DNA from: Antarcticimicrobium luteum
GTDB taxonomy: Bacteria > Pseudomonadota > Alphaproteobacteria > Rhodobacterales > Rhodobacteraceae
Direction of reading: 5' to 3'
Length of the DNA: 64,000 nucleotides
Assembly (NCBI RefSeq): GCF_004358185.1
Contig: NZ_SMUV01000066.1
Span: 1 to 64,000, forward strand
The notes below the pieces were generated by a model. That model did no database searches and was not told the origin of the DNA. It saw only the letters and a list, made by a program, of their open reading frames with translations. The first letter of the stretch is position 1. Each line of letters begins with the position of its first letter. Of the stretch, positions 1 through 64,000 are shown piece by piece. A program made the position numbers and the translations under genes.

Positions 1-95
1 AGGACGAAGAGGCGCCGATCTTCCAGGTCGCCGACTACGGCCTCGTCGCAGACCTCTTCACCGCCGTCCCCGAACTCACCGAAAAGCTGGGGTAA
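1..95 (+). CDS. etfA: Electron transfer flavoprotein alpha subunit, C-terminal end (partial)
   Basis: Only the last 30 or so codons are present; the gene enters from the left edge and stops with TAA at 93-95. The tail, with [15 protein letters not shown] followed by a short helix, is the typical end of EtfA, the FAD-binding subunit that passes electrons from acyl-CoA dehydrogenases to ETF-ubiquinone oxidoreductase. A nearby hbd gene on the same strand fits the usual etfB-etfA-hbd order of this bacterial group. The identification rests on a short tail, so it is good but not certain. Confidence 0.8.
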
Positions 96-133
96 GGACG
101 GGCGGCCCCGACGGGCCAGCCGGATGCAGACAG

Positions 134-162
134 AAAGGCCCGCCGCCCGGCGGGCCTTTTTT
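134..162 (+). terminator. Rho-independent terminator of etfA
   Basis: The arms AAGGCCCGCC and GGCGGGCCTT form a stem with a 4-nt loop, followed by a run of T. It lies 38 bases after the etfA stop. Confidence 0.85.
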
Positions 163-229
163 CATGGCCGCCGGCCCCTTCCGTCACCCGTTGGTCAGAC
201 CCCGGTCAGTTCACGGTCAGGCGCCACGG

Positions 230-1057
230 TCAGTCCAGCGTGCGGATCGCCTCGGAGAGCCGGGCGGCGATACGGCGATGCATCGACGGCCCCGGCAAAT
301 GTTCGGCCGCCAGCGCCTGCAGCGGTCCGAACGCCATCCTCGCGGTCTCGCCGACCCGCCGGCCGGCCGGCACCACCGGCACCTCGACCAGACCGCGCGC
401 GTCCGGGCGGATCCGGTCGATCATCGCGCGGGAAACCAGAAGCGGATCGGGCCCCAGCGGCGCGTCGTCCTGCGGCCGCCTGTCGTCGTATTGCAGCCAG
501 AGCAGCAGCACCCGCCCGCCCAGCGTGCCCAACAACTGCTCCATCCGGTCGATCCAGAGCGCCCGCAACTCGTCCAGGACCGGCGCGAAGCGTGCCGGAG
601 ACTGACGGTAAAGCGTGGTGACGAGATGCTTGGTGAAATGGAACTGGGTGAAATCGACCTCGGGGTAGAGCGCGGCAAGGCGCCGGGTCGGAGCAAGGAA
701 GCGGTCGTTGCGGCGCGGATGCACCCGGTAATACTGATTGCCGAGATCCTGCGCGCCGGGGATCTGCACCACGGTCAGCTCGGCCCCGGCGGCGATGCGC
801 ATCACGCCGGCATCGCGCAGGATCGCGCCCAGCCCGGCATTGATGCTGCCCAGATTGACGCAGCTTTGCCCCAGCGCCCGGTCGACCAGGGTGGGAAACG
901 GCGCCTCGACGAAACGGCCGAAGGTCTCGCTGCCGCCAAGGAAGGCCAGATAGGGCCGGACCAGGTCGACGCAGGGGCCGCGCACCGGCAGCGCCGAGCC
1001 CGGAAAACGGCAAATCGGATCCTCGCGCGCCCCGGCGCTCGTCAATTGCATACTCAT
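230..1057 (-). CDS. DUF6473 family protein
   Basis: A 275-residue protein that I place in the DUF6473 family of Roseobacter-group bacteria from its N-terminal pattern, with YLAFLGGSETFGRF near residues 36-49 followed by a conserved stretch including VNLGSINAGL and YYRVHPRRNDRFL. I see no signal peptide or membrane segment. The function is unknown. It lies antisense between etfA and hbd, two genes that are usually neighbours, so it looks like a lineage insertion. The start ATG at 1057 is followed two codons later by another ATG; either could be used. Confidence 0.75.
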   Translation of the reverse strand: MSMQLTSAGAREDPICRFPGSALPVRGPCVDLVRPYLAFLGGSETFGRFVEAPFPTLVDRALGQSCVNLGSINAGLGAILRDAGVMRIAAGAELTVVQIPGAQDLGNQYYRVHPRRNDRFLAPTRRLAALYPEVDFTQFHFTKHLVTTLYRQSPARFAPVLDELRALWIDRMEQLLGTLGGRVLLLWLQYDDRRPQDDAPLGPDPLLVSRAMIDRIRPDARGLVEVPVVPAGRRVGETARMAFGPLQALAAEHLPGPSMHRRIAARLSEAIRTLD

Positions 1058-1241
1058 GATGGCCCCCGTCTGCCCCCAGTCTTTCGGTCCCCCGAGTTGG
1101 GTCCCGGGGCAGAATGGACGGGTTTGCGTTGCGATTCGGCTAATGGACGTATTTGATTAAAATCGAAGCGTTCGCCGGCCCTTGTACCCCGGCAGAAAGC
1201 GCCGGTATGGTCGGCGCGGCAACGCGGTGAAAGGCAGGGCG

Positions 1242-2117
1242 ATGAACATTCAGACAGTCGGTGTGATCGGAGCGGGACAGATGGGCAACGGGATCGCCCA
1301 TGTGATGGCGCTGGCCGAATATGACGTGATCCTGTCCGATGTCAGCCAGGACGCGCTGAACCGGGCGCTGGAGACCATCGAAGGCAACCTGTCGCGGCAG
1401 GCGGCGCGCGGCAGGATTTCAGAGGAGCTGGTGCAGGCGACGCTGAAGCGGATCACCACCACGCTGTCGCTGCCCGATATAGGCACCGCCGATCTGGTGA
1501 TCGAGGCCGCGACCGAGCGGGAGACGGTGAAGCAGGCGATCTTCGAGGATCTGCAGCCGCATCTGAAGCCCGCCACGATCCTGACCTCGAACACCTCGTC
1601 GATCTCGATCACCCGGCTGGCCAGCCGCACGGACCGGCCGGAAAAGTTCATGGGGTTCCATTTCATGAACCCGGTGCCAGTGATGCAGCTGGTCGAGCTG
1701 ATCCGCGGCATCGCCACCGATCTGGAGACCTACCAGGCCTGTCTGGCGGTGGTTGAGCGTCTGGGCAAGACGGCGGCCAGCGCCGAGGATTTCCCCGGCT
1801 TCATCGTCAACCGCATCCTGATGCCGATGATCAACGAGGCGGTCTATACGCTCTACGAAGGGGTGGGCAACGTGCAGTCGATTGACCAGTCGATGAAGCT
1901 GGGCGCGAACCATCCGATGGGGCCGCTGGAACTGGCCGATTTCATCGGGCTGGATACCTGTCTGGCGATCATGAACGTGCTGCACGACGGGCTGGCGGAC
2001 ACCAAGTACCGGCCCTGCCCGCTGCTGACCAAATACGTCGAGGCCGGCTGGCTGGGCCGCAAGACCGAGCGGGGCTTTTACGATTATCGCGGCGATGTGC
2101 CGGTGCCGACGCGCTGA
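1242..2117 (+). CDS. hbd: 3-hydroxybutyryl-CoA dehydrogenase
   Basis: A 291-residue cytosolic enzyme that oxidises 3-hydroxyacyl-CoA with NAD(P), or runs in reverse on acetoacetyl-CoA, in short-chain acyl-CoA and polyhydroxybutyrate metabolism. The N-terminal Rossmann motif VGVIGAGQMGNG (residues 6-17) binds the cofactor. The catalytic pair is seen as GFHFMNPVP (His140) and VELI (Glu152), with the conserved SNTSS before it. The C-terminal helical domain carries VNRILMPMINEA. The ATG at 1242 was chosen because an upstream in-frame TTG would add 20 basic residues before the Rossmann fold. Its proximity to etfA agrees with a role alongside ETF. Confidence 0.92.
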   Translation: MNIQTVGVIGAGQMGNGIAHVMALAEYDVILSDVSQDALNRALETIEGNLSRQAARGRISEELVQATLKRITTTLSLPDIGTADLVIEAATERETVKQAIFEDLQPHLKPATILTSNTSSISITRLASRTDRPEKFMGFHFMNPVPVMQLVELIRGIATDLETYQACLAVVERLGKTAASAEDFPGFIVNRILMPMINEAVYTLYEGVGNVQSIDQSMKLGANHPMGPLELADFIGLDTCLAIMNVLHDGLADTKYRPCPLLTKYVEAGWLGRKTERGFYDYRGDVPVPTR

Positions 2118-2266
2118 GGCGCGCGGCGAAAGGCCAGGCAGGACGCGTTTCTTCTCTCTTGGCGCCGGAGCAGCGGCCGGAATGCCCGGCAGTCTCCGAC
2201 CGCGATCGGGCCTGCGTGGCGGCGCGTCGCGCCTTCCCCGGGGCCGTGGTGGCTCTGTTCCGAGGG

Positions 2267-3184
2267 TTAGCTGCCGCTGTTGCCCAGCGCCAGCGTGTGC
2301 TCGCGCAGCCAGGCCATGAAGCCGCGCGGATCGGTCGCCAGCGGCGCCATCTGCTCGTCTGTCAGCGGCGCGCCGATCACCGGCGCCTGCGGTTTGTTGC
2401 AGGCGCGCACGATCTCGTGCAGCAGCAGCCCCTGGCGCAGGATCGGCGAGACCTTGCAGGCGATCTGATAGGCGCGCGAATTGCGGCCCGGGAAATAGAT
2501 CGGCACCACCCGGGCACCGGATTTTCGGATCATCTTGGCGGTGAAGACGTTCCAGTCCCGCTCTATCGGCGGGCCGAGCCATCTGTCGGCGGACATCACC
2601 ACGCCGGAGGGGAACAGCGCCACCACGCCGCCCTCGCCCAGATGCGCCATCGCCTTGGCGCGCATCTCGACCATCTTGCGCTGCGCGTCGGGGTCGTGCG
2701 GGAAGGGGACCGGGATCATGAAGGAGGTCGCGGCCTCGTCCAGACCGGTGAGCACCGAGCGGGTCAGAATCCGGTAATCGAGGCGGTTCCGACCGATCAG
2801 GTCGGCCAGGACCATGCCGTCGACCATGCCGTGGGGGTGGTTGGCCACAACCACCACGGGCCCCTCCGCCGGGATGTTGGCGAGCTGTTCGACCGGGGTC
2901 ACAAGGTCGATCCCCATCACGTCGAGTGCGCCGCGCCAGAATTTCTGGCCGCGGTATTCGGCGTTCTGCTTTTCGAACTTGTTGACCATGCGCAGGATGC
3001 TGGGCTTTCCGGTGACCCACTCGATGGCCTTGATCGCAAAGGCGGTCCAGGGATCGTCGAAGGAATTGGCGTAGGTCAGCGTCCGGCGGTCATAGACCTC
3101 ACCCTCTTGCGGCGCATCGACCGGGCCGGACATCCGTGAATTGCTGTTGTGGGCGGTATCGACCAATTTCTGTTTCCCGTTCAT
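2267..3184 (-). CDS. Lysophospholipid acyltransferase family protein (SalA-like candidate)
   Basis: A 305-residue PlsC/LPLAT-type acyltransferase. The catalytic block is NHPHGMVDG (residues 115-123), with His separated from Asp by five residues as in a divergent branch of the family; the acyl-acceptor block appears as FPSG (191-194) and a later block as VVPIYFPGRNS. No transmembrane helix is obvious, so peripheral membrane association is likely. It follows HPr by 21 bases on the same strand. From memory, the Ruegeria acyltransferase SalA of sulfur-containing aminolipid synthesis sits beside hbd in the same way; this is an inference from context, and a general 1-acylglycerol phosphate acyltransferase remains possible. 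Confidence 0.8.
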   Translation of the reverse strand: MNGKQKLVDTAHNSNSRMSGPVDAPQEGEVYDRRTLTYANSFDDPWTAFAIKAIEWVTGKPSILRMVNKFEKQNAEYRGQKFWRGALDVMGIDLVTPVEQLANIPAEGPVVVVANHPHGMVDGMVLADLIGRNRLDYRILTRSVLTGLDEAATSFMIPVPFPHDPDAQRKMVEMRAKAMAHLGEGGVVALFPSGVVMSADRWLGPPIERDWNVFTAKMIRKSGARVVPIYFPGRNSRAYQIACKVSPILRQGLLLHEIVRACNKPQAPVIGAPLTDEQMAPLATDPRGFMAWLREHTLALGNSGS

Positions 3185-3205
3185 CGCAACGCGTGCCGGC
3201 GGCGC

Positions 3206-3475
3206 TCAGTAGTCTTCGCCGAACTTGTCGGCGACCAGCGCCTCGATCGCATCGGCCAGCGCCTCAGCATCCGGCCCCGATGTCTGCACGTCAATAGTCG
3301 TTCCCCGGGACGCTGCCAACATCAAAAGCCCCATGATACTGTCGCCGGCGGCGCTCAAACCGTCGCGCGACACCTCGGCTTGTGCGTCGAACCCTTCGAC
3401 CACTTCGACCAGTTTGGCCGAGGCGCGGGCGTGCAGCCCTTTTTCGTTCACGATTTTCAATGTGCGTTGGGTCAT
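3206..3475 (-). CDS. ptsH: Phosphocarrier protein HPr
   Basis: An 89-residue HPr. The phosphorylatable His15 lies in GLHARASAKL and the regulatory serine in GDSIMGL (Ser46), the site used by HPr kinase/phosphorylase. It is the sixth gene of a minus-strand run that includes hprK, rapZ and an EIIA-Man protein, so it most likely works in a regulatory phosphorelay rather than in sugar transport; no EIIB, EIIC or EI gene is in the window. The start lies 9 bases after the EIIA stop. Confidence 0.95.
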   Translation of the reverse strand: MTQRTLKIVNEKGLHARASAKLVEVVEGFDAQAEVSRDGLSAAGDSIMGLLMLAASRGTTIDVQTSGPDAEALADAIEALVADKFGEDY

Positions 3476-3484
3476 TTCCGTCCG

Positions 3485-3883
3485 TCAGGCTTCGTTCGGG
3501 CCGATGTTGCGGCTGTTGATATACTTCCGACCCGCCTCCATGGCGCGGCGCACCGCATCGCCAACCGGCAGGTGGCGGCTTTTCGCCAGTTTGATCAGCA
3601 TTGGCAGGTTGGCGCCGTAGAGGATGCGGCGGTCGGAGGGCCGGCAGGCGCGCAGGCTGAGGTTGGAGGGCGAGCCGCCGAACAGGTCGGTGACGATGAC
3701 GACACCGTCGCCGGTATCGACCGAGTCGGCGGCGGCGGCGATCTCGCGCTGCTTGGCCTCGCGGTCGTGGTCAGGCTCGATCGAGACCGCGACCAGGCCC
3801 GGCTGCTTGCCGATCACATGCTCCACCGCGGCCAGATATTCCCTGGCCAGCCCGCCGTGCGCGACGATGACAATTCCGATCAT
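3485..3883 (-). CDS. PTS mannose-family EIIA component
   Basis: A 132-residue stand-alone EIIA-Man domain. The N-terminus GIVIVAHGGLA carries the predicted phosphohistidine His9, and VTDLFGGSPSN near residues 64-74 is the family signature. In many alphaproteobacteria such orphan EIIA proteins sit with HPr and HprK and act in regulation. It lies 21 bases after the rapZ stop on the same strand and 9 bases before HPr. No transport partner domains are fused or adjacent. Confidence 0.92.
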   Translation of the reverse strand: MIGIVIVAHGGLAREYLAAVEHVIGKQPGLVAVSIEPDHDREAKQREIAAAADSVDTGDGVVIVTDLFGGSPSNLSLRACRPSDRRILYGANLPMLIKLAKSRHLPVGDAVRRAMEAGRKYINSRNIGPNEA

Positions 3884-3904
3884 CCGGCCCCTTACCCCTG
3901 GCCC

Positions 3905-4789
3905 CTACCCATTGTGCTGGCTGTCCAGCTCGCGGTGCCTAATTGACACCTGCCGTCCATCCTCCGCAAGGGCCTTGGCCAGGGTTTCCGCCAGCGCGAC
4001 CGACCGGTGCTGGCCGCCGGTGCAGCCAAAGGCGATGGACAGGTGCGATTTGCCCTCTTCCGCAAAGGCCGGCAACAACAATCGGGTGAGGTCGAGCACG
4101 CGGTCGAAGAACGGCCCGAACCGCGGGTCGGCGGCGACATGGGCGGCGACGCGGGGATCGCGGCCGTCAAAGACGCGCAGGCCGGGCACCCAGTAAGGGT
4201 TGGCGAGAAACCGGCAGTCGAACACCATGTCGATGCCGCGCGGCAGCCCGCGCTTGTAGGAAAACGACTGCACCGTCAGCGCCAGGCCCGCGGCGCCGTC
4301 GGGGGCGAACCAGCGTTCGATCTCTCCGCGCAGCTGGTGCGGGTTGATGTCCGAGGTGTCGATCAGGACCTCGGCGCGGTCACGGATCTGAGCCAGCAGA
4401 CCCAGTTCGCGGCGGATGCCGACCTCCGGGCTTTCGGCCGGGGCCAGCGGATGGCGCCGTCGGGTTTCCGAGAACCGGCGGATCAACACGTCCTCGCGGC
4501 AGTCGAGATAGAGCACGGTCGGCTCGATCTCGGGCCGCGCGGCGAGCCGCTCGATCAGATCCAGAAGGGCGGCTGTCGAGAAATCGCGGTTGCGCGGATC
4601 GATGCCCAGCGCCAGCGGGCGCGCCGGGTGCGGCCCGTCCAGCAGCAGCGGCACCAGCCGCAGCGGCAGGTTGTCGATGGCCTCGAAGCCCAGATCCTCA
4701 AGCGCGTGGATCGCGGTGGAGCGACCGGCCCCCGAGGGCCCCGTCACCAGAACCAGGCGCACGGGGCCGTTCTGCATCGCTGTTGTCAT
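3905..4789 (-). CDS. rapZ: RNase adapter / P-loop nucleotide-binding protein RapZ
   Basis: A 294-residue RapZ (YvcJ family). In enterobacteria RapZ delivers the GlmZ small RNA to RNase E and senses glucosamine-6-phosphate; in alphaproteobacteria the target is unclear. The N-terminal ATP-binding loop reads GPSGAGRST, with Arg where the Walker lysine is normal. The C-terminal half keeps the family signature [10 protein letters not shown] near residues 260-269. I chose the ATG at 4789 because it overlaps the hprK stop in an ATGA arrangement, which shows translational coupling; a longer upstream frame adds 23 unrelated residues. Confidence 0.93.
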
Positions 4790-5235
4790 AGGGTTCTCTG
4801 ACCGGTCCTGAGATATTGAGCAAGCGCTGCAGGGAAATGTGGCGCATCCACCCGCCAAAGCAAGATCACGGATTGTCCCAGCAGGTCAATTCGGCGCGCG
4901 GGCGGCAGCCTGTCCGGTTCGTCGCGGTCGAGATCGAGCAGGGCGAAGACCGGCGTCGGGCCGGCCGGCGCGGCGTGCAACAGCCCCAGGCCGCGCGCCT
5001 CGATCAGCCCGGCGATGGCCGCCGGTGCGCTGGCCATGACCCGGCCCCCGTCCCGCTGCAGCGCGACCCGGTCGTCGGCGACCAGCGCCGCCCCCAGCGC
5101 CATCAACTGCAGCGCCAGCGCGGATTTTCCGCGCCCCGAGGCACCGGTGATCAGCAGCCCGCGCCCGGCTAGCGCGACACAAGAGGCGTGCACAACGGTG
5201 TCGGGCGGGGGGGCGGCGTCGGCCGGGTCCGTCAC
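4786..5235 (-). CDS. hprK: HPr kinase/phosphorylase, short alphaproteobacterial form
   Basis: A 149-residue HprK that consists only of the catalytic domain; the Firmicute enzyme is about twice as long because of an N-terminal domain missing here. It phosphorylates Ser46 of HPr. The conserved VHAS (His16) and the P-loop GASGRGKS (31-38) are followed by ADDR at 53-56. The gene overlaps rapZ by 4 bases and starts 3 bases after the chvG stop, so the sensor kinase, HPr kinase and RapZ are probably cotranscribed. Confidence 0.93.
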
Positions 5236-5238
5236 GGC

Positions 5239-6948
5239 TCAGACCGGCAGGCCCACGACGAAGCGGGCGCCCAGCGGGTCAGAGGTGACGTCGGCCTCGG
5301 TCGGGCGGATATTCTCGGCCCAGATCACGCCGCCGTGGGCCTCGACGATCTGCTTGGAGATGGCTAGGCCGAGGCCGGAGTTGTTGCCGAAATGCTCTTC
5401 CGGGCGTTGCGAGTAGAAGCGTTTGAAGATCTTGCTGAGCGCCTCTTCGGGGATGCCGGGGCCGGTATCCTCGACCACCACCAGCACCCGGTTCTGCCGC
5501 TTGCGCGCCCAGACGCGGATCGCATCGCCCGGCTCGCAGAAGGAGATCGCGTTGGTGATCAGGTTGACAAAGACCTGCGCCAAGCGCGCCTCCAGTCCGT
5601 GAATGACGATCGGGTTGTCGGGCAGGTCGGTGATATAGTCGATGTCCCTGGCGCGGGCATCCTCGCCCAGATACTGGTTGAGGTTGGACAACATCGTCAG
5701 CAGATCAAAGCTTTCCTGATCTTCCTTGACCAGTTCGGCGTCGAGGCGGGAGGCGTTGGAAATGTCGCTGACCAGACGGTCGAGACGGCGCACGTCGTGC
5801 TCGATCACGTCGAGCAGCTTGTCGCGCTGATCCTCGCGCTTGACCATGCGCAGGGTGCCGACGGCCGATTGCAGGCTGGCCAGCGGGTTCTTGATCTCAT
5901 GGGCCACGTCGGCGGCGAATTGTTCGTTGCCGTCGATGCGGTGATAGAGGGCGGCGACCATGCCCCGCAGCGCGCGCGACAGCCGCCCGATCTCGTCCGG
6001 GCGGGCCGTCAGGTCGGGGATGCGCACCCGGCCGGGGTTCATCTTGCGGGCGTTGCGGTCGCGGCCCAGCTCGGCCGCCTCGGCGAGATCGGCCAGCGGA
6101 TTGGCGATGGTCGAGGCCAGCACCAGCGACAGCCCGACAGAGACCAGCAGGGCAACGATGAACATCTCCAGCACCCGCTCGCGGTCGCCGCGCACCAGCG
6201 CGTCGATCTCACCCGCGGGGCTGACCAGCGCCACCGCGCCCAACACCCTGCCGCCCTGCAGGATCGGGGTCACGGCGGCCAGTTCGGTGGCGGCGGCGGT
6301 ATCGCGCAGGGTCGAGATGCGGGTCGCCCCCCCGTCCAGCACCGGCGCCAGAAGACTGTTCAGCCGATCCTCCACCGCGACGGGATCGGGTGTCGCCGAC
6401 TGCGAGGAGAACAGCGCGGCCGCGCCCCGCCACACTGCCGAAAGCCCGTCACTGATGAGCGTGCGTCCGGTCCCGGGGTCAGCCGGTTGCGGCAGCCCGT
6501 CGCCGGTGCCCAGAGTCTTGCCCACGACAGTGCCCGCGGGGTCGAAGACCACCACCTCGATGCCGCTGCGCAGGGTCAGCGCGGCGAGCGTTTCGGCGAC
6601 ATCGACGCCGTCGCCGGTGACCAGGTTGACCGGGCCGCGGGCCGGCAGCTGTGCCTCGAAGACATTGGCGACCAGCCGGGCCTCGCCCGCCAGCGCCTCG
6701 GCGCGCTGCGCCACCAGGCTGTCGCGCGAGGCGTTGAGATACAGCAGCCCGGCAACCAGGATGATCAGGGCGATCAGGTTGAAGACGATGATCTTTCGCG
6801 TCAGCGGCGAGCCGCGCAGCGAGAAAAAGCCGCGCCGGTCACGCTTTGCGCGCAGCTCGGCAGACATGGTCTCGCGCGGGGCGACCCAATCGTCGCCCAG
6901 CACGACATCGCCGTCGTGATGCAAGTGAGAGACGCCGGTATCGCGCAC
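5239..6948 (-). CDS. chvG: Sensor histidine kinase ChvG (ExoS-like)
   Basis: A 569-residue membrane histidine kinase. A first membrane helix lies near residues 50-70, followed by a periplasmic sensor region, then a second helix (MFIVALLVSVGLSLVLAS) near residue 265-285 and a HAMP segment. The H-box FAADVAHEIKNPLAS is near residue 350; the N-box and the GPGIPEEAL and GLGLAI boxes follow. ChvG/ExoS responds to acid and envelope stress in rhizobia. It is read with its response regulator upstream and hprK downstream. The true start may be one of two internal ATGs; the longest form has a soluble N-terminal extension. Confidence 0.93.
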   Translation of the reverse strand: MRDTGVSHLHHDGDVVLGDDWVAPRETMSAELRAKRDRRGFFSLRGSPLTRKIIVFNLIALIILVAGLLYLNASRDSLVAQRAEALAGEARLVANVFEAQLPARGPVNLVTGDGVDVAETLAALTLRSGIEVVVFDPAGTVVGKTLGTGDGLPQPADPGTGRTLISDGLSAVWRGAAALFSSQSATPDPVAVEDRLNSLLAPVLDGGATRISTLRDTAAATELAAVTPILQGGRVLGAVALVSPAGEIDALVRGDRERVLEMFIVALLVSVGLSLVLASTIANPLADLAEAAELGRDRNARKMNPGRVRIPDLTARPDEIGRLSRALRGMVAALYHRIDGNEQFAADVAHEIKNPLASLQSAVGTLRMVKREDQRDKLLDVIEHDVRRLDRLVSDISNASRLDAELVKEDQESFDLLTMLSNLNQYLGEDARARDIDYITDLPDNPIVIHGLEARLAQVFVNLITNAISFCEPGDAIRVWARKRQNRVLVVVEDTGPGIPEEALSKIFKRFYSQRPEEHFGNNSGLGLAISKQIVEAHGGVIWAENIRPTEADVTSDPLGARFVVGLPV

Positions 6949-6980
6949 GTCAACCCTTTCAAACAGATCCGGATCGGACC

Positions 6981-7682
6981 CTATTCCTCGTTATACCTGT
7001 AACCGATGCCATAGAGCGTCTCGATGGCCGAGAACTCGGGATCGGCGTTGCGCATCTTTTTGCGCAACCTCTTGATATGACTGTCGATCGTGCGATCGTC
7101 GACATAAACCTGATCGTCATAGGCCACGTCCATCAGCTGATCGCGCGACTTCACGAAACCGGGGCGCTGCGCCAGCGCCTGGAGCAGCAGAAACTCGGTC
7201 ACCGTGAGCGAGACGTCGCGCCCCTTCCAGATCACCGAATGGCGCAGCGGGTCCATCCGCAGCTGGCCGCGTTCCATCACCTTGGCCTCGGGGCTGGTGC
7301 CGGCGGCGTCGCCCTCGACCGCCTCCTGCCGGCGCAGCAGCGCGCGGATGCGTTCGACCAGAAGACGCTGCGAAAACGGCTTTTTCACATAGTCGTCCGC
7401 ACCCATCCGCAGGCCCAGAACCTCGTCGATCTCGTCATCCTTGGAGGTGAGGAAGATCACCGGCATCTGGGTTTTCTGCCGCAACCGCTGCAACAGGTCC
7501 ATTCCATCCATCCGCGGCATCTTAATGTCGAGAACAGCCATGTCGGGCAGCTTCTTGTTGAAGGCGTCAAGCGCCTGCTGCCCGTCGTTATAGGTCTCCA
7601 CCTCGAACCCCTCGGCTTCGAGGGTCATGGAAACCGACGTCAGGATATTCCTGTCGTCATCAACCAGCGCGATCTTTGACAT
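6981..7682 (-). CDS. chvI: Response regulator ChvI (OmpR/PhoB family)
   Basis: A 233-residue response regulator. The receiver domain has the acidic pair VDDD at residues 7-10, phosphorylated Asp52 in [12 protein letters not shown], Thr in FLTSKDD and Lys in YVKKPF. The C-terminal winged helix includes [10 protein letters not shown] and ends [11 protein letters not shown]...GIGYRY, typical of OmpR/PhoB proteins. It is first in the minus-strand operon and is divergent from pckA, so the shared 338-bp intergenic region with its repeats is a likely control point for both. Confidence 0.95.
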
Positions 7683-8020
7683 TGGGGTGCACCTATCTGC
7701 TCATCACTGCCATGTTTTTTCCCTTATTCTGCCCTTTTTTCGCGTTGCGAATCAATCCTTAACTGCGAATCAGCAGAACAAACCGCCCCAAGGGGAACAA
7801 ATATTCCTTAAGCATGGTTGAATTGCCGCAGGTTTCGGTGCGGGCAGCGGATTGGTTGCGCTAAACGTCGCCGTGGTTGCGCTAACTGCGCCAAAGCGTC
7901 CTGTTCATGAACTAAAACGTCATGCTAAGACCCGCCGCATCGGGCAATTTGGCCCGAGATCGCCCCGCACAGCGATAGAACGACACGCGACGCCAGCCGC
8001 CGCCACAGGAGAACGAACGC
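7683..8020. promoter_or_regulatory. Divergent chvI/pckA control region with two tandem repeat pairs
   Basis: This 338-bp gap holds no gene. TGGTTGCGCTAA occurs at 7853-7864 and again at 7874-7885, 21 bases apart (two helical turns). TGCGAATCA occurs at 7746-7754 and 7764-7772, 18 bases apart. The spacing suggests binding of a dimer or two monomers on one face of the DNA, as for OmpR-family regulators. A ribosome-binding sequence ACAGGAGAA precedes pckA. Which protein binds is unknown; ChvI itself and a pckA repressor are both possible. Confidence 0.6.
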
Positions 8021-9619
8021 ATGACATCTGGACGGGTCAACCCGCAATTCCGCCTCGAGGACCAAGGCATCGAGGGCCTGGGCAATGTCCATTACAACCT
8101 CATGGAACCGGCGCTGATCGAGGCGGCGCTGAAACGCGGCGAAGGCACCCTGGGCAACGGCGGCGCATTCCTGGTGACCACCGGCAAATTTACCGGTCGG
8201 TCCCCCAAAGACAAGCATGTGGTCAGGACCGACAGCGTCATCGACACCATCTGGTGGGAAAACAACGCCGCGATGTCGCCCGAGGGCTTTGATACCCTCT
8301 ATGCCGACATGCTGGAGCACATGAAGGGCCGCGAGTTCTTTGTGCAGGATCTGGTGGGCGGCGCCGACCCGGCCTATGCCATCAATGTCCGCATGGTGAC
8401 CGAGCTGGCCTGGCACGGCCTCTTTATCCGCCACCTGCTGCGCCGGCCCGAGCGCGCCGAGCTGGACAGCTTCCTGGCCGATTTCACCATCATCAACTGC
8501 CCCAGCTTCAAGGCAGACCCCGCGCGCCACGACTGCCGCTCGGACACCGTGATCGCGCTGAATTTCGACAAGAAGCTGATCCTGATCGGCAATACCGAAT
8601 ACGCTGGCGAGAACAAGAAATCCGTGTTCACCCTGCTGAACTACCTGCTGCCGGAAAAAGGCGTGATGCCGATGCACTGCTCGGCCAACCACGCGGTCGG
8701 CAACCCGGTCGACACCGCCATCTTCTTCGGCCTGTCGGGCACCGGCAAGACCACCCTGTCGGCCGATCCGGCACGGATCCTGATCGGCGACGACGAGCAC
8801 GGCTGGTCGGACCGCGGCACCTTCAACTTCGAAGGCGGCTGCTATGCCAAGACCATCAACCTGTCGCCCGAGGCAGAGCCGGAAATCTATGCCACCACAC
8901 ATAAGTTCGGCACCGTGATCGAGAACATGGTCTTTGACGAGGAGACCTTCGAGCTCGACTTCCAGGATTCCAGCCTGACCGAGAACATGCGCTGCGCCTA
9001 TCCGCTGGAGTATATCTCCAACGCATCGGAAAACGCGCTGGGCGGCCATCCGAAAAACATCATCCTGCTGACCTGCGACGCCTATGGCGTGCTGCCGCCG
9101 ATCTCGCGGCTGACCCCGGCGCAGGCGATGTATCACTTCCTGTCCGGCTTCACCTCGAAGACCCCGGGCACCGAGCGCGGCGTGGTCGAGCCGGAGCCCA
9201 CCTTCTCGACCTGCTTCGGCGCACCGTTCATGCCGCGCCGTCCGGAAGCCTACGGCAAGCTGCTGCAGGAGAAGATCGCCCAGCACGGCGCCACCTGCTG
9301 GCTGGTCAACACCGGCTGGACCGGCGGCGCCTTCGGCACCGGCTCGCGCATGCCGATCCGGGCCACCCGCGCGCTGCTGACCGCGGCGCTGGAAGGCTCG
9401 CTGAACGAGGCGGAGTTCCGCAAGGACGAGAACTTCGGCTTTGAGGTTCCGGTCGCGGTGCCGGGCGTGGACACCCAGCTGCTGGACCCGCGCCAGACCT
9501 GGGCCGATCAGGCCGCCTATGACGCGCAGGCCGCCAAGCTGGTCTCGATGTTCGCCGAGAACTTCGAGCAGTATGCGCCCTACATCGATGACGATGTGAA
9601 AGCCGTCGCCATCGGCTGA
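8021..9619 (+). CDS. pckA: Phosphoenolpyruvate carboxykinase (ATP)
   Basis: A 532-residue ATP-dependent PEP carboxykinase, which turns oxaloacetate into PEP as the first step of gluconeogenesis. The kinase loop [11 protein letters not shown] lies near residues 236-246, followed by the metal-binding DDEHGWSD. The N-terminal [13 protein letters not shown] is also family-typical, as is the length. The ATG at 8021 has AGGAG 9 bases upstream. It is transcribed away from chvI and ends in its own terminator. The ChvG/ChvI-PTS neighbourhood hints at linked control of carbon flow. Confidence 0.97.
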
Positions 9620-9646
9620 TCCGGCCGATCAGAGAGAGACAGAGAG

Positions 9647-9672
9647 CCCCGGCGGAAACGCCGGGGTTTTTC
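9647..9672 (+). terminator. Rho-independent terminator of pckA
   Basis: The stem CCCCGGC / GCCGGGG has a 6-nt loop GGAAAC and is followed by TTTTTCTTTT. It lies 27 bases after the pckA stop. Confidence 0.88.
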
Positions 9673-9730
9673 TTTTGCCCAAGGGCGCGGCGGGCGTGCC
9701 TGAAACGTCAGGGCTTCGACCCTGCCCGCG

Positions 9731-10498
9731 TCACGCCATCAGCGCCCGGCGGATCAGGTTCAGCCCGGCCAGCAGCAGGATCGCCAGGGTCAGCTTGCGG
9801 AACACATCCTGATCGATGCGGTCATGGATGCGGCCGCCGATCCACATGCCGAAGAGCACCGGCACCAGCAGCGCCAGCGAGAACCACACCGTCACCTGGT
9901 TCAGCACGCCCGAGCCGACATGCCCCACCGTCAGCGCCACCGCGCCCAGCCCGTAGATCACCCCCTGAACCCGGATCTGGTCCGCCTTGGGTGTGCCCAG
10001 CGCGGTCAGATAGGCCACTGTCGGCGGTCCCCAGACCCCTGAGACGCCGCCGATCAGCCCGGCAAAGGCCGCCACCGCCGCCTCGATCCGGGCCGAGGGT
10101 GCGGCCATGTGGAACCGCAGCCCGGCAAGCTGCATCAGGCAGAAGGCCGAGATCATCCCACCGAGGATCAGCAGCATGACCCGCAGCGGCAGAACCGAGA
10201 CCATCTGCGCGCTGGCCAGCAGGAACACGCCGCCGACGATCAGGAACACCCGGAACCGGCGGATGGAGGAAAGCGCTGCCGCCGGCCCCTGCCGCAGCGC
10301 CTGAATGCCGTTGGTCACCACCGTCGGCAGGATCAGTCCGGCGAGCGCCAGTTCCGGCGACAGAAAACTGCCCATGCCGGAGATCAGGATCAGCGGCAGG
10401 GCAAAACCCACCATGCCCTTTACCAGCCCGCCCATCAGCGCGATGGCGAAGGCAAGGCCGAGGTGGAGCGGGTCCATCAGGGAAAACAGCGCGGTCAT
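9731..10498 (-). CDS. TSUP (TauE/SafE) family membrane permease
   Basis: A 255-residue integral membrane protein with about eight hydrophobic segments and the two-repeat layout of the TSUP family; GGLVKGMVGFALPL in the first half and GGVSGVWGPPTVAYL in the second are the family's glycine- and proline-rich signatures. TSUP proteins often export sulfite, sulfoacetate or related sulfonates, but the substrate here cannot be told. The ATG at 10498 was chosen because AGAGGGG lies directly upstream; an earlier in-frame ATG would add 18 polar residues before the first helix. It is divergent from mcd. Confidence 0.85.
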   Translation of the reverse strand: MTALFSLMDPLHLGLAFAIALMGGLVKGMVGFALPLILISGMGSFLSPELALAGLILPTVVTNGIQALRQGPAAALSSIRRFRVFLIVGGVFLLASAQMVSVLPLRVMLLILGGMISAFCLMQLAGLRFHMAAPSARIEAAVAAFAGLIGGVSGVWGPPTVAYLTALGTPKADQIRVQGVIYGLGAVALTVGHVGSGVLNQVTVWFSLALLVPVLFGMWIGGRIHDRIDQDVFRKLTLAILLLAGLNLIRRALMA

Positions 10499-10644
10499 GC
10501 CCCTCTCATAATCGCTGCGCCGGGACGCTGCACTGCAAAATTTATCACGCAACTATTGAACCAACGCAGGGCCTTGGGCGTATTTTTGTTGCGCTGCACC
10601 TGCGAAGTGATTAGGGACAAGCGACGCTACGGAGGATATGATTC

Positions 10645-12336
10645 ATGGCCCATGATGGACAGGACCCGACGACGATGACCCAGACCGCCCTTCTGCCCGA
10701 CCTGCTGACCCTGACCGCCGATGCGATCGCGCCGACCGAGGCGGTGCTGGAGGCCGCCAAGGCAAAGCTGCGCGAGACGGTCAGCGAGGGCGGACGCGTC
10801 TCGGCTGCGGCGCTGGAGGCCAATCAGACCGCCGCGCATGGGCTGTCCTGGCTGGCCACCTATGTCGAATCGCTGCGCCAGATGCAGGCCTGGGCCACCC
10901 GCCTGCGCGAGCAGGGCCGGTTCGGAGAGGTCGAGCAACTGATCCATCAGATTGCCTTTGGCGAATACCTGGCGCAGATCCGCGGCGGCATCCCGATGAG
11001 CCAGGGCGAGATCGTGCGCCTGTCCGATCTGGGGCTGACCGCCGCAGACTCCGCCGCGCTGGACAGCGACGCCATCGCCACCCTGACCGCCACGGGCAAC
11101 ACCCCCGCCGCGCGCCACCGCCTGGTCGAATTGATGCAGGAACGCGCCGCCGAGACCACCGTGGGCGCCACCGGGCTGGAGGAAGAGCTGGAGATGATCC
11201 GCGACCAGTTCCGCCGCTTTGCGGTGGAAAAGGTCGAACCCTTTGCTCATGACTGGCACCTCAAGGACGAGCTGATCCCGATGGAAATCATCGATGAGCT
11301 GGCCGAGATGGGCGTCTTTGGCCTGACCATTCCCGAGAACCTCGGCGGGCTGGGCCTGTCGAAGGCGTCAATGGTTGTGGTCTCCGAAGAGCTGTCGCGC
11401 GGCTATATCGGCGTCGGCAGCCTCGGCACCCGGTCCGAGATCGCGGCCGAACTGATCCTGGCCGGCGGCACCGACGAACAAAAGGAGCAATGGCTGCCCC
11501 GGATTGCCAGTGGCGAGGTGCTACCCACCGCGGTGTTCACCGAACCCAACACCGGGTCCGACCTGGGCAGCCTGCGCACCCGCGCGGTCAAGGACGAGAA
11601 CGGCGATTACGTGGTGACGGGCAACAAGACCTGGATCACCCATGCGGCGCGCGCCAACGTGATGACGCTGCTGGCGCGCACCGATCCCTCGACCTCCGAC
11701 TACAAGGGGCTGTCGATGTTCCTGGCCGAAAAGACCCCGGGCAATGAGGACGATCCCTTTCCGACCCCCGGCATGACCGGCGGCGAGATCGAGGTGCTGG
11801 GCTATCGCGGCATGAAGGAATACGAGCTGGGCTTTGACGGTTTTCAGGTCAAGGGTGAGAACCTGCTGGGCCAGGAAGAGGGCAAAGGCTTCAAGCAACT
11901 GATGGAAACCTTCGAATCGGCCCGCATCCAGACCGCCGCCCGCGCCATCGGCGTGGCGCAGTCGGCGCTGGATATCGCCATGCAATACGCACAGGACCGC
12001 AAGCAGTTCGGCAAATCGCTGATCGCCTTCCCGCGTGTCTCGGGCAAGCTGTCGATGATGGCGGTCGAGATCATGATCGCCCGCCAGCTCACCTATTTCA
12101 GCGCCTGGCAGAAGGACCACGGCAAGCGCTGCGACCTCGAGGCCGGGATGGCCAAGCTCTTGGGCGCGCGGGTGGCCTGGGCTGCGGCGGACAACGGGCT
12201 GCAGATCCACGGCGGCAACGGCTTCGCGCTGGAGTACAAGATCAGCCGCGTTCTGTGCGATGCGCGCATCCTCAACATCTTCGAGGGGGCGGCCGAGATC
12301 CAGGCGCAGGTGATCGCGCGGCGTCTGCTGGGGTGA
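10645..12336 (+). CDS. mcd: Methylsuccinyl-CoA dehydrogenase
   Basis: A 563-residue flavoprotein of the acyl-CoA dehydrogenase superfamily with an extra N-terminal region of about 170 residues before the usual fold, which is the mark of methylsuccinyl-CoA dehydrogenase. It oxidises methylsuccinyl-CoA to mesaconyl-CoA in the ethylmalonyl-CoA pathway of acetate assimilation and would pass electrons to ETF. The dehydrogenase core shows ITHAARANVMTLLART, RIQTAARAIGVAQSALD and the C-terminal IHGGNGFALEYKISR. GGAGG sits 8 bases before the ATG at 10645; a second ATG at 10678 is possible. No other ethylmalonyl-CoA pathway gene is in the window. Confidence 0.88.
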   Translation: MAHDGQDPTTMTQTALLPDLLTLTADAIAPTEAVLEAAKAKLRETVSEGGRVSAAALEANQTAAHGLSWLATYVESLRQMQAWATRLREQGRFGEVEQLIHQIAFGEYLAQIRGGIPMSQGEIVRLSDLGLTAADSAALDSDAIATLTATGNTPAARHRLVELMQERAAETTVGATGLEEELEMIRDQFRRFAVEKVEPFAHDWHLKDELIPMEIIDELAEMGVFGLTIPENLGGLGLSKASMVVVSEELSRGYIGVGSLGTRSEIAAELILAGGTDEQKEQWLPRIASGEVLPTAVFTEPNTGSDLGSLRTRAVKDENGDYVVTGNKTWITHAARANVMTLLARTDPSTSDYKGLSMFLAEKTPGNEDDPFPTPGMTGGEIEVLGYRGMKEYELGFDGFQVKGENLLGQEEGKGFKQLMETFESARIQTAARAIGVAQSALDIAMQYAQDRKQFGKSLIAFPRVSGKLSMMAVEIMIARQLTYFSAWQKDHGKRCDLEAGMAKLLGARVAWAAADNGLQIHGGNGFALEYKISRVLCDARILNIFEGAAEIQAQVIARRLLG

Positions 12337-12370
12337 GACGCGCCCGGAATACTCAGGGCCGGAACAGACG

Positions 12371-12402
12371 AGAGGGCGCAGCCACGACGGCGGCGCCCTT
12401 TT
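12371..12402 (+). terminator. Terminator between mcd and trmO
   Basis: The arms AGGGCGC and GCGCCCT are followed by TTT. The two genes converge here, so it may serve mcd mainly. Confidence 0.6.
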
Positions 12403-12433
12403 CCGTGAGGCATCGCCGCGCCGTGGCTGTCTG

Positions 12434-12922
12434 CTAGATCCCGGGCGGGATGTCGATGCCGTCGTGCCACGGCTTGATATCCACCACCGGAGTCATGTCA
12501 AAGGCATCGGTGGCGTCGATGCCGATGACGCCGCGCACCGCATCGAGCGTGGTGATCCGCACCACCGCCATGGCGATCGGGTTGGGCCGCACCGGCGAGC
12601 GCAGCGAGAACACCCCGCGCGGATCGGGCCGGTGGTGCGGCGCCTGCACGATCAGGTCGCGCCGGCCCCTGTCCATCCAGTAGAGCACCCAAATCGCCTG
12701 CCCCTCCTCCAGCCCGGCGAGCCCGCGCGCATAGACCGGGTCAAGCTCGATCCGGGCATTGCCACCCCCGCTGGCGCGCGCCTGGGTGAGATTCCGGGGC
12801 GCATCGCCCCTGGCCCAGTCCGAGCGGATATGACCGATGAAGGCGACCCCCGCCTGCGCCCGGTCGCCGGGGTCGAAATCGAGCTGTACCTCGCCTTCGC
12901 GGATGTCGCGTTCCTCTGCCAT
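12434..12922 (-). CDS. TrmO/TsaA-family tRNA N6-methyladenosine methyltransferase
   Basis: A 162-residue protein of the TrmO (VirR/TsaA, UPF0066) fold, which in E. coli methylates the N6-threonylcarbamoyl adenosine at tRNA position 37. The family motifs are visible: AFIGHIRSDW near the N-terminus, the pocket residues in GVFSLRSPVRPNPIAMAVV, and GIDATDAFDMTPVVDIKPW near the end. The ATG at 12922 was chosen because AAAGGAGG stands just upstream. It is divergent from the small META-domain gene. Confidence 0.82.
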   Translation of the reverse strand: MAEERDIREGEVQLDFDPGDRAQAGVAFIGHIRSDWARGDAPRNLTQARASGGGNARIELDPVYARGLAGLEEGQAIWVLYWMDRGRRDLIVQAPHHRPDPRGVFSLRSPVRPNPIAMAVVRITTLDAVRGVIGIDATDAFDMTPVVDIKPWHDGIDIPPGI

Positions 12923-13011
12923 GCGGCGGTCCTCCTTTTGGCGGTTCTGCACCGAGTACAGCCGCACGCGGCGCTTTGCGCAAGCCGCCCCGGCGTGTCA
13001 TGCTGTCGCTC

Positions 13012-13401
13012 ATGCGGCTGCTTTTTCTAATCGCCCTGCTGGGCCTCGACATGTGCGCGAAGGACGAGACCGTCGCCGGGTTCGGCGCGGCGGATCGGGT
13101 CTGGCATCTCGCGGAACTGGACGGTTCCCCCTTCCCCGCGACCGCGACTCTGGCCTTTCCCGAGCCGGGCCAGATCGCGGGCGAGGCGCCCTGCAACCGC
13201 TATTCCGGGGTGATGACCACACCCTATCCGTGGTTCGACGCCGGTCAGCTGCTCTCGACCCGCCGCGCCTGTCCCGAGCTGGAGGCGGAGCAGGCGTTCC
13301 TGTCGGCGCTCACCGCGATGACCGAGGCCGAGGTGGCGACCGGCACGCTGATCCTGCGCAACGCGGCGGGGCGCGAGATGGTATTCAGATCCGCCGAGTG
13401 A
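13012..13401 (+). CDS. META-domain (HslJ-like) exported protein
   Basis: A small protein of about 129 residues with a short hydrophobic N-terminus ([12 protein letters not shown]) suggesting export, although the cysteine that follows is not in a convincing lipobox. The core, with [22 protein letters not shown] and [21 protein letters not shown], resembles the META/HslJ domain found in heat-inducible and motility-linked exported proteins. There is no good ribosome-binding site, so the start could also be the ATG at 13000 or 12976. Its 3' end overlaps recO tail-to-tail by 17 bases. Function unknown. Confidence 0.7.
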
Positions 13402-14110
13402 ACTGATCGACAAAGCGCGCCCGCGCCTCCGGCAGCGGCGTGTGGCCCAGCGCCGGGGCCAGCCGGTGCTGCAGGAAATAGCCGGTGGTGCGCAGCCCCT
13501 CGGCGATCTCGGCATCCGGCGCCGGCCCGTCGCCGCGCAGACAAGGCGGCAGCGGCAGCATCCGGTCGGCCCAGTCCCCCGCGCCGTGGCGCGACACCGC
13601 CCGGCCCGATCTGGGCGAGACATAGATCAGTTCATCATTGACCCCGGTGGCGGCGCATTGGCTGAGGTCGAGGCCAAAGCCCAGCTCTTCCAGCAGGGCC
13701 ATTTCCCAGTTCAGATAGGCCAGCGGCCATATCTCGTCCTGCCCCAGCAGATCGAGAAGCTGTTCGGAGCGGCGGTAAAGGGCGCCATGCACCTCGCGTT
13801 CCGCCAGCGCGAAGGAGAGCAGCGCGGTGACCGCGTTCAGCCCGGCCAGCGCCAACCGGCCCGACAGCGCGGCGGCGGCCCGGCTGCGCAGCGGTTCCGC
13901 GCGGTAAGTGCCGATATGGTCCTCCAGCCGCGCCCGCCAGATCAGGTCGAGCTGCGCGCCGGGTTGCAGCACCGGCGCCTGCTTGCGGCTGGCGCCGCCG
14001 GGCACCACACCGGCATGGCGGCCGTGGGATTCGGTAAAGACATCGATGATCGCCGCCGCCTCGCCGTGACGCCGCAGGCTCAGCAATATGCCATGATCGC
14101 GCCATTCCAT
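13385..14110 (-). CDS. recO: DNA repair protein RecO
   Basis: A 241-residue RecO, which with RecF and RecR loads RecA onto SSB-covered gaps. The N-terminal OB fold begins [17 protein letters not shown] and continues [17 protein letters not shown]; the C-terminal helical domain follows. The ATG at 14110 is the family start; the frame extends upstream but without similarity. In related genomes recO follows era and the DUF1491 gene closely; here the copper pair (PCuAC fusion and DUF2946 protein) separates them, which suggests an insertion. Confidence 0.9.
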
Positions 14111-14305
14111 GCCAAGACCTTGTGTCAGATGTGCCGGCTCACTTCCAGATCGGGTGATGCCGGCCGCAGAATACACCGGGGCCGCCGCCGCGAACACAGC
14201 CATCCTGCGACCGGCAGTGGAAAACCGACGCGCCCCAGCGCTGCGGTCGGAAGTGGCCCCGCCCGGACGCCGGACCCGGTCAGGCCCGGCGCCCTGTTGG
14301 CACCG

Positions 14306-15232
14306 TCAGTGTTGGTGGTCATGACCCTGACGGCCGATGACCACCGTGCCCTCGAAGGAATTGAGCCGCGCGATGAAGGCGGCGCCCAGCGGGGCCTCGG
14401 CGCCGTTCACCTCGGCGGCCAGCAATTCGGCATCGGCGTGTCCGAGCCCCATCCCGACGAAGGTCGCGGCGTCGACGAGGCTTTGCCCCGAGCAAAGTTC
14501 GACGAACCAGCCGTCGGCATCCTTGCGCAGGAAGGCGCGGCCGCCCTGGCCACCCTGGCTCCAGCCGGCCACGGCCACTGGGCCGCGCAGGGTGATCGGC
14601 TCGACCGTCAGCGGCGCGCCGGGACGGTCGAAGGTGCCCATCAGCAGCGCGCGGATCTGCTCGGGATCGCTCATCCCTGCCATCGCCGAATGATCCATGC
14701 TGCCGTGATCCATCGCCGAGTGGGTGGCGGCGGAGTGCTGCATGGACGAATGATCCATGGCGGCATGATCGGCGTGGGCGTGTCCCGCCGCCCGGTCGGC
14801 CGGGCCGACCACGAACTCGACCGCCATTTCGCCTGCGGACTCGAAAACCAGCGTGGCGGGCACCCTGTCGCCCTCGTGCAGGTCGGCGGTCAGGCCCATG
14901 AACATGATGTGCCTTCCGCCCGGCTCGAACGCGGCGCTGTCATTCTCCGGGATGTCGACGGCTTGGAGCGGATGCATCTTCGCGACGCCGTTCGCGTCCA
15001 CCTCGGTCACATGCATCATCACCCTTTCGGAGAGCGCCGAGCGGACCGCGACCAGCCGCTCGGGGGCGTGACTGTCGTTGGCGACCACCATATAGCCGGC
15101 CGCCGCCATCGCCCCGGGGGCGGGCAGCGGGATGTTGGGGTGGATGACCTCGAGGTCACCAAGCGTGAATTCATGGGCCTGGGTCATGGTGGCCGCGAGG
15201 CCGAGGGCAAGAAGTGCGAGAAAGCGTTTCAT
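14306..15232 (-). CDS. Periplasmic copper chaperone PCu(A)C fused to a copper-uptake-associated domain
   Basis: A 308-residue exported protein with a signal peptide ending near TQAHEF. Residues 20-145 form a PCu(A)C domain with copper ligands in MMHVTEV, KMHPL and GGRHIMFMGL; such proteins deliver Cu(I) to the CuA site of cytochrome oxidase. Next comes a linker rich in His and Met (about residues 148-184) with repeated MDHSSM-like units, a probable copper sponge. The remaining part, from SDPEQIRALLMGTF on, matches what I know as the 'copper uptake system-associated' domain, usually a separate gene. A DUF2946 gene lies upstream on the same strand. Confidence 0.85.
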   Translation of the reverse strand: MKRFLALLALGLAATMTQAHEFTLGDLEVIHPNIPLPAPGAMAAAGYMVVANDSHAPERLVAVRSALSERVMMHVTEVDANGVAKMHPLQAVDIPENDSAAFEPGGRHIMFMGLTADLHEGDRVPATLVFESAGEMAVEFVVGPADRAAGHAHADHAAMDHSSMQHSAATHSAMDHGSMDHSAMAGMSDPEQIRALLMGTFDRPGAPLTVEPITLRGPVAVAGWSQGGQGGRAFLRKDADGWFVELCSGQSLVDAATFVGMGLGHADAELLAAEVNGAEAPLGAAFIARLNSFEGTVVIGRQGHDHQH

Positions 15233-15484
15233 GTGTCACCTGTTGGAACTGTGTGAAGGTTGATCGCCCTGCCCGGCGGCCGAAGCCGCCCGGCGAGGCC
15301 GGAATGCAGGCGCGAGGGCGGGACGGACGCGCGCGGAATGCGCCATCGCCCCGGACGCCCCGGGGACGGGGAAATGAACGGACCCCTGGCACCGCGGCCC
15401 CCTGAAAGCAGTGATTGAACGATGGATGCCCGTCCCCGCGCAGAAAAAACGGGGCGCAAATCACCGACGGCGATCAGGATCGGG

Positions 15485-15856
15485 TCAGATGCGCGGCGGA
15501 GCCCGGGCGAGGCGGATCGGGTCGAGCGCCTGCGCCTCGGCGCGGCGGAAGTCCGGCGGCACGATCTCGGCAAGCAGCACGGTGTCGACCGGGTGCGGAT
15601 CGCCCGCCGTGGCAGGCGCGAAGGCGTTGGAGGCGATCTGGCAGAACTGGCAGGGCGCGGGTTGTCCGCGGGTGCCGCCGGACCCGCCGGCCGCGCCGCA
15701 AAGGTCGACCGCGACACCGAGTGAGGCCTGCACGGCGGCAAGCCCGGCCTGGGAGCGGTCCGGCGCGCGATGCGCCAGCGCCGCAGCCGCCAGGGCCACG
15801 GTGAACAGCGCGATCAGCGCGGCCTCGAAGAGGCGCCTGGGAACAAGCCGGGTCAC
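15485..15856 (-). CDS. DUF2946-like small exported or membrane protein
   Basis: A 123-residue protein with one N-terminal hydrophobic helix (AALIALFTVALAAAALAH) and a CxxC-type motif, PCQFC, near residue 70. This layout fits DUF2946, a small family often found with copper-uptake and PCu(A)C genes. It would be anchored in the inner membrane or exported with the cysteines in the periplasm. It lies 252 bases upstream of the PCu(A)C fusion gene; that gap holds no gene I can support. Function unknown, but a role in copper handling is the natural guess. Confidence 0.65.
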   Translation of the reverse strand: MTRLVPRRLFEAALIALFTVALAAAALAHRAPDRSQAGLAAVQASLGVAVDLCGAAGGSGGTRGQPAPCQFCQIASNAFAPATAGDPHPVDTVLLAEIVPPDFRRAEAQALDPIRLARAPPRI

Positions 15857-15978
15857 GAATTTCGCATAGCACGGGACGCATTGTCTGAGAAGCGTTTCGC
15901 GGGGTGGTGCGGCCGCCTACGCCGCGGCCCGGTCAGAGGGTGCAAAGGGTCGGGATCACCCGCCCCGCGTGCCGCACG

Positions 15979-16314
15979 TCAGTCGGCCAGCCCGTCCTCG
16001 TCCAGCAGGTGGCGGCCCTGCCTGTCCTCGACCTCGATCACCCACAGATCGGGGTCAAATCCGCGCTGGCGGGCGATGGCGTCATCGACCCCGGCCTCGT
16101 CGCCCCGGGCCAGTTCGATCCAGCGCCTGGCGCCGCTGTCCAGATCGAAGCCGCGCTGGAACAGGGTCGCCTGACCGTCCAGCGTATTGAGCTTGATCAG
16201 CACCGCCCCGGCGGTGTCGTCGCCATGCGCGGTGACAAAGGCGGGGATGTCGTTCAGACGCAGGCGGGTCAGATAGGCCTGCACCCAGAAGGAGCTGACC
16301 AGTCTGCCGATCAC
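15979..16314 (-). CDS. DUF1491 family protein
   Basis: A 111-residue protein of DUF1491, a short alphaproteobacterial family of unknown function that is commonly encoded directly after era. The family is recognised from the N-terminal SSFWVQAYLTRLRLNDIPAFV and from VLIKLNTLDG and the C-terminal DPDLWVIEVEDR. The start is a GTG at 16314 that overlaps the era stop (GTGA), so translation is coupled to era. The frame is open far upstream inside era, but that part is not the gene. Confidence 0.85.
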   Translation of the reverse strand: MIGRLVSSFWVQAYLTRLRLNDIPAFVTAHGDDTAGAVLIKLNTLDGQATLFQRGFDLDSGARRWIELARGDEAGVDDAIARQRGFDPDLWVIEVEDRQGRHLLDEDGLAD

Positions 16315-17219
16315 GTATTGCCGTCCTTGAACTCCAGCCCCATCTCGGAATAGCGCTCGGCCTCTTCCAGCCAGTTCGGGCGCACCTTGACCTGCAGGAA
16401 CAGGTGCACCTTGCGACCGAGGAACTCTTCCAGTTCCTCGCGCGCGGCCTTGGAGACGGCCTTGATGGTCTCGCCCTTGTGACCCAGCACGATGCCCTTG
16501 TGGCCGTCGCGCATGACATAGACCAACTGGTCGATGCGGGCCGAGCCGTCCTTGCGCTCTTCCCAGTTCTCGGTCTCGACGGTGAGCTGATAGGGCAGCT
16601 CCTGATGCAGCCGCAGGGTCAGTTTCTCGCGCGTCATCTCGGCGGCGATCATCCGCATCGGCAGATCGGCGATCTGGTCCTCGGGATAAAGCCAGGGCCC
16701 CTCGGGGATTTCCTTGGCCAGCCATTTGCGCAGGTCGGCGACGCCGTGGCCCTTTTCGGCGGAGATCATGAAGGTCTCGGCAAAGGGGTAGCGGTCGTTC
16801 AGATCCTTGGCCAGCGCCAGCAGGGTCTCGGCCCGGACCCGGTCGATCTTGTTGATCGCGAGCGCCACGGTGCGGCCCTTACCGATGTCGGCCAACCCTT
16901 CGAGGATGCGCTCGACGCCCTCGGTAACGCCGCGGTGCGCCTCGACCATCAGCACGATGATGTCGGCATCCGCCGCGCCGCCCCAGGCGGCGGCGACCAT
17001 GGCGCGGTCGAGCCGGCGGCGCGGGCGGAACAGGCCCGGCGTGTCGACAAAGACGATCTGCGCCTCGCCTTCCATCGCCACGCCGCGGATGCGGGCGCGG
17101 GTGGTCTGCACCTTGTGGGTGACGATCGACACCTTGGCGCCGACCATGGCGTTGGTCAGCGTGGACTTGCCCGCGTTGGGCTCTCCGATCAGGGCGACGA
17201 AACCGGCGCGTGTGGTCAT
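16311..17219 (-). CDS. era: GTPase Era
   Basis: A 302-residue Era, the GTPase that helps mature the 30S subunit by binding the 3' end of 16S rRNA. The G1 loop GEPNAGKST is at residues 12-20, G3 is DTPGLF near 60-65 and G4 is NKID; the C-terminal KH domain carries GHKGETIKAVSKAAREELE. In this bacterial group era usually follows rnc; here rnc is about 17 kb away on the other strand, which points to a rearrangement. It is coupled to DUF1491 by a GTGA overlap. Confidence 0.96.
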   Translation of the reverse strand: MTTRAGFVALIGEPNAGKSTLTNAMVGAKVSIVTHKVQTTRARIRGVAMEGEAQIVFVDTPGLFRPRRRLDRAMVAAAWGGAADADIIVLMVEAHRGVTEGVERILEGLADIGKGRTVALAINKIDRVRAETLLALAKDLNDRYPFAETFMISAEKGHGVADLRKWLAKEIPEGPWLYPEDQIADLPMRMIAAEMTREKLTLRLHQELPYQLTVETENWEERKDGSARIDQLVYVMRDGHKGIVLGHKGETIKAVSKAAREELEEFLGRKVHLFLQVKVRPNWLEEAERYSEMGLEFKDGNT

Positions 17220-17289
17220 GGGATTCCCCTGGTTGAACTGCCGTTGCGATAGAGGATTTCGCAGGGGTTGGCTAGGGCAAGGGAAAACA

Positions 17290-17316
17290 GGCCGCGCCCG
17301 GGTGCCGGGTGCGGCC
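17290..17316 (-). terminator. Possible terminator after the PatB-type gene
   Basis: On the minus strand, GGCCGC and GCGGCC bracket inner arms of CCGG type and are followed by TGTTTTCCC. The stem is strong but the T run is poor. Confidence 0.4.
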
Positions 17317-17339
17317 CGCCGTGAGGCGCCGAAGGAGGG

Positions 17340-18512
17340 TTATTGCAGGTCCGAGAAGGCCGCCATGAGCCGGTCGCAGGCCTCTTCGATCCGCGCCCTC
17401 TGGGTGCCGAGGTTGAACCGCAGGAAGTTGTCGCCGCCAAGCCCGAAGGTGGGGCCGTGGTTGGCCGCGATCCTGGCCTGCTGTTCGACCCGCGCGGTGA
17501 ACTCCTCGCGCGCCATGCCGGTGCCCGAGAAATCGACCCAGGCCAGGAAGGTCGCCTGGAGCGGCATGGATTTCAGACCCGGGATGTCGTCGATGGCGGC
17601 ATCGAAGATCTTTCGGTTGGTGTCGAGATAGACCATCAGCTCATCGACCCAGGCTGCGCCCTCGGGCGAATAGGCCGCGGCCGCCACCGCCTCGCCCACC
17701 GAGTTTCCGGCGAGGTTCAGCGCGCTCATCCGCGCGGCAAACCGGGCGCGCAGCCCGTCGTCCGGGATGATGACGTTGCCGGTGTGCAGCCCGGCGACAT
17801 TGAAGGTCTTGGACGGCGCGGTCAGCATGATCACCCGGTCGTTGACCGAGGGGTCGACCATCGTCATCGGGATGTGCTTGTGGCCGGGGAAGACCAGATC
17901 GTGGTGGATCTCGTCCGAGATCAGCAGCAGGTCGTGCCGCTTGCAGAAATCGGCAATGCCCTGCAATTCCGCCCGCGTCCAGACCCGCCCGCCGGGATTG
18001 TGCGGCGAGCACAGGATCACCATCTTCTCCGCGCCGGTCATCTGCGCATCCCAGGCGTCGAAATCCATCCGGTAGAGGCCGTCCTCGATCGGCATCCCGC
18101 ATTCGACCACCTTGCGCCCGGCGTTGCGGATCACCTTGGCAAAGGCGTGATAGACCGGGGTGAAGAGGACGATGCCGTCGCCCGGATCGGTAAAGGCGTC
18201 AAGGCACATGCCGACCCCGTTCACGAGCCCGGTGGTGGTGAAGATCCAGTCCCGCTCGACCGTCCAGCCGTGGCGGTTCTGCATCCACCAGCGGATCGCG
18301 CCGGTATATTCGGCACTGTAATCGGCATAGGCGAAGATCCCATGATCCGCCATGTTCCGGACCGTGTCCTGCACCACCTTGGGGGCGCGGAAATCGGTAT
18401 CGGCGACCCACATCGGCAGGCCATCCTCGGCGGACACGCCATAGATCGCCTCCATCTTGTCCCATTTGGTGGAATGGGTGCCGCGGCGGTCGATAATCTC
18501 GTCGAAGTTCAT
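17340..18512 (-). CDS. MalY/PatB family PLP-dependent aminotransferase or C-S lyase
   Basis: A 390-residue fold-type I PLP enzyme. The N-terminus FDEIIDRRGTHSTKWD is the hallmark of the MalY/PatB branch, whose members are cystathionine beta-lyases. The Schiff-base lysine is in TAPSKTFNVAGLHTGN near residue 235; the phosphate-binding arginine region is near the C-terminal FLRFNLGTQ. The likely reaction is release of homocysteine, pyruvate and ammonia from cystathionine, or breakage of other C-S bonds. It is divergent from the deformylase cluster. Confidence 0.88.
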   Translation of the reverse strand: MNFDEIIDRRGTHSTKWDKMEAIYGVSAEDGLPMWVADTDFRAPKVVQDTVRNMADHGIFAYADYSAEYTGAIRWWMQNRHGWTVERDWIFTTTGLVNGVGMCLDAFTDPGDGIVLFTPVYHAFAKVIRNAGRKVVECGMPIEDGLYRMDFDAWDAQMTGAEKMVILCSPHNPGGRVWTRAELQGIADFCKRHDLLLISDEIHHDLVFPGHKHIPMTMVDPSVNDRVIMLTAPSKTFNVAGLHTGNVIIPDDGLRARFAARMSALNLAGNSVGEAVAAAAYSPEGAAWVDELMVYLDTNRKIFDAAIDDIPGLKSMPLQATFLAWVDFSGTGMAREEFTARVEQQARIAANHGPTFGLGGDNFLRFNLGTQRARIEEACDRLMAAFSDLQ

Positions 18513-18609
18513 GCGGAGTCTCCATTTGATCGTGGCGGAGGCTACTCAGAATGCCGGCGGGTGCAAGGGGGGCGTTGCGGCGAGCCGAATCATCACCTAA
18601 ATCAGGGCC

Positions 18610-19128
18610 ATGAAACGCCCGATCCTGATCCACCCCGACCCCCGGCTGAAAAAGCTCTGCGCACCGGTCGCCGATCTGTCCGACGATCTGCGCAAGCTGG
18701 CCGACGACATGCTGGAAACCATGTATGAGGCCCCGGGCATCGGCCTTGCCGCGCCGCAGGTCGGCGTGCTCGACCGGCTGATCGTGCTGGATTGCGTCAA
18801 GGAGACAGAGGGAACCCCGCGCCCGCTGATCATGTTCAACCCCGAGGTGCTGGCCCACTCGGACGAGACCAGCACCTACGACGAGGGCTGCCTGTCGATC
18901 CCCGAGCAATACGCCGAGGTGACCCGCCCCTCCGAGGTCGAGGTGGCCTGGATGGACCGCGACGGCAACGCCCGCAAAGAGACGTTCGAGGGCCTTTGGG
19001 CGACCTGCGTGCAGCATGAGATCGACCACCTGAACGGCAAGCTTTTCATCGACTATCTGGGTCCGATGAAACGGCAGATGATCACCCGCAAGATGCAGAA
19101 GCTGAAGCGCGACAGGGCGCGGCCCTGA
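18610..19128 (+). CDS. def: Peptide deformylase, first of three
   Basis: A 172-residue deformylase that removes the formyl group from new N-termini. All three motifs are intact: GIGLAAPQVG (residues 43-52), EGCLSIP with metal ligand Cys94, and QHEIDHLNG with His136, catalytic Glu137 and His140. It is probably the main housekeeping enzyme. It is followed after one base by a second copy and then a third, with fmt also nearby though separated by a MaoC gene and a gene-free gap. Confidence 0.96.
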   Translation: MKRPILIHPDPRLKKLCAPVADLSDDLRKLADDMLETMYEAPGIGLAAPQVGVLDRLIVLDCVKETEGTPRPLIMFNPEVLAHSDETSTYDEGCLSIPEQYAEVTRPSEVEVAWMDRDGNARKETFEGLWATCVQHEIDHLNGKLFIDYLGPMKRQMITRKMQKLKRDRARP

Positions 19129-19129
19129 G

Positions 19130-19633
19130 ATGGCGGTACTGCCGATCCTGCGCTGGCCCGATCCGCGTCTTGCCACGGTTTGCGATCCGGTGACGCAGGG
19201 AGAGGATCTCTCATCGCTGATCGAGCAGATGTTTCAGACCATGTATGACGCCCCCGGCCGCGGCCTCGCCGCGCCGCAGGTCGGCGTGACAAAGCGGTTC
19301 TTCGTGATGGATGTGACCTGGAAAGAGGGGGCAAAGACCCCCGTCGCGATGATCAACCCGCGCATTCTGGATCGCTCGGACGAGATCGTCGCGGGCGAGG
19401 AGGGCTGCCTGTCGATCCCCGGTGTGCTGACCGCGATCGAGCGGCCGGCGCGGGTCGAGATGGAATGGACCGACGCGCAGGGCGATGTGCAGCGCCGCTG
19501 GCTGGACGGCTTCGCCGCGCGTTGCGCCCAACATGAATATGATCACCTCGACGGCGTGGTGACCTTCGACCGCCTCGCGCCGGTGGCCCGCGCCGAGGCG
19601 ATCCGCCGCTTCGAGGATATGGCCCAGGCATGA
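19130..19633 (+). CDS. def: Peptide deformylase, second of three
   Basis: A 167-residue paralogue. The motifs are intact: GRGLAAPQVG (43-52), EGCLSIP (Cys93) and QHEYDHLDG (His135, Glu136, His139). The Arg in the first motif and the different loops set it apart from the first copy, so substrate preference may differ. It starts 1 base after the first gene and overlaps the third by 4 bases (ATGA), so the three form one translationally coupled unit. Confidence 0.93.
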   Translation: MAVLPILRWPDPRLATVCDPVTQGEDLSSLIEQMFQTMYDAPGRGLAAPQVGVTKRFFVMDVTWKEGAKTPVAMINPRILDRSDEIVAGEEGCLSIPGVLTAIERPARVEMEWTDAQGDVQRRWLDGFAARCAQHEYDHLDGVVTFDRLAPVARAEAIRRFEDMAQA

Positions 19634-20127
19634 CCGCCCGCCCCTGCCTGCCCTGGCCCGACAAGCGGCTGCGCACCCCCGCCGAGCCGGTGGAGGAGAT
19701 CACCGACGGGATCCGCGCGATCTGGGACGACATGATCGACACCATGGAGGCGATGCCCGGTGTCGGCCTCGCCGCGCCGCAGATCGGCGTGATGCTGCGG
19801 CTGGCCGTGGTCGATGCCTCGGAAGAGCGCGGGAAAGCCGTCCGCATGGCCAACCCCGAGATCCTGCACGCCTCGGTCCAGCCGCGGGCGCATGAGGAGG
19901 CGAGCCCGAACCTGCCTGGCGTATCGGCGAAAATCGAACGTCCGCGCGCGGTGACGGTGCGGTTTCTGAACGAACGGGGCGAGGTGGAGGAGCGCGATTT
20001 CGTCGGGCTCTGGGCAACTTCGGTGCAGCACCAGATCGACCATCTGGCGGGCCGGATGTATTTCGACCGGCTGAGCAAGGTGAAACGCGACATGCTGCTG
20101 CGCAAGGCCCGCAAGCTGGCTGGCTGA
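19630..20127 (+). CDS. Deformylase-like protein with degenerate active site, third of three
   Basis: A 165-residue member of the deformylase fold. GVGLAAPQIG (44-53) is kept. The second motif reads EASPNLP, so the metal-binding cysteine is Ser92. The third reads QHQIDH, so the catalytic glutamate is Gln135 while the two metal-ligand histidines (134, 138) remain. Loss of both the Cys ligand and the general base argues against normal deformylation. A regulatory or scaffolding pseudoenzyme, or an altered hydrolase, is possible. It overlaps the second gene by 4 bases. Confidence 0.9.
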   Translation: MTARPCLPWPDKRLRTPAEPVEEITDGIRAIWDDMIDTMEAMPGVGLAAPQIGVMLRLAVVDASEERGKAVRMANPEILHASVQPRAHEEASPNLPGVSAKIERPRAVTVRFLNERGEVEERDFVGLWATSVQHQIDHLAGRMYFDRLSKVKRDMLLRKARKLAG

Positions 20128-20257
20128 CCGGCCAGGTCACGGACACATCCCGGCGAAATGACGCGGCGTTCCCCGGCCCCCCGGCGATTTGACCATTGCA
20201 TCCCGCCGGGGCCATGCCCCTTTTCAGGGGGACGAGAACCAGTCAGGGAGCGCGCAT

Positions 20258-20713
20258 ATGGCTGAGGAAACACTGAACTTCATCCCCTTTGAACGTTTCG
20301 AAATCGGGCAGGTGCAGGAATTCGGCGCCTATGAGGTGACCAGGGAAGAGGTCATTGAGTTCGCCGGCAAGTATGACCCCCAGTTCTTTCACCTCGACGA
20401 AGAGGCGGCGAAACAGTCGCTGTTCGGCGGGCTCTGCGCCAGCGGCTGGCACACCTGCGCAATGACCATGGCGATGATGGTCGAGAATATGGACAAGACC
20501 GGCCGGTCGCTGGGCTCGCCCGGTATCGACGCGCTTCGCTGGCTCAAGCCGGTCTATCCCGGCGAGGTGCTGTCGGTGCGGATGGAGGTGCTCGAGCTGA
20601 CCGCGTCGAAAAGCCGCCCGATCGGCTTCGTGAAAAGCAAGGTGACCGTGCTCAATCAGGACGGCGTGCCGGTGATGGAATTCATCAGCAACGGCATCTT
20701 TCCGCGCGGGTAA
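20258..20713 (+). CDS. MaoC-like hot-dog dehydratase
   Basis: A 151-residue single hot-dog domain of the MaoC/R-hydratase type. The hydratase motif is seen as EFAGKYDPQFFHLDEEAA, with Asp and His placed as in (R)-specific enoyl-CoA hydratases, followed by GGLCASGWHTCAM. It should hydrate or dehydrate an acyl-CoA thioester; the substrate is unknown. The ATG at 20258 was chosen for the upstream AGGGAG; an earlier in-frame start would add 23 unrelated residues. It lies 130 bases after the deformylase cluster. Confidence 0.85.
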   Translation: MAEETLNFIPFERFEIGQVQEFGAYEVTREEVIEFAGKYDPQFFHLDEEAAKQSLFGGLCASGWHTCAMTMAMMVENMDKTGRSLGSPGIDALRWLKPVYPGEVLSVRMEVLELTASKSRPIGFVKSKVTVLNQDGVPVMEFISNGIFPRG

Positions 20714-21054
20714 GGCGAAGTGTCCTGACACTCTGAGACGGCGGGAGGGGTTGCCCCCTCTCCGCGGCTCGCCCCACAGAGCAAGCCGCGCAAGCGCCGG
20801 ACCGGGGGCTGGCGCGCGCAACAGCGGATCGGCGCGCTTTAATCCCAGCCAAACCCGGCCTCCATCCGAACGGCACGCTGACGTTGACACAGCGCCAGAC
20901 CGCGGGCCGGTCCGGCGCTTGCGCGGCGGCCTGCGGCCTCGATTCCGCGCCAGGAGACAGGGCTGGGAAGGGTGCCGCCAATGCTGGACACCGGGCGGCG
21001 CATGGCTAAGGTGCGCCGCGATGGCGAAGCCAGCGACAAAGCGGAGGTCTGACG
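20714..21054. other. Gene-free gap rich in inverted repeats
   Basis: 341 bases between the MaoC gene and fmt with no convincing gene. It starts with a palindrome AGTGTC-CT-GACACT (20719-20732) and a GAGGGG/CCCCTC hairpin (about 20745-20759) that may end the MaoC transcript. Further on it holds a 21-bp perfect inverted repeat annotated separately. The last 60 bases before fmt end in GCGGAGG, the ribosome-binding site. Confidence 0.7.
20785..20927. repeat. Perfect 21-bp inverted repeat enclosing 101 bp
   Basis: The arm GCCGCGCAAGCGCCGGACCGG at 20785-20805 is the exact reverse complement of 20907-20927. The match stops on both sides. The enclosed 101 bases have no reading frame of note. The layout resembles the terminal repeats of a very small non-autonomous mobile element, but no target-site duplication was seen directly outside the arms, so a large RNA stem-loop is equally possible. 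Confidence 0.8.
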
Positions 21055-21960
21055 ATGCGCATCATCTTCATGGGTACCCCGGATTTCTCGGTTCCGGTGC
21101 TCGACGCGCTGGTGGGCGCGGGGCATGAGATCGCCTGCGTCTATTGCCAGCCGCCGCGCCCGGCGGGCCGTGGCAAGAAGGACCGGCCGAGCCCGGTGCA
21201 GGCGCGGGCGGAGGCGCTGGGGCTGCCGGTGCGCCATCCGGTCAGCCTGAAGGGAGCAGAGGAACAGGACGACTTCGCCGCGCTGAACGCCGATGTGGCC
21301 GTCGTGGTCGCTTATGGGCTGATCCTGCCGCAGGCGGTGCTGGACGCGCCCGCCCGGGGCTGCCTCAACATCCACGCGAGCCTGCTGCCGCGCTGGCGCG
21401 GCGCCGCCCCGATCCACCGCGCGATCATGGCGGGCGATGCCGAAACCGGCGTCTGCATCATGCAGATGGAGGCCGGCCTCGACACCGGCCCGGTGCTGCT
21501 GCGCAAGGCCACGCCGATCGGCCCGGAGGAGACCACGGCGGACCTACACGACCGGCTGTCGGAGATGGGCGCGGCGCTGATCATCGAGGCTCTGGCGCGG
21601 CTGGACGATCTGGAGCCCGAGCCGCAGCCCGAGGCGGGTGTGACCTATGCGCAGAAGATCGACAAGGCGGAGGCGCGGGTGGACTGGACCCAACCGGCCG
21701 AGGAGGTCGACCGCAGGATTCGCGGCCTCTCCCCCTTTCCCGGGGCATGGTGCGAGATCGACGGCGAGCGGGTGAAGCTGCTGGCCTCGCGGCTGGTTGA
21801 CGGCGCTGGCGCGCCCGGCGAGGTTCTGGACGAGGCCCTCACCATCGCCTGCGGCAGCGGCGCGCTGCGCCTCACACGCTTGCAACGGGCAGGCAAAGCG
21901 GCGCAGGATGCCGGTGTGTTCCTGCGCGGCCGTCCGGTGGCAAAGGGCACACGGCTGTGA
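21055..21960 (+). CDS. fmt: Methionyl-tRNA formyltransferase
   Basis: A 301-residue enzyme that formylates initiator Met-tRNA with 10-formyl-THF. The N-terminal [15 protein letters not shown], the catalytic-loop region [20 protein letters not shown] (Asn, His) near residues 104-123 and the tRNA-binding C-terminal domain are all present and the length is normal. The start has AGCGGAGG upstream. It is usual for fmt to sit next to def; here a MaoC gene and the repeat-rich gap lie between. Confidence 0.96.
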
Positions 21961-21985
21961 CCGGCGCGCAAAGGAGGCGGGCGGG

Positions 21986-22222
21986 ATGTTTCTGACGCTG
22001 TTCGGCACCGTGGTCATCGCGGGGATCGTGGGCTATGCCTCTGAGAAGACCGGGTTCACCCACAACGGTTACTTGCAGTCGATCATCATCTGCGTCGGCG
22101 GCGCGTTTCTGTTCTATTTCATCCAGATCATGTTCGGGATCGGCTTTCACTCTGCCGGGGTGAATGCCGTCGTCTCCTCGATCGGCGCGCTGATCATCGT
22201 ACCGTTCCATTGGCGGAGGTAG
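21986..22222 (+). CDS. Small GlsB/YeaQ-like membrane protein (1)
   Basis: A 78-residue very hydrophobic protein with three likely membrane helices (TLFGTVVIAGIVGYA, YLQSIIICVGGAFLFYFI and VNAVVSSIGALIIVPF). It resembles the YeaQ/YmgE/GlsB 'transglycosylase-associated' family in size and glycine pattern, but weakly. AAAGGAGGCGGG stands just before the ATG at 21986. It ends 4 bases before the next small gene, so the two are expressed together and probably with fmt, 25 bases upstream. Confidence 0.72.
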   Translation: MFLTLFGTVVIAGIVGYASEKTGFTHNGYLQSIIICVGGAFLFYFIQIMFGIGFHSAGVNAVVSSIGALIIVPFHWRR

Positions 22223-22226
22223 GGAT

Positions 22227-22469
22227 ATGGGTATGGGTATCATCGCGCTGATCATCATCGGCGCCGCAGCGGGGTTCCTGGCCACACGCATGATGAAGAT
22301 GGAGGCCGACATTCCCACCACCATGCTGATCGGCATCATCGGCGCGCTTCTGGGCGGTCTGATCCTGCGGGCGTTGCTGACCATGATGGGGGCGCTGTCC
22401 GGCTTTGTCGGCGCGGTGCTGGGGGCGATGCTGGTGATCTGGCTCTGGCAGACATATTTCCGGCGCTAA
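22227..22469 (+). CDS. Small GlsB/YeaQ/YmgE-family membrane protein (2)
   Basis: An 80-residue protein with three hydrophobic segments. GIIALIIIGAAAGFLATRMMKM and LIGIIGALLGGLILRAL follow the glycine-rich pattern of the GlsB/YeaQ/YmgE stress-associated family, whose molecular role is not known. The start ATG is preceded by GGAGGTAGGG from the end of the previous gene. It is the last gene of the fmt run; the caspase-like gene after it has its own candidate promoter. Confidence 0.78.
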   Translation: MGMGIIALIIIGAAAGFLATRMMKMEADIPTTMLIGIIGALLGGLILRALLTMMGALSGFVGAVLGAMLVIWLWQTYFRR

Positions 22470-22586
22470 GGGGGCGGTCGTGGACGGCCCGGCGGCGCTG
22501 CGCGCCTTGTTTCCCGGCACTTCGTTCACACCGGCCATTCGGATTTACCGGGGCAGCCGTTCATCCGCTGCCCAGACCGAGGACAT

Positions 22587-22614
22587 TTGAAAACCGGTCG
22601 GTTTCGCCTAGACT
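22587..22614 (+). promoter_or_regulatory. Candidate promoter and overlapping palindrome for the caspase-like gene
   Basis: TTGAAA (22587-22592) and TAGACT (22609-22614) are 16 bases apart. The palindrome AAACCG-GT-CGGTTT (22591-22604) lies across the -35 edge and spacer, where a repressor would block polymerase. The start codon is 28 bases downstream. Confidence 0.45.
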
Positions 22615-22642
22615 GCCGTTGTTTCACGGCAAGAGGCCGGCC

Positions 22643-24190
22643 ATGCGTTTTCTGTCGCTGATTTTCGCCCTGCTGATCCTGCCCTCGGCCCTTTGGGCCG
22701 GGCGGGTGGCGCTGGTGATCGGCAATGCCGCCTATTCCGCGGTGGCCCCGCTGGACAATCCGCGCAACGACGCCGCCGCCGTCGCTGCGGCGCTGACCCG
22801 GCAGGGTTTCACCGTGCTGCGCGGCGACGATCTGGGGCGGATCGGCATGCGCGACACGCTGCGCAAATTCCGCGACATGGCCGACCGGGCCGATATCGCG
22901 CTGGTCTACTACGCCGGCCACGGCATCGAGATCGGCGGGACCAACTACCTTGTCCCCGTCGATGCGCGGCTGGAGGACGAACGCGACGCGCCGCTGGAGA
23001 TGGTCGATCTGGATCTTGTTCTGCGCCAGATTTCCGGCGCGCATGTGATGAAGATGGTGGTGCTGGACGCCTGCCGCAACAACCCCTTCGTCGTCCGGAT
23101 GCAGCAATCCGGGGGCAGCCGCAGCGTCAGCCAGGGGCTGGCCGATCTGCGCACCGATCAGAGCGACACGCTGGTCGCCTATGCCGCCGCCGCCGGTGCC
23201 ATTACGCCGGACGGGACAGAGGGCGGAAACTCGCCCTTTACCGCCGCCTTTCTGGCCGCGCTGGACGGGCCGCCTGCGGATGTGCGCCGGGTGCTGGGAC
23301 GGGTCCGCGACCGGATGCGCCAGTCGGTCCCCGGGGCGGCGCCCTTTGTCTATTCCTCGCTGGGCGGCGGCGAATATGTGATCAACCCCGCAAGTGGCGG
23401 CGGCGCGCCGCAGCCTGCCGCCGCCGCGCCGCCCGCCCCCGCCTCCGGGCCGTCGCTGGCCGAGGATTTCGTGCGCATCGACCGCGACGGCACACTGGCC
23501 GACTGGGATGCCTTTCTGATCCGGCACGAGGGGCAGAGCGACCATCCGCTCTATGCTTTTGCGCTGGAAAAACGCGAGGCGCTGCGCCGCGCCGCCGGCA
23601 CCGCGCCCGGCGGGGGCCGCGCGGGCCTGGCCGCCCCGGAACCGGATCCGCAGGGCGCGGCGCGGCCAATCCGCGCCCCGATCTCCGCGCCAGTCTCCGC
23701 ACCGGCCCCGGCGGCCCCCGCCGCCCCGTCTGTGGTGGACCTCGCCCGCGACATTCAGCGCACGCTGCGCGCCAGCGGCTGCTACCGGGGCGGCGTCGAC
23801 GGCATTCTGGGACCCAATTCGCAGCGCGGGCTCGACGGGTTTGCCGAGGCGGCGGGCATTTCCCTGCCGACCGTCGCGCCGGACGATGCCGCGCAGTTGC
23901 TGCGCATCCGGACCCGGCTGGAGCAACACGCCGGGACCGAATGCAAACAGGTGCCGGTGCGGACGACCACGCGGCAACCGGCGGCCGCGAAACCGCCCGC
24001 CTCCGCCCAGGGCAGGGCCGGAACCAGGAGGACATCGCCGTCTGTCTCCGGCTCCGGCGCGGCGCAATCGGATCGGGGAACAGTCGGCAATGTCACCGGC
24101 GCACAGACACGCAAGGACACGACCAAGCTGGCGCCGGTGGTCTCATCGGACTGCATCGGCGCGCGGCGCAAGTTCTACGACTGCGACTAG
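22643..24190 (+). CDS. Secreted caspase-like (C14) protein with C-terminal peptidoglycan-binding-like region
   Basis: A 515-residue protein. A signal peptide ([19 protein letters not shown]) precedes the caspase-fold domain, which begins [12 protein letters not shown]. The catalytic pair is His93 in YYAGHG and Cys144 in VLDACRNNP, so it should be an active cysteine peptidase of the metacaspase/orthocaspase type. Residues 252-365 are low-complexity, Ala/Pro-rich. Residues 366-410, with [24 protein letters not shown], resemble a PG_binding_1 repeat, which suggests contact with the cell wall. The start was set at the ATG with AGAGG upstream. Target unknown. Confidence 0.88.
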
Positions 24191-24645
24191 GCTTTTGCCT
24201 TGAACGGCTTCATGCCCTCGCGCGCCAGTTCGTCGGCGCGCTCGTTCTCCGGGTGGCCGGCGTGGCCCTTGACCCATTTCCAGGTCACCTGGTGGCGCAC
24301 CTGCGCCGCATCCAGCCGCTGCCAAAGCTCGGCGTTCTTGACCGGCTTTTTCGCCGCGTTCTTCCAGCCGTTCTTTTTCCAGCCGAAGATCCAGCCGGTG
24401 ATGCCGTTCTTGACGTAGTTGCTGTCGGTGATGATGGTCAGCTCGGTCGGGCGCGTCAGGCTTTCCAGCGCGTTGATCGCGGCCAGAAGCTCCATGCGGT
24501 TGTTGGTGGTGGCCGCCTCGCCGCCCTTCAGCTCGCGCTGCTTGACGATCACGCCGTCCTCGATCGCGTGCAACAGCACGCCCCAGCCGCCCGGGCCGGG
24601 ATTGCCGGAACAGGCCCCGTCGGTATAGGCAAACAGCTCAGCCAT
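24187..24645 (-). CDS. rnhA: Ribonuclease HI
   Basis: A 152-residue RNase HI that cuts RNA in RNA-DNA hybrids. The first catalytic Asp is in [15 protein letters not shown], with [11 protein letters not shown] and DSNYV following, and the C-terminal helix has [20 protein letters not shown] with the conserved His and Asp. The length is normal. It overlaps the caspase-like gene tail-to-tail by 4 bases and the methyltransferase gene upstream by 8 bases. Confidence 0.97.
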
Positions 24646-25231
24646 GGGCGATCACCGAAATCCAGGGGGACACGGTTCCGTCCAGCCCCTCGCCTTGCCC
24701 ATGTTTGATATCGGTGGGGGTAAAGCCTGCGGCGCGCAGGTAATCCATCAGGTCATCCTCGGTGTAATAGGTGTAAAGCCGACCGATGCGGTCGCGGGCC
24801 TCTCCCTTACCCAGCTTCAGCCCGATCAGAAAGACTCCACCGGGTTTGAGCGCGCGGTGCAACCCGGACAGGTGGCGGGGGAAATCGGTCCGGGGCGCGT
24901 GCAACAGGCTGAAGTTGGCCCAGATCCCGTCATAAAGCGCCTCGCCCGCGATGTCGTCGAATGTGGCGTGTCGCGCGGTCACCCCCGGATGACGCGCCGC
25001 CATCTCCACCATCGCCGCAGAGGCATCCACCGCATCGACCGCCAGCCCCGCTTCGGCCATCCTGGCCGCCGCGGCGCCGGGGCCGCAGCCCAGATCCAGC
25101 ACCCGTCCGCCCTCGGGGCAGGCGGCGATAAAGGCCACCAGCCGCGGGTCAGTGGTGTTGTATTGATCCGTCATCCCGGCGTACTCCGCCGCGCGGTCGT
25201 CATAGATGGCGATTGTCTTTGGATCGCTCAC
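24638..25231 (-). CDS. Class I SAM-dependent methyltransferase
   Basis: A 197-residue methyltransferase of the Methyltransf_11/25 type. Motif I is [13 protein letters not shown] near residues 42-54, followed by [14 protein letters not shown] and the post-motif region [14 protein letters not shown]. The substrate cannot be told. I take a GTG start at 25231 because it overlaps the previous gene's stop (GTGA) and gives the compact domain; the frame continues open upstream without similarity. It forms a tight run with the DUF3429 gene and rnhA. Confidence 0.82.
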
Positions 25232-25683
25232 AGCACCACCCCCACGGCAAGACAGGCCAGGATCACCACCGCCATCGGCAGCCGCAGCCGCATCCACCAG
25301 GGCGGCGCCAGCCGCCAATAGGCAAAGGCGAGGTCCAGAAGCAGCAGCCCGGCAAAGCCGAAGATCAGGTTCATCGCGGCCGAGACCGGCCCGCCGCCGG
25401 TCATCGCGAAGGCCCAGATCGCCGGAAGCGCCGCCAGCACATGGGCCGCAGCGCCCGCCGGGCCGCCGCCCCGGGTAGCAAAGGCGAAGAGCGCGCCGGA
25501 CATGAAGCTGAGCAGCACCGAGCCGAAGAAAAGCTGCACGTAAGGCCCGACGAAGCGCGGCCCCAGATGGCTGGCGCCCCAGGCCGCCAGATCGCCGTTC
25601 AGATAGGTCGCCGCGCCCCACAGAAAGGGGATCAGGGCCGTCAGCCCCAGCAGGCGCGGGATCGGGGGAACACCTCTCAACAT
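25228..25683 (-). CDS. DUF3429 family membrane protein
   Basis: A 151-residue protein with about five hydrophobic helices. The N-terminal PRLLGLTALIPFLWGAATYL and the following QLFFGSVLLSFMSGALFAFA fit DUF3429, an inner-membrane family of unknown function. It starts 7 bases upstream of nothing else on its strand other than the LysE gene's end on the right, and overlaps the methyltransferase start by 4 bases, so the ispH-LysE-DUF3429-methyltransferase-rnhA genes are likely one operon. Confidence 0.78.
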   Translation of the reverse strand: MLRGVPPIPRLLGLTALIPFLWGAATYLNGDLAAWGASHLGPRFVGPYVQLFFGSVLLSFMSGALFAFATRGGGPAGAAAHVLAALPAIWAFAMTGGGPVSAAMNLIFGFAGLLLLDLAFAYWRLAPPWWMRLRLPMAVVILACLAVGVVL

Positions 25684-25690
25684 GCGGCGC

Positions 25691-26302
25691 TCAGATCCGC
25701 TCCAGCGCCAGACGGCCCGCGAGGGCCGCGAAAAGCGCGGCGAAAGAGCGGTTGAGCCAGCGCATCACCCTCTCGGACCCCAGCACCAGCGCGCGGGCCT
25801 GGGCGGCGCAGAACCCGTAGAGGATGAAGACGGCCAGCGTCATCGCCATGAAGATACCGCCGAGGCCGGCCATCTCGATGGTGGCGGTGGCCGGGTCGCC
25901 GGAGAGGAACGGCGGCAGCAGGGCGAGGAAGAACACCGACAGCTTGGGGTTCAGGATATTGATCAGCGCACCGCGCCGGGCGATGCGCCAGCCGGGCTCG
26001 CCGCTGCGCTGCGCCGCGACGCTGAGCGCCCCACCCGATTTCAGCGACTGCCAGGCGAGGTAGAGCAGATAGGCGACGCCGGCGAATTTCACCCCGTTGA
26101 ACAGCAGGGCAGAGGCATGCAGGATCGCCGCCAGGCCCAGCGTCGCCGCAGCAAGGTGCGGCACGATGCCGAAGGTGCAGCCGAGCGCGGCCCAGAGCGC
26201 TGCACGCCGCCCCTGCCCCAGCCCCAGCGCCAGGGTATAGAGCACCCCGGTTCCCGGCGCGATCACGACGACGAAGGCGGTCAGCAGGAATTGCAGCGAC
26301 AT
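25691..26302 (-). CDS. LysE/RhtB family amino-acid exporter
   Basis: A 203-residue inner-membrane protein with six hydrophobic segments. The N-terminal AFVVVIAPGTGVLYTLALGLGQG and LLYLAWQSL and INILNPKLSVFFLALLPPF are the LysE/RhtB signatures. It should export a small amino acid or derivative; the substrate is unknown. The start ATG overlaps the ispH stop by one base (TGATG), so it is translated with ispH; a longer frame reading through ispH was ignored. Confidence 0.88.
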   Translation of the reverse strand: MSLQFLLTAFVVVIAPGTGVLYTLALGLGQGRRAALWAALGCTFGIVPHLAAATLGLAAILHASALLFNGVKFAGVAYLLYLAWQSLKSGGALSVAAQRSGEPGWRIARRGALINILNPKLSVFFLALLPPFLSGDPATATIEMAGLGGIFMAMTLAVFILYGFCAAQARALVLGSERVMRWLNRSFAALFAALAGRLALERI

Positions 26303-27252
26303 CAGGCGGGCTCTCTCAACACGCGCGGCACCTTGAACTCTACGTTTTCGATGGCGGTTTGTACGGTTTCCACCGTCACCTCGAAACGGTCGCGGAAGGC
26401 GTCGATCACCTCGTTGACCAGCACCTCGGGCGCCGAAGCCCCGGCGGTGATGCCGATGCTGGAGATCCCCTCCAGCGCGCGCCAGTCGATATTCTCCGCC
26501 CGCTGGACCAGTTGCGAATAGGAACAGCCGGCCTTGGCCCCCACCTCGACCAGACGGCGCGAGTTGGAGGAGTTCGGCGCGCCCACCACCAGCATGGCAT
26601 CGCAGTTCTGCGCCATCGCCTTCACCGCCTCCTGCCGGTTGGTGGTGGCATAGCAGATGTCCTCCTTGTGCGGACCGACGATGGCCGGGAACCGCGCCCG
26701 CAGCGCGGCGACGATTTCGGCGGTGTCGTCGATGCTGAGCGTGGTCTGGGTGACATAGGCCAGCTTTTGCGGATCGCGCACCACGACATCGGCCACGTCG
26801 GCGGGGGTTTCGACCAGCAGAACCTCGCCCTCGGGCAATTGCCCCATGGTGCCGATGGTCTCGGGGTGGCCGGCATGGCCGATCATGATCATCTGCAGCC
26901 CGTTGTCGGAATGGCGTTGCGCCTCGATATGCACCTTGGAAACCAGCGGGCAGGTGGCATCGACATAGACCATGTGCCGCCGCGCCGCCTCGGCCGGGAT
27001 CGCCTTGGGCACGCCATGCGCCGAAAAGATCACCGGCCGGTCCTCGGGACAATCCTCCAGCTCTTCGACAAAGACGGCGCCCTTGTCGCGCAGCCCGTCG
27101 ACGACGAATTTGTTGTGCACGATCTCATGGCGCACATAGACCGGCGCGCCCCATTTCTCGAGCGCCATCTCGACGATCTTGATGGCGCGGTCGACGCCGG
27201 CGCAGAAGCCGCGCGGCGCGGCGAGATAGAGGGTCAGGGGCGGTTTGCTCAT
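26302..27252 (-). CDS. ispH: 4-hydroxy-3-methylbut-2-enyl diphosphate reductase
   Basis: A 316-residue Fe-S enzyme that makes IPP and DMAPP from HMBPP in the last step of the MEP isoprenoid pathway. The three cluster cysteines are in RGFCAGV (Cys17), DATCPLV and [11 protein letters not shown]; the proton-donating region and the phosphate-binding [10 protein letters not shown] are also present. The start at 27252 has AAGGAGA upstream; the frame goes on 25 codons further without similarity. It leads the minus-strand run and is divergent from the cytochrome gene. Confidence 0.96.
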
Positions 27253-27406
27253 GTCGCGGTCTCCTTGCCCAGACAGGTAAGGCGTCAGGGCGCGATGGTC
27301 CAGTCCGCCCGCCGCCCAAGCCGCCACTCACGCAGCCGTGATTGGACCTTCCGGCGCGGGAGGCGGGCAGGTCAGCGCAGAGGAAACCGATGCTTGGGGG
27401 CGCAGG

Positions 27407-27895
27407 ATGAAGGAACGGATCGCGGGAACCGGACGGATCTGGAAGATCGGAGGGATCGGCGTGGCCGCGCTGGCCGCCGCGACGCTGTTCTGGTCGCAAA
27501 CGGGCGCAGAGGCGCAGCCAGGGCTGCTGCCCTATACCGATGCGAAGATCGTGGCGCGCGGCGCCGAGGTCTACAAGGGGTTCTGCGCCAGTTGCCACGG
27601 CGCCCGGCTGGAAGGACAGAAGAACTGGCGCGAACGCGACGCCGAGGGATATCTGCCCGCCCCGCCCCATGACGAGAGCGGCCACACCTGGCACCACCCG
27701 GACAAACAGCTTCTGGCGCTGACGTGGCATGGCACGGCGCAATTGGTCGGCGGCGGTTACATCAGCCGCATGCCCGGGTTCAAAGACACCCTAAGCCCGG
27801 ACGACGTTGTTGCCGTGCTGGCCTATATCAAGAGCACCTGGCCCGACGCGGTCATCGAACAGCACAACACGATCAACGCCCAGGCGGGAAACTGA
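27407..27895 (+). CDS. Membrane-anchored or periplasmic c-type cytochrome
   Basis: A 162-residue mono-heme cytochrome c. An N-terminal hydrophobic stretch (GGIGVAALAAATLFW) acts as signal or anchor; the heme site CASCHG is near residues 58-63 and the distal Met is in ISRMPGF near residue 120. The spacing is that of a small class I cytochrome. ATG at 27407 gives the best signal; the longer frame would add 23 residues. It has no oxidase or reductase partner beside it, so its redox partner is unknown. Confidence 0.85.
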   Translation: MKERIAGTGRIWKIGGIGVAALAAATLFWSQTGAEAQPGLLPYTDAKIVARGAEVYKGFCASCHGARLEGQKNWRERDAEGYLPAPPHDESGHTWHHPDKQLLALTWHGTAQLVGGGYISRMPGFKDTLSPDDVVAVLAYIKSTWPDAVIEQHNTINAQAGN

Positions 27896-27942
27896 GCGGC
27901 GACGCCGGGCCCCAACCCGGCGCGCCCCTTCCCGTCAGGGGA

Positions 27943-28518
27943 TCAGTTGTTGGCGTAAGCCACGCTGCGCGTTTCCGAAGACTGGTTCTCGCGCGGCGGC
28001 CGCCCGATCACTTCCTTCAGCTCTTCCAGTTCGATGAAGTTGTCGGCCTGGCGCCGCAGGTCGTCCGAGATCATCGGCGGCTGGCTGCGGATGGTCGAGA
28101 CCACCGAAACGCGAACGCCCTGACGTTGCAGGCTGGCCACCAGCGGACGGAAATCGCCATCGCCCGAAAACAGGACGATGTGATCGACGCGCGGCGCCAG
28201 TTCCATGGCATCGACCGCGAGCTCGATATCCATGTTGCCCTTGACCTTACGCCGGCCCATGCTGTCGGTGTATTCCTTGGCCGGCTTGGTCACCATGGTG
28301 AACCCGTTGTAATGCAGCCAGTCCACCAGCGGGCGGATCGGCGAATACTCGTCATTCTCAAGCAGGGCGGTGTAATAAAAGGCCCGCAACAGTTTACCGC
28401 GGCGCATGAATTCATGGCGCAGCAATTTGTAGTCGATGTCGAACCCCAGCGCCTTGGCCGCCGCGTAAAGATTCGAACCATCGATGAACAGCGCGAGCCG
28501 TTCGTCTTTGTAAAACAT
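27943..28518 (-). CDS. NYN-domain (LabA/DUF88) protein
   Basis: A 191-residue protein of the NYN/PIN-like nuclease fold. The acidic site residues lie in LALFIDGSNLYAAAKALGFD near the N-terminus and in VLFSGDGDFRPLVASLQRQG, with the conserved Asp residues at each beta-strand end. Family members are suspected RNases. The C-terminal 30 residues are polar. It is divergent from folK across an 86-bp gap containing ATCATTTC/GAAATGAT inverted copies (28539-28546, 28584-28591). Confidence 0.87.
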   Translation of the reverse strand: MFYKDERLALFIDGSNLYAAAKALGFDIDYKLLRHEFMRRGKLLRAFYYTALLENDEYSPIRPLVDWLHYNGFTMVTKPAKEYTDSMGRRKVKGNMDIELAVDAMELAPRVDHIVLFSGDGDFRPLVASLQRQGVRVSVVSTIRSQPPMISDDLRRQADNFIELEELKEVIGRPPRENQSSETRSVAYANN

Positions 28519-28604
28519 AAAAATGTCCTTCCGGTGTGATCATTTCACCGTGGCGTTCCGTGAGTGAGTGAATAAAATCTGGCGAAATGATGGTACCAAA
28601 ATAA

Positions 28605-29225
28605 GTGAAATCCAATGTATCGCAAGGCCAGACTGGGCGCGAAAGCCCGGCGAAATTGACCGGATTCCGGTCAAATGCCCTGATTGCGCTGGGGGCGAAC
28701 CTTCCCTCCCGCGCCGGATCGCCGCAGCGGACGCTGGTGGCGGCGGTCGCCGCGATGCCCCCGCGCGGGCTGGCGATTCGCGCCGTCAGCCGGTTTTTCG
28801 TCACCCCCTGCTTTCCGCCCGGCGCCGGGCCCGACTATGTCAATGCGGTGGTCGGGGTCGAAACCGACCTCGATGCGGTCGACTGCCTGGCCGCGCTGCA
28901 CACAATCGAGGCCGCCTTTGACCGCGAACGCCAGCAGCGCTGGGGAATGCGCACACTGGACCTGGACCTGTTGGCAATGGACGCCGCTGTCGCCCCCGAC
29001 CCCGCGACCCAGACCCGGTGGCGCGACCTGCCGGCCGAGGAGCAGCGGCGGGCCACGCCCGACCGGCTGATCCTGCCGCATCCCAGGCTTCAGGACCGCG
29101 GTTTCGTGCTGGTGCCACTGGCCGACATAGCGCCCGGCTGGAGACATCCGCTCCTGGGGCGGACCGTTCATGACCTGCTGGCCGCGCTGCCGGCGGCGGA
29201 GGTGGCGCAAATCCGCCCGATCTGA
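28605..29225 (+). CDS. folK: 6-hydroxymethyl-7,8-dihydropterin pyrophosphokinase
   Basis: The folate enzyme that transfers pyrophosphate from ATP to hydroxymethyl-dihydropterin. The start of the domain, [12 protein letters not shown], is followed by [26 protein letters not shown] with the metal-binding aspartates, and [21 protein letters not shown]. About 25 residues precede the family's usual start. The 5' end is uncertain: GTG at 28605 or TTG at 28656 are both in frame and neither has a strong ribosome-binding site. Confidence 0.9.
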
Positions 29226-29260
29226 ACCCTTGATTTCTGCGGTTACGGGCTGTTCCCGCC

Positions 29261-29288
29261 TTGTCAAGCCAGAGATTCGCGGATACAA
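29261..29288 (+). promoter_or_regulatory. Candidate promoter of rpoZ
   Basis: TTGTCA (29261-29266) and ATACAA (29283-29288) are 16 bases apart, 40 bases before the rpoZ start. Only the -35 box is good. Confidence 0.4.
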
Positions 29289-29327
29289 ACCGCCGTTCCG
29301 GACCCAAACTGTATTGGAGATCACCTC

Positions 29328-29681
29328 ATGGCCCGCGTGACGGTTGAAGATTGCGTAGACAAGGTACCGAACCGGTTTGAACTGGTGATGCTGGCCGCGC
29401 ACCGCGCGCGCGAAGTGTCCGCCGGTGCCGCGATCACCGTGGACCGCGACAACGACAAGAACCCGGTCGTTGCCCTGCGCGAAATCGCCGATGAGACCCA
29501 GAGCGCGGACGAACTGCGTGAACGTCTGATCGAGTCGAACCAGACCCAGATCGAGGTGGACGAGCCGGAAGAGGATCAGATGGCCCTGTTGATGGGGGCC
29601 GAGCAGGACAAGCCGGCCGAGGACGACATGACCGAGGAAATGCTGCTGCGCAAGCTGATGGAGGCCCAGGGCCAGGGCTGA
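29328..29681 (+). CDS. rpoZ: RNA polymerase omega subunit
   Basis: A 117-residue omega subunit. The N-terminal [30 protein letters not shown] and the [17 protein letters not shown] stretch are the family core; the acidic C-terminal tail of about 50 residues is common in alphaproteobacteria. It supports assembly of RNA polymerase and forms the ppGpp site with beta'. Directly downstream is the ppGpp synthetase/hydrolase gene, a common pairing. Confidence 0.96.
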
Positions 29682-29703
29682 GCGTGATGGGGACGCGGAC
29701 GGA

Positions 29704-31836
29704 ATGATATCGGCCGAAGACCTGATTGCGCTGGTCCGCAACTACAACCCCAAGACCAACGCCGCGCGTATCACTGCCGCCTATGAATACGGGCGGCAGA
29801 TGCACGATGGGCAGGTCCGCCGTTCGGGCGAGCCCTATTTCAGCCACCCGGTGGCCGTCGCCGCGATCCTGACCGAACAGCGGCTGGACGACGCGACGAT
29901 AATTACCGCGCTCCTGCACGACACCATCGAGGACACCAAGGCGAGCTATTCCGAGGTGTCCGGCCAGTTTGGCCGTGAGGTGGCCGAACTGGTCGACGGC
30001 GTGACCAAGCTGACCAACCTGCAGCTCTCCAGCCGCGAAACCAAGCAGGCGGAGAACTTTCGCAAGCTGTTCATGGCGATGTCCAAGGATCTGCGGGTGA
30101 TCCTGGTCAAGCTGGCCGACCGGCTGCACAACATGCGCACCATCAAGGCGATGAAGCCGGAAAAGCAGGCCCAGAAGGCCCGCGAGACGATGGACATCTT
30201 TGCGCCGCTGGCCGGGCGCATGGGCATGCAGTGGATGCGCGAGGAGCTGGAGGATCTGTCGTTCCGGGTGCTGAACCCCGAGGGGCGGCAGTCGATCATC
30301 CGCCGCTTCATCACGCTTCAGCGCGAGACCGGCGACGTGATTCACCGGATCACCGGCGACATGCGGCACGAGCTGGAAAAGGCCGGGATCGAGGCCGAGG
30401 TGTTCGGCCGCGCCAAGAAGCCCTATTCGATCTGGCGCAAGATGCAGGAGAAGGAACAGGGGTTCTCGCGCCTGTCGGACATCTACGGGTTCCGCATCAT
30501 CACCGGCAGCGAAGAGGATTGCTATCGCGCGCTGGGGGCGATCCACCAGCGCTGGCGCGCGGTGCCGGGCCGGTTCAAGGATTACATCAGCCAGCCGAAA
30601 TCAAACGGATACCGCTCGATCCATACCACCGTGTCGGGCCGCGACGGCAAGCGCGTCGAGGTGCAGATCCGCACCCGCCAGATGCATGATGTGGCCGAAA
30701 CCGGCGTGGCGGCACATTGGTCCTATCGGGACGGTGTGCGCAGCGAGAACCCCTTTGCCGTCGACCCGGCCAAGTGGATCACCTCGCTTACCGAGCAGTT
30801 CGACGCCGAAGAGGACCACGAGGATTTCCTCGAGGCGGTCAAGCTCGAGATGTATTCCGACCAGGTGTTCTGCTTCACGCCGAAGGGCGATGTGGTGAAA
30901 CTGCCGCGCGGGGCGACACCGATCGATTATGCTTATGCGATCCACACCCGCATCGGACATGCCTGTGTCGGCGCCAAGGTGGATGGCATCCGGGTGCCGC
31001 TCTGGACCCGGCTGAAGAACGGCCAGTCGGTCGAGATCATCACTGCCGAGGGGCAGACCCCGCAGGTCAGCTGGCTGGAGATCGCCACCACCGGCAAGGC
31101 GCGCACCGCGATCCGCCGCGCGCTGCGCGAACTGGATCGCGGCCGCTTTATCAAGCTGGGCCACGAACTGGCGCGATCGGCCTTCGATCATGTGGGGCGC
31201 AAGGCCACCGACAAGGCGCTCGACGCCGCCGCGCGGCATCTGCGGCTGAAGGATCGCGACGAGCTTCTGGCGCGGCTGGGCAGCGCCGAACTGACCGCGC
31301 ATGACGTGGTTCAGGCGGTCTATCCCGAGCTTAGCCGCGACGAGGGCGAACAGGTGTCGCCGCGCCGGGCGGTGATCGGGTTGCAGCCGGGCCAGAGTTT
31401 CGAGCGCGCGCCCTGCTGCCAACCGCTGCCGGGCGAGCGCATCGTCGGCATCACCTATCGCGGCAAGGGCGTGGTGGTGCACACCATCGACTGCGACACC
31501 CTGAGCGAGTTTGAGGATCAACCGGGCCGCTGGGTCGATCTGCACTGGCATTCGGGCACCCACCCGGCCGCCTACAACGTGACGCTGGACCTGACCATCG
31601 GCAACGACGCCGGGGTACTGGGGCGTATTTGCACATTGATCGGCGAGAAGAAGGCCAATATCAGCAATCTTGAATTCGTGGACCGCAAACCGGATTTCTA
31701 CCGTCTGATGGTCGATGTGGAACTGCGCGATGTGGAACAGCTCCACTCACTGATGTTAATGCTCGAGGCTGAAAGCGATGTGGCCTCGGTGGAACGCTAC
31801 CGCGAGAAGCCACCGGCCCACACCGCGGCGCGCTGA
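29704..31836 (+). CDS. rsh: Bifunctional (p)ppGpp synthetase/hydrolase
   Basis: A 710-residue Rel/SpoT homologue. The HD hydrolase domain is intact (HPVAVAAILTEQRLDD, then ALLHDTIEDT). The synthetase domain has YSIWRKMQ, LSDIYGFRIIT and YISQPKSNGYRSIHT. The TGS domain begins near DQVFCFTPKGDVV and the C-terminal ACT domain near VTLDLTIGNDAGVLGRI. It is probably the organism's main long RSH enzyme and controls the stringent response. It begins 22 bases after rpoZ. A GTG/ATG start choice does not arise; the ATG is clear. Confidence 0.96.
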   Translation: MISAEDLIALVRNYNPKTNAARITAAYEYGRQMHDGQVRRSGEPYFSHPVAVAAILTEQRLDDATIITALLHDTIEDTKASYSEVSGQFGREVAELVDGVTKLTNLQLSSRETKQAENFRKLFMAMSKDLRVILVKLADRLHNMRTIKAMKPEKQAQKARETMDIFAPLAGRMGMQWMREELEDLSFRVLNPEGRQSIIRRFITLQRETGDVIHRITGDMRHELEKAGIEAEVFGRAKKPYSIWRKMQEKEQGFSRLSDIYGFRIITGSEEDCYRALGAIHQRWRAVPGRFKDYISQPKSNGYRSIHTTVSGRDGKRVEVQIRTRQMHDVAETGVAAHWSYRDGVRSENPFAVDPAKWITSLTEQFDAEEDHEDFLEAVKLEMYSDQVFCFTPKGDVVKLPRGATPIDYAYAIHTRIGHACVGAKVDGIRVPLWTRLKNGQSVEIITAEGQTPQVSWLEIATTGKARTAIRRALRELDRGRFIKLGHELARSAFDHVGRKATDKALDAAARHLRLKDRDELLARLGSAELTAHDVVQAVYPELSRDEGEQVSPRRAVIGLQPGQSFERAPCCQPLPGERIVGITYRGKGVVVHTIDCDTLSEFEDQPGRWVDLHWHSGTHPAAYNVTLDLTIGNDAGVLGRICTLIGEKKANISNLEFVDRKPDFYRLMVDVELRDVEQLHSLMLMLEAESDVASVERYREKPPAHTAAR

Positions 31837-31866
31837 GTTCGGCACAGGGACGAAAGGACGACGACG

Positions 31867-32523
31867 TTGGTATTCAAACGCCGGGATCGCCGCTCGCTCC
31901 TGAAAATTGTTGTCGAATTTTTCTATCCTCGCGGCGGTTGGTACCGGGCCTTTCTTTATGTCAAGCACCGGGTCCGCCGCCTGCCCGACACACCGGAGCG
32001 GATCGCGCGGGGCATCTTTGCCGGGGTGTTCACCACCTTTACCCCGTTCTACGGCATGCATTTCGTGGTCGCCTTCCTGGTCGCGCGGGCGGTCCGGGGC
32101 AATATCCTGGCCGCGCTCAGCGCCACCTTCTTCGGCAATCCGCTGACCTATGTGCCGATCGGGGTGATCTCGCTCAAGACCGGGCATTTCCTGCTGGGCA
32201 CCCAGTTCGACGAGAACCGCCATACCGGGTTTCTGGGCAAGTTTGCCCGGGCCGGCGGCGATCTGAAGGACAATATCTTTGCCCTTTTCACCGGCCGCGA
32301 GGCCGACTGGAACGGGCTGACGGTATTCTATCACGACATCTTCTATCCCTATATGGTCGGCGGTCTGATCCCGGGCCTGGTGGCCGGCATTGTCGCCTAT
32401 TACCTCAGCGTGCCGCTGATCCGCGCCTATCAGCAGCGCCGGCGCGGCCGGATCAAGGCCAAGTTCGACGCGATCAAGAAAAAAGCCAGGGCAGAGGCTG
32501 ACGTCGGCGAAAAGGCGGATTAG
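31867..32523 (+). CDS. DUF2062 membrane protein
   Basis: A 218-residue protein of DUF2062. The family pattern is in [22 protein letters not shown] and [14 protein letters not shown], with three or four hydrophobic segments, the last near residue 165-185, and a basic C-terminal tail. The start is a TTG preceded by AAAGGA; no ATG precedes the conserved region. Function unknown; the gene sits between rsh and pdxJ as in related genomes. Confidence 0.85.
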
Positions 32524-32557
32524 TGTCGGCGCGCAATCTCTGGCAAGGAGTCTTCCG

Positions 32558-33304
32558 ATGACCGATCACCGTCTGCGGCTGGGCGTGAATATCGACCATG
32601 TCGCCACCGTGCGGAACGCCCGCGGCGGTGCCTATCCCGACCCGCTGCGCGCGGCGAAACTGGCCGAGGCGGCCGGTGCCGACGGCATTACCGCGCATCT
32701 GCGCGAGGATCGCCGCCATATCTCGGACGCCGACATCGAAGGGCTGGCAGAGGCGCTGAGCGTGCCGCTGAATTTCGAGATGGCGGCAACCGATGAGATG
32801 CAGGCGATCGCGCTGCGCCACAAGCCGCACGCGGTGTGCCTGGTGCCCGAAAAGCGCGAGGAGCGGACCACCGAGGGTGGGCTGGAGGTCGCGCGCGAGG
32901 AAAACCGGCTGGCCCATTTCATCGCGCCGCTGCGCGATGCGGGCTGCCGGGTGTCGATCTTCATCGCCGCCGACCGGCCGCAGATCGAGGCCGCCCACCG
33001 CATCGGCGCCGCGGTGATCGAGTTGCACACCGGGGCCTATTGCGACGCCCACGCCGAGGGCCGGTTCGATGAGCGCGACGCCGAGCTGGCGCGGCTGCGC
33101 GAGATGTCGGCTTTTGCCCATTCGCTGGGGCTGGAGGTCCATGCGGGCCACGGGCTGACCTACGACACGGTGCAGCCGATCGCCGCCTTTCCCGAGGTGC
33201 GCGAGCTCAACATCGGCCATTTCCTGATCGGCGAGGCGATCTTCCGCGGCCTCGACCCGGCGATCCGCGAGATGCGCCGGCTGATGGACGAGGCACGGGG
33301 GTGA
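32558..33304 (+). CDS. pdxJ: Pyridoxine 5'-phosphate synthase
   Basis: A 248-residue TIM-barrel enzyme that joins 1-deoxyxylulose-5-phosphate and 3-amino-2-oxopropyl phosphate to give PNP in vitamin B6 synthesis. The family signature [17 protein letters not shown] starts at residue 5. [26 protein letters not shown] and LEVHAGHGL carry active-site residues. AAGGAGTC precedes the ATG. acpS follows after 52 bases, a widespread pairing. Confidence 0.97.
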
Positions 33305-33356
33305 TCCCTGCGCCGGTAGCGAGCTCTGCCCCGGCGCGCAGGCGGACGGCGGCGCC

Positions 33357-33788
33357 ATGATCCTCGGCATCGGCACCGATCTGGCCAATATCGACCGGGT
33401 GGCCCGCACGCTGGAGCGGTTCGGCGACCGGTTCCGCAACCGCGTCTTTACGGAGATAGAACAGCGCAAGGCCGAACGCCGCCGCGACGTGGCCGGCACC
33501 TATGCCAAACGCTGGGCCGCGAAAGAGGCCTGTTCCAAGGCGCTCGGCACCGGTTTGCGCATGGGCATCGCCTGGAAGGACATGGGCGTCAGCAACCTGC
33601 GGACCGGCCAACCGGTGATGCAACTGACCGGCTGGGCCGCCGAGCGGCTGGCGCAGATGACGCCGCCGGGACACGAGGCGATTGTCCATGTGACGCTGAC
33701 CGACGATCACCCCTGGGCGCAGGCCTTTGTGGTGATCGAGGCGCGGCCGATTGCCGGCCCGGAGGGGGCGGCCGGCCCGCCCGCTTGA
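33357..33788 (+). CDS. acpS: Holo-[acyl-carrier-protein] synthase
   Basis: A 143-residue AcpS that moves 4'-phosphopantetheine from CoA onto ACP. The Mg-binding Asp is in [13 protein letters not shown] and the second motif is [15 protein letters not shown] with the catalytic Glu and Lys. The C-terminus is slightly longer than in E. coli. It lies between pdxJ and lepB in the same direction. Confidence 0.96.
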
Positions 33789-33844
33789 CTTACCCCGGCC
33801 CGCCCCGCAAGAAGCGCCCAACCCCATTCCGAACGGAGGCCCGC

Positions 33845-34681
33845 ATGGCCCGCACAGAAAAAACCGGACACGCCATCTGGGAGACGGTCAAGACCATCGT
33901 CTATGCCCTGCTGATCGCCGGGGTGTTCCGGACCCTGTTCTTCCAGCCGTTCTGGATTCCGTCGGGCTCGATGAAGCAGACCCTGCTGATCGGCGATTTC
34001 CTGTTCGTCAACAAGATGGCCTATGGCTATTCCTATGCCTCCTGCCCGAACATCAAGCTGCCGGGCATCGGCATCGATATCGACGCCGAGGACATCTGCG
34101 GATTTCTCAAGGGCGACAACAGCCGCGTCTGGGGCGGCGAGCCCGAGCGCGGCGATGTGGTGGTGTTCCGCCATCCGGTCACCGGGAGCGATTTCATCAA
34201 GCGTCTGATCGGCCTGCCGGGTGACCGCATCCAGGTCATCGACGGGGTGCTTCAGATCAACGGCGAGGCTGTCAAGCTCGAGGCGGACGGCGTGTTCGAG
34301 GAGCTCTCGGCTCCGCAGGGGCCGCAGGGCCATCGCCCGCGCTGTGAAAACGGCCCGGTGGGCAATGGCGGCACCTGCGAGAAATCGCGCCAGATCGAGA
34401 CCCTGCCGAACGGTGTGCGCCACGCCATCCTCAATATCGGCGATCAGAGCTCGGACCACACCGGCGTCTATACCGTGCCGGAGGGCTACTATTTCTTCAT
34501 GGGCGACAACCGCGACAATTCCGCCGACAGCCGTCTGCCGCAGGCCGCCGGCGGGGTCGGTTTTGTCCCCTATGAAAACATCGTCGGCCGGGCGGATCGC
34601 ATCATGTTCTCCTCCGCCGGACGTTCCATGCTGTTTTTCTGGACCTGGCGCAGCGACCGGTTCTTCAAGGGGATCGAGTGA
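33845..34681 (+). CDS. lepB: Signal peptidase I
   Basis: A 278-residue inner-membrane peptidase. One N-terminal membrane helix precedes the catalytic serine in [14 protein letters not shown]; the catalytic lysine is in [15 protein letters not shown]; the later boxes [11 protein letters not shown] and the C-terminal strand are present. It removes signal peptides in the periplasm. GGAGG stands before the ATG at 33845, which was preferred to an upstream in-frame start. It overlaps rnc by 4 bases. Confidence 0.96.
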
Positions 34682-35361
34682 AACTTTCGGCGGAACTGAG
34701 AGCCTTCGAGGCCCGGATCGGCCATCGGTTCGCGCGGCCGGAACTGCTGGTGCGCGCGCTGACCCATGGCTCTGTCTCCTCGACCACGCGCGCGGACAAC
34801 CAGCGGCTTGAGTTCCTCGGCGACCGGGTGCTGGGGCTGGTGATGGCCGAGGCGCTGCTGCTGGATGACAAGAAGGCGACCGAGGGGCAGCTCGCGCCGC
34901 GCTTCAACGCGCTGGTGCGCAAGGAGGCCTGCGCCGAGGTCGCGCGCGAGGTCGATCTGGGATCTGTTCTGAAGCTGGGCCGGTCCGAGATGCTCTCGGG
35001 CGGACGCCGCAAGCAGGCGCTGCTGGGCGACGCGATGGAGGCGGTGATCGCCGCCGTCTACCGCGATGGCGGCTTTGAGCCGGCGCGCGAGATGATCCTG
35101 CGGCTCTGGGGCCGCCGCATCCAGAGCGTCGAAGAGGATGCCCGCGACCCCAAGACCGCGTTGCAGGAATGGGCGCAGGCGCGCCGTCTGGCACCGCCGA
35201 AATACGTCGAGCTGGGCCGCTCCGGCCCCGATCACGCGCCGGTCTTCACCATCGCGGCACGGCTGGACAACGGCGAAGAGGCCGAGGCCACCGCCGGCTC
35301 CAAGCGTCAGGCCGAACAGGCCGCCGCCAAGGCGCTGCTGAACCGTCTGGAAAGCGCCTGA
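34678..35361 (+). CDS. rnc: Ribonuclease III
   Basis: A 227-residue dsRNA endonuclease. The signature [20 protein letters not shown] lies near residues 42-61 with the conserved Glu and Asp; [18 protein letters not shown] contains the second metal site. The dsRNA-binding domain starts near [11 protein letters not shown]. The start is a GTG overlapping the lepB stop. In most relatives era comes next; here the operon ends and era is 17 kb away on the other strand. Confidence 0.96.
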
Positions 35362-35459
35362 GCCGGGGTCTCCCGCTCAAAGAAAAACCTCCAAGAAGAT
35401 TTCCCCCTGCGCGGCTTTTTCTGTGGGTCGGGCCGGTTCGGATTTCCGCCGACGCGGCC

Positions 35460-35813
35460 TCAGTCCGGCCTGGGCAGCAGCGCCACCGGCGCGTCCGGAT
35501 CGCGGCTGTAATCCAGCGGCGCGCGGTCACTGGCCGGTGTGTTGCGCTTGAACTCGAACCGCATCTCGCCGCCGTCCTCCTCGGCCGCGACGATCAGGCA
35601 TTGATAGAGGTGCCGGCTGCCGTCGTAGAGATCGACCAGACCGCGCAGATGCGCCGCCTCTGCCTCCTCGACCGAGAAGCCGTCGCGCCACAGCCGCAGC
35701 ACCGGGTGAAAGGCGTCATCCGCCAGCACCCGCAGCCGGCTGGCCTTTTTCATCCCCGCCAGGCGCGCCGCATCCATGCCTTCGCGCAGTTCTTTCGACA
35801 GATAGGTGGTCAC
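35460..35813 (-). CDS. Conserved hypothetical protein
   Basis: A 117-residue soluble protein I cannot place in a family. It opens with TTYLSKELREGMDAARLAG and has a basic stretch around KKASRLRVLADD, then an acidic centre with several aromatic residues. No signal peptide or membrane helix. The codon use and GC content match the neighbours, so it is likely a real gene, convergent with rnc and without an operon partner. Confidence 0.65.
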   Translation of the reverse strand: MTTYLSKELREGMDAARLAGMKKASRLRVLADDAFHPVLRLWRDGFSVEEAEAAHLRGLVDLYDGSRHLYQCLIVAAEEDGGEMRFEFKRNTPASDRAPLDYSRDPDAPVALLPRPD

Positions 35814-35961
35814 GTCACACTCTCCTCACGCCTGACCCGACTCTGCGCCGCCGCCTGAAAAAAGCAAGCGCGCGGAGCGCATGGCCCGTCCTGGCGGCGG
35901 ATTTCCCGCCGGCTGTTGCGGCAACGGTTCACCCCGCCGGTGATGCCCCCCGCCCGTCATC

Positions 35962-35983
35962 GACCCGCCTGTGACCCGCCTGT
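35962..35983. repeat. Tandem pair of an 11-bp unit
   Basis: GACCCGCCTGT occurs twice head to tail. It lies in the 259-bp gap before the glutathione transferase gene, about 90 bases before its start. Confidence 0.7.
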
Positions 35984-36072
35984 GCGCAGGTGCAGACCCG
36001 GTGCGCAGCAGCCGCACTGGGCGCGCGGGCGCGCAGGCCCTAACTTTGGCGGGAACCGCGATGGAGGGCAAC

Positions 36073-37047
36073 ATGGGCATGCTGATAGACGGCGCCTGGC
36101 AGTCCGGCTGGATCGACACCTCGAAGACCGGCGGACGATTCGAACGCGCGGCGGCGCAATTTCGCAACTGGGTGACCCCGGACGGCAGCCCCGGACCCGG
36201 CGGCGTCGGCGGGTTCGCGGCGCAATCGGGGCGCTATCACCTCTATGTCAGCCTGGCCTGCCCCTGGGCGCACCGCACACTGATCTTCCGAGCGCTCAAG
36301 GGGCTGGAGGATCACATCGGCGTCTCGGTGGTGCATCCCGACATGCTGGCGGACGGCTGGACGTTTTCCACCGATTTCGAGGGCGCCACCGGCGACCTGC
36401 TTTATGGCCACACTCTGGCACATCAGATCTATACCCGCGCCGATCCCGCGTTCAGCGGCCGGGTCACGGTGCCGATCCTCTGGGACCGGGAGCGTGAAAC
36501 CATCGTCTCGAACGAAAGCGCCGAGATCATCCGCATGTTCAACTCGGCCTTCGACGGCATCACCGGCAACACGTCAGACTTTTGGCCCGAAGATCTGCGC
36601 GCGGCGATCGAGCCGATCAATGCGCGGATCTATGACACGGTGAACAACGGCGTCTACAAATCCGGTTTCGCCACCACCCAGTCGGCCTATGAAGAGGCGG
36701 TGCATCCGCTGTTCGACACGCTCGACTGGCTGGAGGCGCGGCTGGGCGAGGCCCGCTATCTGATGGGCGCGCGGATCACCGAGGCCGACTGGCGGCTGTT
36801 CACCACGCTGATCCGGTTCGATCCGGTCTATCACCTGCATTTCAAATGCGCCAAGCGGCGGATCGTCGATTACCCCAATCTCTGGGCCTACACGCGCGAG
36901 CTGTATCAGTGGCCCGGCGTCGCCGGAACGGTGAATACGGACCACATCGTGCGCCATTACTATTTCAGTCACGAGACCATCAACCCGCACCGGATCGTGC
37001 CGGCGGTGGCCAAGCCGGACCTTTGGGCGCCACACGGGCGGGGGTGA
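36073..37047 (+). CDS. Glutathionyl-hydroquinone reductase-type glutathione transferase
   Basis: A 324-residue Xi-class glutathione transferase. The catalytic cysteine motif LACPWAHRT has Cys63; a GST C-terminal helical domain follows with SAYEEAVHPLFDTLDWLE and the family-typical ITEADWRLFTTLIRFDPVY. Such enzymes remove glutathione from glutathionyl-hydroquinones, keeping quinones reduced. The ATG at 36073 was chosen because AGGG stands upstream; an ATG 12 bases earlier is possible. It appears to be a single-gene unit. Confidence 0.92.
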   Translation: MGMLIDGAWQSGWIDTSKTGGRFERAAAQFRNWVTPDGSPGPGGVGGFAAQSGRYHLYVSLACPWAHRTLIFRALKGLEDHIGVSVVHPDMLADGWTFSTDFEGATGDLLYGHTLAHQIYTRADPAFSGRVTVPILWDRERETIVSNESAEIIRMFNSAFDGITGNTSDFWPEDLRAAIEPINARIYDTVNNGVYKSGFATTQSAYEEAVHPLFDTLDWLEARLGEARYLMGARITEADWRLFTTLIRFDPVYHLHFKCAKRRIVDYPNLWAYTRELYQWPGVAGTVNTDHIVRHYYFSHETINPHRIVPAVAKPDLWAPHGRG

Positions 37048-37183
37048 GGCCCGTCTCGGAAACCCTCCGGGAGGCGGTTTCAGGGCCGAACTGGCGGGGG
37101 CCCGGGCAAGCGCAAAAAAGGCCGCGATTGTCCGGCGCCCAGGGTGTTGATCCGGCGTGTCGGGCAGAACAAACCACCTCACC

Positions 37184-37576
37184 TCACCGCGCCGCGCCGT
37201 AATGCTCCACAATGGCGGCCAGATCCTCCGGCGGGGTGTTGCTGCGCACGTAGGCGCAGGCGTTGGCACTGTGGGAAAAGATCGATCCGTCGGAAAAAAA
37301 GGTGCTGTCGGTGACAAAGACCACCCGTGTCTCCGGGCTGCGGTAGCTGGCGAAATCGGCCACCGCCAGCGCGCTGCCCGCCTCCAGGATGAGGTCCAGA
37401 ACGATGATGTTGAACTCCTCGGACTGAAGCGCGAGGATCGCCTCGCTTTGCGATCTGACCAAACGAACCTCGCCGCCCTGCCGGCGCAGATGCCGCGCCC
37501 AGAGCCCGCCCAGATCCGGATCGCCCTCGACGATCAGGATCCTCAGGATCCCGTCTGAAACGCGACCGGCCCCCAC
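37184..37576 (-). CDS. Receiver-only response regulator, atypical
   Basis: A 130-residue single receiver domain. The acidic N-terminal site reads VEGDPD, the phosphoacceptor is in IIVLDLIL, and the Thr is in VFVTDST. The usual lysine in the Y-x-x-K-P motif is missing: the stretch reads AYVRSNTP. There is no output domain, so it probably signals by protein contact. A GTG start at 37576 has GGAGG 6 bases upstream and was preferred; an ATG at 37600 lies on the other side of that site. It is divergent from cobC. Confidence 0.75.
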   Translation of the reverse strand: MGAGRVSDGILRILIVEGDPDLGGLWARHLRRQGGEVRLVRSQSEAILALQSEEFNIIVLDLILEAGSALAVADFASYRSPETRVVFVTDSTFFSDGSIFSHSANACAYVRSNTPPEDLAAIVEHYGAAR

Positions 37577-37715
37577 GCACAACCTCCGTTCTTTTGCCAT
37601 TTGAACACTAACGAGTTTTCGTGTTTTGTCCAAGCGGCGCGACCGCCCCGCTTGTGCCCCGGGGCAAAATCCGGTTGAAGCGGCGCGACACCCCCTCAGC
37701 CACCGGGTCCGCCAC

Positions 37716-38678
37716 ATGCCGCACCAAGCCCCAGCCCAGCCTCAGCCCGGCCGCGATCATGGCGGCGGGCTGGACGCCGCCATCGCCCGCCATGGCGGCA
37801 CGCGCGGCCAGTGGCTCGATCTGTCCACCGGCATCAACCCCGTTCCCTATCCGCTGCCGCCGGTCGCTGCGGCAGACTGGACCGCCCTGCCCGACCGCGC
37901 CGCGCAAACGGCGCTGACCGATGCCGCGCGCGCCTTTTGGCCCGTGCCCGGGGGCGCCGGAGTGCTGGCCGCGCCCGGCGCCTCGGCGCTGATCGCGCGG
38001 CTGCCGGCGCTGGCACCGCCGGGCCGGGTCCGGATCGACGCGCCCACCTACAACGAACATGCCGCCGGATTCGCCGCCATGGGATGGTCGGTCGTCGCCG
38101 GCGACCCGGCCGAGGCCCGGGTTCTGGTGCAGCCGAACAACCCCGACGGGCGTTTGCGGTACGCGCAGGAGGCCGACGCGCCGCTCACCATCATCGACGA
38201 AAGCTTCTGTGACATCTGCCCGGAGCAGAGCCTGATCGCGCTGGCCGACCGGCCCGGGGTGGTGGTGCTGAAAAGCTTTGGCAAGTTCTGGGGGCTGGCC
38301 GGGCTGCGGCTGGGATTTGCCATCGCCGCGCCGCAGACGATCGCGCGGCTGGCCGAGCTGCTGGGCCCCTGGCCGGTCTCCGGCCCGGCCATGCGGATCG
38401 GGGCGGCGGCGTTGCGCGATGGCCGCTGGGCCGAGGAGACCCGCGCACGGCTGGCCCGCGATGCCGTCAGGCTGGACGCGCTGATGATCGCGCGCGGCGC
38501 GGCTCTGGCAGGCGGCACCGATCTGTTCCGTCTCTACCGGGTCGCGGATGCGGCGGCCTGGCAAGACCGGCTGGCGCGGCAGCACATCTGGACCCGTGTG
38601 TTTCCCTATTCGTCGCAGCTGTTGCGGCTTGGTCTGCCCGCTGCCGGGGGTTGGGACAGGCTGGAGACGGCGCTGTGA
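37716..38678 (+). CDS. cobC: L-threonine-O-3-phosphate decarboxylase (cobalamin synthesis)
   Basis: A 320-residue fold-type I PLP enzyme of the CobC/CobD-Salmonella type, which gives (R)-1-amino-2-propanol phosphate for cobalamin's nucleotide loop. [13 protein letters not shown] is the family start, NNPDGR marks the PLP-binding region and the Schiff-base lysine is in [15 protein letters not shown] near residue 190. The start was set at the ATG of MPHQAP. It overlaps cobD by 4 bases, so the pair is coupled. Confidence 0.92.
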
Positions 38679-39595
38679 GCACCGCCGCCCTGCTCGCCGC
38701 CGCGCTGCTGCTCGACGCGATGCTGGGCGAGCCCGCCTGGCTGTGGTCGCGGCTGCCGCATCCGGCGGTGCTGATGGGGCGCGCGGTGGCGGCGCTGGAC
38801 CACTGGCTCAACCGGGACGAGGCGCGGGGGATAAAGGGGGCGCTGGCGCTCGCGCTGCTGGCGCTGGGGGCGCTGACGCTGGGCCAGATCATCGGCTGGC
38901 TCGGGCCGGTGGCGGACCTGCTGACGGCGGCGGTCCTTCTGGCGCAGCGGTCCCTGGCGGAGCATGTGCGCGCCGTGGCCGGGGGGCTGCGCCAGTCCCT
39001 CCCCGCCGGGCGCGAGATGGTGGCCCGGATCGTCAGCCGCGACACCCGCGACATGGACGCGCCGCAAATCGCCCGCGCCGCCATCGAGAGCGCGGCCGAG
39101 AACCTCTCTGACGGGGTGATCGCGCCGGCCTTCTGGTTCCTGATATTGGGAACTCCGGGCCTCATTCTGTACAAGGCCGTCAACACAGCGGACAGCATGA
39201 TCGGCTACCGCACCCCCCGTTACGAGGCGTTCGGCAAGGCGGCGGCGCGCGCCGACGATCTGATGAACCTGATCCCGGCGCGGCTGACCGGGCTGCTGAT
39301 CGCGCTCTTTACCGGGCAGATGAGGCGCTGGTCCGGGATCGTCGCGGATGCGCGGCGGCACAAATCGCCCAATGCCGGCTGGCCCGAGGCGGCGATGGCC
39401 CGCGCGCTGGACGTGTCGCTGGCCGGGCCGCGCAGCTATGACGGGCGCATGCGCGATCTGCCCTGGGTCAACCGGGCCGGGCGCCGCCGCATCGGCGCCG
39501 CCGAGATCGAGGCCGCCACGCGTCTGCTCTGGCGGGTGTGGATGATTTTCCTGCTGCTGATTGTTGCCTGCGCGCTGTTGCTGCCGCTAAGATAG
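38675..39595 (+). CDS. cobD: Adenosylcobinamide-phosphate synthase
   Basis: A 306-residue membrane enzyme (CobD of Pseudomonas naming, CbiB elsewhere) that joins aminopropanol phosphate to adenosylcobyric acid. The N-terminal [27 protein letters not shown] and the later [30 protein letters not shown] are family-typical, with about five hydrophobic segments. The start is a GTG overlapping the cobC stop. Other cobalamin genes are not in the window and no cobalamin riboswitch was seen upstream. Confidence 0.93.
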
Positions 39596-39621
39596 GGTGA
39601 ATTTTCAAGGATATTGATTTC

Positions 39622-40791
39622 ATGCGTCTTTTCGCCCCCCTGATTGCCCTGTGCCTCGCCGTGCCCACCGCCCATGCGCAATGCGGCGGCCCATTCCCGG
39701 GCTTTGTCGAGGGCCTGAAATCCGAGGCTGTCGCCAAGGGCACCGACGCAGCCACCGTCAACGCCTTTTTCCGCTCGGTCCGGCAGGATCCCAAGGTGCT
39801 CAAGGCCGACCGGGCGCAGGGCGTGTTCCAGATGCCCTTCATCGAGTTTTCGCGCCGTCTGATCTCCAATAACCGGATCGACCGGGGGCGGGCGATGACC
39901 CGCAAATACGACACCGTCTTTGATCGGATCGAGCGCGAGTATGGCGTCTCGCGCGGGGTGCTGCTGGCGTTCTGGGCGTTCGAGACCGACTACGGCGGGT
40001 TCCAGGGCGATTTCAACACGCTGAACGCGCTGAGCACGCTGGCGCACGACTGCCGCCGCCCGCATATCTTCCGACCGCAGATCTTTGCCGCGCTGGAGCT
40101 TTACAAGCACGGCGATTTCGACCCCGCCACCACCACCGGCGCCTGGGCCGGCGAGATCGGCATGGTGCAGATGCTGCCGCGCGACATTCTGCAAAACGGG
40201 ATCGACGGCGATGGCGACGGCCATGTGCGGCTGAAAACCTCGGCCCCCGATGCGCTGATGTCGGGGGCCAAGATGCTGTCGCATCTGGGCTGGCGCGCCG
40301 GCGAGCCCTGGTTGCAGGAGGTGCGGGTGCCGGGCAATCTCGACTGGTCGCTGACCGGCCCGGGCCAGACCCTGACGGTGGCGCAGTGGCAGCGGATGGG
40401 CATTCGGCCGCGCGAGGGGGACCTGGCCAGTGGCGGGCTGCCCGCCTCGATCATCCTGCCGCAGGGGCGCAAGGGGCCGGCCTTTATCGCCTATCCCAAT
40501 TTCCAGGTCTATTTCGAGTGGAACCAGAGTTTCACCTATGTTCTGACCGCCGCCTATTTCGCAAACCGGCTGGAAGGCGCGCAGGTCTATGACGCGGGCG
40601 ATCCCGAACCGGGGCTGACCGGGGCGCAGATGAAAGAGCTGCAGCGCCGGCTAGCGGCCCGGGGCCATGACGTGGGCAAGGTCGACGGCATCCTCGGCGC
40701 CGGCACCCGCGCGGCGGTACAGGCGGAACAGAAGCAGCTGGGCCTGCCGGCAGACGCCTGGCCCACGGCGGCGCTGTTGCAGCGGCTGTGA
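39622..40791 (+). CDS. Lytic murein transglycosylase with peptidoglycan-binding domain
   Basis: A 389-residue exported enzyme of the MltB/SLT_2 family that cleaves glycan strands of peptidoglycan with formation of 1,6-anhydromuramic ends. A signal peptide ends near AHAQCGG. The catalytic glutamate is in AFWAFETDYGGFQGDFNTL. The last 60 residues, with LQRRLAARGHDVGKVDGILGAGTR, form a PG_binding_1 domain. It starts 26 bases after cobD but is unlikely to be functionally linked. Confidence 0.93.
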   Translation: MRLFAPLIALCLAVPTAHAQCGGPFPGFVEGLKSEAVAKGTDAATVNAFFRSVRQDPKVLKADRAQGVFQMPFIEFSRRLISNNRIDRGRAMTRKYDTVFDRIEREYGVSRGVLLAFWAFETDYGGFQGDFNTLNALSTLAHDCRRPHIFRPQIFAALELYKHGDFDPATTTGAWAGEIGMVQMLPRDILQNGIDGDGDGHVRLKTSAPDALMSGAKMLSHLGWRAGEPWLQEVRVPGNLDWSLTGPGQTLTVAQWQRMGIRPREGDLASGGLPASIILPQGRKGPAFIAYPNFQVYFEWNQSFTYVLTAAYFANRLEGAQVYDAGDPEPGLTGAQMKELQRRLAARGHDVGKVDGILGAGTRAAVQAEQKQLGLPADAWPTAALLQRL

Positions 40792-40850
40792 GGCGCTGAA
40801 ACCCGCCCCAGCGGCGATGACCCTAAAAGCACATCATTGGTTGCCGGCGT

Positions 40851-40874
40851 CCCCTCTCCCATCAAGGGAGGGAC
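40851..40874. repeat. REP-like hairpin
   Basis: CCCCTCTCCC and GGGAGGG form an imperfect hairpin in the 124-bp convergent gap. No second copy was seen in the window. Confidence 0.4.
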
Positions 40875-40915
40875 CGGGTGCGGGCAGAGGATCGGCGGCG
40901 CGCTGCGCCGATGGC

Positions 40916-41272
40916 TCAGTTCCCGATCCCCAGCTCGAACTTGAACGGCAGCCGCTTGCCGCCCTCGGTGACCAGCAGGCGCATCTGACCGTCCTTGAGA
41001 AAGACGTCACAGCGCCCGGCCCCCTCGCCCGAGGAAATGCAAAGCCGCCCGTCGGGAAGCAGAATGAACGCCCCGAAATGGGTCGGGCCACCGGGATCGG
41101 AGGGCCGCCGCACCGATCCGTCCGGGGAAAAGCGGGGTTTTTCAGGGTCGAAGAACTTTGGATTGAACCCGGTAAAGAGCCCCTCGAAATCTTCTTCGGG
41201 CCAATCCCACCCCTGCGCCGAAAGCGCCGGCGCGCAAAGCAGGAGACTCAGGCAGAGAGGAATGCGGATCAT
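40916..41272 (-). CDS. Exported hypothetical protein
   Basis: A 118-residue protein with a clear signal peptide (MIRIPLCLSLLLCAPALSA). The mature part has WDWPEEDFEGLF, a proline- and glycine-rich stretch and two cysteines, in LCISSGEG and RCDVF, that could form a disulfide. I do not recognise a family. It lies downstream of smc on... the same minus strand order is smc first, then this gene, with a 59-base gap, so cotranscription is possible but no link in function is evident. Confidence 0.7.
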   Translation of the reverse strand: MIRIPLCLSLLLCAPALSAQGWDWPEEDFEGLFTGFNPKFFDPEKPRFSPDGSVRRPSDPGGPTHFGAFILLPDGRLCISSGEGAGRCDVFLKDGQMRLLVTEGGKRLPFKFELGIGN

Positions 41273-41331
41273 GGTCCACCATAGGGGCCAGACACAGGAT
41301 TAGGCGAGCGAAATTGCGCGCTTGCGTCAAT

Positions 41332-44300
41332 TCACGCCACCAGGGACTCGGCCTTTTTCAGATCCACCGAAACCAATTGCGATACGCCCTGTTCCTGCAT
41401 GGTGACACCGAACAGCCGGTCCATCCGGCTCATGGTCACCGCGTGGTGGGTGATGATCAGAAACCGCGTGTCGGTCTGGCGGCACATCTCGTCCAGCAGA
41501 TCGCAGAACCGTGTCACGTTGGCGTCGTCCAGCGGGGCGTCGACCTCGTCGAGCACGCAGATCGGCGCCGGGTTGGCTAGGAACACCGCAAAGATCAGCG
41601 CCAGCGCGGTCAGCGTCTGTTCGCCCCCCGACAGCAGCGACAGGGTCGACAGCTTCTTGCCCGGCGGCTGGCACATGATTTCCAGCCCGGCCTCGAGCGG
41701 ATCGTCGCTCTCGACCATGACCAGGTTCGCCTCGCCGCCGCCGAAGAGGTGCCGGAACAGCAGGGAAAAGTTGCTGTTGACCTGTTCAAAGGCGGTCAGC
41801 AGCCGTTCGCGCCCCTCGCGGTTCAGCCCGGAGATACCGCTACGCAGGGTCTTGATCGCCTCTTCCAGATCGATTTTTTCGGCCGACAGGGTGTCGAACT
41901 CTTCCTGCACCTCGCGGGCGTCCTCCTCGGCGCGCAGGTTGACCGCGCCCAGGGCGTCCCGCTGACGTTTGTAGCGGTTCACATCCCCCTCGAGTATATC
42001 CGAGCCGGGCATCTGATCGGGGGTGACCCCCAGTTGTTCGAGAAGCTGCTCGGGGCCTATCTGCATGTCCTCGGCGATGCGCTCGGCGGCGGCCTGCACG
42101 GTTTCACGGGCGGCCTCCATCCGCGCCTCGGCGGCGGCGCGGGCCTCACGCGCGTCGGAGGCGTGCCGCTCGGCGTCGCGCTCGGCCTGGATCGCTGCGC
42201 GCTGAGCGGCCTCGCCGGTGGCCAGCGCATCGGCGGCCGCGCTGCGGCGCGCCTCGGCCTGGGCGGAGGCCTCGGCCAGTTCCTCACGCTTTTCGGCGAT
42301 CTGCTCGGGCACAGCGCGGGCGTCGTCCAGTTCCTCTTCCGAACTCTGCTTGCGCTCGGCCAGCTCGGCGATGCGCCGTTCGGCGGTGTCGAGCCGGTGT
42401 TTCCAGCCGCTGATCTCCTTGGCGACCTCCTGCTGGCGTTTCAGCCGTGCCTCGCCCTCGCGGCGCAGCTCGTCATGGGCCGAGCGGCGGGTCAACATGG
42501 TGATGCGGGCGGCCTCGACGGTCTGCCTGATCGCCTCGACCTGGGCGCGGGCGCTGTCCAGATCGCCCAGATCGGCCAGCCCGGCCTCGGCCTCGCGCAG
42601 TTGGACGCGGGCGGCCATCGCATCCTCTTTGTGGCGGGTGACGGCAAGCCCGAGGTTCTCCAGCCGGCCGCCGGCCAGGTTGCGCTCGGCCTCGGCGCGG
42701 CTGAGGGCGCGGGCGGCCTCGGCGACGCGCTGATCGGCGGCGCGGCGGGCGTCGCGGGCCGCCTTGTCGGCCTCGGTCACCTCGGTCAGCTTGCGGCTGA
42801 GGCTTTCATGGGCGGCGCGGGTTCCCTCGGCGCGGGCGGTGACCTGCTCCAGCTCCTGCTTCAGCGCCTCGAGCCGATTCAGCTGCTCCAGGCGCAGCGC
42901 GGCGGCAGAGGGGGCATCCTCCGCCCAGGCGCGGAACCCGTCCCAGCGCCACAGATCGCCCTCCAGCGTGACCAGCCGCTGGCCGGGTTTCAGAAGCGGT
43001 TGCAGGCGCGGCCCGTCCTCGGCCTCGATCACCCCGATCTGACCGATGCGCCGGATCAGAACCTCCGGTACGGTCACGTAATTGGCCAGCCCCACCACAC
43101 CTTCGGGCAGTTCCTGTCCGGCGCCGTAGCCGGGCAGCGCCGTCCAGCCGGAGGGGCCGTCCTCCTCGACCACCGGGGCGCGCAGATCGTCGGCCAGCGC
43201 GGCACCCAGCGCCTTTTCATAGCCCGGCGTCACCCGCAGAAGGTCGAGCACCTGGCCCCCCTCGGCGGTGTCGCGGGCGACCAGTTTGGCCAGCGCCTGG
43301 GTCTCGGCGCGCAGTGCGCCGGCCTCGCCCTCGGCCTCGGATCGCTGCGCCCGTGCCTCCGCCTCGCGGGCCTGGGTATCGGTGCGCATCTCGTCGGCGG
43401 CGGCCAGCGCCTCTTCGGCGGCCTCGGCGGCCTCCTGCGCCTCTTCGGCGGCCTCCTGCGCCGCCTCGAAGGCCTCGTCGGCCCCGCGCAGCGCCTGGTC
43501 CGCCTCGCCCGCCGCCTGGCGCGCCTTGTCCTCTTCGGCCTCGGAGCGGGCCAGCATCCTGCGGCTGTCCTCAAGCAGGCGTTGCGCCGACTGGTGGCGG
43601 GCGGCCAGCCGCGCCACGTCCTCGGTCACCTGGCTGAGGTGTTCCTCGCGGTCCTGCAGGACCGAGGCCGCCTCATGCGACAGGTCCGCCGCCTCGGAGA
43701 GCTTCTCGCCATGTCCAGCGCCGGCCTTGGCCAGCTCGCGCGCCTCCCATTCCAGCCGCTCGATGGTCTCGCCGGCGTCGCGGTTCAGCCCGGTCTCGCG
43801 GTCGATGTCGCGGCCGAGCTGGTCGATTCGGGCGGTCAGCGTCTCGATGGTCTTACGCGCGCGGGCCTCTTCGTCGCTCAGCGTGTCACGCTCCACCTGC
43901 AGGCGTTGCAGGACGGCGGCCGCGATCGCCTCTTCCTCGCGCAGCGCAGGCATCGCCTCGTCGGCGCCGGCGCGGGTGCGGGCGGCCTGCTGGGCGGTGG
44001 CCTCGGCGCCGGCGGCTTCGGTGGTGCGCTCGCGCAGCACGGTTTCGGCCGCCGCGCGGGCCTCGTCCGCCTCGCGCCAGCGCCGATAGAGCAGCATCCC
44101 CTCGGCCAGCCGGAGTTGCGATCCGATCTCGCGATAGCGCGCCGCCTGCCGGGCCTGGCGCGCCAGTTGTCCGAGCTGGGTGGCGAGCTGTTCCAGCACG
44201 TCATCGACCCGGGTCAGATTGGTCTCGGTCGCGCGCAGTTTCAACTCGGCCTCGTGGCGACGCTGATAGAGGCCGGAGATGCCCGCCGCCTCCTCCAGGA

Positions 44301-44787
44301 TGCGGCGGCGCGACTTGGGCTTGGCGTTGATCAGCTCGGCGATCTGGCCCTGCCGCACCAGCGAGGGCGAATGCGCGCCGGTCGAGGCGTCGGCGAACAG
44401 CATCTGCACATCGCGCGCGCGCACGTCCTTGCCGTTGGTCTTGTAGGCGCTGCCGACGTCGCGGGTGATGCGGCGGACGATCTCCAGCGTGTCGCTGTCG
44501 TTGAAACCCGCCGGCGCAAGCCGTTCGGAATTGTCGATATGCAGGCTGACCTCGGCAAAGTTGCGCGCGGGCCGGCTGCCGGAGCCGGCAAAGATCACGT
44601 CCTCCATGCCGGAGCCGCGCATCGCCTTGGCCCGGGTCTCGCCCATCACCCAACGCAGTGCCTCGAGCAGGTTCGACTTGCCGCAGCCGTTCGGCCCGAC
44701 AACCCCTGTCAGCCCCTCGGCGATCATCAGGTCGGTCGGGTCAACGAAGCTTTTGAAGCCGGTCAGTCTGAGCTTGGTAAAGCGCAA
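41332..44787 (-). CDS. smc: Chromosome segregation protein SMC
   Basis: A 1151-residue SMC ATPase, the core of bacterial condensin. The N-terminal Walker A is VGPNGCGKSNLLEALRWVMGE near residues 30-50; two long coiled coils rich in Ala, Glu and Arg flank a hinge around residues 500-650; the C-terminal head has the signature LSLLSGGEQTLTALAL and Walker B VLDEVDAPLDD. The length is usual. ScpA and ScpB are not in the window. The coiled-coil repeats make the opposite strand an almost continuous open frame, which is not a gene. Confidence 0.97.
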   Translation of the reverse strand: MRFTKLRLTGFKSFVDPTDLMIAEGLTGVVGPNGCGKSNLLEALRWVMGETRAKAMRGSGMEDVIFAGSGSRPARNFAEVSLHIDNSERLAPAGFNDSDTLEIVRRITRDVGSAYKTNGKDVRARDVQMLFADASTGAHSPSLVRQGQIAELINAKPKSRRRILEEAAGISGLYQRRHEAELKLRATETNLTRVDDVLEQLATQLGQLARQARQAARYREIGSQLRLAEGMLLYRRWREADEARAAAETVLRERTTEAAGAEATAQQAARTRAGADEAMPALREEEAIAAAVLQRLQVERDTLSDEEARARKTIETLTARIDQLGRDIDRETGLNRDAGETIERLEWEARELAKAGAGHGEKLSEAADLSHEAASVLQDREEHLSQVTEDVARLAARHQSAQRLLEDSRRMLARSEAEEDKARQAAGEADQALRGADEAFEAAQEAAEEAQEAAEAAEEALAAADEMRTDTQAREAEARAQRSEAEGEAGALRAETQALAKLVARDTAEGGQVLDLLRVTPGYEKALGAALADDLRAPVVEEDGPSGWTALPGYGAGQELPEGVVGLANYVTVPEVLIRRIGQIGVIEAEDGPRLQPLLKPGQRLVTLEGDLWRWDGFRAWAEDAPSAAALRLEQLNRLEALKQELEQVTARAEGTRAAHESLSRKLTEVTEADKAARDARRAADQRVAEAARALSRAEAERNLAGGRLENLGLAVTRHKEDAMAARVQLREAEAGLADLGDLDSARAQVEAIRQTVEAARITMLTRRSAHDELRREGEARLKRQQEVAKEISGWKHRLDTAERRIAELAERKQSSEEELDDARAVPEQIAEKREELAEASAQAEARRSAAADALATGEAAQRAAIQAERDAERHASDAREARAAAEARMEAARETVQAAAERIAEDMQIGPEQLLEQLGVTPDQMPGSDILEGDVNRYKRQRDALGAVNLRAEEDAREVQEEFDTLSAEKIDLEEAIKTLRSGISGLNREGRERLLTAFEQVNSNFSLLFRHLFGGGEANLVMVESDDPLEAGLEIMCQPPGKKLSTLSLLSGGEQTLTALALIFAVFLANPAPICVLDEVDAPLDDANVTRFCDLLDEMCRQTDTRFLIITHHAVTMSRMDRLFGVTMQEQGVSQLVSVDLKKAESLVA

Positions 44788-44934
44788 GGGCGGGCCATCG
44801 TGATTCCAGTTGAACCCGAAATGTGGCGCTTGGGGCCGCGCCGAGTCAACGGGGTTGCCGCTGTATCTGGCGTGAGCGGTGTATTTATCCCCAATATATT
44901 GACGAAATTGCGGGTGACTTGCGCGACGCTCCGC

Positions 44935-45342
44935 CTACTGGGCCACCGACCGGGCCGCCGATTCCGCAGGCAGGCAGCGATAGGCGGGAACTGCCGCCCC
45001 GCCCGGAGACACCCGCCGGCAGGCGCGATCCACCCGCACCATCGGTTGGCGGTGGCCCGGACAGTCCAGCCAGCCGGTCGCCTGTGCCTGATCGCCCAGA
45101 ACCGGGGTCACCGAACACCCGCTGACCAGCGCCATCGCCAGCCCGGCGCGATACCGAATCGGCTCGAACCGGGGGGCGTATTCCGGGCTCACCCGGATCG
45201 CCTCGGCCAGCTTTCTCCGCACCCGAACGTCAAAAATGCTGCCGTTGACTGCGATCCGGGTCGCGGGCACGGCGCGGAAATGGGGACCGGGGGCATTGCA
45301 TCCCATCAGCAACGCAAGGGAAATCAGGCTGGCAAACCGCAT
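44935..45342 (-). CDS. Predicted lipoprotein, hypothetical
   Basis: A 135-residue protein with a lipoprotein signal: MRFASLISLALLMGC, where LMGC is a lipobox, so Cys15 should be acylated. The mature part holds further cysteines and no family I recognise. The start was set at the ATG giving the clean signal. It sits between smc and the divergently read FadR-type regulator without an operon partner. Confidence 0.72.
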   Translation of the reverse strand: MRFASLISLALLMGCNAPGPHFRAVPATRIAVNGSIFDVRVRRKLAEAIRVSPEYAPRFEPIRYRAGLAMALVSGCSVTPVLGDQAQATGWLDCPGHRQPMVRVDRACRRVSPGGAAVPAYRCLPAESAARSVAQ

Positions 45343-45492
45343 GGCCGGAGTATGCCACGACACGTCTTAACCGTGTCTTTCCAGCCGCCGGCCCCGGGAG
45401 CGGGCCGCAGGCAGCCGTTCCGACAAACCCGATTGCTGTTGAGAGACGCCGGGCGCGGCCCTATAACGCCATATACCCAACCGGAAGTCCCG

Positions 45493-46278
45493 ATGCCCTT
45501 TCAAAAGGTCCAGCCCGAGAAACTGTCCACCTCGGTCGTGCGCCAGATCGAGAAGCTGATCCTGCGCGGCATCCTGCGCCCGGGTGAACGGCTGCCGTCC
45601 GAGCGGGATCTGGCCGACAGGCTGGGCGTGTCGCGTCCGTCGCTGCGCGAGGCGGTGGCTGAGCTTCAGGACGAGGGGCTTCTGACCACCCGGGCCGGGT
45701 CCGGCATCTATGTGGCCGATGTTCTGGGGTCGGCCTTTTCGCCGGCCCTGATCCGTCTGTTCGGCACCCATGACGAGGCGGTGTTCGACTATCTTTCGTT
45801 CCGCCGCGACATGGAGGGGCTGGCGGCCGAGCGCGCCGCACGGCTGGGTTCGGAAAGCGATCTCAAGGTCATCCGGGCGATCTTCGACAAGATGGAGGCG
45901 GCGCAGAACCGGCCCAACAACGCCGAGGAAGAGGCCCGTCTGGACGCGCAGTTCCACTCGGCCATCATCGATGCCAGCCACAACGTGGTGATGCTGCACA
46001 TGATGCGCTCGATGTACGACCTGCTGCGGCAGGGGGTGTTCTACAACCGTCAGGTGATGTTCAAGCAGCGCACCTCTCGGGCGGCTCTGCTGGACCAGCA
46101 CCGGGCGATCAACACCGCGTTGCAGGCACGCGATCCCGCCGGCTCCCGGGCCGCGGTCGAGGCGCATCTGGACTATGTCCAGGGGTCACTGGAGGATCAG
46201 CGGCGCGCCGAGCGCAACGAGGCGATCGCCCGGCAGCGACTGCAACGGGAAACCGGGCGCGACCGCAAGCGCGTCTGA
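45493..46278 (+). CDS. FadR-subfamily GntR transcriptional regulator
   Basis: A 261-residue regulator. The N-terminal winged helix is unmistakable: GERLPSERDLADRLGVSRPSLREAV near residues 36-60, then LQDEGLLTTRAGSGIYVAD. The C-terminal FCD domain follows, with metal-binding histidines in LDAQFHSAII and LLDQHRAI. PdhR-like proteins of this type answer to pyruvate, lactate or other organic acids; the ligand here is unknown. It is convergent with the ATP synthase F0 operon and shares a terminator with it. Confidence 0.9.
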   Translation: MPFQKVQPEKLSTSVVRQIEKLILRGILRPGERLPSERDLADRLGVSRPSLREAVAELQDEGLLTTRAGSGIYVADVLGSAFSPALIRLFGTHDEAVFDYLSFRRDMEGLAAERAARLGSESDLKVIRAIFDKMEAAQNRPNNAEEEARLDAQFHSAIIDASHNVVMLHMMRSMYDLLRQGVFYNRQVMFKQRTSRAALLDQHRAINTALQARDPAGSRAAVEAHLDYVQGSLEDQRRAERNEAIARQRLQRETGRDRKRV

Positions 46279-46370
46279 GAGAGTGGCCCGACAGGTCGGC
46301 GACCGGGCCCCTCTCCTGCAAGATCCACCGCACAAGGCGTGGCGATGCCGGGGGGCCGGGCGCCGGAAAA

Positions 46371-46397
46371 GAAAAACCCGGCCAGAGGCCGGGTTTT
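46371..46397. terminator. Bidirectional terminator between the regulator gene and atpF
   Basis: AAAACCCGGCC and GGCCGGGTTTT form a perfect 11-bp stem with a 3-nt loop, giving a T run on both strands. Confidence 0.92.
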
Positions 46398-46425
46398 CAG
46401 TTTTCTGCGATACTGCAAGCCGCGT

Positions 46426-46986
46426 TCAGTGCAGCTTGGCCTCCACATCGGCGATGGCCGCGTCGATCAGCCGGTTGCCTTCGGCGGCGGTCATCTGCTT
46501 GGTGATCACCGAATTGGCGGCCGCGACAGCGATGGTCACGGCCTGATCGCGCACCTCTTTGACCGCGGCGGCCTGGGCCGAGGCGATCTGATCCTCGGCG
46601 GCGGCCAGACGGCGGGTGATGGAGGCCGCCAGATCGGCCTTGGCCTGCTCTGCGGCGGCGGCGGCGTCGGTCCTGGCGTGCGCCACGATCCGGTCGGCCT
46701 GCTCCTGCACTTCCTTCTGCTTGCGCTCGTAGGAGGCCAGCAGCGTCTGTGCCTCTTCGCGCAGGGCGCGGGCCTCGTCCAGCTCGGACTTGATGCCCGC
46801 AGCGCGGGTATCCAGCGCGCCGCCGATCATGCCCGGAACCTTGAAGTAGAACAGGACCCCGACAAAGACGATGAAGGCGAGCAGCACAACGAAGTTGGTG
46901 TTGTGCAGCGAAAAGAACGGGCCGGAGGCGGCCAGCGCGGGGCTGGCAAAGCCGAGGCTGAGGATGAGGGCGGTCAAATTGCGCAT
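46426..46986 (-). CDS. atpF: ATP synthase F0 subunit b
   Basis: A 186-residue peripheral-stalk subunit. It has one N-terminal membrane segment ([21 protein letters not shown]) and a long charged helix with the usual heptads. A short hydrophobic stretch precedes it. It joins F1 to the a subunit as a heterodimer with b', whose gene is 5 bases upstream. Last gene of the F0 operon. Confidence 0.93.
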
Positions 46987-46991
46987 CTGTC

Positions 46992-47549
46992 TTACCCTTT
47001 CATCCGTTCGGTGACGGCGCCGGTGACGGCGGCCTCATCCGATTTGAAGCCCAGCGCCGAAACGATCTCGGCGGCGGTGTCCTTGGCCACGATCTCGATG
47101 CTTTCCAGCGCGCCGGCGCGGATCTCGGCGATCGCCTTCTCCGATTCGGCGGCCTTCGCGGCGATTTCGGCATCGGCCCTGGCGATGGCGTCGTCCAGGC
47201 CGACCTGGATTTCGGCACGCGCCTCGGCGGCGATCCGCTGTGCCTCGGCCCGGGCCTCGGCCAGAGCCTGATTATAGGCCTCTTCGGCCTCGGCGGCCTT
47301 GACCTTGAGGTCTTCGGCAGCGGCCAGATCGTTGGTGATGGTTCCCGCCCGTTCGGACAGGATGCCGCCGATGCGCGGCAGCGCCACCCGCGACAGGATG
47401 AGGTAGATCACGACAAGCGTGACAACCAGCCAGAAAACCTGGTTCGGGTAGGTCGAAAAATCCAGCTGCGGCATGCCCGCACCGCTTTCGGCGGCGCCAT
47501 GCGCCATCTCTGCAGCGGCTTGGCCTGCGTCGTGCGTCTCAGTTGCCAT
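46992..47549 (-). CDS. atpX: ATP synthase F0 subunit b'
   Basis: A 185-residue second b-type subunit, as in phototrophs and alphaproteobacteria. The N-terminal 25 residues are polar ([15 protein letters not shown]), then a membrane helix ([19 protein letters not shown]) and a long stalk helix rich in Ala and Glu. The pairing with atpF and the order after atpE support b' rather than b. Confidence 0.92.
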
Positions 47550-47639
47550 GTCGTCCTCCTTGGGAACTTAGCCTACTTCGGGCAGCGCCGGGTCATCCCC
47601 GCGCCGCCCGACCGTAAGGATCAGATGTTCCGAAGGCGC

Positions 47640-47864
47640 TTAGACAGCGAACATCAGCAGCAGAGCGACCAGGAACGAGAAGATGCCCAGTGCTTCTGCA
47701 AACGCGATGCCGATGAACAGGGTCGCGGTCTGGCTGGCGGCGGCCGACGGGTTGCGCAGGGCGCCCGACAGGAAGTTGCCTGCCACGTTGCCCACCCCGA
47801 TTGCGGCTGCGCCGGAACCGATTGCTGCCAGGCCTGCGCCGATATGTGCGAGATCGCCTTCCAT
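47640..47864 (-). CDS. atpE: ATP synthase F0 subunit c
   Basis: A 74-residue hairpin of two membrane helices. The first has [16 protein letters not shown]; the proton-carrying glutamate is Glu58 in [14 protein letters not shown]. The polar residues expected for sodium binding are absent near it, so proton use is expected. It is preceded by AAGGAGAT. A 90-base gap before atpX may allow differential expression, which suits the high copy of c. Confidence 0.96.
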
Positions 47865-47916
47865 TGTGATATCTCCTTACGATTGGAAGTTTGGATATTG
47901 GGTGATGAGGGGAACC

Positions 47917-48693
47917 TTAGTGCGACGGATGCAGCGCATCCTTGAGGTACACACAGGTCAGAATGGTAAAGACATAGGCCTGGATGAAGGCCACCAGGAC
48001 CTCGAGGCCGTACATGGCGGTGATCGCCAGAACCGACACCGGGCTGACGACGGTCAGCGCGGCAAAGCCGGCGAACACCTTGATCACAGCGTGGCCCGCC
48101 ATCAGGTTGCCGGCCAGACGAATGGAGTGGCTGACAGGGCGCACGAAATACGAGATCAGTTCGATGATCGCCAGGATCGGGCGCAGCGCCAGCGGCGCGC
48201 TCGAGACCCAGAACAGACCAAGGAAGGCGGCGCCGTTCTTGACGAACCCCAGAACGGTCACGCTCAGGAACACCAGCAGAGCCAGCACCACGGTGACGGC
48301 GAAATGCGAGGTGGTGGAGAACGACAGCGGCAGCAGCCCGAGGAAGTTGGCTGAGACGATGAACATGAACAGCGTCATCACATAGGGGAAGTACTTCACC
48401 CCTTCTTTGCCGCAGATGTCCACGACCATCTTGTGAACGAAACCATAGGCCAGCTCGGCGACCGACTGCATCCGCGACGGAACCACGGCGCGGCGCGACG
48501 AGCCCATGACCAGCAGCACGATGATCGCCACGATCGAAAGCCCCATCCACAGCGCCGCGTTGGTCGGCGTGTACCAGGCCAGGGTGTCACCCCCGAACAG
48601 CGGCTTCACGATGAACTGATCCATCGGGTGGAATACCAGGCCGCCACTCTCTGCGGCGTGTTCTGCACCTTGCGCTTCGGTTGCCACGTTCAA
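47917..48693 (-). CDS. atpB: ATP synthase F0 subunit a
   Basis: A 258-residue membrane protein with five or six helices. The essential arginine is in [17 protein letters not shown] and the C-terminal helix in [17 protein letters not shown]. It forms the proton half-channels against the c ring. It overlaps atpI by 4 bases. Confidence 0.96.
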
Positions 48694-49022
48694 TCCCTCT
48701 CGTCGTCTCGCTCGGCCCCTTCGGCCAATTTCTGCTCCTGGATCTCCTGCGCGCTGCGAAGCATCGTCTTCACTCCGGCGGCAAGGCCCAGCAATGTAAA
48801 CAGCAGCAGCAGGATCGGGAGTGTCCCGAACAGGCTGTCCAGCCCGTAGCCGATGCCAAAGCCGATCCCGAGACCGGCCACAAGTTCGATCACCATTCGC
48901 CAGGCCAGGTTGGCCTGGGAGTAATGCTCGTCCACGCGGGGTTTGGGCGCCTGCGCCTTTTTCGCCGCCTCGATCCGCGCCTCCAGCTGCGCCATGCGCT
49001 GCTTTTGGTCGTCGTCACTCAC
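48690..49022 (-). CDS. atpI: AtpZ/AtpI family F0 assembly protein
   Basis: A 110-residue protein with two membrane helices ([20 protein letters not shown] and [19 protein letters not shown]) and a charged N-terminus, as in AtpI, a chaperone-like factor for c-ring assembly and, in some bacteria, magnesium uptake. I prefer a GTG start at 49022, since GGGGTGG lies upstream and the product then begins like relatives (MSDDDQ); an ATG at 49037 would add five residues and leave almost no leader after the predicted promoter. Confidence 0.88.
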
Positions 49023-49052
49023 CGGCGTCCACCCCATGTATTTTCAGGCATC

Positions 49053-49081
49053 GTGCTAAGCGGCGGCGGGCGCGGAGTCAA
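49053..49081 (-). promoter_or_regulatory. Candidate promoter of the ATP synthase F0 operon
   Basis: On the minus strand TTGACT (49076-49081) and TAGCAC (49053-49058) are 17 bases apart, about 30 bases before the GTG start of atpI. Confidence 0.45.
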
Positions 49082-49206
49082 TTGCTAGAATGGCCGTTGA
49101 AAATGATGGGTAAGATATTGGTATATCTGGTACTTTTTTATTGATGGCGCGACGGGCACCGGCCGGAACCACCGGCCTTGGCGGCAAACGGGGCGAAAAC
49201 CCATAT

Positions 49207-49222
49207 TCAACCAAATGGTTGA
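49207..49222. promoter_or_regulatory. Palindromic operator upstream of the ArsR-family gene
   Basis: TCAACCA-AA-TGGTTGA is a perfect 16-bp palindrome 32 bases before the regulator's start. The place and form suit autoregulation by the ArsR dimer. Confidence 0.7.
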
Positions 49223-49254
49223 CGATCGCCGCACCCCGGCGCTACGCCCTCGGC

Positions 49255-49623
49255 ATGACCGATCCGCTCGACATGGTATTCGCCGCCCTCGCCGACCCCA
49301 CCCGGCGGGCGATCCTGTCGATGCTGCTGGAAGACGACATGGCGGTGACCGACGTGGCCGAGCCCTTTGCGATGTCGCTGGCCGCCATCTCCAAGCACCT
49401 GAGCATCCTCAGCCGCGCGGGGCTGATCAGCCAGGAGCGGCGCGGCCGGGTGAAATGGTGCAAGCTGGAGCCGGACGCGCTGCGCGCCGCCAGCGTCTGG
49501 ATGCAGGGGTTCGGCCAGTTCGAGCCGGTCAACCTGGAGGCCTTCGAGCGGTTTCTGGAGGCCGAGTTCAGCCGGCCAGACGATCATAGCCCCGAAGCCG
49601 GATCTGGAGATCCGGCCGGCTGA
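49255..49623 (+). CDS. ArsR-family winged-helix regulator
   Basis: A 122-residue regulator. The N-terminal MVFAALADPTRRAILSMLL is the classic opening of the branch often linked to SRPBCC/AHSA1 genes; the recognition helix is in MSLAAISKHLSILSRAGL and the wing in RRGRVKWCKL. No metal-binding cysteine pair is present, so it does not look like a metal sensor. The ATG at 49255 was preferred to an upstream start that would run through the palindrome. Its tail overlaps the next gene by 56 bases tail-to-tail. No AHSA1 gene is adjacent. Confidence 0.87.
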   Translation: MTDPLDMVFAALADPTRRAILSMLLEDDMAVTDVAEPFAMSLAAISKHLSILSRAGLISQERRGRVKWCKLEPDALRAASVWMQGFGQFEPVNLEAFERFLEAEFSRPDDHSPEAGSGDPAG

Positions 49624-50404
49624 GCGCACCGTCCGCCCCGATCCACCACGGCTCGCCGATCAGCTTGATGTCGGTCAGCCCGGCGGCGGGGAAATTCAGC
49701 CCCATCGAATGCGCCATCGGCAGCCGCACGCCGGGCTTTGGATTGAGCCCCGGCCGGATGTCGCCCGTGCCCAGTTTCAGGTGATGGGCGATGTCCCATT
49801 CCTGCACCAGTCCGCCGGCGCGGGTCACCACCCAGCAATGCATGTCCTCGCAATGGGTCCGCTTTTCCCGGGGGATGAAATAGCCGGTGACATACCCCGC
49901 CTCATAGCCCGCCGCGCGGCAGGCGGCGATGAAATAAGCGTTGATGTCAACGCAGGAGCCGACGGTCAGCGAACAGATCTGCGGGATCTCGTCGGCGCCG
50001 TCGTAATACCGCTGTTCGGGGTGGCCATAGGTGAAAAGAGCGGCCACGTGATCGGCCAGCGCCTTGATCCCCGCCGGATCGCGCCCGTCCGCGATCCCCC
50101 GCACCTCGGCGCCCAGCGCGGCGGCGCTGCGGGTGAAACGGCTGTCACGCGGGGCAAACAGCGCCTCGGGGTAGGGCGCCCCCGTCGCGGCATAGCGCCA
50201 TTCGACCTCGATCCGTTCGGCCGTCGGCGTCAGAATCAACGCGTGCTGCGCCGCGCCCGGATCGGCGATCAGGCACATGTCGGCGCCGCGCACCGCGACC
50301 GATAGTGGTGCAGCGTGGGGCGTGCTGAACCCCGCCGGGGCGATCAGGGAGACGCCCGCGCGGGCGGGAAGCGAAACGGTCAGGCAGATGTCATGGTCGG
50401 TCAT
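49568..50404 (-). CDS. Transglutaminase-like cysteine protease family protein
   Basis: A 278-residue protein of the transglutaminase-core fold. The triad can be placed at Cys151 (GSCVDIN), His189 (DMHCW) and Asp204 (EWDIAHH). The N-terminal 75 residues look like the bacterial transglutaminase-like N-terminal beta domain. No signal peptide is seen, so it is probably cytosolic. Substrate unknown. It overlaps the ArsR gene at the 3' end and is 51 bases downstream of the EamA gene's end on the other side, both read on the minus strand. Confidence 0.85.
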   Translation of the reverse strand: MTDHDICLTVSLPARAGVSLIAPAGFSTPHAAPLSVAVRGADMCLIADPGAAQHALILTPTAERIEVEWRYAATGAPYPEALFAPRDSRFTRSAAALGAEVRGIADGRDPAGIKALADHVAALFTYGHPEQRYYDGADEIPQICSLTVGSCVDINAYFIAACRAAGYEAGYVTGYFIPREKRTHCEDMHCWVVTRAGGLVQEWDIAHHLKLGTGDIRPGLNPKPGVRLPMAHSMGLNFPAAGLTDIKLIGEPWWIGADGALSRPDLQIRLRGYDRLAG

Positions 50405-50455
50405 GACATCTGCCTACCCGGCGCAGATGACCGTTTCATGTCAGGCCTCTTCATG

Positions 50456-51370
50456 TCACGCCTCCTGTTCCAGCAGCAGGACCAACGCCACCACCGTCAT
50501 GGTGATGCCCACCAGCACCAGCCCGTTCGGCGCCCCGTGGCCCAGGGCGATCTCCCACAGGATCACCCAAGAGGGGGTGAGATAGGTATAGGCCATCACC
50601 TTGGCCGAAGGCAGCCGCAGGGTGGCGAACTGCAGCAGAACGAAGGTGGCGGCGCTGGCGAAGATCGCCAGATAGAACAGGCCGACCCAGACGATCGGCG
50701 GCAGCGCGCCCCAATCGGTTGCGCGGATGTCATTCCAGCCGAACAGCACCAGCACGAGGCAGCCCGCCAGCAGCATGCCAAAGGTGAACATCACCGCCGG
50801 CTCGCCCCGGTTCAGCCGCCGCACCATGGGCGTATAGACCGCATGGGCGACGCAGCCGACGAAATAGACCGCCTCGCCCTTGCCGATATGAAACACCTTT
50901 GCCGTCTGCCAGTCGCCGTCGAAGATCACCCAGAGCGCGCCGGCCGCCCCCACCGCCAGCGCGGCGGCCATCCGCCGGGTGGTGATCTGGCGCAGGAGCC
51001 AGTAGCCGAACAGCGCCGACAGGATCGGGGTCAGGGTAAAGACCGCCGCGGCGCTGACCGCCTTTGCCGTCTTCAGCCCCTCGAACATCAGCACGAAATA
51101 GGCGGCAAACAGCCCGCCCAGGACGAGATAGCGCCAGGGCGCCGCAAAGGCCGCGCGGGTCACCTTGCCGGTTGCCGCCGCAAAAACGCCGATCACCACC
51201 GCGGCGATGGCGAAACGCGCCGCGTTGAGGGCGGCCGGCGCGATCTCGTTCGCCACCTGGGTCCCGAGCGAGAAAGAGCCAGCCACCAGCGCCGAAAAGG
51301 CCAGCATCGCCAGATGCCCCTGGACCCCTGGGCTCAGCCCCGCCCGCTCTGCGGTGTCCGTGCCGCTCAC
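50456..51370 (-). CDS. EamA/DMT-family transporter
   Basis: A 304-residue inner-membrane protein with ten predicted helices in two EamA repeats, the second including VGLFYLAIFASAATFVLLQFA and PSWVILWEIALG. Members export metabolites, often amino acids or their breakdown products. A GTG start at 51370 overlaps the LysR stop (GTGA); the frame stays open upstream but without membrane character. The coupling to the LysR gene suggests joint control. Confidence 0.87.
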   Translation of the reverse strand: MSGTDTAERAGLSPGVQGHLAMLAFSALVAGSFSLGTQVANEIAPAALNAARFAIAAVVIGVFAAATGKVTRAAFAAPWRYLVLGGLFAAYFVLMFEGLKTAKAVSAAAVFTLTPILSALFGYWLLRQITTRRMAAALAVGAAGALWVIFDGDWQTAKVFHIGKGEAVYFVGCVAHAVYTPMVRRLNRGEPAVMFTFGMLLAGCLVLVLFGWNDIRATDWGALPPIVWVGLFYLAIFASAATFVLLQFATLRLPSAKVMAYTYLTPSWVILWEIALGHGAPNGLVLVGITMTVVALVLLLEQEA

Positions 51371-52245
51371 TTGCACCACTCCTGCGACCGTTCCTTGAGG
51401 TGGCGCAGAAAGCTCTGCACCTTGTTGGTGCGGTGCAGGTCCACATGGGTGACCAGCCACAGCGCGCTGGCCCATTCCGGCTGCGGCGGCAGCACCTGCA
51501 CCAGGCCGGGATGGCGCTCGGCCTCCCAGACCGACATGAAGCCGATGCCGGCGCCGGAAAGGATCGCCTCGTCGGAGGCCTCGCCGCTGTTGCAGCGAAA
51601 GATCACCGCCTCCTGCGAAACCTGCGCGTACAGCCATTTGCTGAACGGAGCCCGGTTGTCGGGATCGTCAGCGCCGACGAAATGATGGCTGGCGAAATCC
51701 TCGGCCGAGGCGGGCTTGCCATATTCGGCGATATAGCCTTCGGACGCATACATCGCCGCCGGCAGATCGGCGAAACGCTGCACCACATTGTCGGGCTGGT
51801 CCGGCGCGGAACCGGCGCGGATCGCCACATGCGCCTCGCCGTATTCCAGGCGGAACAGCCGCTCTCCGGTCAGAAAGCGCACGATGAGGCCCGGATGGGC
51901 CGCCTGAAACTCGCTCAGCACCGGAACCAGCAGCGGCGACAGCGAGGCCAGCGAGGTTACCACAAGCTCGCCCGTCACCTCATCGCCCTGCCCCTTGAGC
52001 CGGCCGGAAAGCTGGTTGAACTGGTCCTCGGTCGCCTGCGCCACGCGCAGCAGGTCCTGGCCCGCCTCGGTGGGCGTGTAGCCGCGCGCATGGCGCTGGA
52101 ACAGCTTGACGCCCAGCCGCCCCTCGATCGCGTCGATATGGCGGATGACGGTGGCGTGGTGCACGCCCAGCACCTCGGCCGCGCCGCTGACGGTGCCCAT
52201 GCGCGCCACCTGATAGGCGGTGCGGATCTCGTCCCAGTTGTCCAT
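51367..52245 (-). CDS. LysR-family transcriptional regulator
   Basis: A 292-residue regulator. The N-terminal winged helix is WDEIRTAYQVARMGTVSGAAEVLGVHHATV with RHIDAIEGRLGVKLFQRHARGYTPTEAG after it; a periplasmic-binding-protein-like effector domain makes up the rest. It is divergent from the azoreductase gene over a 124-bp gap and coupled to the EamA transporter gene downstream. This layout, regulator facing a flavin oxidoreductase, fits control by an electrophile or quinone-like compound, which is an inference. Confidence 0.92.
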   Translation of the reverse strand: MDNWDEIRTAYQVARMGTVSGAAEVLGVHHATVIRHIDAIEGRLGVKLFQRHARGYTPTEAGQDLLRVAQATEDQFNQLSGRLKGQGDEVTGELVVTSLASLSPLLVPVLSEFQAAHPGLIVRFLTGERLFRLEYGEAHVAIRAGSAPDQPDNVVQRFADLPAAMYASEGYIAEYGKPASAEDFASHHFVGADDPDNRAPFSKWLYAQVSQEAVIFRCNSGEASDEAILSGAGIGFMSVWEAERHPGLVQVLPPQPEWASALWLVTHVDLHRTNKVQSFLRHLKERSQEWCK

Positions 52246-52369
52246 GCGCTCCTCCGGGTATGTGCATCAGATCACAGACGCCCTGCTTTTTCGGTAATTG
52301 CGTTCGGTCATGCAAGATACTTTCTGTGTAGCAGGACATATTCCGTGCCCACCTCGAAAGGATAACGAC

Positions 52370-52951
52370 GTGACCCACACCGTTCTGCATATCGACACCT
52401 CGGCGCGCCGCAGCGCCTCGACCTCCCGCGACCTGTCTGCCAAAATCGTCGACCGTCTGGCCGCCGGCACCGTGTTGCGCCGTGACCTGGCCGATGCGCT
52501 GCCGCTGATCGACGAGACCTGGATCGCCGCCAATTTCACCCCCGAGGATCAACGCAACGACGCCCAGCGCGCGCAGATGGCGCTGTCCGACGATCTGGTG
52601 GATGAACTGAAGGCTGCCGATGTGCTGGTTATCGGCCTGCCGATCTACAATTTCTCGGTTCCCGCCACGCTCAAGGCATGGATCGACATGGTGGCGCGCG
52701 TCGGCGTCACCTTCCGCTATACCGAGGCCGGCCCCGAGGGGCTGCTGAAGGGCAAGCGCGCGATCCTCGCCGTCACCTCCGGCGGCACGCCGGTGGGCTC
52801 GGAGATCGATTTCGCCACCGGGTATCTGCGTCACGTGCTGGGCTTTATCGGTATCACCGATATCGAGATCGTCGCGGCCGACCGGATGAACGTGGACCCC
52901 GACGCGGCACTCAGGGCGGCAAACGAGGCGCTGGACAATATCGCCGCCTGA
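52370..52951 (+). CDS. azoR: FMN-dependent NADH:quinone oxidoreductase / azoreductase
   Basis: A 193-residue flavodoxin-like enzyme. VLHIDTSARRSASTSRDLS near the N-terminus binds FMN phosphate; LPIYNFSVPATLKAWIDMVARVGVTF and VTSGGTPVG are AzoR signatures. It reduces quinones in two-electron steps and azo dyes in vitro. The GTG start at 52370 has AAAGGA upstream; the frame extends 24 codons before without similarity. Confidence 0.92.
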   Translation: MTHTVLHIDTSARRSASTSRDLSAKIVDRLAAGTVLRRDLADALPLIDETWIAANFTPEDQRNDAQRAQMALSDDLVDELKAADVLVIGLPIYNFSVPATLKAWIDMVARVGVTFRYTEAGPEGLLKGKRAILAVTSGGTPVGSEIDFATGYLRHVLGFIGITDIEIVAADRMNVDPDAALRAANEALDNIAA

Positions 52952-53039
52952 TCGCGGCCCGCGCCCCGGCCCTGTTCGGCTGGGGCGCATTCAACTGTCT
53001 GCCCACTATCTGACCGCTATCTGGCGCGGGATACCGCGC

Positions 53040-53570
53040 TTAGTCCAGCCAGGTGATCGCGGCGCCGAACCGCTCCAGCACCTCCATCAGCGCCTCCCGG
53101 CGCATCGCCACCGTGCGGTCGTTGACCAGCGGATGCAGACAGATGATCCGCGCCCGCTGCACCGCGCGGTCGAGCACCAGTTGCACCCCCATGCCCGCGC
53201 CGGTCACCATCGCCAGCGGGCTGACCGCGCCGGGCCGGATGCCGAGAAACTCCATCAACCGCTCGGGTGATCCGAAGGAGAGCCCGCCCGCGCCCAGATC
53301 GCGGGCCAGCGCCTTGAGATCGATGGCGCGGTCCTGCTCCAACGTCACAAGATAGTTCCGCTTCTTGCGGTCGCGCAGATAGAGGTTCTTGATCCGGAGC
53401 ACGTCCAGCCCCTCGGGCAGCAGCCCGGATTCGATCGCCTTGCTGTCCTCGACCGTACGCAGGGGGACATGCTCATAAAGGCGGTACTCGACCCCCCAGT
53501 CGTCGAGCTGCCGCAGCAACGCGTCCGAACTGACCGGCAGACTGTCCTGATAGGCCGATGACGCATCCAT
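53040..53570 (-). CDS. Prolyl-tRNA editing (YbaK/ProX-type) protein
   Basis: A 176-residue free-standing INS/YbaK domain, as in PrdX/ProXp-ala, which hydrolyses Ala-tRNA(Pro). It opens with a short helix region then YEHVPLRTVEDSKAI, LRIKNLYLRDRKKRNYLVTLEQD and the family's GAVSPLAMV, plus HPLVNDRTVAM near the end. The start at 53570 was chosen over one 27 codons upstream. It is divergent from the ffh leader region. Confidence 0.85.
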   Translation of the reverse strand: MDASSAYQDSLPVSSDALLRQLDDWGVEYRLYEHVPLRTVEDSKAIESGLLPEGLDVLRIKNLYLRDRKKRNYLVTLEQDRAIDLKALARDLGAGGLSFGSPERLMEFLGIRPGAVSPLAMVTGAGMGVQLVLDRAVQRARIICLHPLVNDRTVAMRREALMEVLERFGAAITWLD

Positions 53571-53682
53571 AGCCGCACTCTCCCGTAACTGTCCGCCGCC
53601 GTCCTGCCGCGATCCCGCCACGGGCGCAAGACCCGGTCCAGCTTGACTCACCGCCGCAAACCGCCTAAACGCGCCGCAACAT

Positions 53683-53755
53683 CCGGAAGTGAAAAACCTT
53701 CCGGTCCCCGTCCATGCGGGGATCGCCCCCCACCAGCGAGTATCGCCCGTGGGGG
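53683..53755 (+). ncRNA. Structured leader candidate upstream of ffh: three consecutive hairpins
   Basis: Three hairpins follow one another: CCGGAAG/CTTCCGG (53683-53689, 53698-53704), CCCCG/CGGGG (53706-53710, 53717-53721) and CCCCCAC/GTGGGGG (53727-53733, 53749-53755). A palindrome CAAAAC-C-GTTTTG follows at 53756-53768. There is no T run, so they are not a plain terminator. The region lies 113-185 bases before the ffh start. I cannot name an RNA family for it. Confidence 0.5.
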
Positions 53756-53867
53756 CAAAACCGTTTTGAACCGTCGCCGCATTTCGCGCGAAGGCGTTTG
53801 AGAATTGAACCGTCTGTTCCTACTTATGGGACGACACGTGGAAGCCGGCAGAGGAGCCTAGAGGGCC

Positions 53868-55382
53868 ATGTTTGAAAATCTATCCGAACGCCTCTCCGGC
53901 GTCTTCGACCGGCTGACCAAGCAGGGCGCACTCTCGGAAGAGGACGTGAAAACCGCCCTGCGCGAGGTCCGCGTCGCGCTTCTCGAGGCCGACGTCTCGC
54001 TGCCGGTCGCCCGCGACTTCGTGAAAAAGGTACAGGATCAGGCGACCGGCCAGGCGGTGACCAAATCGGTCACCCCCGGTCAGCAGGTGGTCAAGATCGT
54101 CCATGACGCGCTGGTCGACGTGCTGCGCGGCGAGGGCGATCCCGGCGCGCTGAAAATCGACAGCCCGCCGGCGCCGATCCTGATGGTGGGCCTTCAGGGC
54201 TCGGGCAAGACGACGACCACCGCCAAGCTCGCCAAGCGGCTGACCGAGAGAGAGGGCAAGCGGGTGCTGATGGCCTCGCTCGACACCAACCGCCCGGCGG
54301 CGATGGAGCAGCTGGCCATTCTCGGCAAGCAGATCGGCGTCGACACCCTGCCCATCGTCAAGGGCGAGGATCCGGTGGCGATCGCCAAGCGCGCCAAGAC
54401 CCAGGCGAGCCTTGGCGGCTATGACGTCTATATGCTCGACACCGCAGGCCGGCTGCATATCGACGCCGATCTGATCGCCCAGGCGGCCGCGGTGCGCGAC
54501 GTCGCCAACCCGCGCGAGACCCTGCTGGTGGTCGACGGGCTGACTGGCCAGGACGCGGTCAATGTGGCGACCGAGTTCGACGACAAGATCGGCGTCACCG
54601 GCGTCGTGCTGACCCGGATGGACGGCGACGGCCGCGGCGGCGCGGCGCTGTCGATGCGCGCGGTCACCGGCAAGCCGATCCGCTTTGTCGGCCTGGGCGA
54701 GAAGATGGACGCGCTGGAGACCTTCGAGCCCGACCGCATCGCCGGCCGGATCCTCGGCATGGGCGACATCGTGGCGCTGGTGGAGAAGGCGCAGGAAACC
54801 ATCGAGGCCGAGCAGGCCGAGCGGATGATGCGCCGCATGGTCAAGGGTCAGTTCAACATGAACGACCTGCGCATGCAGCTGGAACAAATGCTCAAGATGG
54901 GCGGCATGGAGGGCATGATGTCGATGATGCCCGGCATGGGCAAGATGGCCAAACAGGTCGAAGAGGCCGGTTTCGACGACAAGGTTCTCAAGCGCCAGAT
55001 CGCGCTGATTCAGTCGATGACCAAGAAGGAACGCGCCAATCCGCAGATCCTTCAGGCCTCGCGCAAGAAGCGGATCGCTGCCGGTGCCGGCATGGAGGTC
55101 AGCGACCTGAACAAGCTTCTCAAGATGCATCGCCAGATGGGCGACATGATGAAGAAGATCGGCAAGATGGGCAAAGGCAAGATGCTGAAACAGGCCATGA
55201 AAGGCATGTTCGGCAAGGGCGGCCCCAGCCCCGAGGAGATGGCCGCCGGCATGGACCCCAAGGCACTGGAAGCCGCCGCACGCCAGATGGGCGCGGGCGG
55301 CAAGATGCCGGGCGGTCTGCCGGGGCTCGGCGGCGGCATGGGCCTGCCGCCGGGGCTGAGCGGCTTCGGGAAGAAGAAGTAA
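53868..55382 (+). CDS. ffh: Signal recognition particle protein Ffh
   Basis: A 504-residue SRP54 homologue that targets membrane proteins cotranslationally. The N domain is followed by the G domain with GLQGSGKTTTTAKLAKRL near residue 107, DTAGRLHID and TRMDGDGRGGAALS. The M domain is very methionine-rich (MNDLRMQLEQMLKMGGMEGMMSMM) and the RNA-binding region has TKKERANPQIL...SRKKRIAAGAG. The C-terminus has a Gly/Met/Pro-rich tail longer than in E. coli. Confidence 0.97.
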   Translation: MFENLSERLSGVFDRLTKQGALSEEDVKTALREVRVALLEADVSLPVARDFVKKVQDQATGQAVTKSVTPGQQVVKIVHDALVDVLRGEGDPGALKIDSPPAPILMVGLQGSGKTTTTAKLAKRLTEREGKRVLMASLDTNRPAAMEQLAILGKQIGVDTLPIVKGEDPVAIAKRAKTQASLGGYDVYMLDTAGRLHIDADLIAQAAAVRDVANPRETLLVVDGLTGQDAVNVATEFDDKIGVTGVVLTRMDGDGRGGAALSMRAVTGKPIRFVGLGEKMDALETFEPDRIAGRILGMGDIVALVEKAQETIEAEQAERMMRRMVKGQFNMNDLRMQLEQMLKMGGMEGMMSMMPGMGKMAKQVEEAGFDDKVLKRQIALIQSMTKKERANPQILQASRKKRIAAGAGMEVSDLNKLLKMHRQMGDMMKKIGKMGKGKMLKQAMKGMFGKGGPSPEEMAAGMDPKALEAAARQMGAGGKMPGGLPGLGGGMGLPPGLSGFGKKK

Positions 55383-55554
55383 GCGCGATGTACCTGCGGA
55401 TCGACATGATTGGTGCTGATTGCCGGGCGCTCTGCGCCGGGCAGCGTCCGTGCCGTCCCCTCACGGGGCGGGCGCGTCCCGCCGGCGCCCCCTCGCGGGC
55501 CGGACGCCAAGCCTGCTATGTCGACCGCACCGCCCCCACCAAAGGGGCCGCCGC

Positions 55555-56106
55555 ATGAGCTATACCCTCATCATCCCCACGCTTGAGACCGAGCGGCTTA
55601 TCCTGCGCGCGCCCGGCCCGCAGGACTTCGGCCCCTTTGCCGAATTCTATGCCAGCCCGCGCGCCGATTTCGTGGGCGGCCCGCTGAACGCCGAAGGCGC
55701 CTGGCGCATGCTGGCGATGGAGATCGGCCACTGGACGCTCAAGGGTTTCGGCCGCTGGACCGTGACCGTCCGGGACAGCGACACGGCCATCGGCATGGTC
55801 GGCCTGTTCGACCCAGAGGGCTGGCCGGAGCCGGAAATCGGCTGGGATCTGTTCAACGGCCACGAGGGCATGGGGTACGCCACCGAGGCCGGCGGCGCCG
55901 CGCGCGCCTATGCCTATGACGTGCTCGGCTGGCAGACCGCGATCAGCCTGGTGAAACCGGCCAACACCGGATCGGCCCGCGTCGCCCGGCGATTGGGTGC
56001 GCGCCATGACGGCGATTTCACCCATGCGCGCCACGGCACCATGCAGATCTGGCGCCACCCGGCGCCCGGCGATCTCACCGGTGGCGGAATGGAGGCCTAC
56101 GCATGA
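55555..56106 (+). CDS. GNAT N-acetyltransferase 1 (RimJ/RimL type)
   Basis: A 183-residue acetyltransferase of the Acetyltransf_3 branch. It opens LETERLILRAP, has MEIGHWTLKGFGRWTV and the acetyl-CoA loop GHEGMGYATEA after PEGWPEPEIGW. It is the first of four tandem paralogues that share the pattern I-G-H-W-x3-G-Y/F-G-x-W. RimJ/RimL relatives acetylate ribosomal protein N-termini, but many others act on small molecules. AAAGGGG is upstream of the ATG. It overlaps the next gene by 4 bases. Confidence 0.88.
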   Translation: MSYTLIIPTLETERLILRAPGPQDFGPFAEFYASPRADFVGGPLNAEGAWRMLAMEIGHWTLKGFGRWTVTVRDSDTAIGMVGLFDPEGWPEPEIGWDLFNGHEGMGYATEAGGAARAYAYDVLGWQTAISLVKPANTGSARVARRLGARHDGDFTHARHGTMQIWRHPAPGDLTGGGMEAYA

Positions 56107-56666
56107 ATGCGCCCGGCCTGAAAATCCCCCTGGATATCCCCGCCGTGGAAACCGGGCGGCTGATTCTGCGCGGGCCGGAGGCACGCGATTTCGAACCGCT
56201 CGCCGCCTTTTTCGCCGACGAGGCGCGCAGCTGGGGCTTTGGCGGGCCAAAAAGCCGCAACGAGGCCTGGCGCTGGTTCGCCGGCAACATCGGTCACTGG
56301 GCGCTGCACGGCTATGGCTTCTGGACGGTGGAAACCCGGGACGGCGGCGCGATCATCGGCATCACCGGCCTGTGGAACCCCGAGGGCTGGCCCGAGCCGG
56401 AACTGGGCTGGGTGATGTTCGAAGGCTCCGAGGGCAAGGGATACGCCTATGAGGCGGCGCAGGCCGCGCGTGCCCATGCCTATGACCACATGGGGTTCAC
56501 CACCCTGACCAGCAACATCTTCCGGGGCAACGCCCGCTCGGTCGCGCTGGCCGAACGGCTGGGCGCCTGGCACGAGCGCGACTTTACCAACGTCACCCAT
56601 GACACCGAGATGGCCTATCGCCACCCCGGCCCCGAGGCGCGGGCACAGGCAGAGCGCGCGGAATGA
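56103..56666 (+). CDS. GNAT N-acetyltransferase 2
   Basis: A 187-residue paralogue. VETGRLILRGPEARDFEPL opens the fold; NIGHWALHGYGFWTV and LWNPEGWPEPELGW match copy 1 closely; the acetyl-CoA loop is SEGKGYAYEA. It overlaps copy 1 and copy 3 by 4 bases each, so the set is translated as a coupled unit. Function unknown. Confidence 0.88.
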   Translation: MNAPGLKIPLDIPAVETGRLILRGPEARDFEPLAAFFADEARSWGFGGPKSRNEAWRWFAGNIGHWALHGYGFWTVETRDGGAIIGITGLWNPEGWPEPELGWVMFEGSEGKGYAYEAAQAARAHAYDHMGFTTLTSNIFRGNARSVALAERLGAWHERDFTNVTHDTEMAYRHPGPEARAQAERAE

Positions 56667-57190
56667 CCGGCTTTACCCTCCCCATCCCGGTGATCGAGAC
56701 TGAACGGCTGGTCCTGCGCGGCCCGCGCGAAAGCGATTTCGAGGCGCATGCCGAACTGATGGCCTCCGAACGCAGCAAATTCATCGGCGGCCCGCAGGAC
56801 AAACCCATCGCCTGGCGCGGCTTCACCGGCTCGATCGGCCATTGGGTGCTGCGCGGCTACGGCATGTGGCTGGTCACCGACAAGGCCGACGATAGACCGC
56901 TAGGCCGCATCGGCTTCATCAATTCCTATGGCTGGGACGAACCGGAACTGGGCTGGCATCTCTATGCCGCCGCCGAGGGCAAGGGCGTGGCCTATGAAGC
57001 CACCCTGGCCGCGCGGCGCTACGGCGCCGAACGTCTCGGGCTCGACGGGGTGATCTCCTATATCGACCCGGCCAATGCCCGCTCCCTGGCGCTGGCCACC
57101 CGGCTCGGCGCCCGGTTCGAACGCGAGGGCGAGGTGATGGGTCACCCCTGCCACGTCTACCGCCACCCGACGCTCGCGGAGGCCGGCTGA
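56663..57190 (+). CDS. GNAT N-acetyltransferase 3
   Basis: A 175-residue paralogue with IETERLVLRGPRESDFE, SIGHWVLRGYGMWLV, YGWDEPELGW and the loop AEGKGVAYEA. The Trp-Pro pair of the other copies is Trp-Asp here. It overlaps copy 2 by 4 bases and ends one base into copy 4. Confidence 0.88.
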   Translation: MTGFTLPIPVIETERLVLRGPRESDFEAHAELMASERSKFIGGPQDKPIAWRGFTGSIGHWVLRGYGMWLVTDKADDRPLGRIGFINSYGWDEPELGWHLYAAAEGKGVAYEATLAARRYGAERLGLDGVISYIDPANARSLALATRLGARFEREGEVMGHPCHVYRHPTLAEAG

Positions 57191-57795
57191 TGGCCCATCG
57201 CGACATCCCCGTACTGGAAACCCGGCGGCTGCTGCTGCGCGGCCCGGCGGCCGAGGATTACCCGAACTTCAAGGCGACCTTCACCAGCTACCGCGCCCGT
57301 TTCATGGGCGGGCCGCTAACCCCTTATGAAAGCTGGATGCTCTACGCCGCCGAGATCGGCCATTGGCAGATTCGCGGCTATGGCATGTGGATGATCCACG
57401 ACAAGCAGACCGACGAGACCTATGGCATGGCCGGCGGCTGGAAACCGGCGATGTGGCCCGAGGCCGAGATCGCCTGGGTGATCTGGCCCGACAAGGCCGG
57501 CAAGGGCTATGCACTGGAGGCGACCCACGCGGTGCGCCGCTATCTCTACCGCGAACGGGGCTGGACCACGGCGGTCAGCTATATCGATCCCAAGAACCTC
57601 GATTCGATCCGCCTGGCCGAGCGGCTGGGCGCGGTAAAGGACCATGACGCGGCCAGCATCGACGGCAATGACGCGGTCTATCGCCACCCCTCGCCGGCGC
57701 AGCTCGACGGCAGCCAGCTGGCGCATGGGATCGAGATGGAGATCGGCCACTATACCGACCCGCTGTTCAAACCGAAAGGCTGGGCCATTGACTGA
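57190..57795 (+). CDS. GNAT N-acetyltransferase 4
   Basis: A 201-residue paralogue, the most diverged of the four: LETRRLLLRGPAAEDY, EIGHWQIRGYGMWMI, MWPEAEIAW and the loop KAGKGYALEA. It has about 20 extra C-terminal residues, including GIEMEIGHYTDPLF. Its start shares one base with the stop of copy 3 (TGATG). The chorismate mutase gene follows after 31 bases. Confidence 0.87.
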   Translation: MAHRDIPVLETRRLLLRGPAAEDYPNFKATFTSYRARFMGGPLTPYESWMLYAAEIGHWQIRGYGMWMIHDKQTDETYGMAGGWKPAMWPEAEIAWVIWPDKAGKGYALEATHAVRRYLYRERGWTTAVSYIDPKNLDSIRLAERLGAVKDHDAASIDGNDAVYRHPSPAQLDGSQLAHGIEMEIGHYTDPLFKPKGWAID

Positions 57796-57826
57796 CGCTC
57801 CAAGCCCCGCAGAAGGACCCCGGACC

Positions 57827-58123
57827 ATGACCGATGACGCCATCCGCGCCGCGGCGCTTCTGAAAGAGCACCGGCATAGCATCGACCGGCTCGACGCGAT
57901 CCTCGTCTATACCCTGGGCGAGCGGTTCAAGCACACCCAGGCTGTCGGGAAACTGAAAGCCGAACACGACCTTCCCCCGTCCGATCCGGCCCGCGAGGCG
58001 GCGCAGATCGAGCGGCTCGAAGACCTGGCGAAACAGGCCGATCTGGACCCTGAATTCGCCAAGGCCTTCCTCAATTTCATCATTGAGGAAGTCATCCGCC
58101 ACCACAAGAAACACCAGCAATGA
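57827..58123 (+). CDS. Chorismate mutase (AroQ type)
   Basis: A 98-residue all-helical chorismate mutase that turns chorismate into prephenate for Phe and Tyr synthesis. LKEHRHSIDRLDAILVYTLGERFKHTQAVGKLKAEH has the helix-1 Arg and the Lys of the active site; FLNFIIEEVIRHHKKHQ is helix 3. AGAAGGAC stands before the ATG. It sits between the GNAT set and rpsP. Confidence 0.9.
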   Translation: MTDDAIRAAALLKEHRHSIDRLDAILVYTLGERFKHTQAVGKLKAEHDLPPSDPAREAAQIERLEDLAKQADLDPEFAKAFLNFIIEEVIRHHKKHQQ

Positions 58124-58192
58124 CCCTCTGGGTCCATCAACAGCAGAAATAACCGGGATTTGCCCGGTCAACGCCATCAAAGGAGAAACACC

Positions 58193-58576
58193 ATGGCAAT
58201 GAAGATCCGACTGGCCCGCGGCGGCTCGAAAAAGCGTCCCTTCTACCGCATCGTGGCTGCTGACAGCCGCATGCCGCGCGACGGCCGCTTTATCGAAAAG
58301 CTGGGCACCTACAACCCGCTGCTGCCGAAAGACAGCGAAGAGCGCGTGAAGATGGACATCGACGCCGTCAAGGCCTGGCTCGACAAGGGCGCCCAGCCGA
58401 CCGACCGCGTTGCCCGCATGCTGGAAGCTGCCGGCGTGATCGCCAAGAAAGAGCGCAGCAACCTCAAGAAGGGTGAGCCGGGCGCCAAGGCCAAGCAGCG
58501 CGCGGAAGAAAAAGCCGCGAAAGCCGCCGAGGCCGAAGCCCCGGCAGAGGACGCCGCGGCAGACACCGCCGAATAA
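58193..58576 (+). CDS. rpsP: 30S ribosomal protein bS16
   Basis: A 127-residue S16. The conserved part is the first 80 residues: [23 protein letters not shown], then [12 protein letters not shown]. The remaining tail of about 45 residues is rich in Ala, Lys and Glu and is longer than in E. coli (82 residues in total), which is normal in alphaproteobacteria. AAAGGAGA precedes the start. Confidence 0.96.
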
Positions 58577-58621
58577 GCGCCCCTGCGCCGCGCGCGCATG
58601 CGCGCACTGGACAAGACTGCC

Positions 58622-58660
58622 GGGGGCGGGCCAGATTGACACTGGCCCGCCCCCTTTTTT
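58622..58660 (+). terminator. Strong terminator or attenuator between rpsP and rimM
   Basis: GGGGGCGGGCCAG and CTGGCCCGCCCCC form a perfect 13-bp stem with a 7-nt loop ATTGACA and a run of six T. It lies 46 bases after rpsP within the same-direction gene string, so rpsP can be ended separately from rimM. Confidence 0.9.
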
Positions 58661-58732
58661 CCGAACGGATCGAGGTCCCATGTTGCGCCATCCTGTCGAC
58701 CGCTTTCCCGCCGATACCGGGGAGAAAATCCG

Positions 58733-59236
58733 ATGAACGACAAGGTCTGTGTCGGCGCCATCGCCGGGGCCTATGGCGTGCGCGGCGAGGTGCGGCTGAA
58801 AAGCTTTTGCGCGGTGCCCGAGGACATCGTGGACTATGCCCCGCTTAGCTCCGAGGACGGCACGCAGAACTTTTCCGTGCAGGTCACCGGCCGGATCAAG
58901 AACGGGCTGACCGCGCGCCTTAGCGGCGTCGAGAGCAAAGAGGCCGCCGACGCGCTGAAGGGGCTGCGCCTCTATGCCCCGCGCGAGAGGCTGCCGGCGC
59001 TGCCTGATGACGAATACTATTATGCCGACCTCATCGGGCTGGAGGTTCTGGATACCGGCGGCACCCCGCTGGGCCGGGTGCGGTCTGTGCAGAACCACGG
59101 CGCCGGCGACCTGCTGGAGATCATCGGGCCGGGACTGAAGGCGACGGTGCTGCTGCCCTTCACGCAGGAGGCGGTGCCGACGGTCGATCTGGAGGCCGGC
59201 CGCATCATCGCCGATCCCCCGGACGGGCTGTTCTGA
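58733..59236 (+). CDS. rimM: 16S rRNA processing protein RimM
   Basis: A 167-residue RimM that helps mature the 3' domain of the 30S subunit and binds uS19. The N-terminal [20 protein letters not shown] and the PRC-barrel region [16 protein letters not shown]...[18 protein letters not shown] are family-typical. Its stop shares one base with the start of the next gene (TGATG). A 156-base gap with a terminator separates it from rpsP. Confidence 0.95.
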
Positions 59237-60129
59237 TGCCCCCCCGCCGCAGCCGCGCGGGCCTTCTGCTGATGGCCGTGCCGCTGTATGGCGGACCGCT
59301 TCTGGCGGGGTGGATGCAGGCGGCCTGGCCGCTGCTGGCGGCCCTGGCCGCGATGTTCTTTCTGGCCCAGATCTTAAGCGGAAAGACTGCGGCGCGCGGG
59401 GACATGCCGCGTCCGCTCCACCTGACGGTTCTGGCGCTGACACAGGTCGTTTTGGTGCTGGCGGTCTATGCTGCCGGTGCCGGCCTGTCGGCGCTGACCG
59501 GGGCGCTTGCGGCGCCGCTCTGGCTGCCGCTGGCGCTGACCGCTCTGGGCGGAACGATCTATGCGCTGCACTATTCGCACGACCCGCAGCAGGACGAGGT
59601 GATCGGCCTGCTCGATCAGGCGCTGGCCTCGATCACCAACGGCGCCTCCTTCGACAGCGGAGGGGAGGGGGATGACCCCACCGACCCGCAGGACCGCGCC
59701 GCCGTGCAGCAGGCGATGGCGGAGCTCTGGGCCCTGCCGCCCGACGCCGGGGCGTCCGAGCTCGACAAGGTGGTGCAGCGGCTGGAGGCGCGGGTCGGTC
59801 ACCGGGCCTTTGCCGACCTGCTGAACGAGGTCGCCGAGGGCTTTGCCCAGGTCGACCGCGCGCTGCTGCGTTATCTCGCCAGCCCGGCGGTGCGCCGCCG
59901 GCTGATCGCGGAGCGGACCGATCTGCGTCCCGCTTTCGCGCTGCTGCTGAACAGCGATGACCCCGGCGTACAGGCGGATCTGGTGGCGCTGGTGCAGACC
60001 CTGCTGGAGGAGGACGCCCCGGCCAGTGCCCTGCCCCCGCCCGAGCAATTGCGCGACCGCGCCGGCGAGGCGCCGGAGCTGGCCAGGCTTCTCGCGCCGG
60101 TCGAACATGCCGCGCGCAAGGGGGGCTAG
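59236..60129 (+). CDS. Conserved hypothetical membrane protein
   Basis: A 297-residue protein. The first 115 residues hold three or four membrane segments (LLLMAVPLYGGPLLAGW, WPLLAALAAMFFLAQIL, VLALTQVVLVLAVYAAG, WLPLALTALGGTIYAL). The rest is soluble and largely helical, with HDPQQDEVIGLLDQALASITNG just after the membrane part. I know no family name. It is read with rimM by a TGATG junction and precedes the two sulfotransferase-like genes, so it is part of an insertion between rimM and trmD. Confidence 0.75.
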   Translation: MPPRRSRAGLLLMAVPLYGGPLLAGWMQAAWPLLAALAAMFFLAQILSGKTAARGDMPRPLHLTVLALTQVVLVLAVYAAGAGLSALTGALAAPLWLPLALTALGGTIYALHYSHDPQQDEVIGLLDQALASITNGASFDSGGEGDDPTDPQDRAAVQQAMAELWALPPDAGASELDKVVQRLEARVGHRAFADLLNEVAEGFAQVDRALLRYLASPAVRRRLIAERTDLRPAFALLLNSDDPGVQADLVALVQTLLEEDAPASALPPPEQLRDRAGEAPELARLLAPVEHAARKGG

Positions 60130-60133
60130 GCCG

Positions 60134-60913
60134 ATGCGGGTGATCCTGCACGCCGGGTTTCACAAGACCGGGACCACGACGCTGCAACAGGCGCTGCACC
60201 GCAACCGCCGGACCCTCGACGCGCATCTGCGGCTGGTGCCGCGCGACCGGATGATGCCCGCCGGGCGCAGCGCGCGGGCCTGGTCGGCGAGCCGCGATCC
60301 GCTTGACATGGCACTGTTTCGCTATGAGCTGGCCGAGGTGATGGTCGATTGGGACAGCGCCGATCCCCGTCCGCTGGTAACCTCGGTCGAGGATCTGTGC
60401 GGCAATATGCCGGGCCGGCACGGGGTCGAAAGCTATGCCGCGGCGGCGCCGCTGATGATCGCGATCCTTGAGGTGCTGAGTGAGTTGCACCCCGCCGCGC
60501 GGCCCGAGTTCTATTTCTCCACCCGCGCGCCGCAGGCTTGGCTTGCCAGTGTCCATGCCCAGCATCTGCGCGCCATGCGCATGACCGAAAGCGCCGAGGA
60601 CTTTGCCGAACGCTATCGCCGGGCCGCGGATCTGGACGCTGTGGTCGATGACATATCCGCCGCGCTCGCCCCCCTACCGGTTCATCGCGCCGCGCTGGAG
60701 CAGAGCGCCGGGCGTCCGCTGGGGCCGCTCGCCCCGCTGCTGGATCTGCTTGGCCTGCCTGCCGCCCTGCTGGAGGGCCTGGTGCCGCACCCGCCCGCAA
60801 ATACCGCGCCGCCCCCCGATTGCGCGGCCGCGTTTCTGCGGCTCAACCGCAGCGATCTGGGCGAGGCGGAGCTGCGCGCGGCAAAGCAGGCGCTGCTGCG
60901 CGAGGCCGGCTGA
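60134..60913 (+). CDS. Sulfotransferase-like P-loop protein 1
   Basis: A 259-residue protein that begins MRVILHAGFHKTGTTTLQQALH. The GFHKTGTTTLQ loop is the 5'-phosphosulfate loop of PAPS-dependent sulfotransferases, with the Lys expected to bind the donor. FYFSTRAPQAWLASVH resembles the 3'-phosphate loop with Arg and Trp. No signal peptide is present. Substrate unknown. Its start is 4 bases after the membrane-protein gene and its stop shares a base with paralogue 2. Confidence 0.75.
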   Translation: MRVILHAGFHKTGTTTLQQALHRNRRTLDAHLRLVPRDRMMPAGRSARAWSASRDPLDMALFRYELAEVMVDWDSADPRPLVTSVEDLCGNMPGRHGVESYAAAAPLMIAILEVLSELHPAARPEFYFSTRAPQAWLASVHAQHLRAMRMTESAEDFAERYRRAADLDAVVDDISAALAPLPVHRAALEQSAGRPLGPLAPLLDLLGLPAALLEGLVPHPPANTAPPPDCAAAFLRLNRSDLGEAELRAAKQALLREAG

Positions 60914-61710
60914 TGCCGCGCGCCATCGTCATCCATTCCGGGTTTCACAAGACCGGCACCTCGACCCTGCAACAGGTGCTGCGGCACAACCGGCCGGCGC
61001 TGAAGGGGCGGGTCCGGATCGTGCTGCGCGGCGAGATGCGCGATCTGGTCCATGCCGCGCGCGGCTATTCCAGCTGGCGCGATCCCTTTACGCTGGACAA
61101 GTTCGCGCGCCGGTTTCGCGCCCTGCTGGAAAAGGTCGGACCGCTGCCGAACCGGGTCTTGTGCCTGTCCTGCGAAGAGCTTTCGGGCCATCTGCCGGGG
61201 CGCGAGGGGATCGCGGATTACAGCGCCGCCGCGGTGCTGGCCTCGGACATGGCGCGGATCGCCGGCAAGATGCACCCGGGAACGCCGCTTTGCTTTGTGC
61301 TCACCCTGCGCCGGCCTGAAAGCTGGCTGCGCAGCGCCTATTGGGAACATGTCAAAGCCTCGTCGATGACGCAGGCATGGCCGGATTTCGCCGCCGCCAC
61401 CCGACCCGGCGCCGATCTGGCGGTGGCGGCCGACACTATGGCGGCGGCGCTGCCCTGTCCGGTCCATCGCATATGGCTGGAGGATTGCGCCGATGCCCCG
61501 CTCGGCCCGGCAGGGCCGCTGCTGGATCTGTGCGGCACCCCGGCAGAGGCGCAGCGCGGACTCACGCCGGTTCCGCCCGCCAATGCGCGGCTGGACGACA
61601 GCGTTCTGCTTGCACTTCTGGCCGCCAACCGCGATTACACCGACCGCGACGCGCGCGCCGCCGCCAAACAGGCCATTCTCAGCGCCGCGCAGGAGACAAC
61701 CCGTGACTGA
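60913..61710 (+). CDS. Sulfotransferase-like P-loop protein 2
   Basis: A 265-residue paralogue beginning MPRAIVIHSGFHKTGTSTLQQVLR. The P-loop GFHKTGTSTLQ is conserved, as is the later LTLRRPESWLRSAYWEH, a better match to the sulfotransferase 3'-phosphate loop than in copy 1. Both copies share a C-terminal pattern with DAPLGP or a similar GPLGP followed by a leucine-rich helix, so they likely arose by duplication. It overlaps the trmD start by 8 bases, so its translation leads into trmD. Confidence 0.77.
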   Translation: MPRAIVIHSGFHKTGTSTLQQVLRHNRPALKGRVRIVLRGEMRDLVHAARGYSSWRDPFTLDKFARRFRALLEKVGPLPNRVLCLSCEELSGHLPGREGIADYSAAAVLASDMARIAGKMHPGTPLCFVLTLRRPESWLRSAYWEHVKASSMTQAWPDFAAATRPGADLAVAADTMAAALPCPVHRIWLEDCADAPLGPAGPLLDLCGTPAEAQRGLTPVPPANARLDDSVLLALLAANRDYTDRDARAAAKQAILSAAQETTRD

Positions 61711-62515
61711 TACCCCAGATCGCCCGGCCCGCTCGCTGGGCCGCAAGACCATCCGCCCATCGCTGAAACCACGCGAACTGATCACACCCACGCCCGACCT
61801 GCACGGGGTGTGGAAGGCGCGGGTGATCACGCTGTTCCCCACCGCCTTTCCCGGTGTGCTGGGCGAAAGCCTGACCGGCAAGGCGCTGCAGGAGGGGTTG
61901 TGGCAACTCGAGACGCTGGATCTGCGCGGGTTCGGCATCGGCAAACACCGCAATGTCGATGACACCCCCGCTGGCGGAGGCGCCGGCATGGTTCTGCGCG
62001 CTGACGTCCTGGGCCCCGCGATCGAGCAGGCGATGGAGGGGGCCACGCGCAACTGGCCGCTGATCTACCTGTCGCCGCGGGGGCGGCGGATGGACCAGCC
62101 GCTGATGCGCGATCTGGCCCGCGCCGACGGCGTGACGCTGATCTGCGGCCGCTTCGAGGGGGTCGATGAGCGGGTGCTGGAGGAATACGGTGTGCAGGAG
62201 GTTTCGCTGGGCGATTTCGTGATGACCGGGGGCGAGATCGCCGCGCAGGCGCTGATCGATGCCACCGTGCGGCTGCTGCCCGGGGTGCTGGGCAATCAGG
62301 CCTCGGCGGAAGAAGAGAGTTTCTCGGACGGCCTGTTGGAGCATCCGCAATATACCCGCCCGGCCGACTGGAAAGGCCGCCCGATCCCCGAGATCCTGAT
62401 GTCGGGCCATCACGGGCGTATTGCCGAATGGCGCCAGGAGATGTCCGAGGAAATCACCAAACAGCGCCGGCCCGATTTGTGGCAGGCCTATCAGCGCCGC
62501 AAGGCGCAGGACTAA
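61703..62515 (+). CDS. trmD: tRNA (guanine37-N1)-methyltransferase
   Basis: A 270-residue SPOUT enzyme. ITLFPTAFPGVLGESLTGKAL opens the domain; YLSPRGRRMDQPL, LICGRFEGVDERVLEE and SLGDFVMTGGEIAAQALID form the knotted SAM site. The N-terminal extension of about 40 residues before VITLFP is longer than in E. coli. The GTG start at 61703 has AGGAG 9 bases upstream, overlaps the previous gene and was preferred to the in-frame starts further up. Confidence 0.95.
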   Translation: MTDTPDRPARSLGRKTIRPSLKPRELITPTPDLHGVWKARVITLFPTAFPGVLGESLTGKALQEGLWQLETLDLRGFGIGKHRNVDDTPAGGGAGMVLRADVLGPAIEQAMEGATRNWPLIYLSPRGRRMDQPLMRDLARADGVTLICGRFEGVDERVLEEYGVQEVSLGDFVMTGGEIAAQALIDATVRLLPGVLGNQASAEEESFSDGLLEHPQYTRPADWKGRPIPEILMSGHHGRIAEWRQEMSEEITKQRRPDLWQAYQRRKAQD

Positions 62516-62563
62516 GGCTCCGGTAAGGGAAACGTTGCAGCGATGGCGATCCTGGGGAATAGT

Positions 62564-62600
62564 CTCACAAGGTTTGATTTTATTGTGAGGAGGCCGGGCA
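62564..62600 (+). promoter_or_regulatory. Hairpin overlapping the ribosome-binding site of the DUF1508 gene
   Basis: CTCACAA (62564-62570) and TTGTGAG (62583-62589) form a 7-bp stem with a 12-nt loop; GAGGAGG, the ribosome-binding site, starts inside the second arm. The stem is A/T-rich for this genome, so it could open with heat or on binding of a protein. Confidence 0.5.
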
Positions 62601-62939
62601 ATGGCTGGGAAATTTGAACTCTACAAGGACAAGGCGGGCGAGTTCCGCTTTCGCCTGAAGGCGGGCAATGGCGAGATCATTCTGGCCAGCGAGGGCTACA
62701 AACAGCGTGCCAGCGCCGAGAACGGCATCCAGTCGGTGCGCAAGAACGGCCCCGTCGACGAACGCTATGAGCGCAAGGAAACCTCCTCGGGCAAGCCGAT
62801 GTTCAACCTCAAGGCCACCAACGGCCAGGTGATCGGCACCAGCGAATCCTACAGCAGCGAAAGCGCCCGCGACAACGGCATCGAGTCGGTGAAGAAAAAC
62901 GCCCCCGACGCGGCGCTGGTCGACCTGACCGACGCCTGA
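62601..62939 (+). CDS. DUF1508 (YegP-type) protein
   Basis: A 112-residue protein with two DUF1508 repeats. Copy one is KFELYKDKAGEFRFRLKAGNGEIILASEGY followed by ENGIQSVRKN; copy two is PMFNLKATNGQVIGTSESY followed by DNGIESVKKN. E. coli YegP has the same two-repeat layout. Its role is unknown, though it is often listed with stress-linked small proteins. It lies between trmD and rplS. Confidence 0.92.
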   Translation: MAGKFELYKDKAGEFRFRLKAGNGEIILASEGYKQRASAENGIQSVRKNGPVDERYERKETSSGKPMFNLKATNGQVIGTSESYSSESARDNGIESVKKNAPDAALVDLTDA

Positions 62940-62950
62940 TTTCAACGCCA

Positions 62951-62994
62951 GGGGCGCGGGCCGCATAAGCCTTGCAATGGCGGCCCGCATCCCC
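62951..62994 (+). terminator. Hairpin after the DUF1508 gene
   Basis: GCGGGCCG and CGGCCCGC pair, extended by GGGG/CCCC outside. It is very stable but has no T run, so ending transcription here is only likely, not sure. Confidence 0.5.
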
Positions 62995-63117
62995 TAAACG
63001 AACGCGACCTGACCGGGGCGACCCGACTCAGGTGTTTTTGCTGTTTTTCCGGGGCACCGGCGGGTTCTTCCCCGTTATCGCCATAACCGGGACGTCAGCG
63101 TGACAAGCGAAAGACGA

Positions 63118-63223
63118 CCTGAACTCTGGCGGGCGCCCCCTCTGACGGGCAAGGCGGACCCGGTGAAGACCGAGAGCTCTGAGGGCGCGCAAACCTTCGT
63201 GGACCAACCACGAGCAGTTCAGG
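63118..63223 (+). promoter_or_regulatory. Structured leader of rplS with Shine-Dalgarno pairing
   Basis: CCTGAACT (63118-63125) can pair with AGTTCAGG (63216-63223), which covers the start of the ribosome-binding site AGGAG (63221-63225). Inside lie the hairpins CGGT-GAAG-ACCG (63161-63172) and TCGTGG-ACCAA-CCACGA (63197-63213). Ribosomal-protein leaders of this sort give autogenous control; which ligand binds is unknown. Confidence 0.55.
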
Positions 63224-63233
63224 AGTAGATGCG

Positions 63234-63620
63234 ATGGACCTGATCGCACAGCTGGAGGCGGAACAGATCGCCGCCCTGGGGAAGGATATCCCCGATTTCA
63301 AAGCCGGTGACACGATCCGTGTCGGCTTCAAAGTGACCGAAGGGTCGCGCACCCGTGTGCAGAACTATGAAGGCGTCTGCATCAGCCGCAAGAACGGCTC
63401 CGGCATCGCCGGCTCGTTCACGGTTCGCAAGATTTCCTTTGGCGAAGGCGTGGAACGGATGTTCCCGCTCTATTCGACCAATATCGACAGCATCACCGTT
63501 GTCCGCCGCGGTCGTGTCCGCCGCGCCAAGCTGTACTATCTGCGCTCGCGTCGCGGCAAATCGGCCCGGATCGCGGAAGTCTCGAATTACAAACCCAAAT
63601 CGGCCGGCGCCGAGGCGTAA
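63234..63620 (+). CDS. rplS: 50S ribosomal protein bL19
   Basis: A 128-residue L19 found at the 30S-50S interface. [29 protein letters not shown] and [30 protein letters not shown] are highly conserved. It follows trmD and the DUF1508 gene, keeping the classic rpsP-rimM-trmD-rplS order with insertions. The 294-base upstream gap holds a hairpin and the structured leader. Confidence 0.97.
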
Positions 63621-63631
63621 GGAGCGGAGCG

Positions 63632-63853
63632 ATGAAAAAAGACATCCACCCCGATTACCACCTGATCAACGTCAAGATGACCGACGGCACCGTGGTTCAG
63701 ATGAAATCGACCTGGGGCGCCGAGGGCGACCAGCTGTCGCTGGACATCGACCCGTCGGTGCACCCGGCCTGGACCGGCGGCTCCTCGCGCCTGATGGATA
63801 CCGGCGGCCGTGTGTCGAAGTTCAAGAAAAAATACGAAGGCCTGGGTTTCTGA
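63632..63853 (+). CDS. rpmE: 50S ribosomal protein bL31, zinc-free type
   Basis: A 73-residue L31. [19 protein letters not shown] opens the protein and [26 protein letters not shown] ends it. No cysteine is present, so this is the C-minus form that does not bind zinc. It starts 11 bases after rplS and ends in a terminator. Confidence 0.95.
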
Positions 63854-63872
63854 TCCAACCGCCTTTCGCGCC

Positions 63873-63917
63873 AATGCAAGCGCCGCCGCTGTGGATCAGC
63901 GGCGGCGCTTTTGCATT
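63873..63917 (+). terminator. Terminator after rpmE
   Basis: AGCGCCGCCGCT and AGCGGCGGCGCT form a perfect 12-bp stem with a 7-nt loop; the flanks AATGCA and TGCATT extend it, with TTT inside the 3' side. The remaining 80 bases of the window hold no gene I can support. Confidence 0.88.
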
Positions 63918-64000
63918 GCGGGGCGGCGGGCCAGGCAGCCGGACAAGGCAGGCGGCCAAGGGGCGGGCGAACCTGCCGCACCCGAACGCGAAACGACAGC

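Follow-up and report, generated by a model that had tools for sequence, protein, structure and literature searches.

A third deformylase copy of Rhodobacteraceae, best read as an ancient and selectively maintained pseudoenzyme

Deformylation is usually treated as an automatic housekeeping step carried out by active enzymes. A search of the genome of Antarcticimicrobium luteum found three deformylases, here called c1, c2 and c3 in their order along the window (the whole 64-kb stretch of DNA that was analysed). The third has rewritten catalytic motifs. On our best reading, this c3 is an old pseudoenzyme that descends from type 1B peptide deformylases and has been maintained by selection. The features concerned are the following:

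18610..19128, forward strand: c1, a type 1B deformylase of canonical make-up, its catalytic residues complete and its C-terminal helix basic
19130..19633, forward strand: c2, deformylase copy that keeps EGCLS and HExDH; its motif I contains an Arg (GRGLAAPQ), the basic C-terminal helix is lacking, and relatives often have no such copy
19630..19633, forward strand: ATGA overlap of the c2 stop and the c3 start, conserved in relatives and suggesting translational coupling
19630..20127, forward strand: c3, third deformylase copy of 165 amino acids, catalytically dead as judged by sequence (S92, P93, N94, S131, Q135), basic C-terminal helix retained
19897..19917, forward strand: c3 motif II codons, E90-A-S92-P-N-L-P96, rewritten relative to canonical EGCLS
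20026..20043, forward strand: c3 motif III codons, Q133-H-Q135-I-D-H138, rewritten relative to canonical HExxH
20077..20121, forward strand: codons of the predicted c3 C-terminal helix (150-164), which in E. coli deformylase is the ribosome-docking helix
21055..21960, forward strand: fmt-like gene (methionyl-tRNA formyltransferase) downstream of c3, named by sequence resemblance and position

The first-pass annotation had noticed that c3 carries Ser92 instead of the metal Cys and Gln135 instead of the catalytic Glu, while both His (134 and 138) and the GVGLAAPQIG motif are kept. Translation of 19630-20127 (165 amino acids and a stop) bears this out, motif I being intact at residues 44-53. In order to know whether these changes are peculiar to one strain, deformylases were collected by Pfam search from 160 Rhodobacteraceae genomes representing 159 genera, all at least 98% complete. 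Eighteen genomes have a single, canonical copy and 142 have at least two, including 64 with exactly two. All 142 genomes with at least two deformylases harbor c3, which is absent from the 18 others. Hence, c2 is the optional copy, and c3 is not bound to three-copy operons, since 64 of the 142 genomes with c3 have just a single further deformylase. The pattern QHQ[ILMV]DHL matched 137 of the 160 genomes. Five multi-copy genomes were missed by it. In four of them (G044, G369, G431 and G542), c3 keeps HQxDH but a neighbouring residue departs from the pattern; the c3 of the fifth, G473, was recognised by its score (277.8 bits). A c3 profile search of the same genomes confirmed the count of 142, with c3 matches ranging from 320 down to 209 bits versus 197 for the best canonical copy. 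Two of the 142 matches contain an in-frame stop (TGA, TAA), G442:C2:869948-870439 and G472:C3:95119-95604; the former is the lowest-scoring c3 match and is perhaps at an early stage of loss.

The search for c3 was also extended beyond the family. Pattern matches were found in 13 other genomes of the 387 Alphaproteobacteria sampled; once translated, none was a deformylase. A phage origin was likewise rejected, viral contigs having yielded only deformylases that are 29-42% identical. Besides, a typical Rhodobacteraceae c1-c3 cluster is found on a contig (L050) that bears the name of an actinobacterium, Nocardioides marinus DP1N28-1; this public assembly looks mislabelled or contaminated.

Ten residues are invariant in the 148 distinct c3 proteins (c3 numbering): Gln135, His134, Asp137, His138, Glu90, Gln51, Pro93, Ser131, Arg104 and Arg153. 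Motif I of active enzymes (GxGxAAxQ) is present as GVGLAAPQ, whereas canonical motif II with its metal Cys is replaced by EASPN (Ser92 in 147 of the 148, Pro in the L200 orthologue) and canonical motif III with its catalytic Glu by HQxDH (Gln in 148/148). Such constancy greatly exceeds what chance would give. Both key sites show synonymous turnover, with CAG and CAA for Gln135 and both AGY and TCN classes for Ser92. The alignment of c3, c1 and c2 with the E. coli Def sequence (E. coli numbering) gives as fixed active-site switches between c1 and c3 Gly89 to Ala, Cys90 to Ser, Leu91 to Pro, Ser92 to Asn, Ile93 to Leu, Cys129 to Ser and Glu133 to Gln. Beyond the two positions initially noticed, Pro91 and Ser129 are found in 148/148 and Asn92 in 141/148 distinct c3 proteins. 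Gly43, Gly45, Gln50, Glu88, His132, Asp135 and His136 are common to c3 and c1. Furthermore, the large hydrophobic residues W9, W32 and M42 are fixed in c3 and specific to it.

In E. coli deformylase, the backbone NH of Leu91 and the side chain of Gln50 stabilise the transition state. Since a Pro at position 91 offers no backbone NH, and since the metal Cys and the catalytic Glu are replaced, three separate catalytic elements are gone from c3. Published mutants match two of them: Cys90 is needed for the activity of the Salmonella deformylase (PMC7683392), and E133A inactivates the deformylase of B. subtilis, DefA (PMC11194573). In the Salmonella enzyme, replacement of the second cysteine (C130S) halves activity (PMC7683392). 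Judging from its residues, c3 is very likely devoid of deformylase activity.

However, c3 might catalyse a different reaction, or still deformylate very weakly with another metal or under special conditions, as proposed for type 3 deformylases. Its site conserves the two His, the Asp, Gln50 and Glu88 together with a new Ser-Pro-Asn, and a site that binds another ligand or performs another reaction would equally account for the His, Asp and Gln side chains that are kept. Moreover, the main text of PMC12690207 mentions T. brucei type 3 deformylases with altered motifs that are reported to be active. Against this stand the joint loss of the metal Cys, of the Glu that serves as general acid/base and of the backbone NH at residue 91, and the single mutants C90S and E133A that are already inactive in other species (PMC7683392, PMC11194573). 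In addition, the Pro of L200 indicates that Ser92 is neither an obligatory metal ligand nor an obligatory nucleophile, and therefore that a Ser ligand is not what is conserved. We consider a changed or residual reaction to be quite unlikely; the sequence evidence favours a non-catalytic role at the ribosome or on nascent chains over new hydrolysis. Inhibitors of the actinonin type bind deformylases through the metal; a function of c3 as a decoy for them thus appears unlikely, its metal Cys being lost.

The three copies all match the deformylase family profile PF01327 well above its cut-off (for c3, 138.4 versus 22.8 bits). The score of c3 likewise exceeds the threshold of the NCBIfam equivalog TIGR00079 (133.4 versus 103.95 bits), but stays below that of the stricter NF009484 (140.6 versus 190). 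Automated annotation would therefore name it an active peptide deformylase, and caution is needed with the current equivalog model, which gives this label to a protein that is catalytically dead as judged by sequence.

A copy without catalytic residues could simply be a decaying, functionless gene carried along in the operon; its absence from 18 of the 160 genomes and the two interrupted copies would fit. However, c3 is present in every multi-copy genome with a near-invariant pocket, and the median dN/dS of matched pairs is 0.27 for c3, 0.22-0.23 for c1 and 0.44 for c2 (Nei-Gojobori), values that are to be compared between copies only because dS saturates in these high-GC genes. Between-genome distances after the stem of the c3 clade are 1.2 times those of c1 for c3 and 3.5 times for c2, so that c3 evolves more slowly than the catalytically intact c2. 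Decay is refuted as a general explanation by these conservation data, and we regard it as extremely unlikely. Decay confined to this strain, with canonical residues in the orthologues, is excluded by the family-wide presence of c3 and by substitutions fixed across its 148 distinct proteins. Ser92 and Gln135 are thus conserved under purifying selection, as the first-pass annotation had proposed to check by alignment, and family-wide retention, fixed substitutions, purifying selection and the conserved ATGA coupling strongly support its suggestion that a coupled operon maintains a pseudoenzyme.

All c3 proteins form a single clade (SH-aLRT 100 in a 130-row tree; 100/100 in a second, careful tree), the stem of which measures about 0.98 substitutions per site. 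A long burst on the stem followed by constraint fits the gain of a new selected role and not decay. We therefore hold it very likely that c3 has a selected role, either non-catalytic or altered. It groups with c1 and c2 (91/88), apart from the accessory alphaproteobacterial deformylases, but the alternative tree joining it to the latter is not rejected (p-AU 0.22). Within the c1 subtree, several single-copy genera branch between genera that carry c3, which weakly suggests that c3 was lost secondarily in these single-copy genera.

Inactive accessory deformylases are already known. Type 3 deformylases, described in PMC5591237 and PMC12690207 as weakly active or inactive, occur in archaea, in trypanosomatids and as second copies in S. 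aureus and S. pneumoniae. Like c3, they have substitutions in the catalytic motifs and reside beside an active copy. In contrast to them, c3 clusters with the family's other type 1B copies (in a tree that took in c1, c2, c3 and accessory alphaproteobacterial deformylases), is near-universal in Rhodobacteraceae and is coupled to an active gene. It also retains the type 1B helix, whereas the C-termini of type 3 enzymes are said to vary in length.

An AlphaFold2 model of c3 built with 41 sequences (pLDDT 89.9, pTM 0.85) places a C-terminal helix at residues 150-164. Its best matches in the PDB are bacterial deformylases (TM 0.95, 1.3 Å; E. coli entries 0.94, 1.2 Å), and c3 is thus predicted to have a complete type 1B fold with its terminal helix. 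With type 1B enzymes (E. coli Def; c1) it shares this fold, motif I, Glu88, His132/His136 and the basic helix, but the metal Cys, Leu91, Ser92, Cys129 and the catalytic Glu are replaced and fixed. According to the main text of PMC12690207, the helix of the E. coli deformylase contacts uL22 via L149, K150, R153 and K157 and 23S rRNA via K160 and R163. Lys or Arg is found at E. coli positions 150, 157 and 160 in 148/148 c3 proteins, and Arg at position 151 in 148/148. The mean net charge of the C-terminal 22 residues is +8.0 for c1, +6.4 for c3 and -1.1 for c2, in which the basic contact positions are lost. E. coli position 153 is a Met in most c1 and most c3 proteins; the c3 helix is shorter than that of c1 and c3 ends near position 163, so that the R163 contact falls at the end of the protein. 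Docking of c3, or its affinity for the ribosome, may therefore differ from that of E. coli Def.

Taken together, the role of c3 is very probably not enzymatic and is perhaps exerted at the ribosome. Through its C-terminal helix it would dock where the active c1 binds, at the ribosomal exit, and would either take the formyl-Met N-terminus into its pocket or occlude the site, without hydrolysis. For some nascent chains it could thereby delay or time deformylation and the removal of Met, and coupled translation would keep it in proportion to the active enzyme. The methionine aminopeptidase MAP competes with deformylase for the ribosome, to which deformylase binds at about 2 µM (PMC8712518); hence, a dead competitor could time deformylation. 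That a deformylase can act without catalysis is illustrated by the E133A mutant of B. subtilis DefA, which still inhibits a kinase (PMC11194573). Eighteen of the 160 genomes live without c3, which counts against this mechanism, and as a whole we give it about an even chance. A more specific version, in which we have low confidence, makes c3 a natural substrate trap, i.e. a ribosome-docked reader of formyl-Met that binds nascent N-termini without deformylating them.

Type 1B deformylases are usually monomers. Nevertheless, c3 might be a regulatory or structural partner that binds c1 or c2 directly in order to activate, stabilise or recruit it, for example by supplying the helix that c2 has lost. 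Its conserved translational coupling to c1 or c2, the c3-specific W9, W32 and M42, which could form an interface, and the helix itself are in favour of such a partnership. However, the two-copy genomes have a single other deformylase, so that aiding c2 cannot be the general role of c3, and a mere scaffold would not require pocket residues to be so strictly conserved. We find a direct partnership unlikely.

The other two copies had been taken as active by the first-pass annotation. Both c1 and c2 indeed keep EGCLS and QHExDH, but the activity of c2 is less certain: it has an Arg in motif I in 76/76 proteins (E. coli position 44, beside the substrate pocket) and is without the basic C-terminal helix. 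Considering this Arg44, the lost helix and a rate 3.5 times that of c1, c2 is possibly a deformylase of altered specificity that would work off the ribosome. The residue at the E. coli Arg97 position is aromatic in all 167 c1 proteins, being Tyr in 118 and Phe in 49 of them. R97Y is tied in the main text of PMC12690207 to reduced actinonin susceptibility; therefore, Rhodobacteraceae may be naturally less sensitive to actinonin.

The arrangement of these genes was surveyed in 80 related loci. The c2-c3 junction is a -4 overlap in 35 of 38 loci; at loci devoid of c2, the c1-c3 junction is a -4 overlap in 20 of 41 and at most 22 bases in 39 of 41. Such conserved coupling probably ties the amount of c3 to that of the active enzyme. 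Of the 80 loci, 69 have fmt downstream on the same strand and 7 have it upstream. Between c3 and fmt, the window also contains a MaoC-dehydratase-like ORF (20258-20713, named by resemblance only), a relative of which is found downstream of c3 in just 4 of the 80 loci. Further on, a long ORF (22619-24190) has the look, recognised by eye only, of a secreted caspase-like protein (peptidase C14) with a peptidoglycan-binding-like C-terminal part.

Alternatively, c3 may function off the ribosome, in signalling or in a stress response. B. subtilis DefA moonlights as an inhibitor of the tyrosine kinase PtkA, even as the dead E133A mutant (PMC11194573), and its function, like that proposed for c3, is therefore independent of the catalytic Glu. 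However, DefA is catalytically competent and its non-catalytic role belongs to stress signalling, while the basic ribosome helix of c3 is under strong constraint and the gene stays coupled to c1 or c2 with fmt nearby. We consider this off-ribosome role to be decidedly unlikely.

Rhodobacterales deformylase gene clusters are known as well: the main text of PMC12690207 reports them in 98.1% of reference species and calls their rationale elusive. As described there, they are the same clusters as c1-(c2)-c3. That main text holds no statement that the constant second member of the cluster is catalytically dead and conserved. In the open literature, supplements aside, we found no report of a conserved dead deformylase copy, nor did we find, in the open literature, work on c3 mutants in Rhodobacter or Roseobacter. 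What appears to be new is thus that the constant cluster member is both dead and conserved.

A dead deformylase that is strongly selected family-wide, usually coupled to an active copy and located near fmt points to a layer of control or to a factor that works without catalysis, the ribosomal exit being its most likely place. The clustering of deformylase genes in Rhodobacterales, published as a puzzle, can be approached through c3 in a concrete and testable way. If c3 is indeed a substrate trap, the decision to retain the formyl group would be under regulation throughout a bacterial family.
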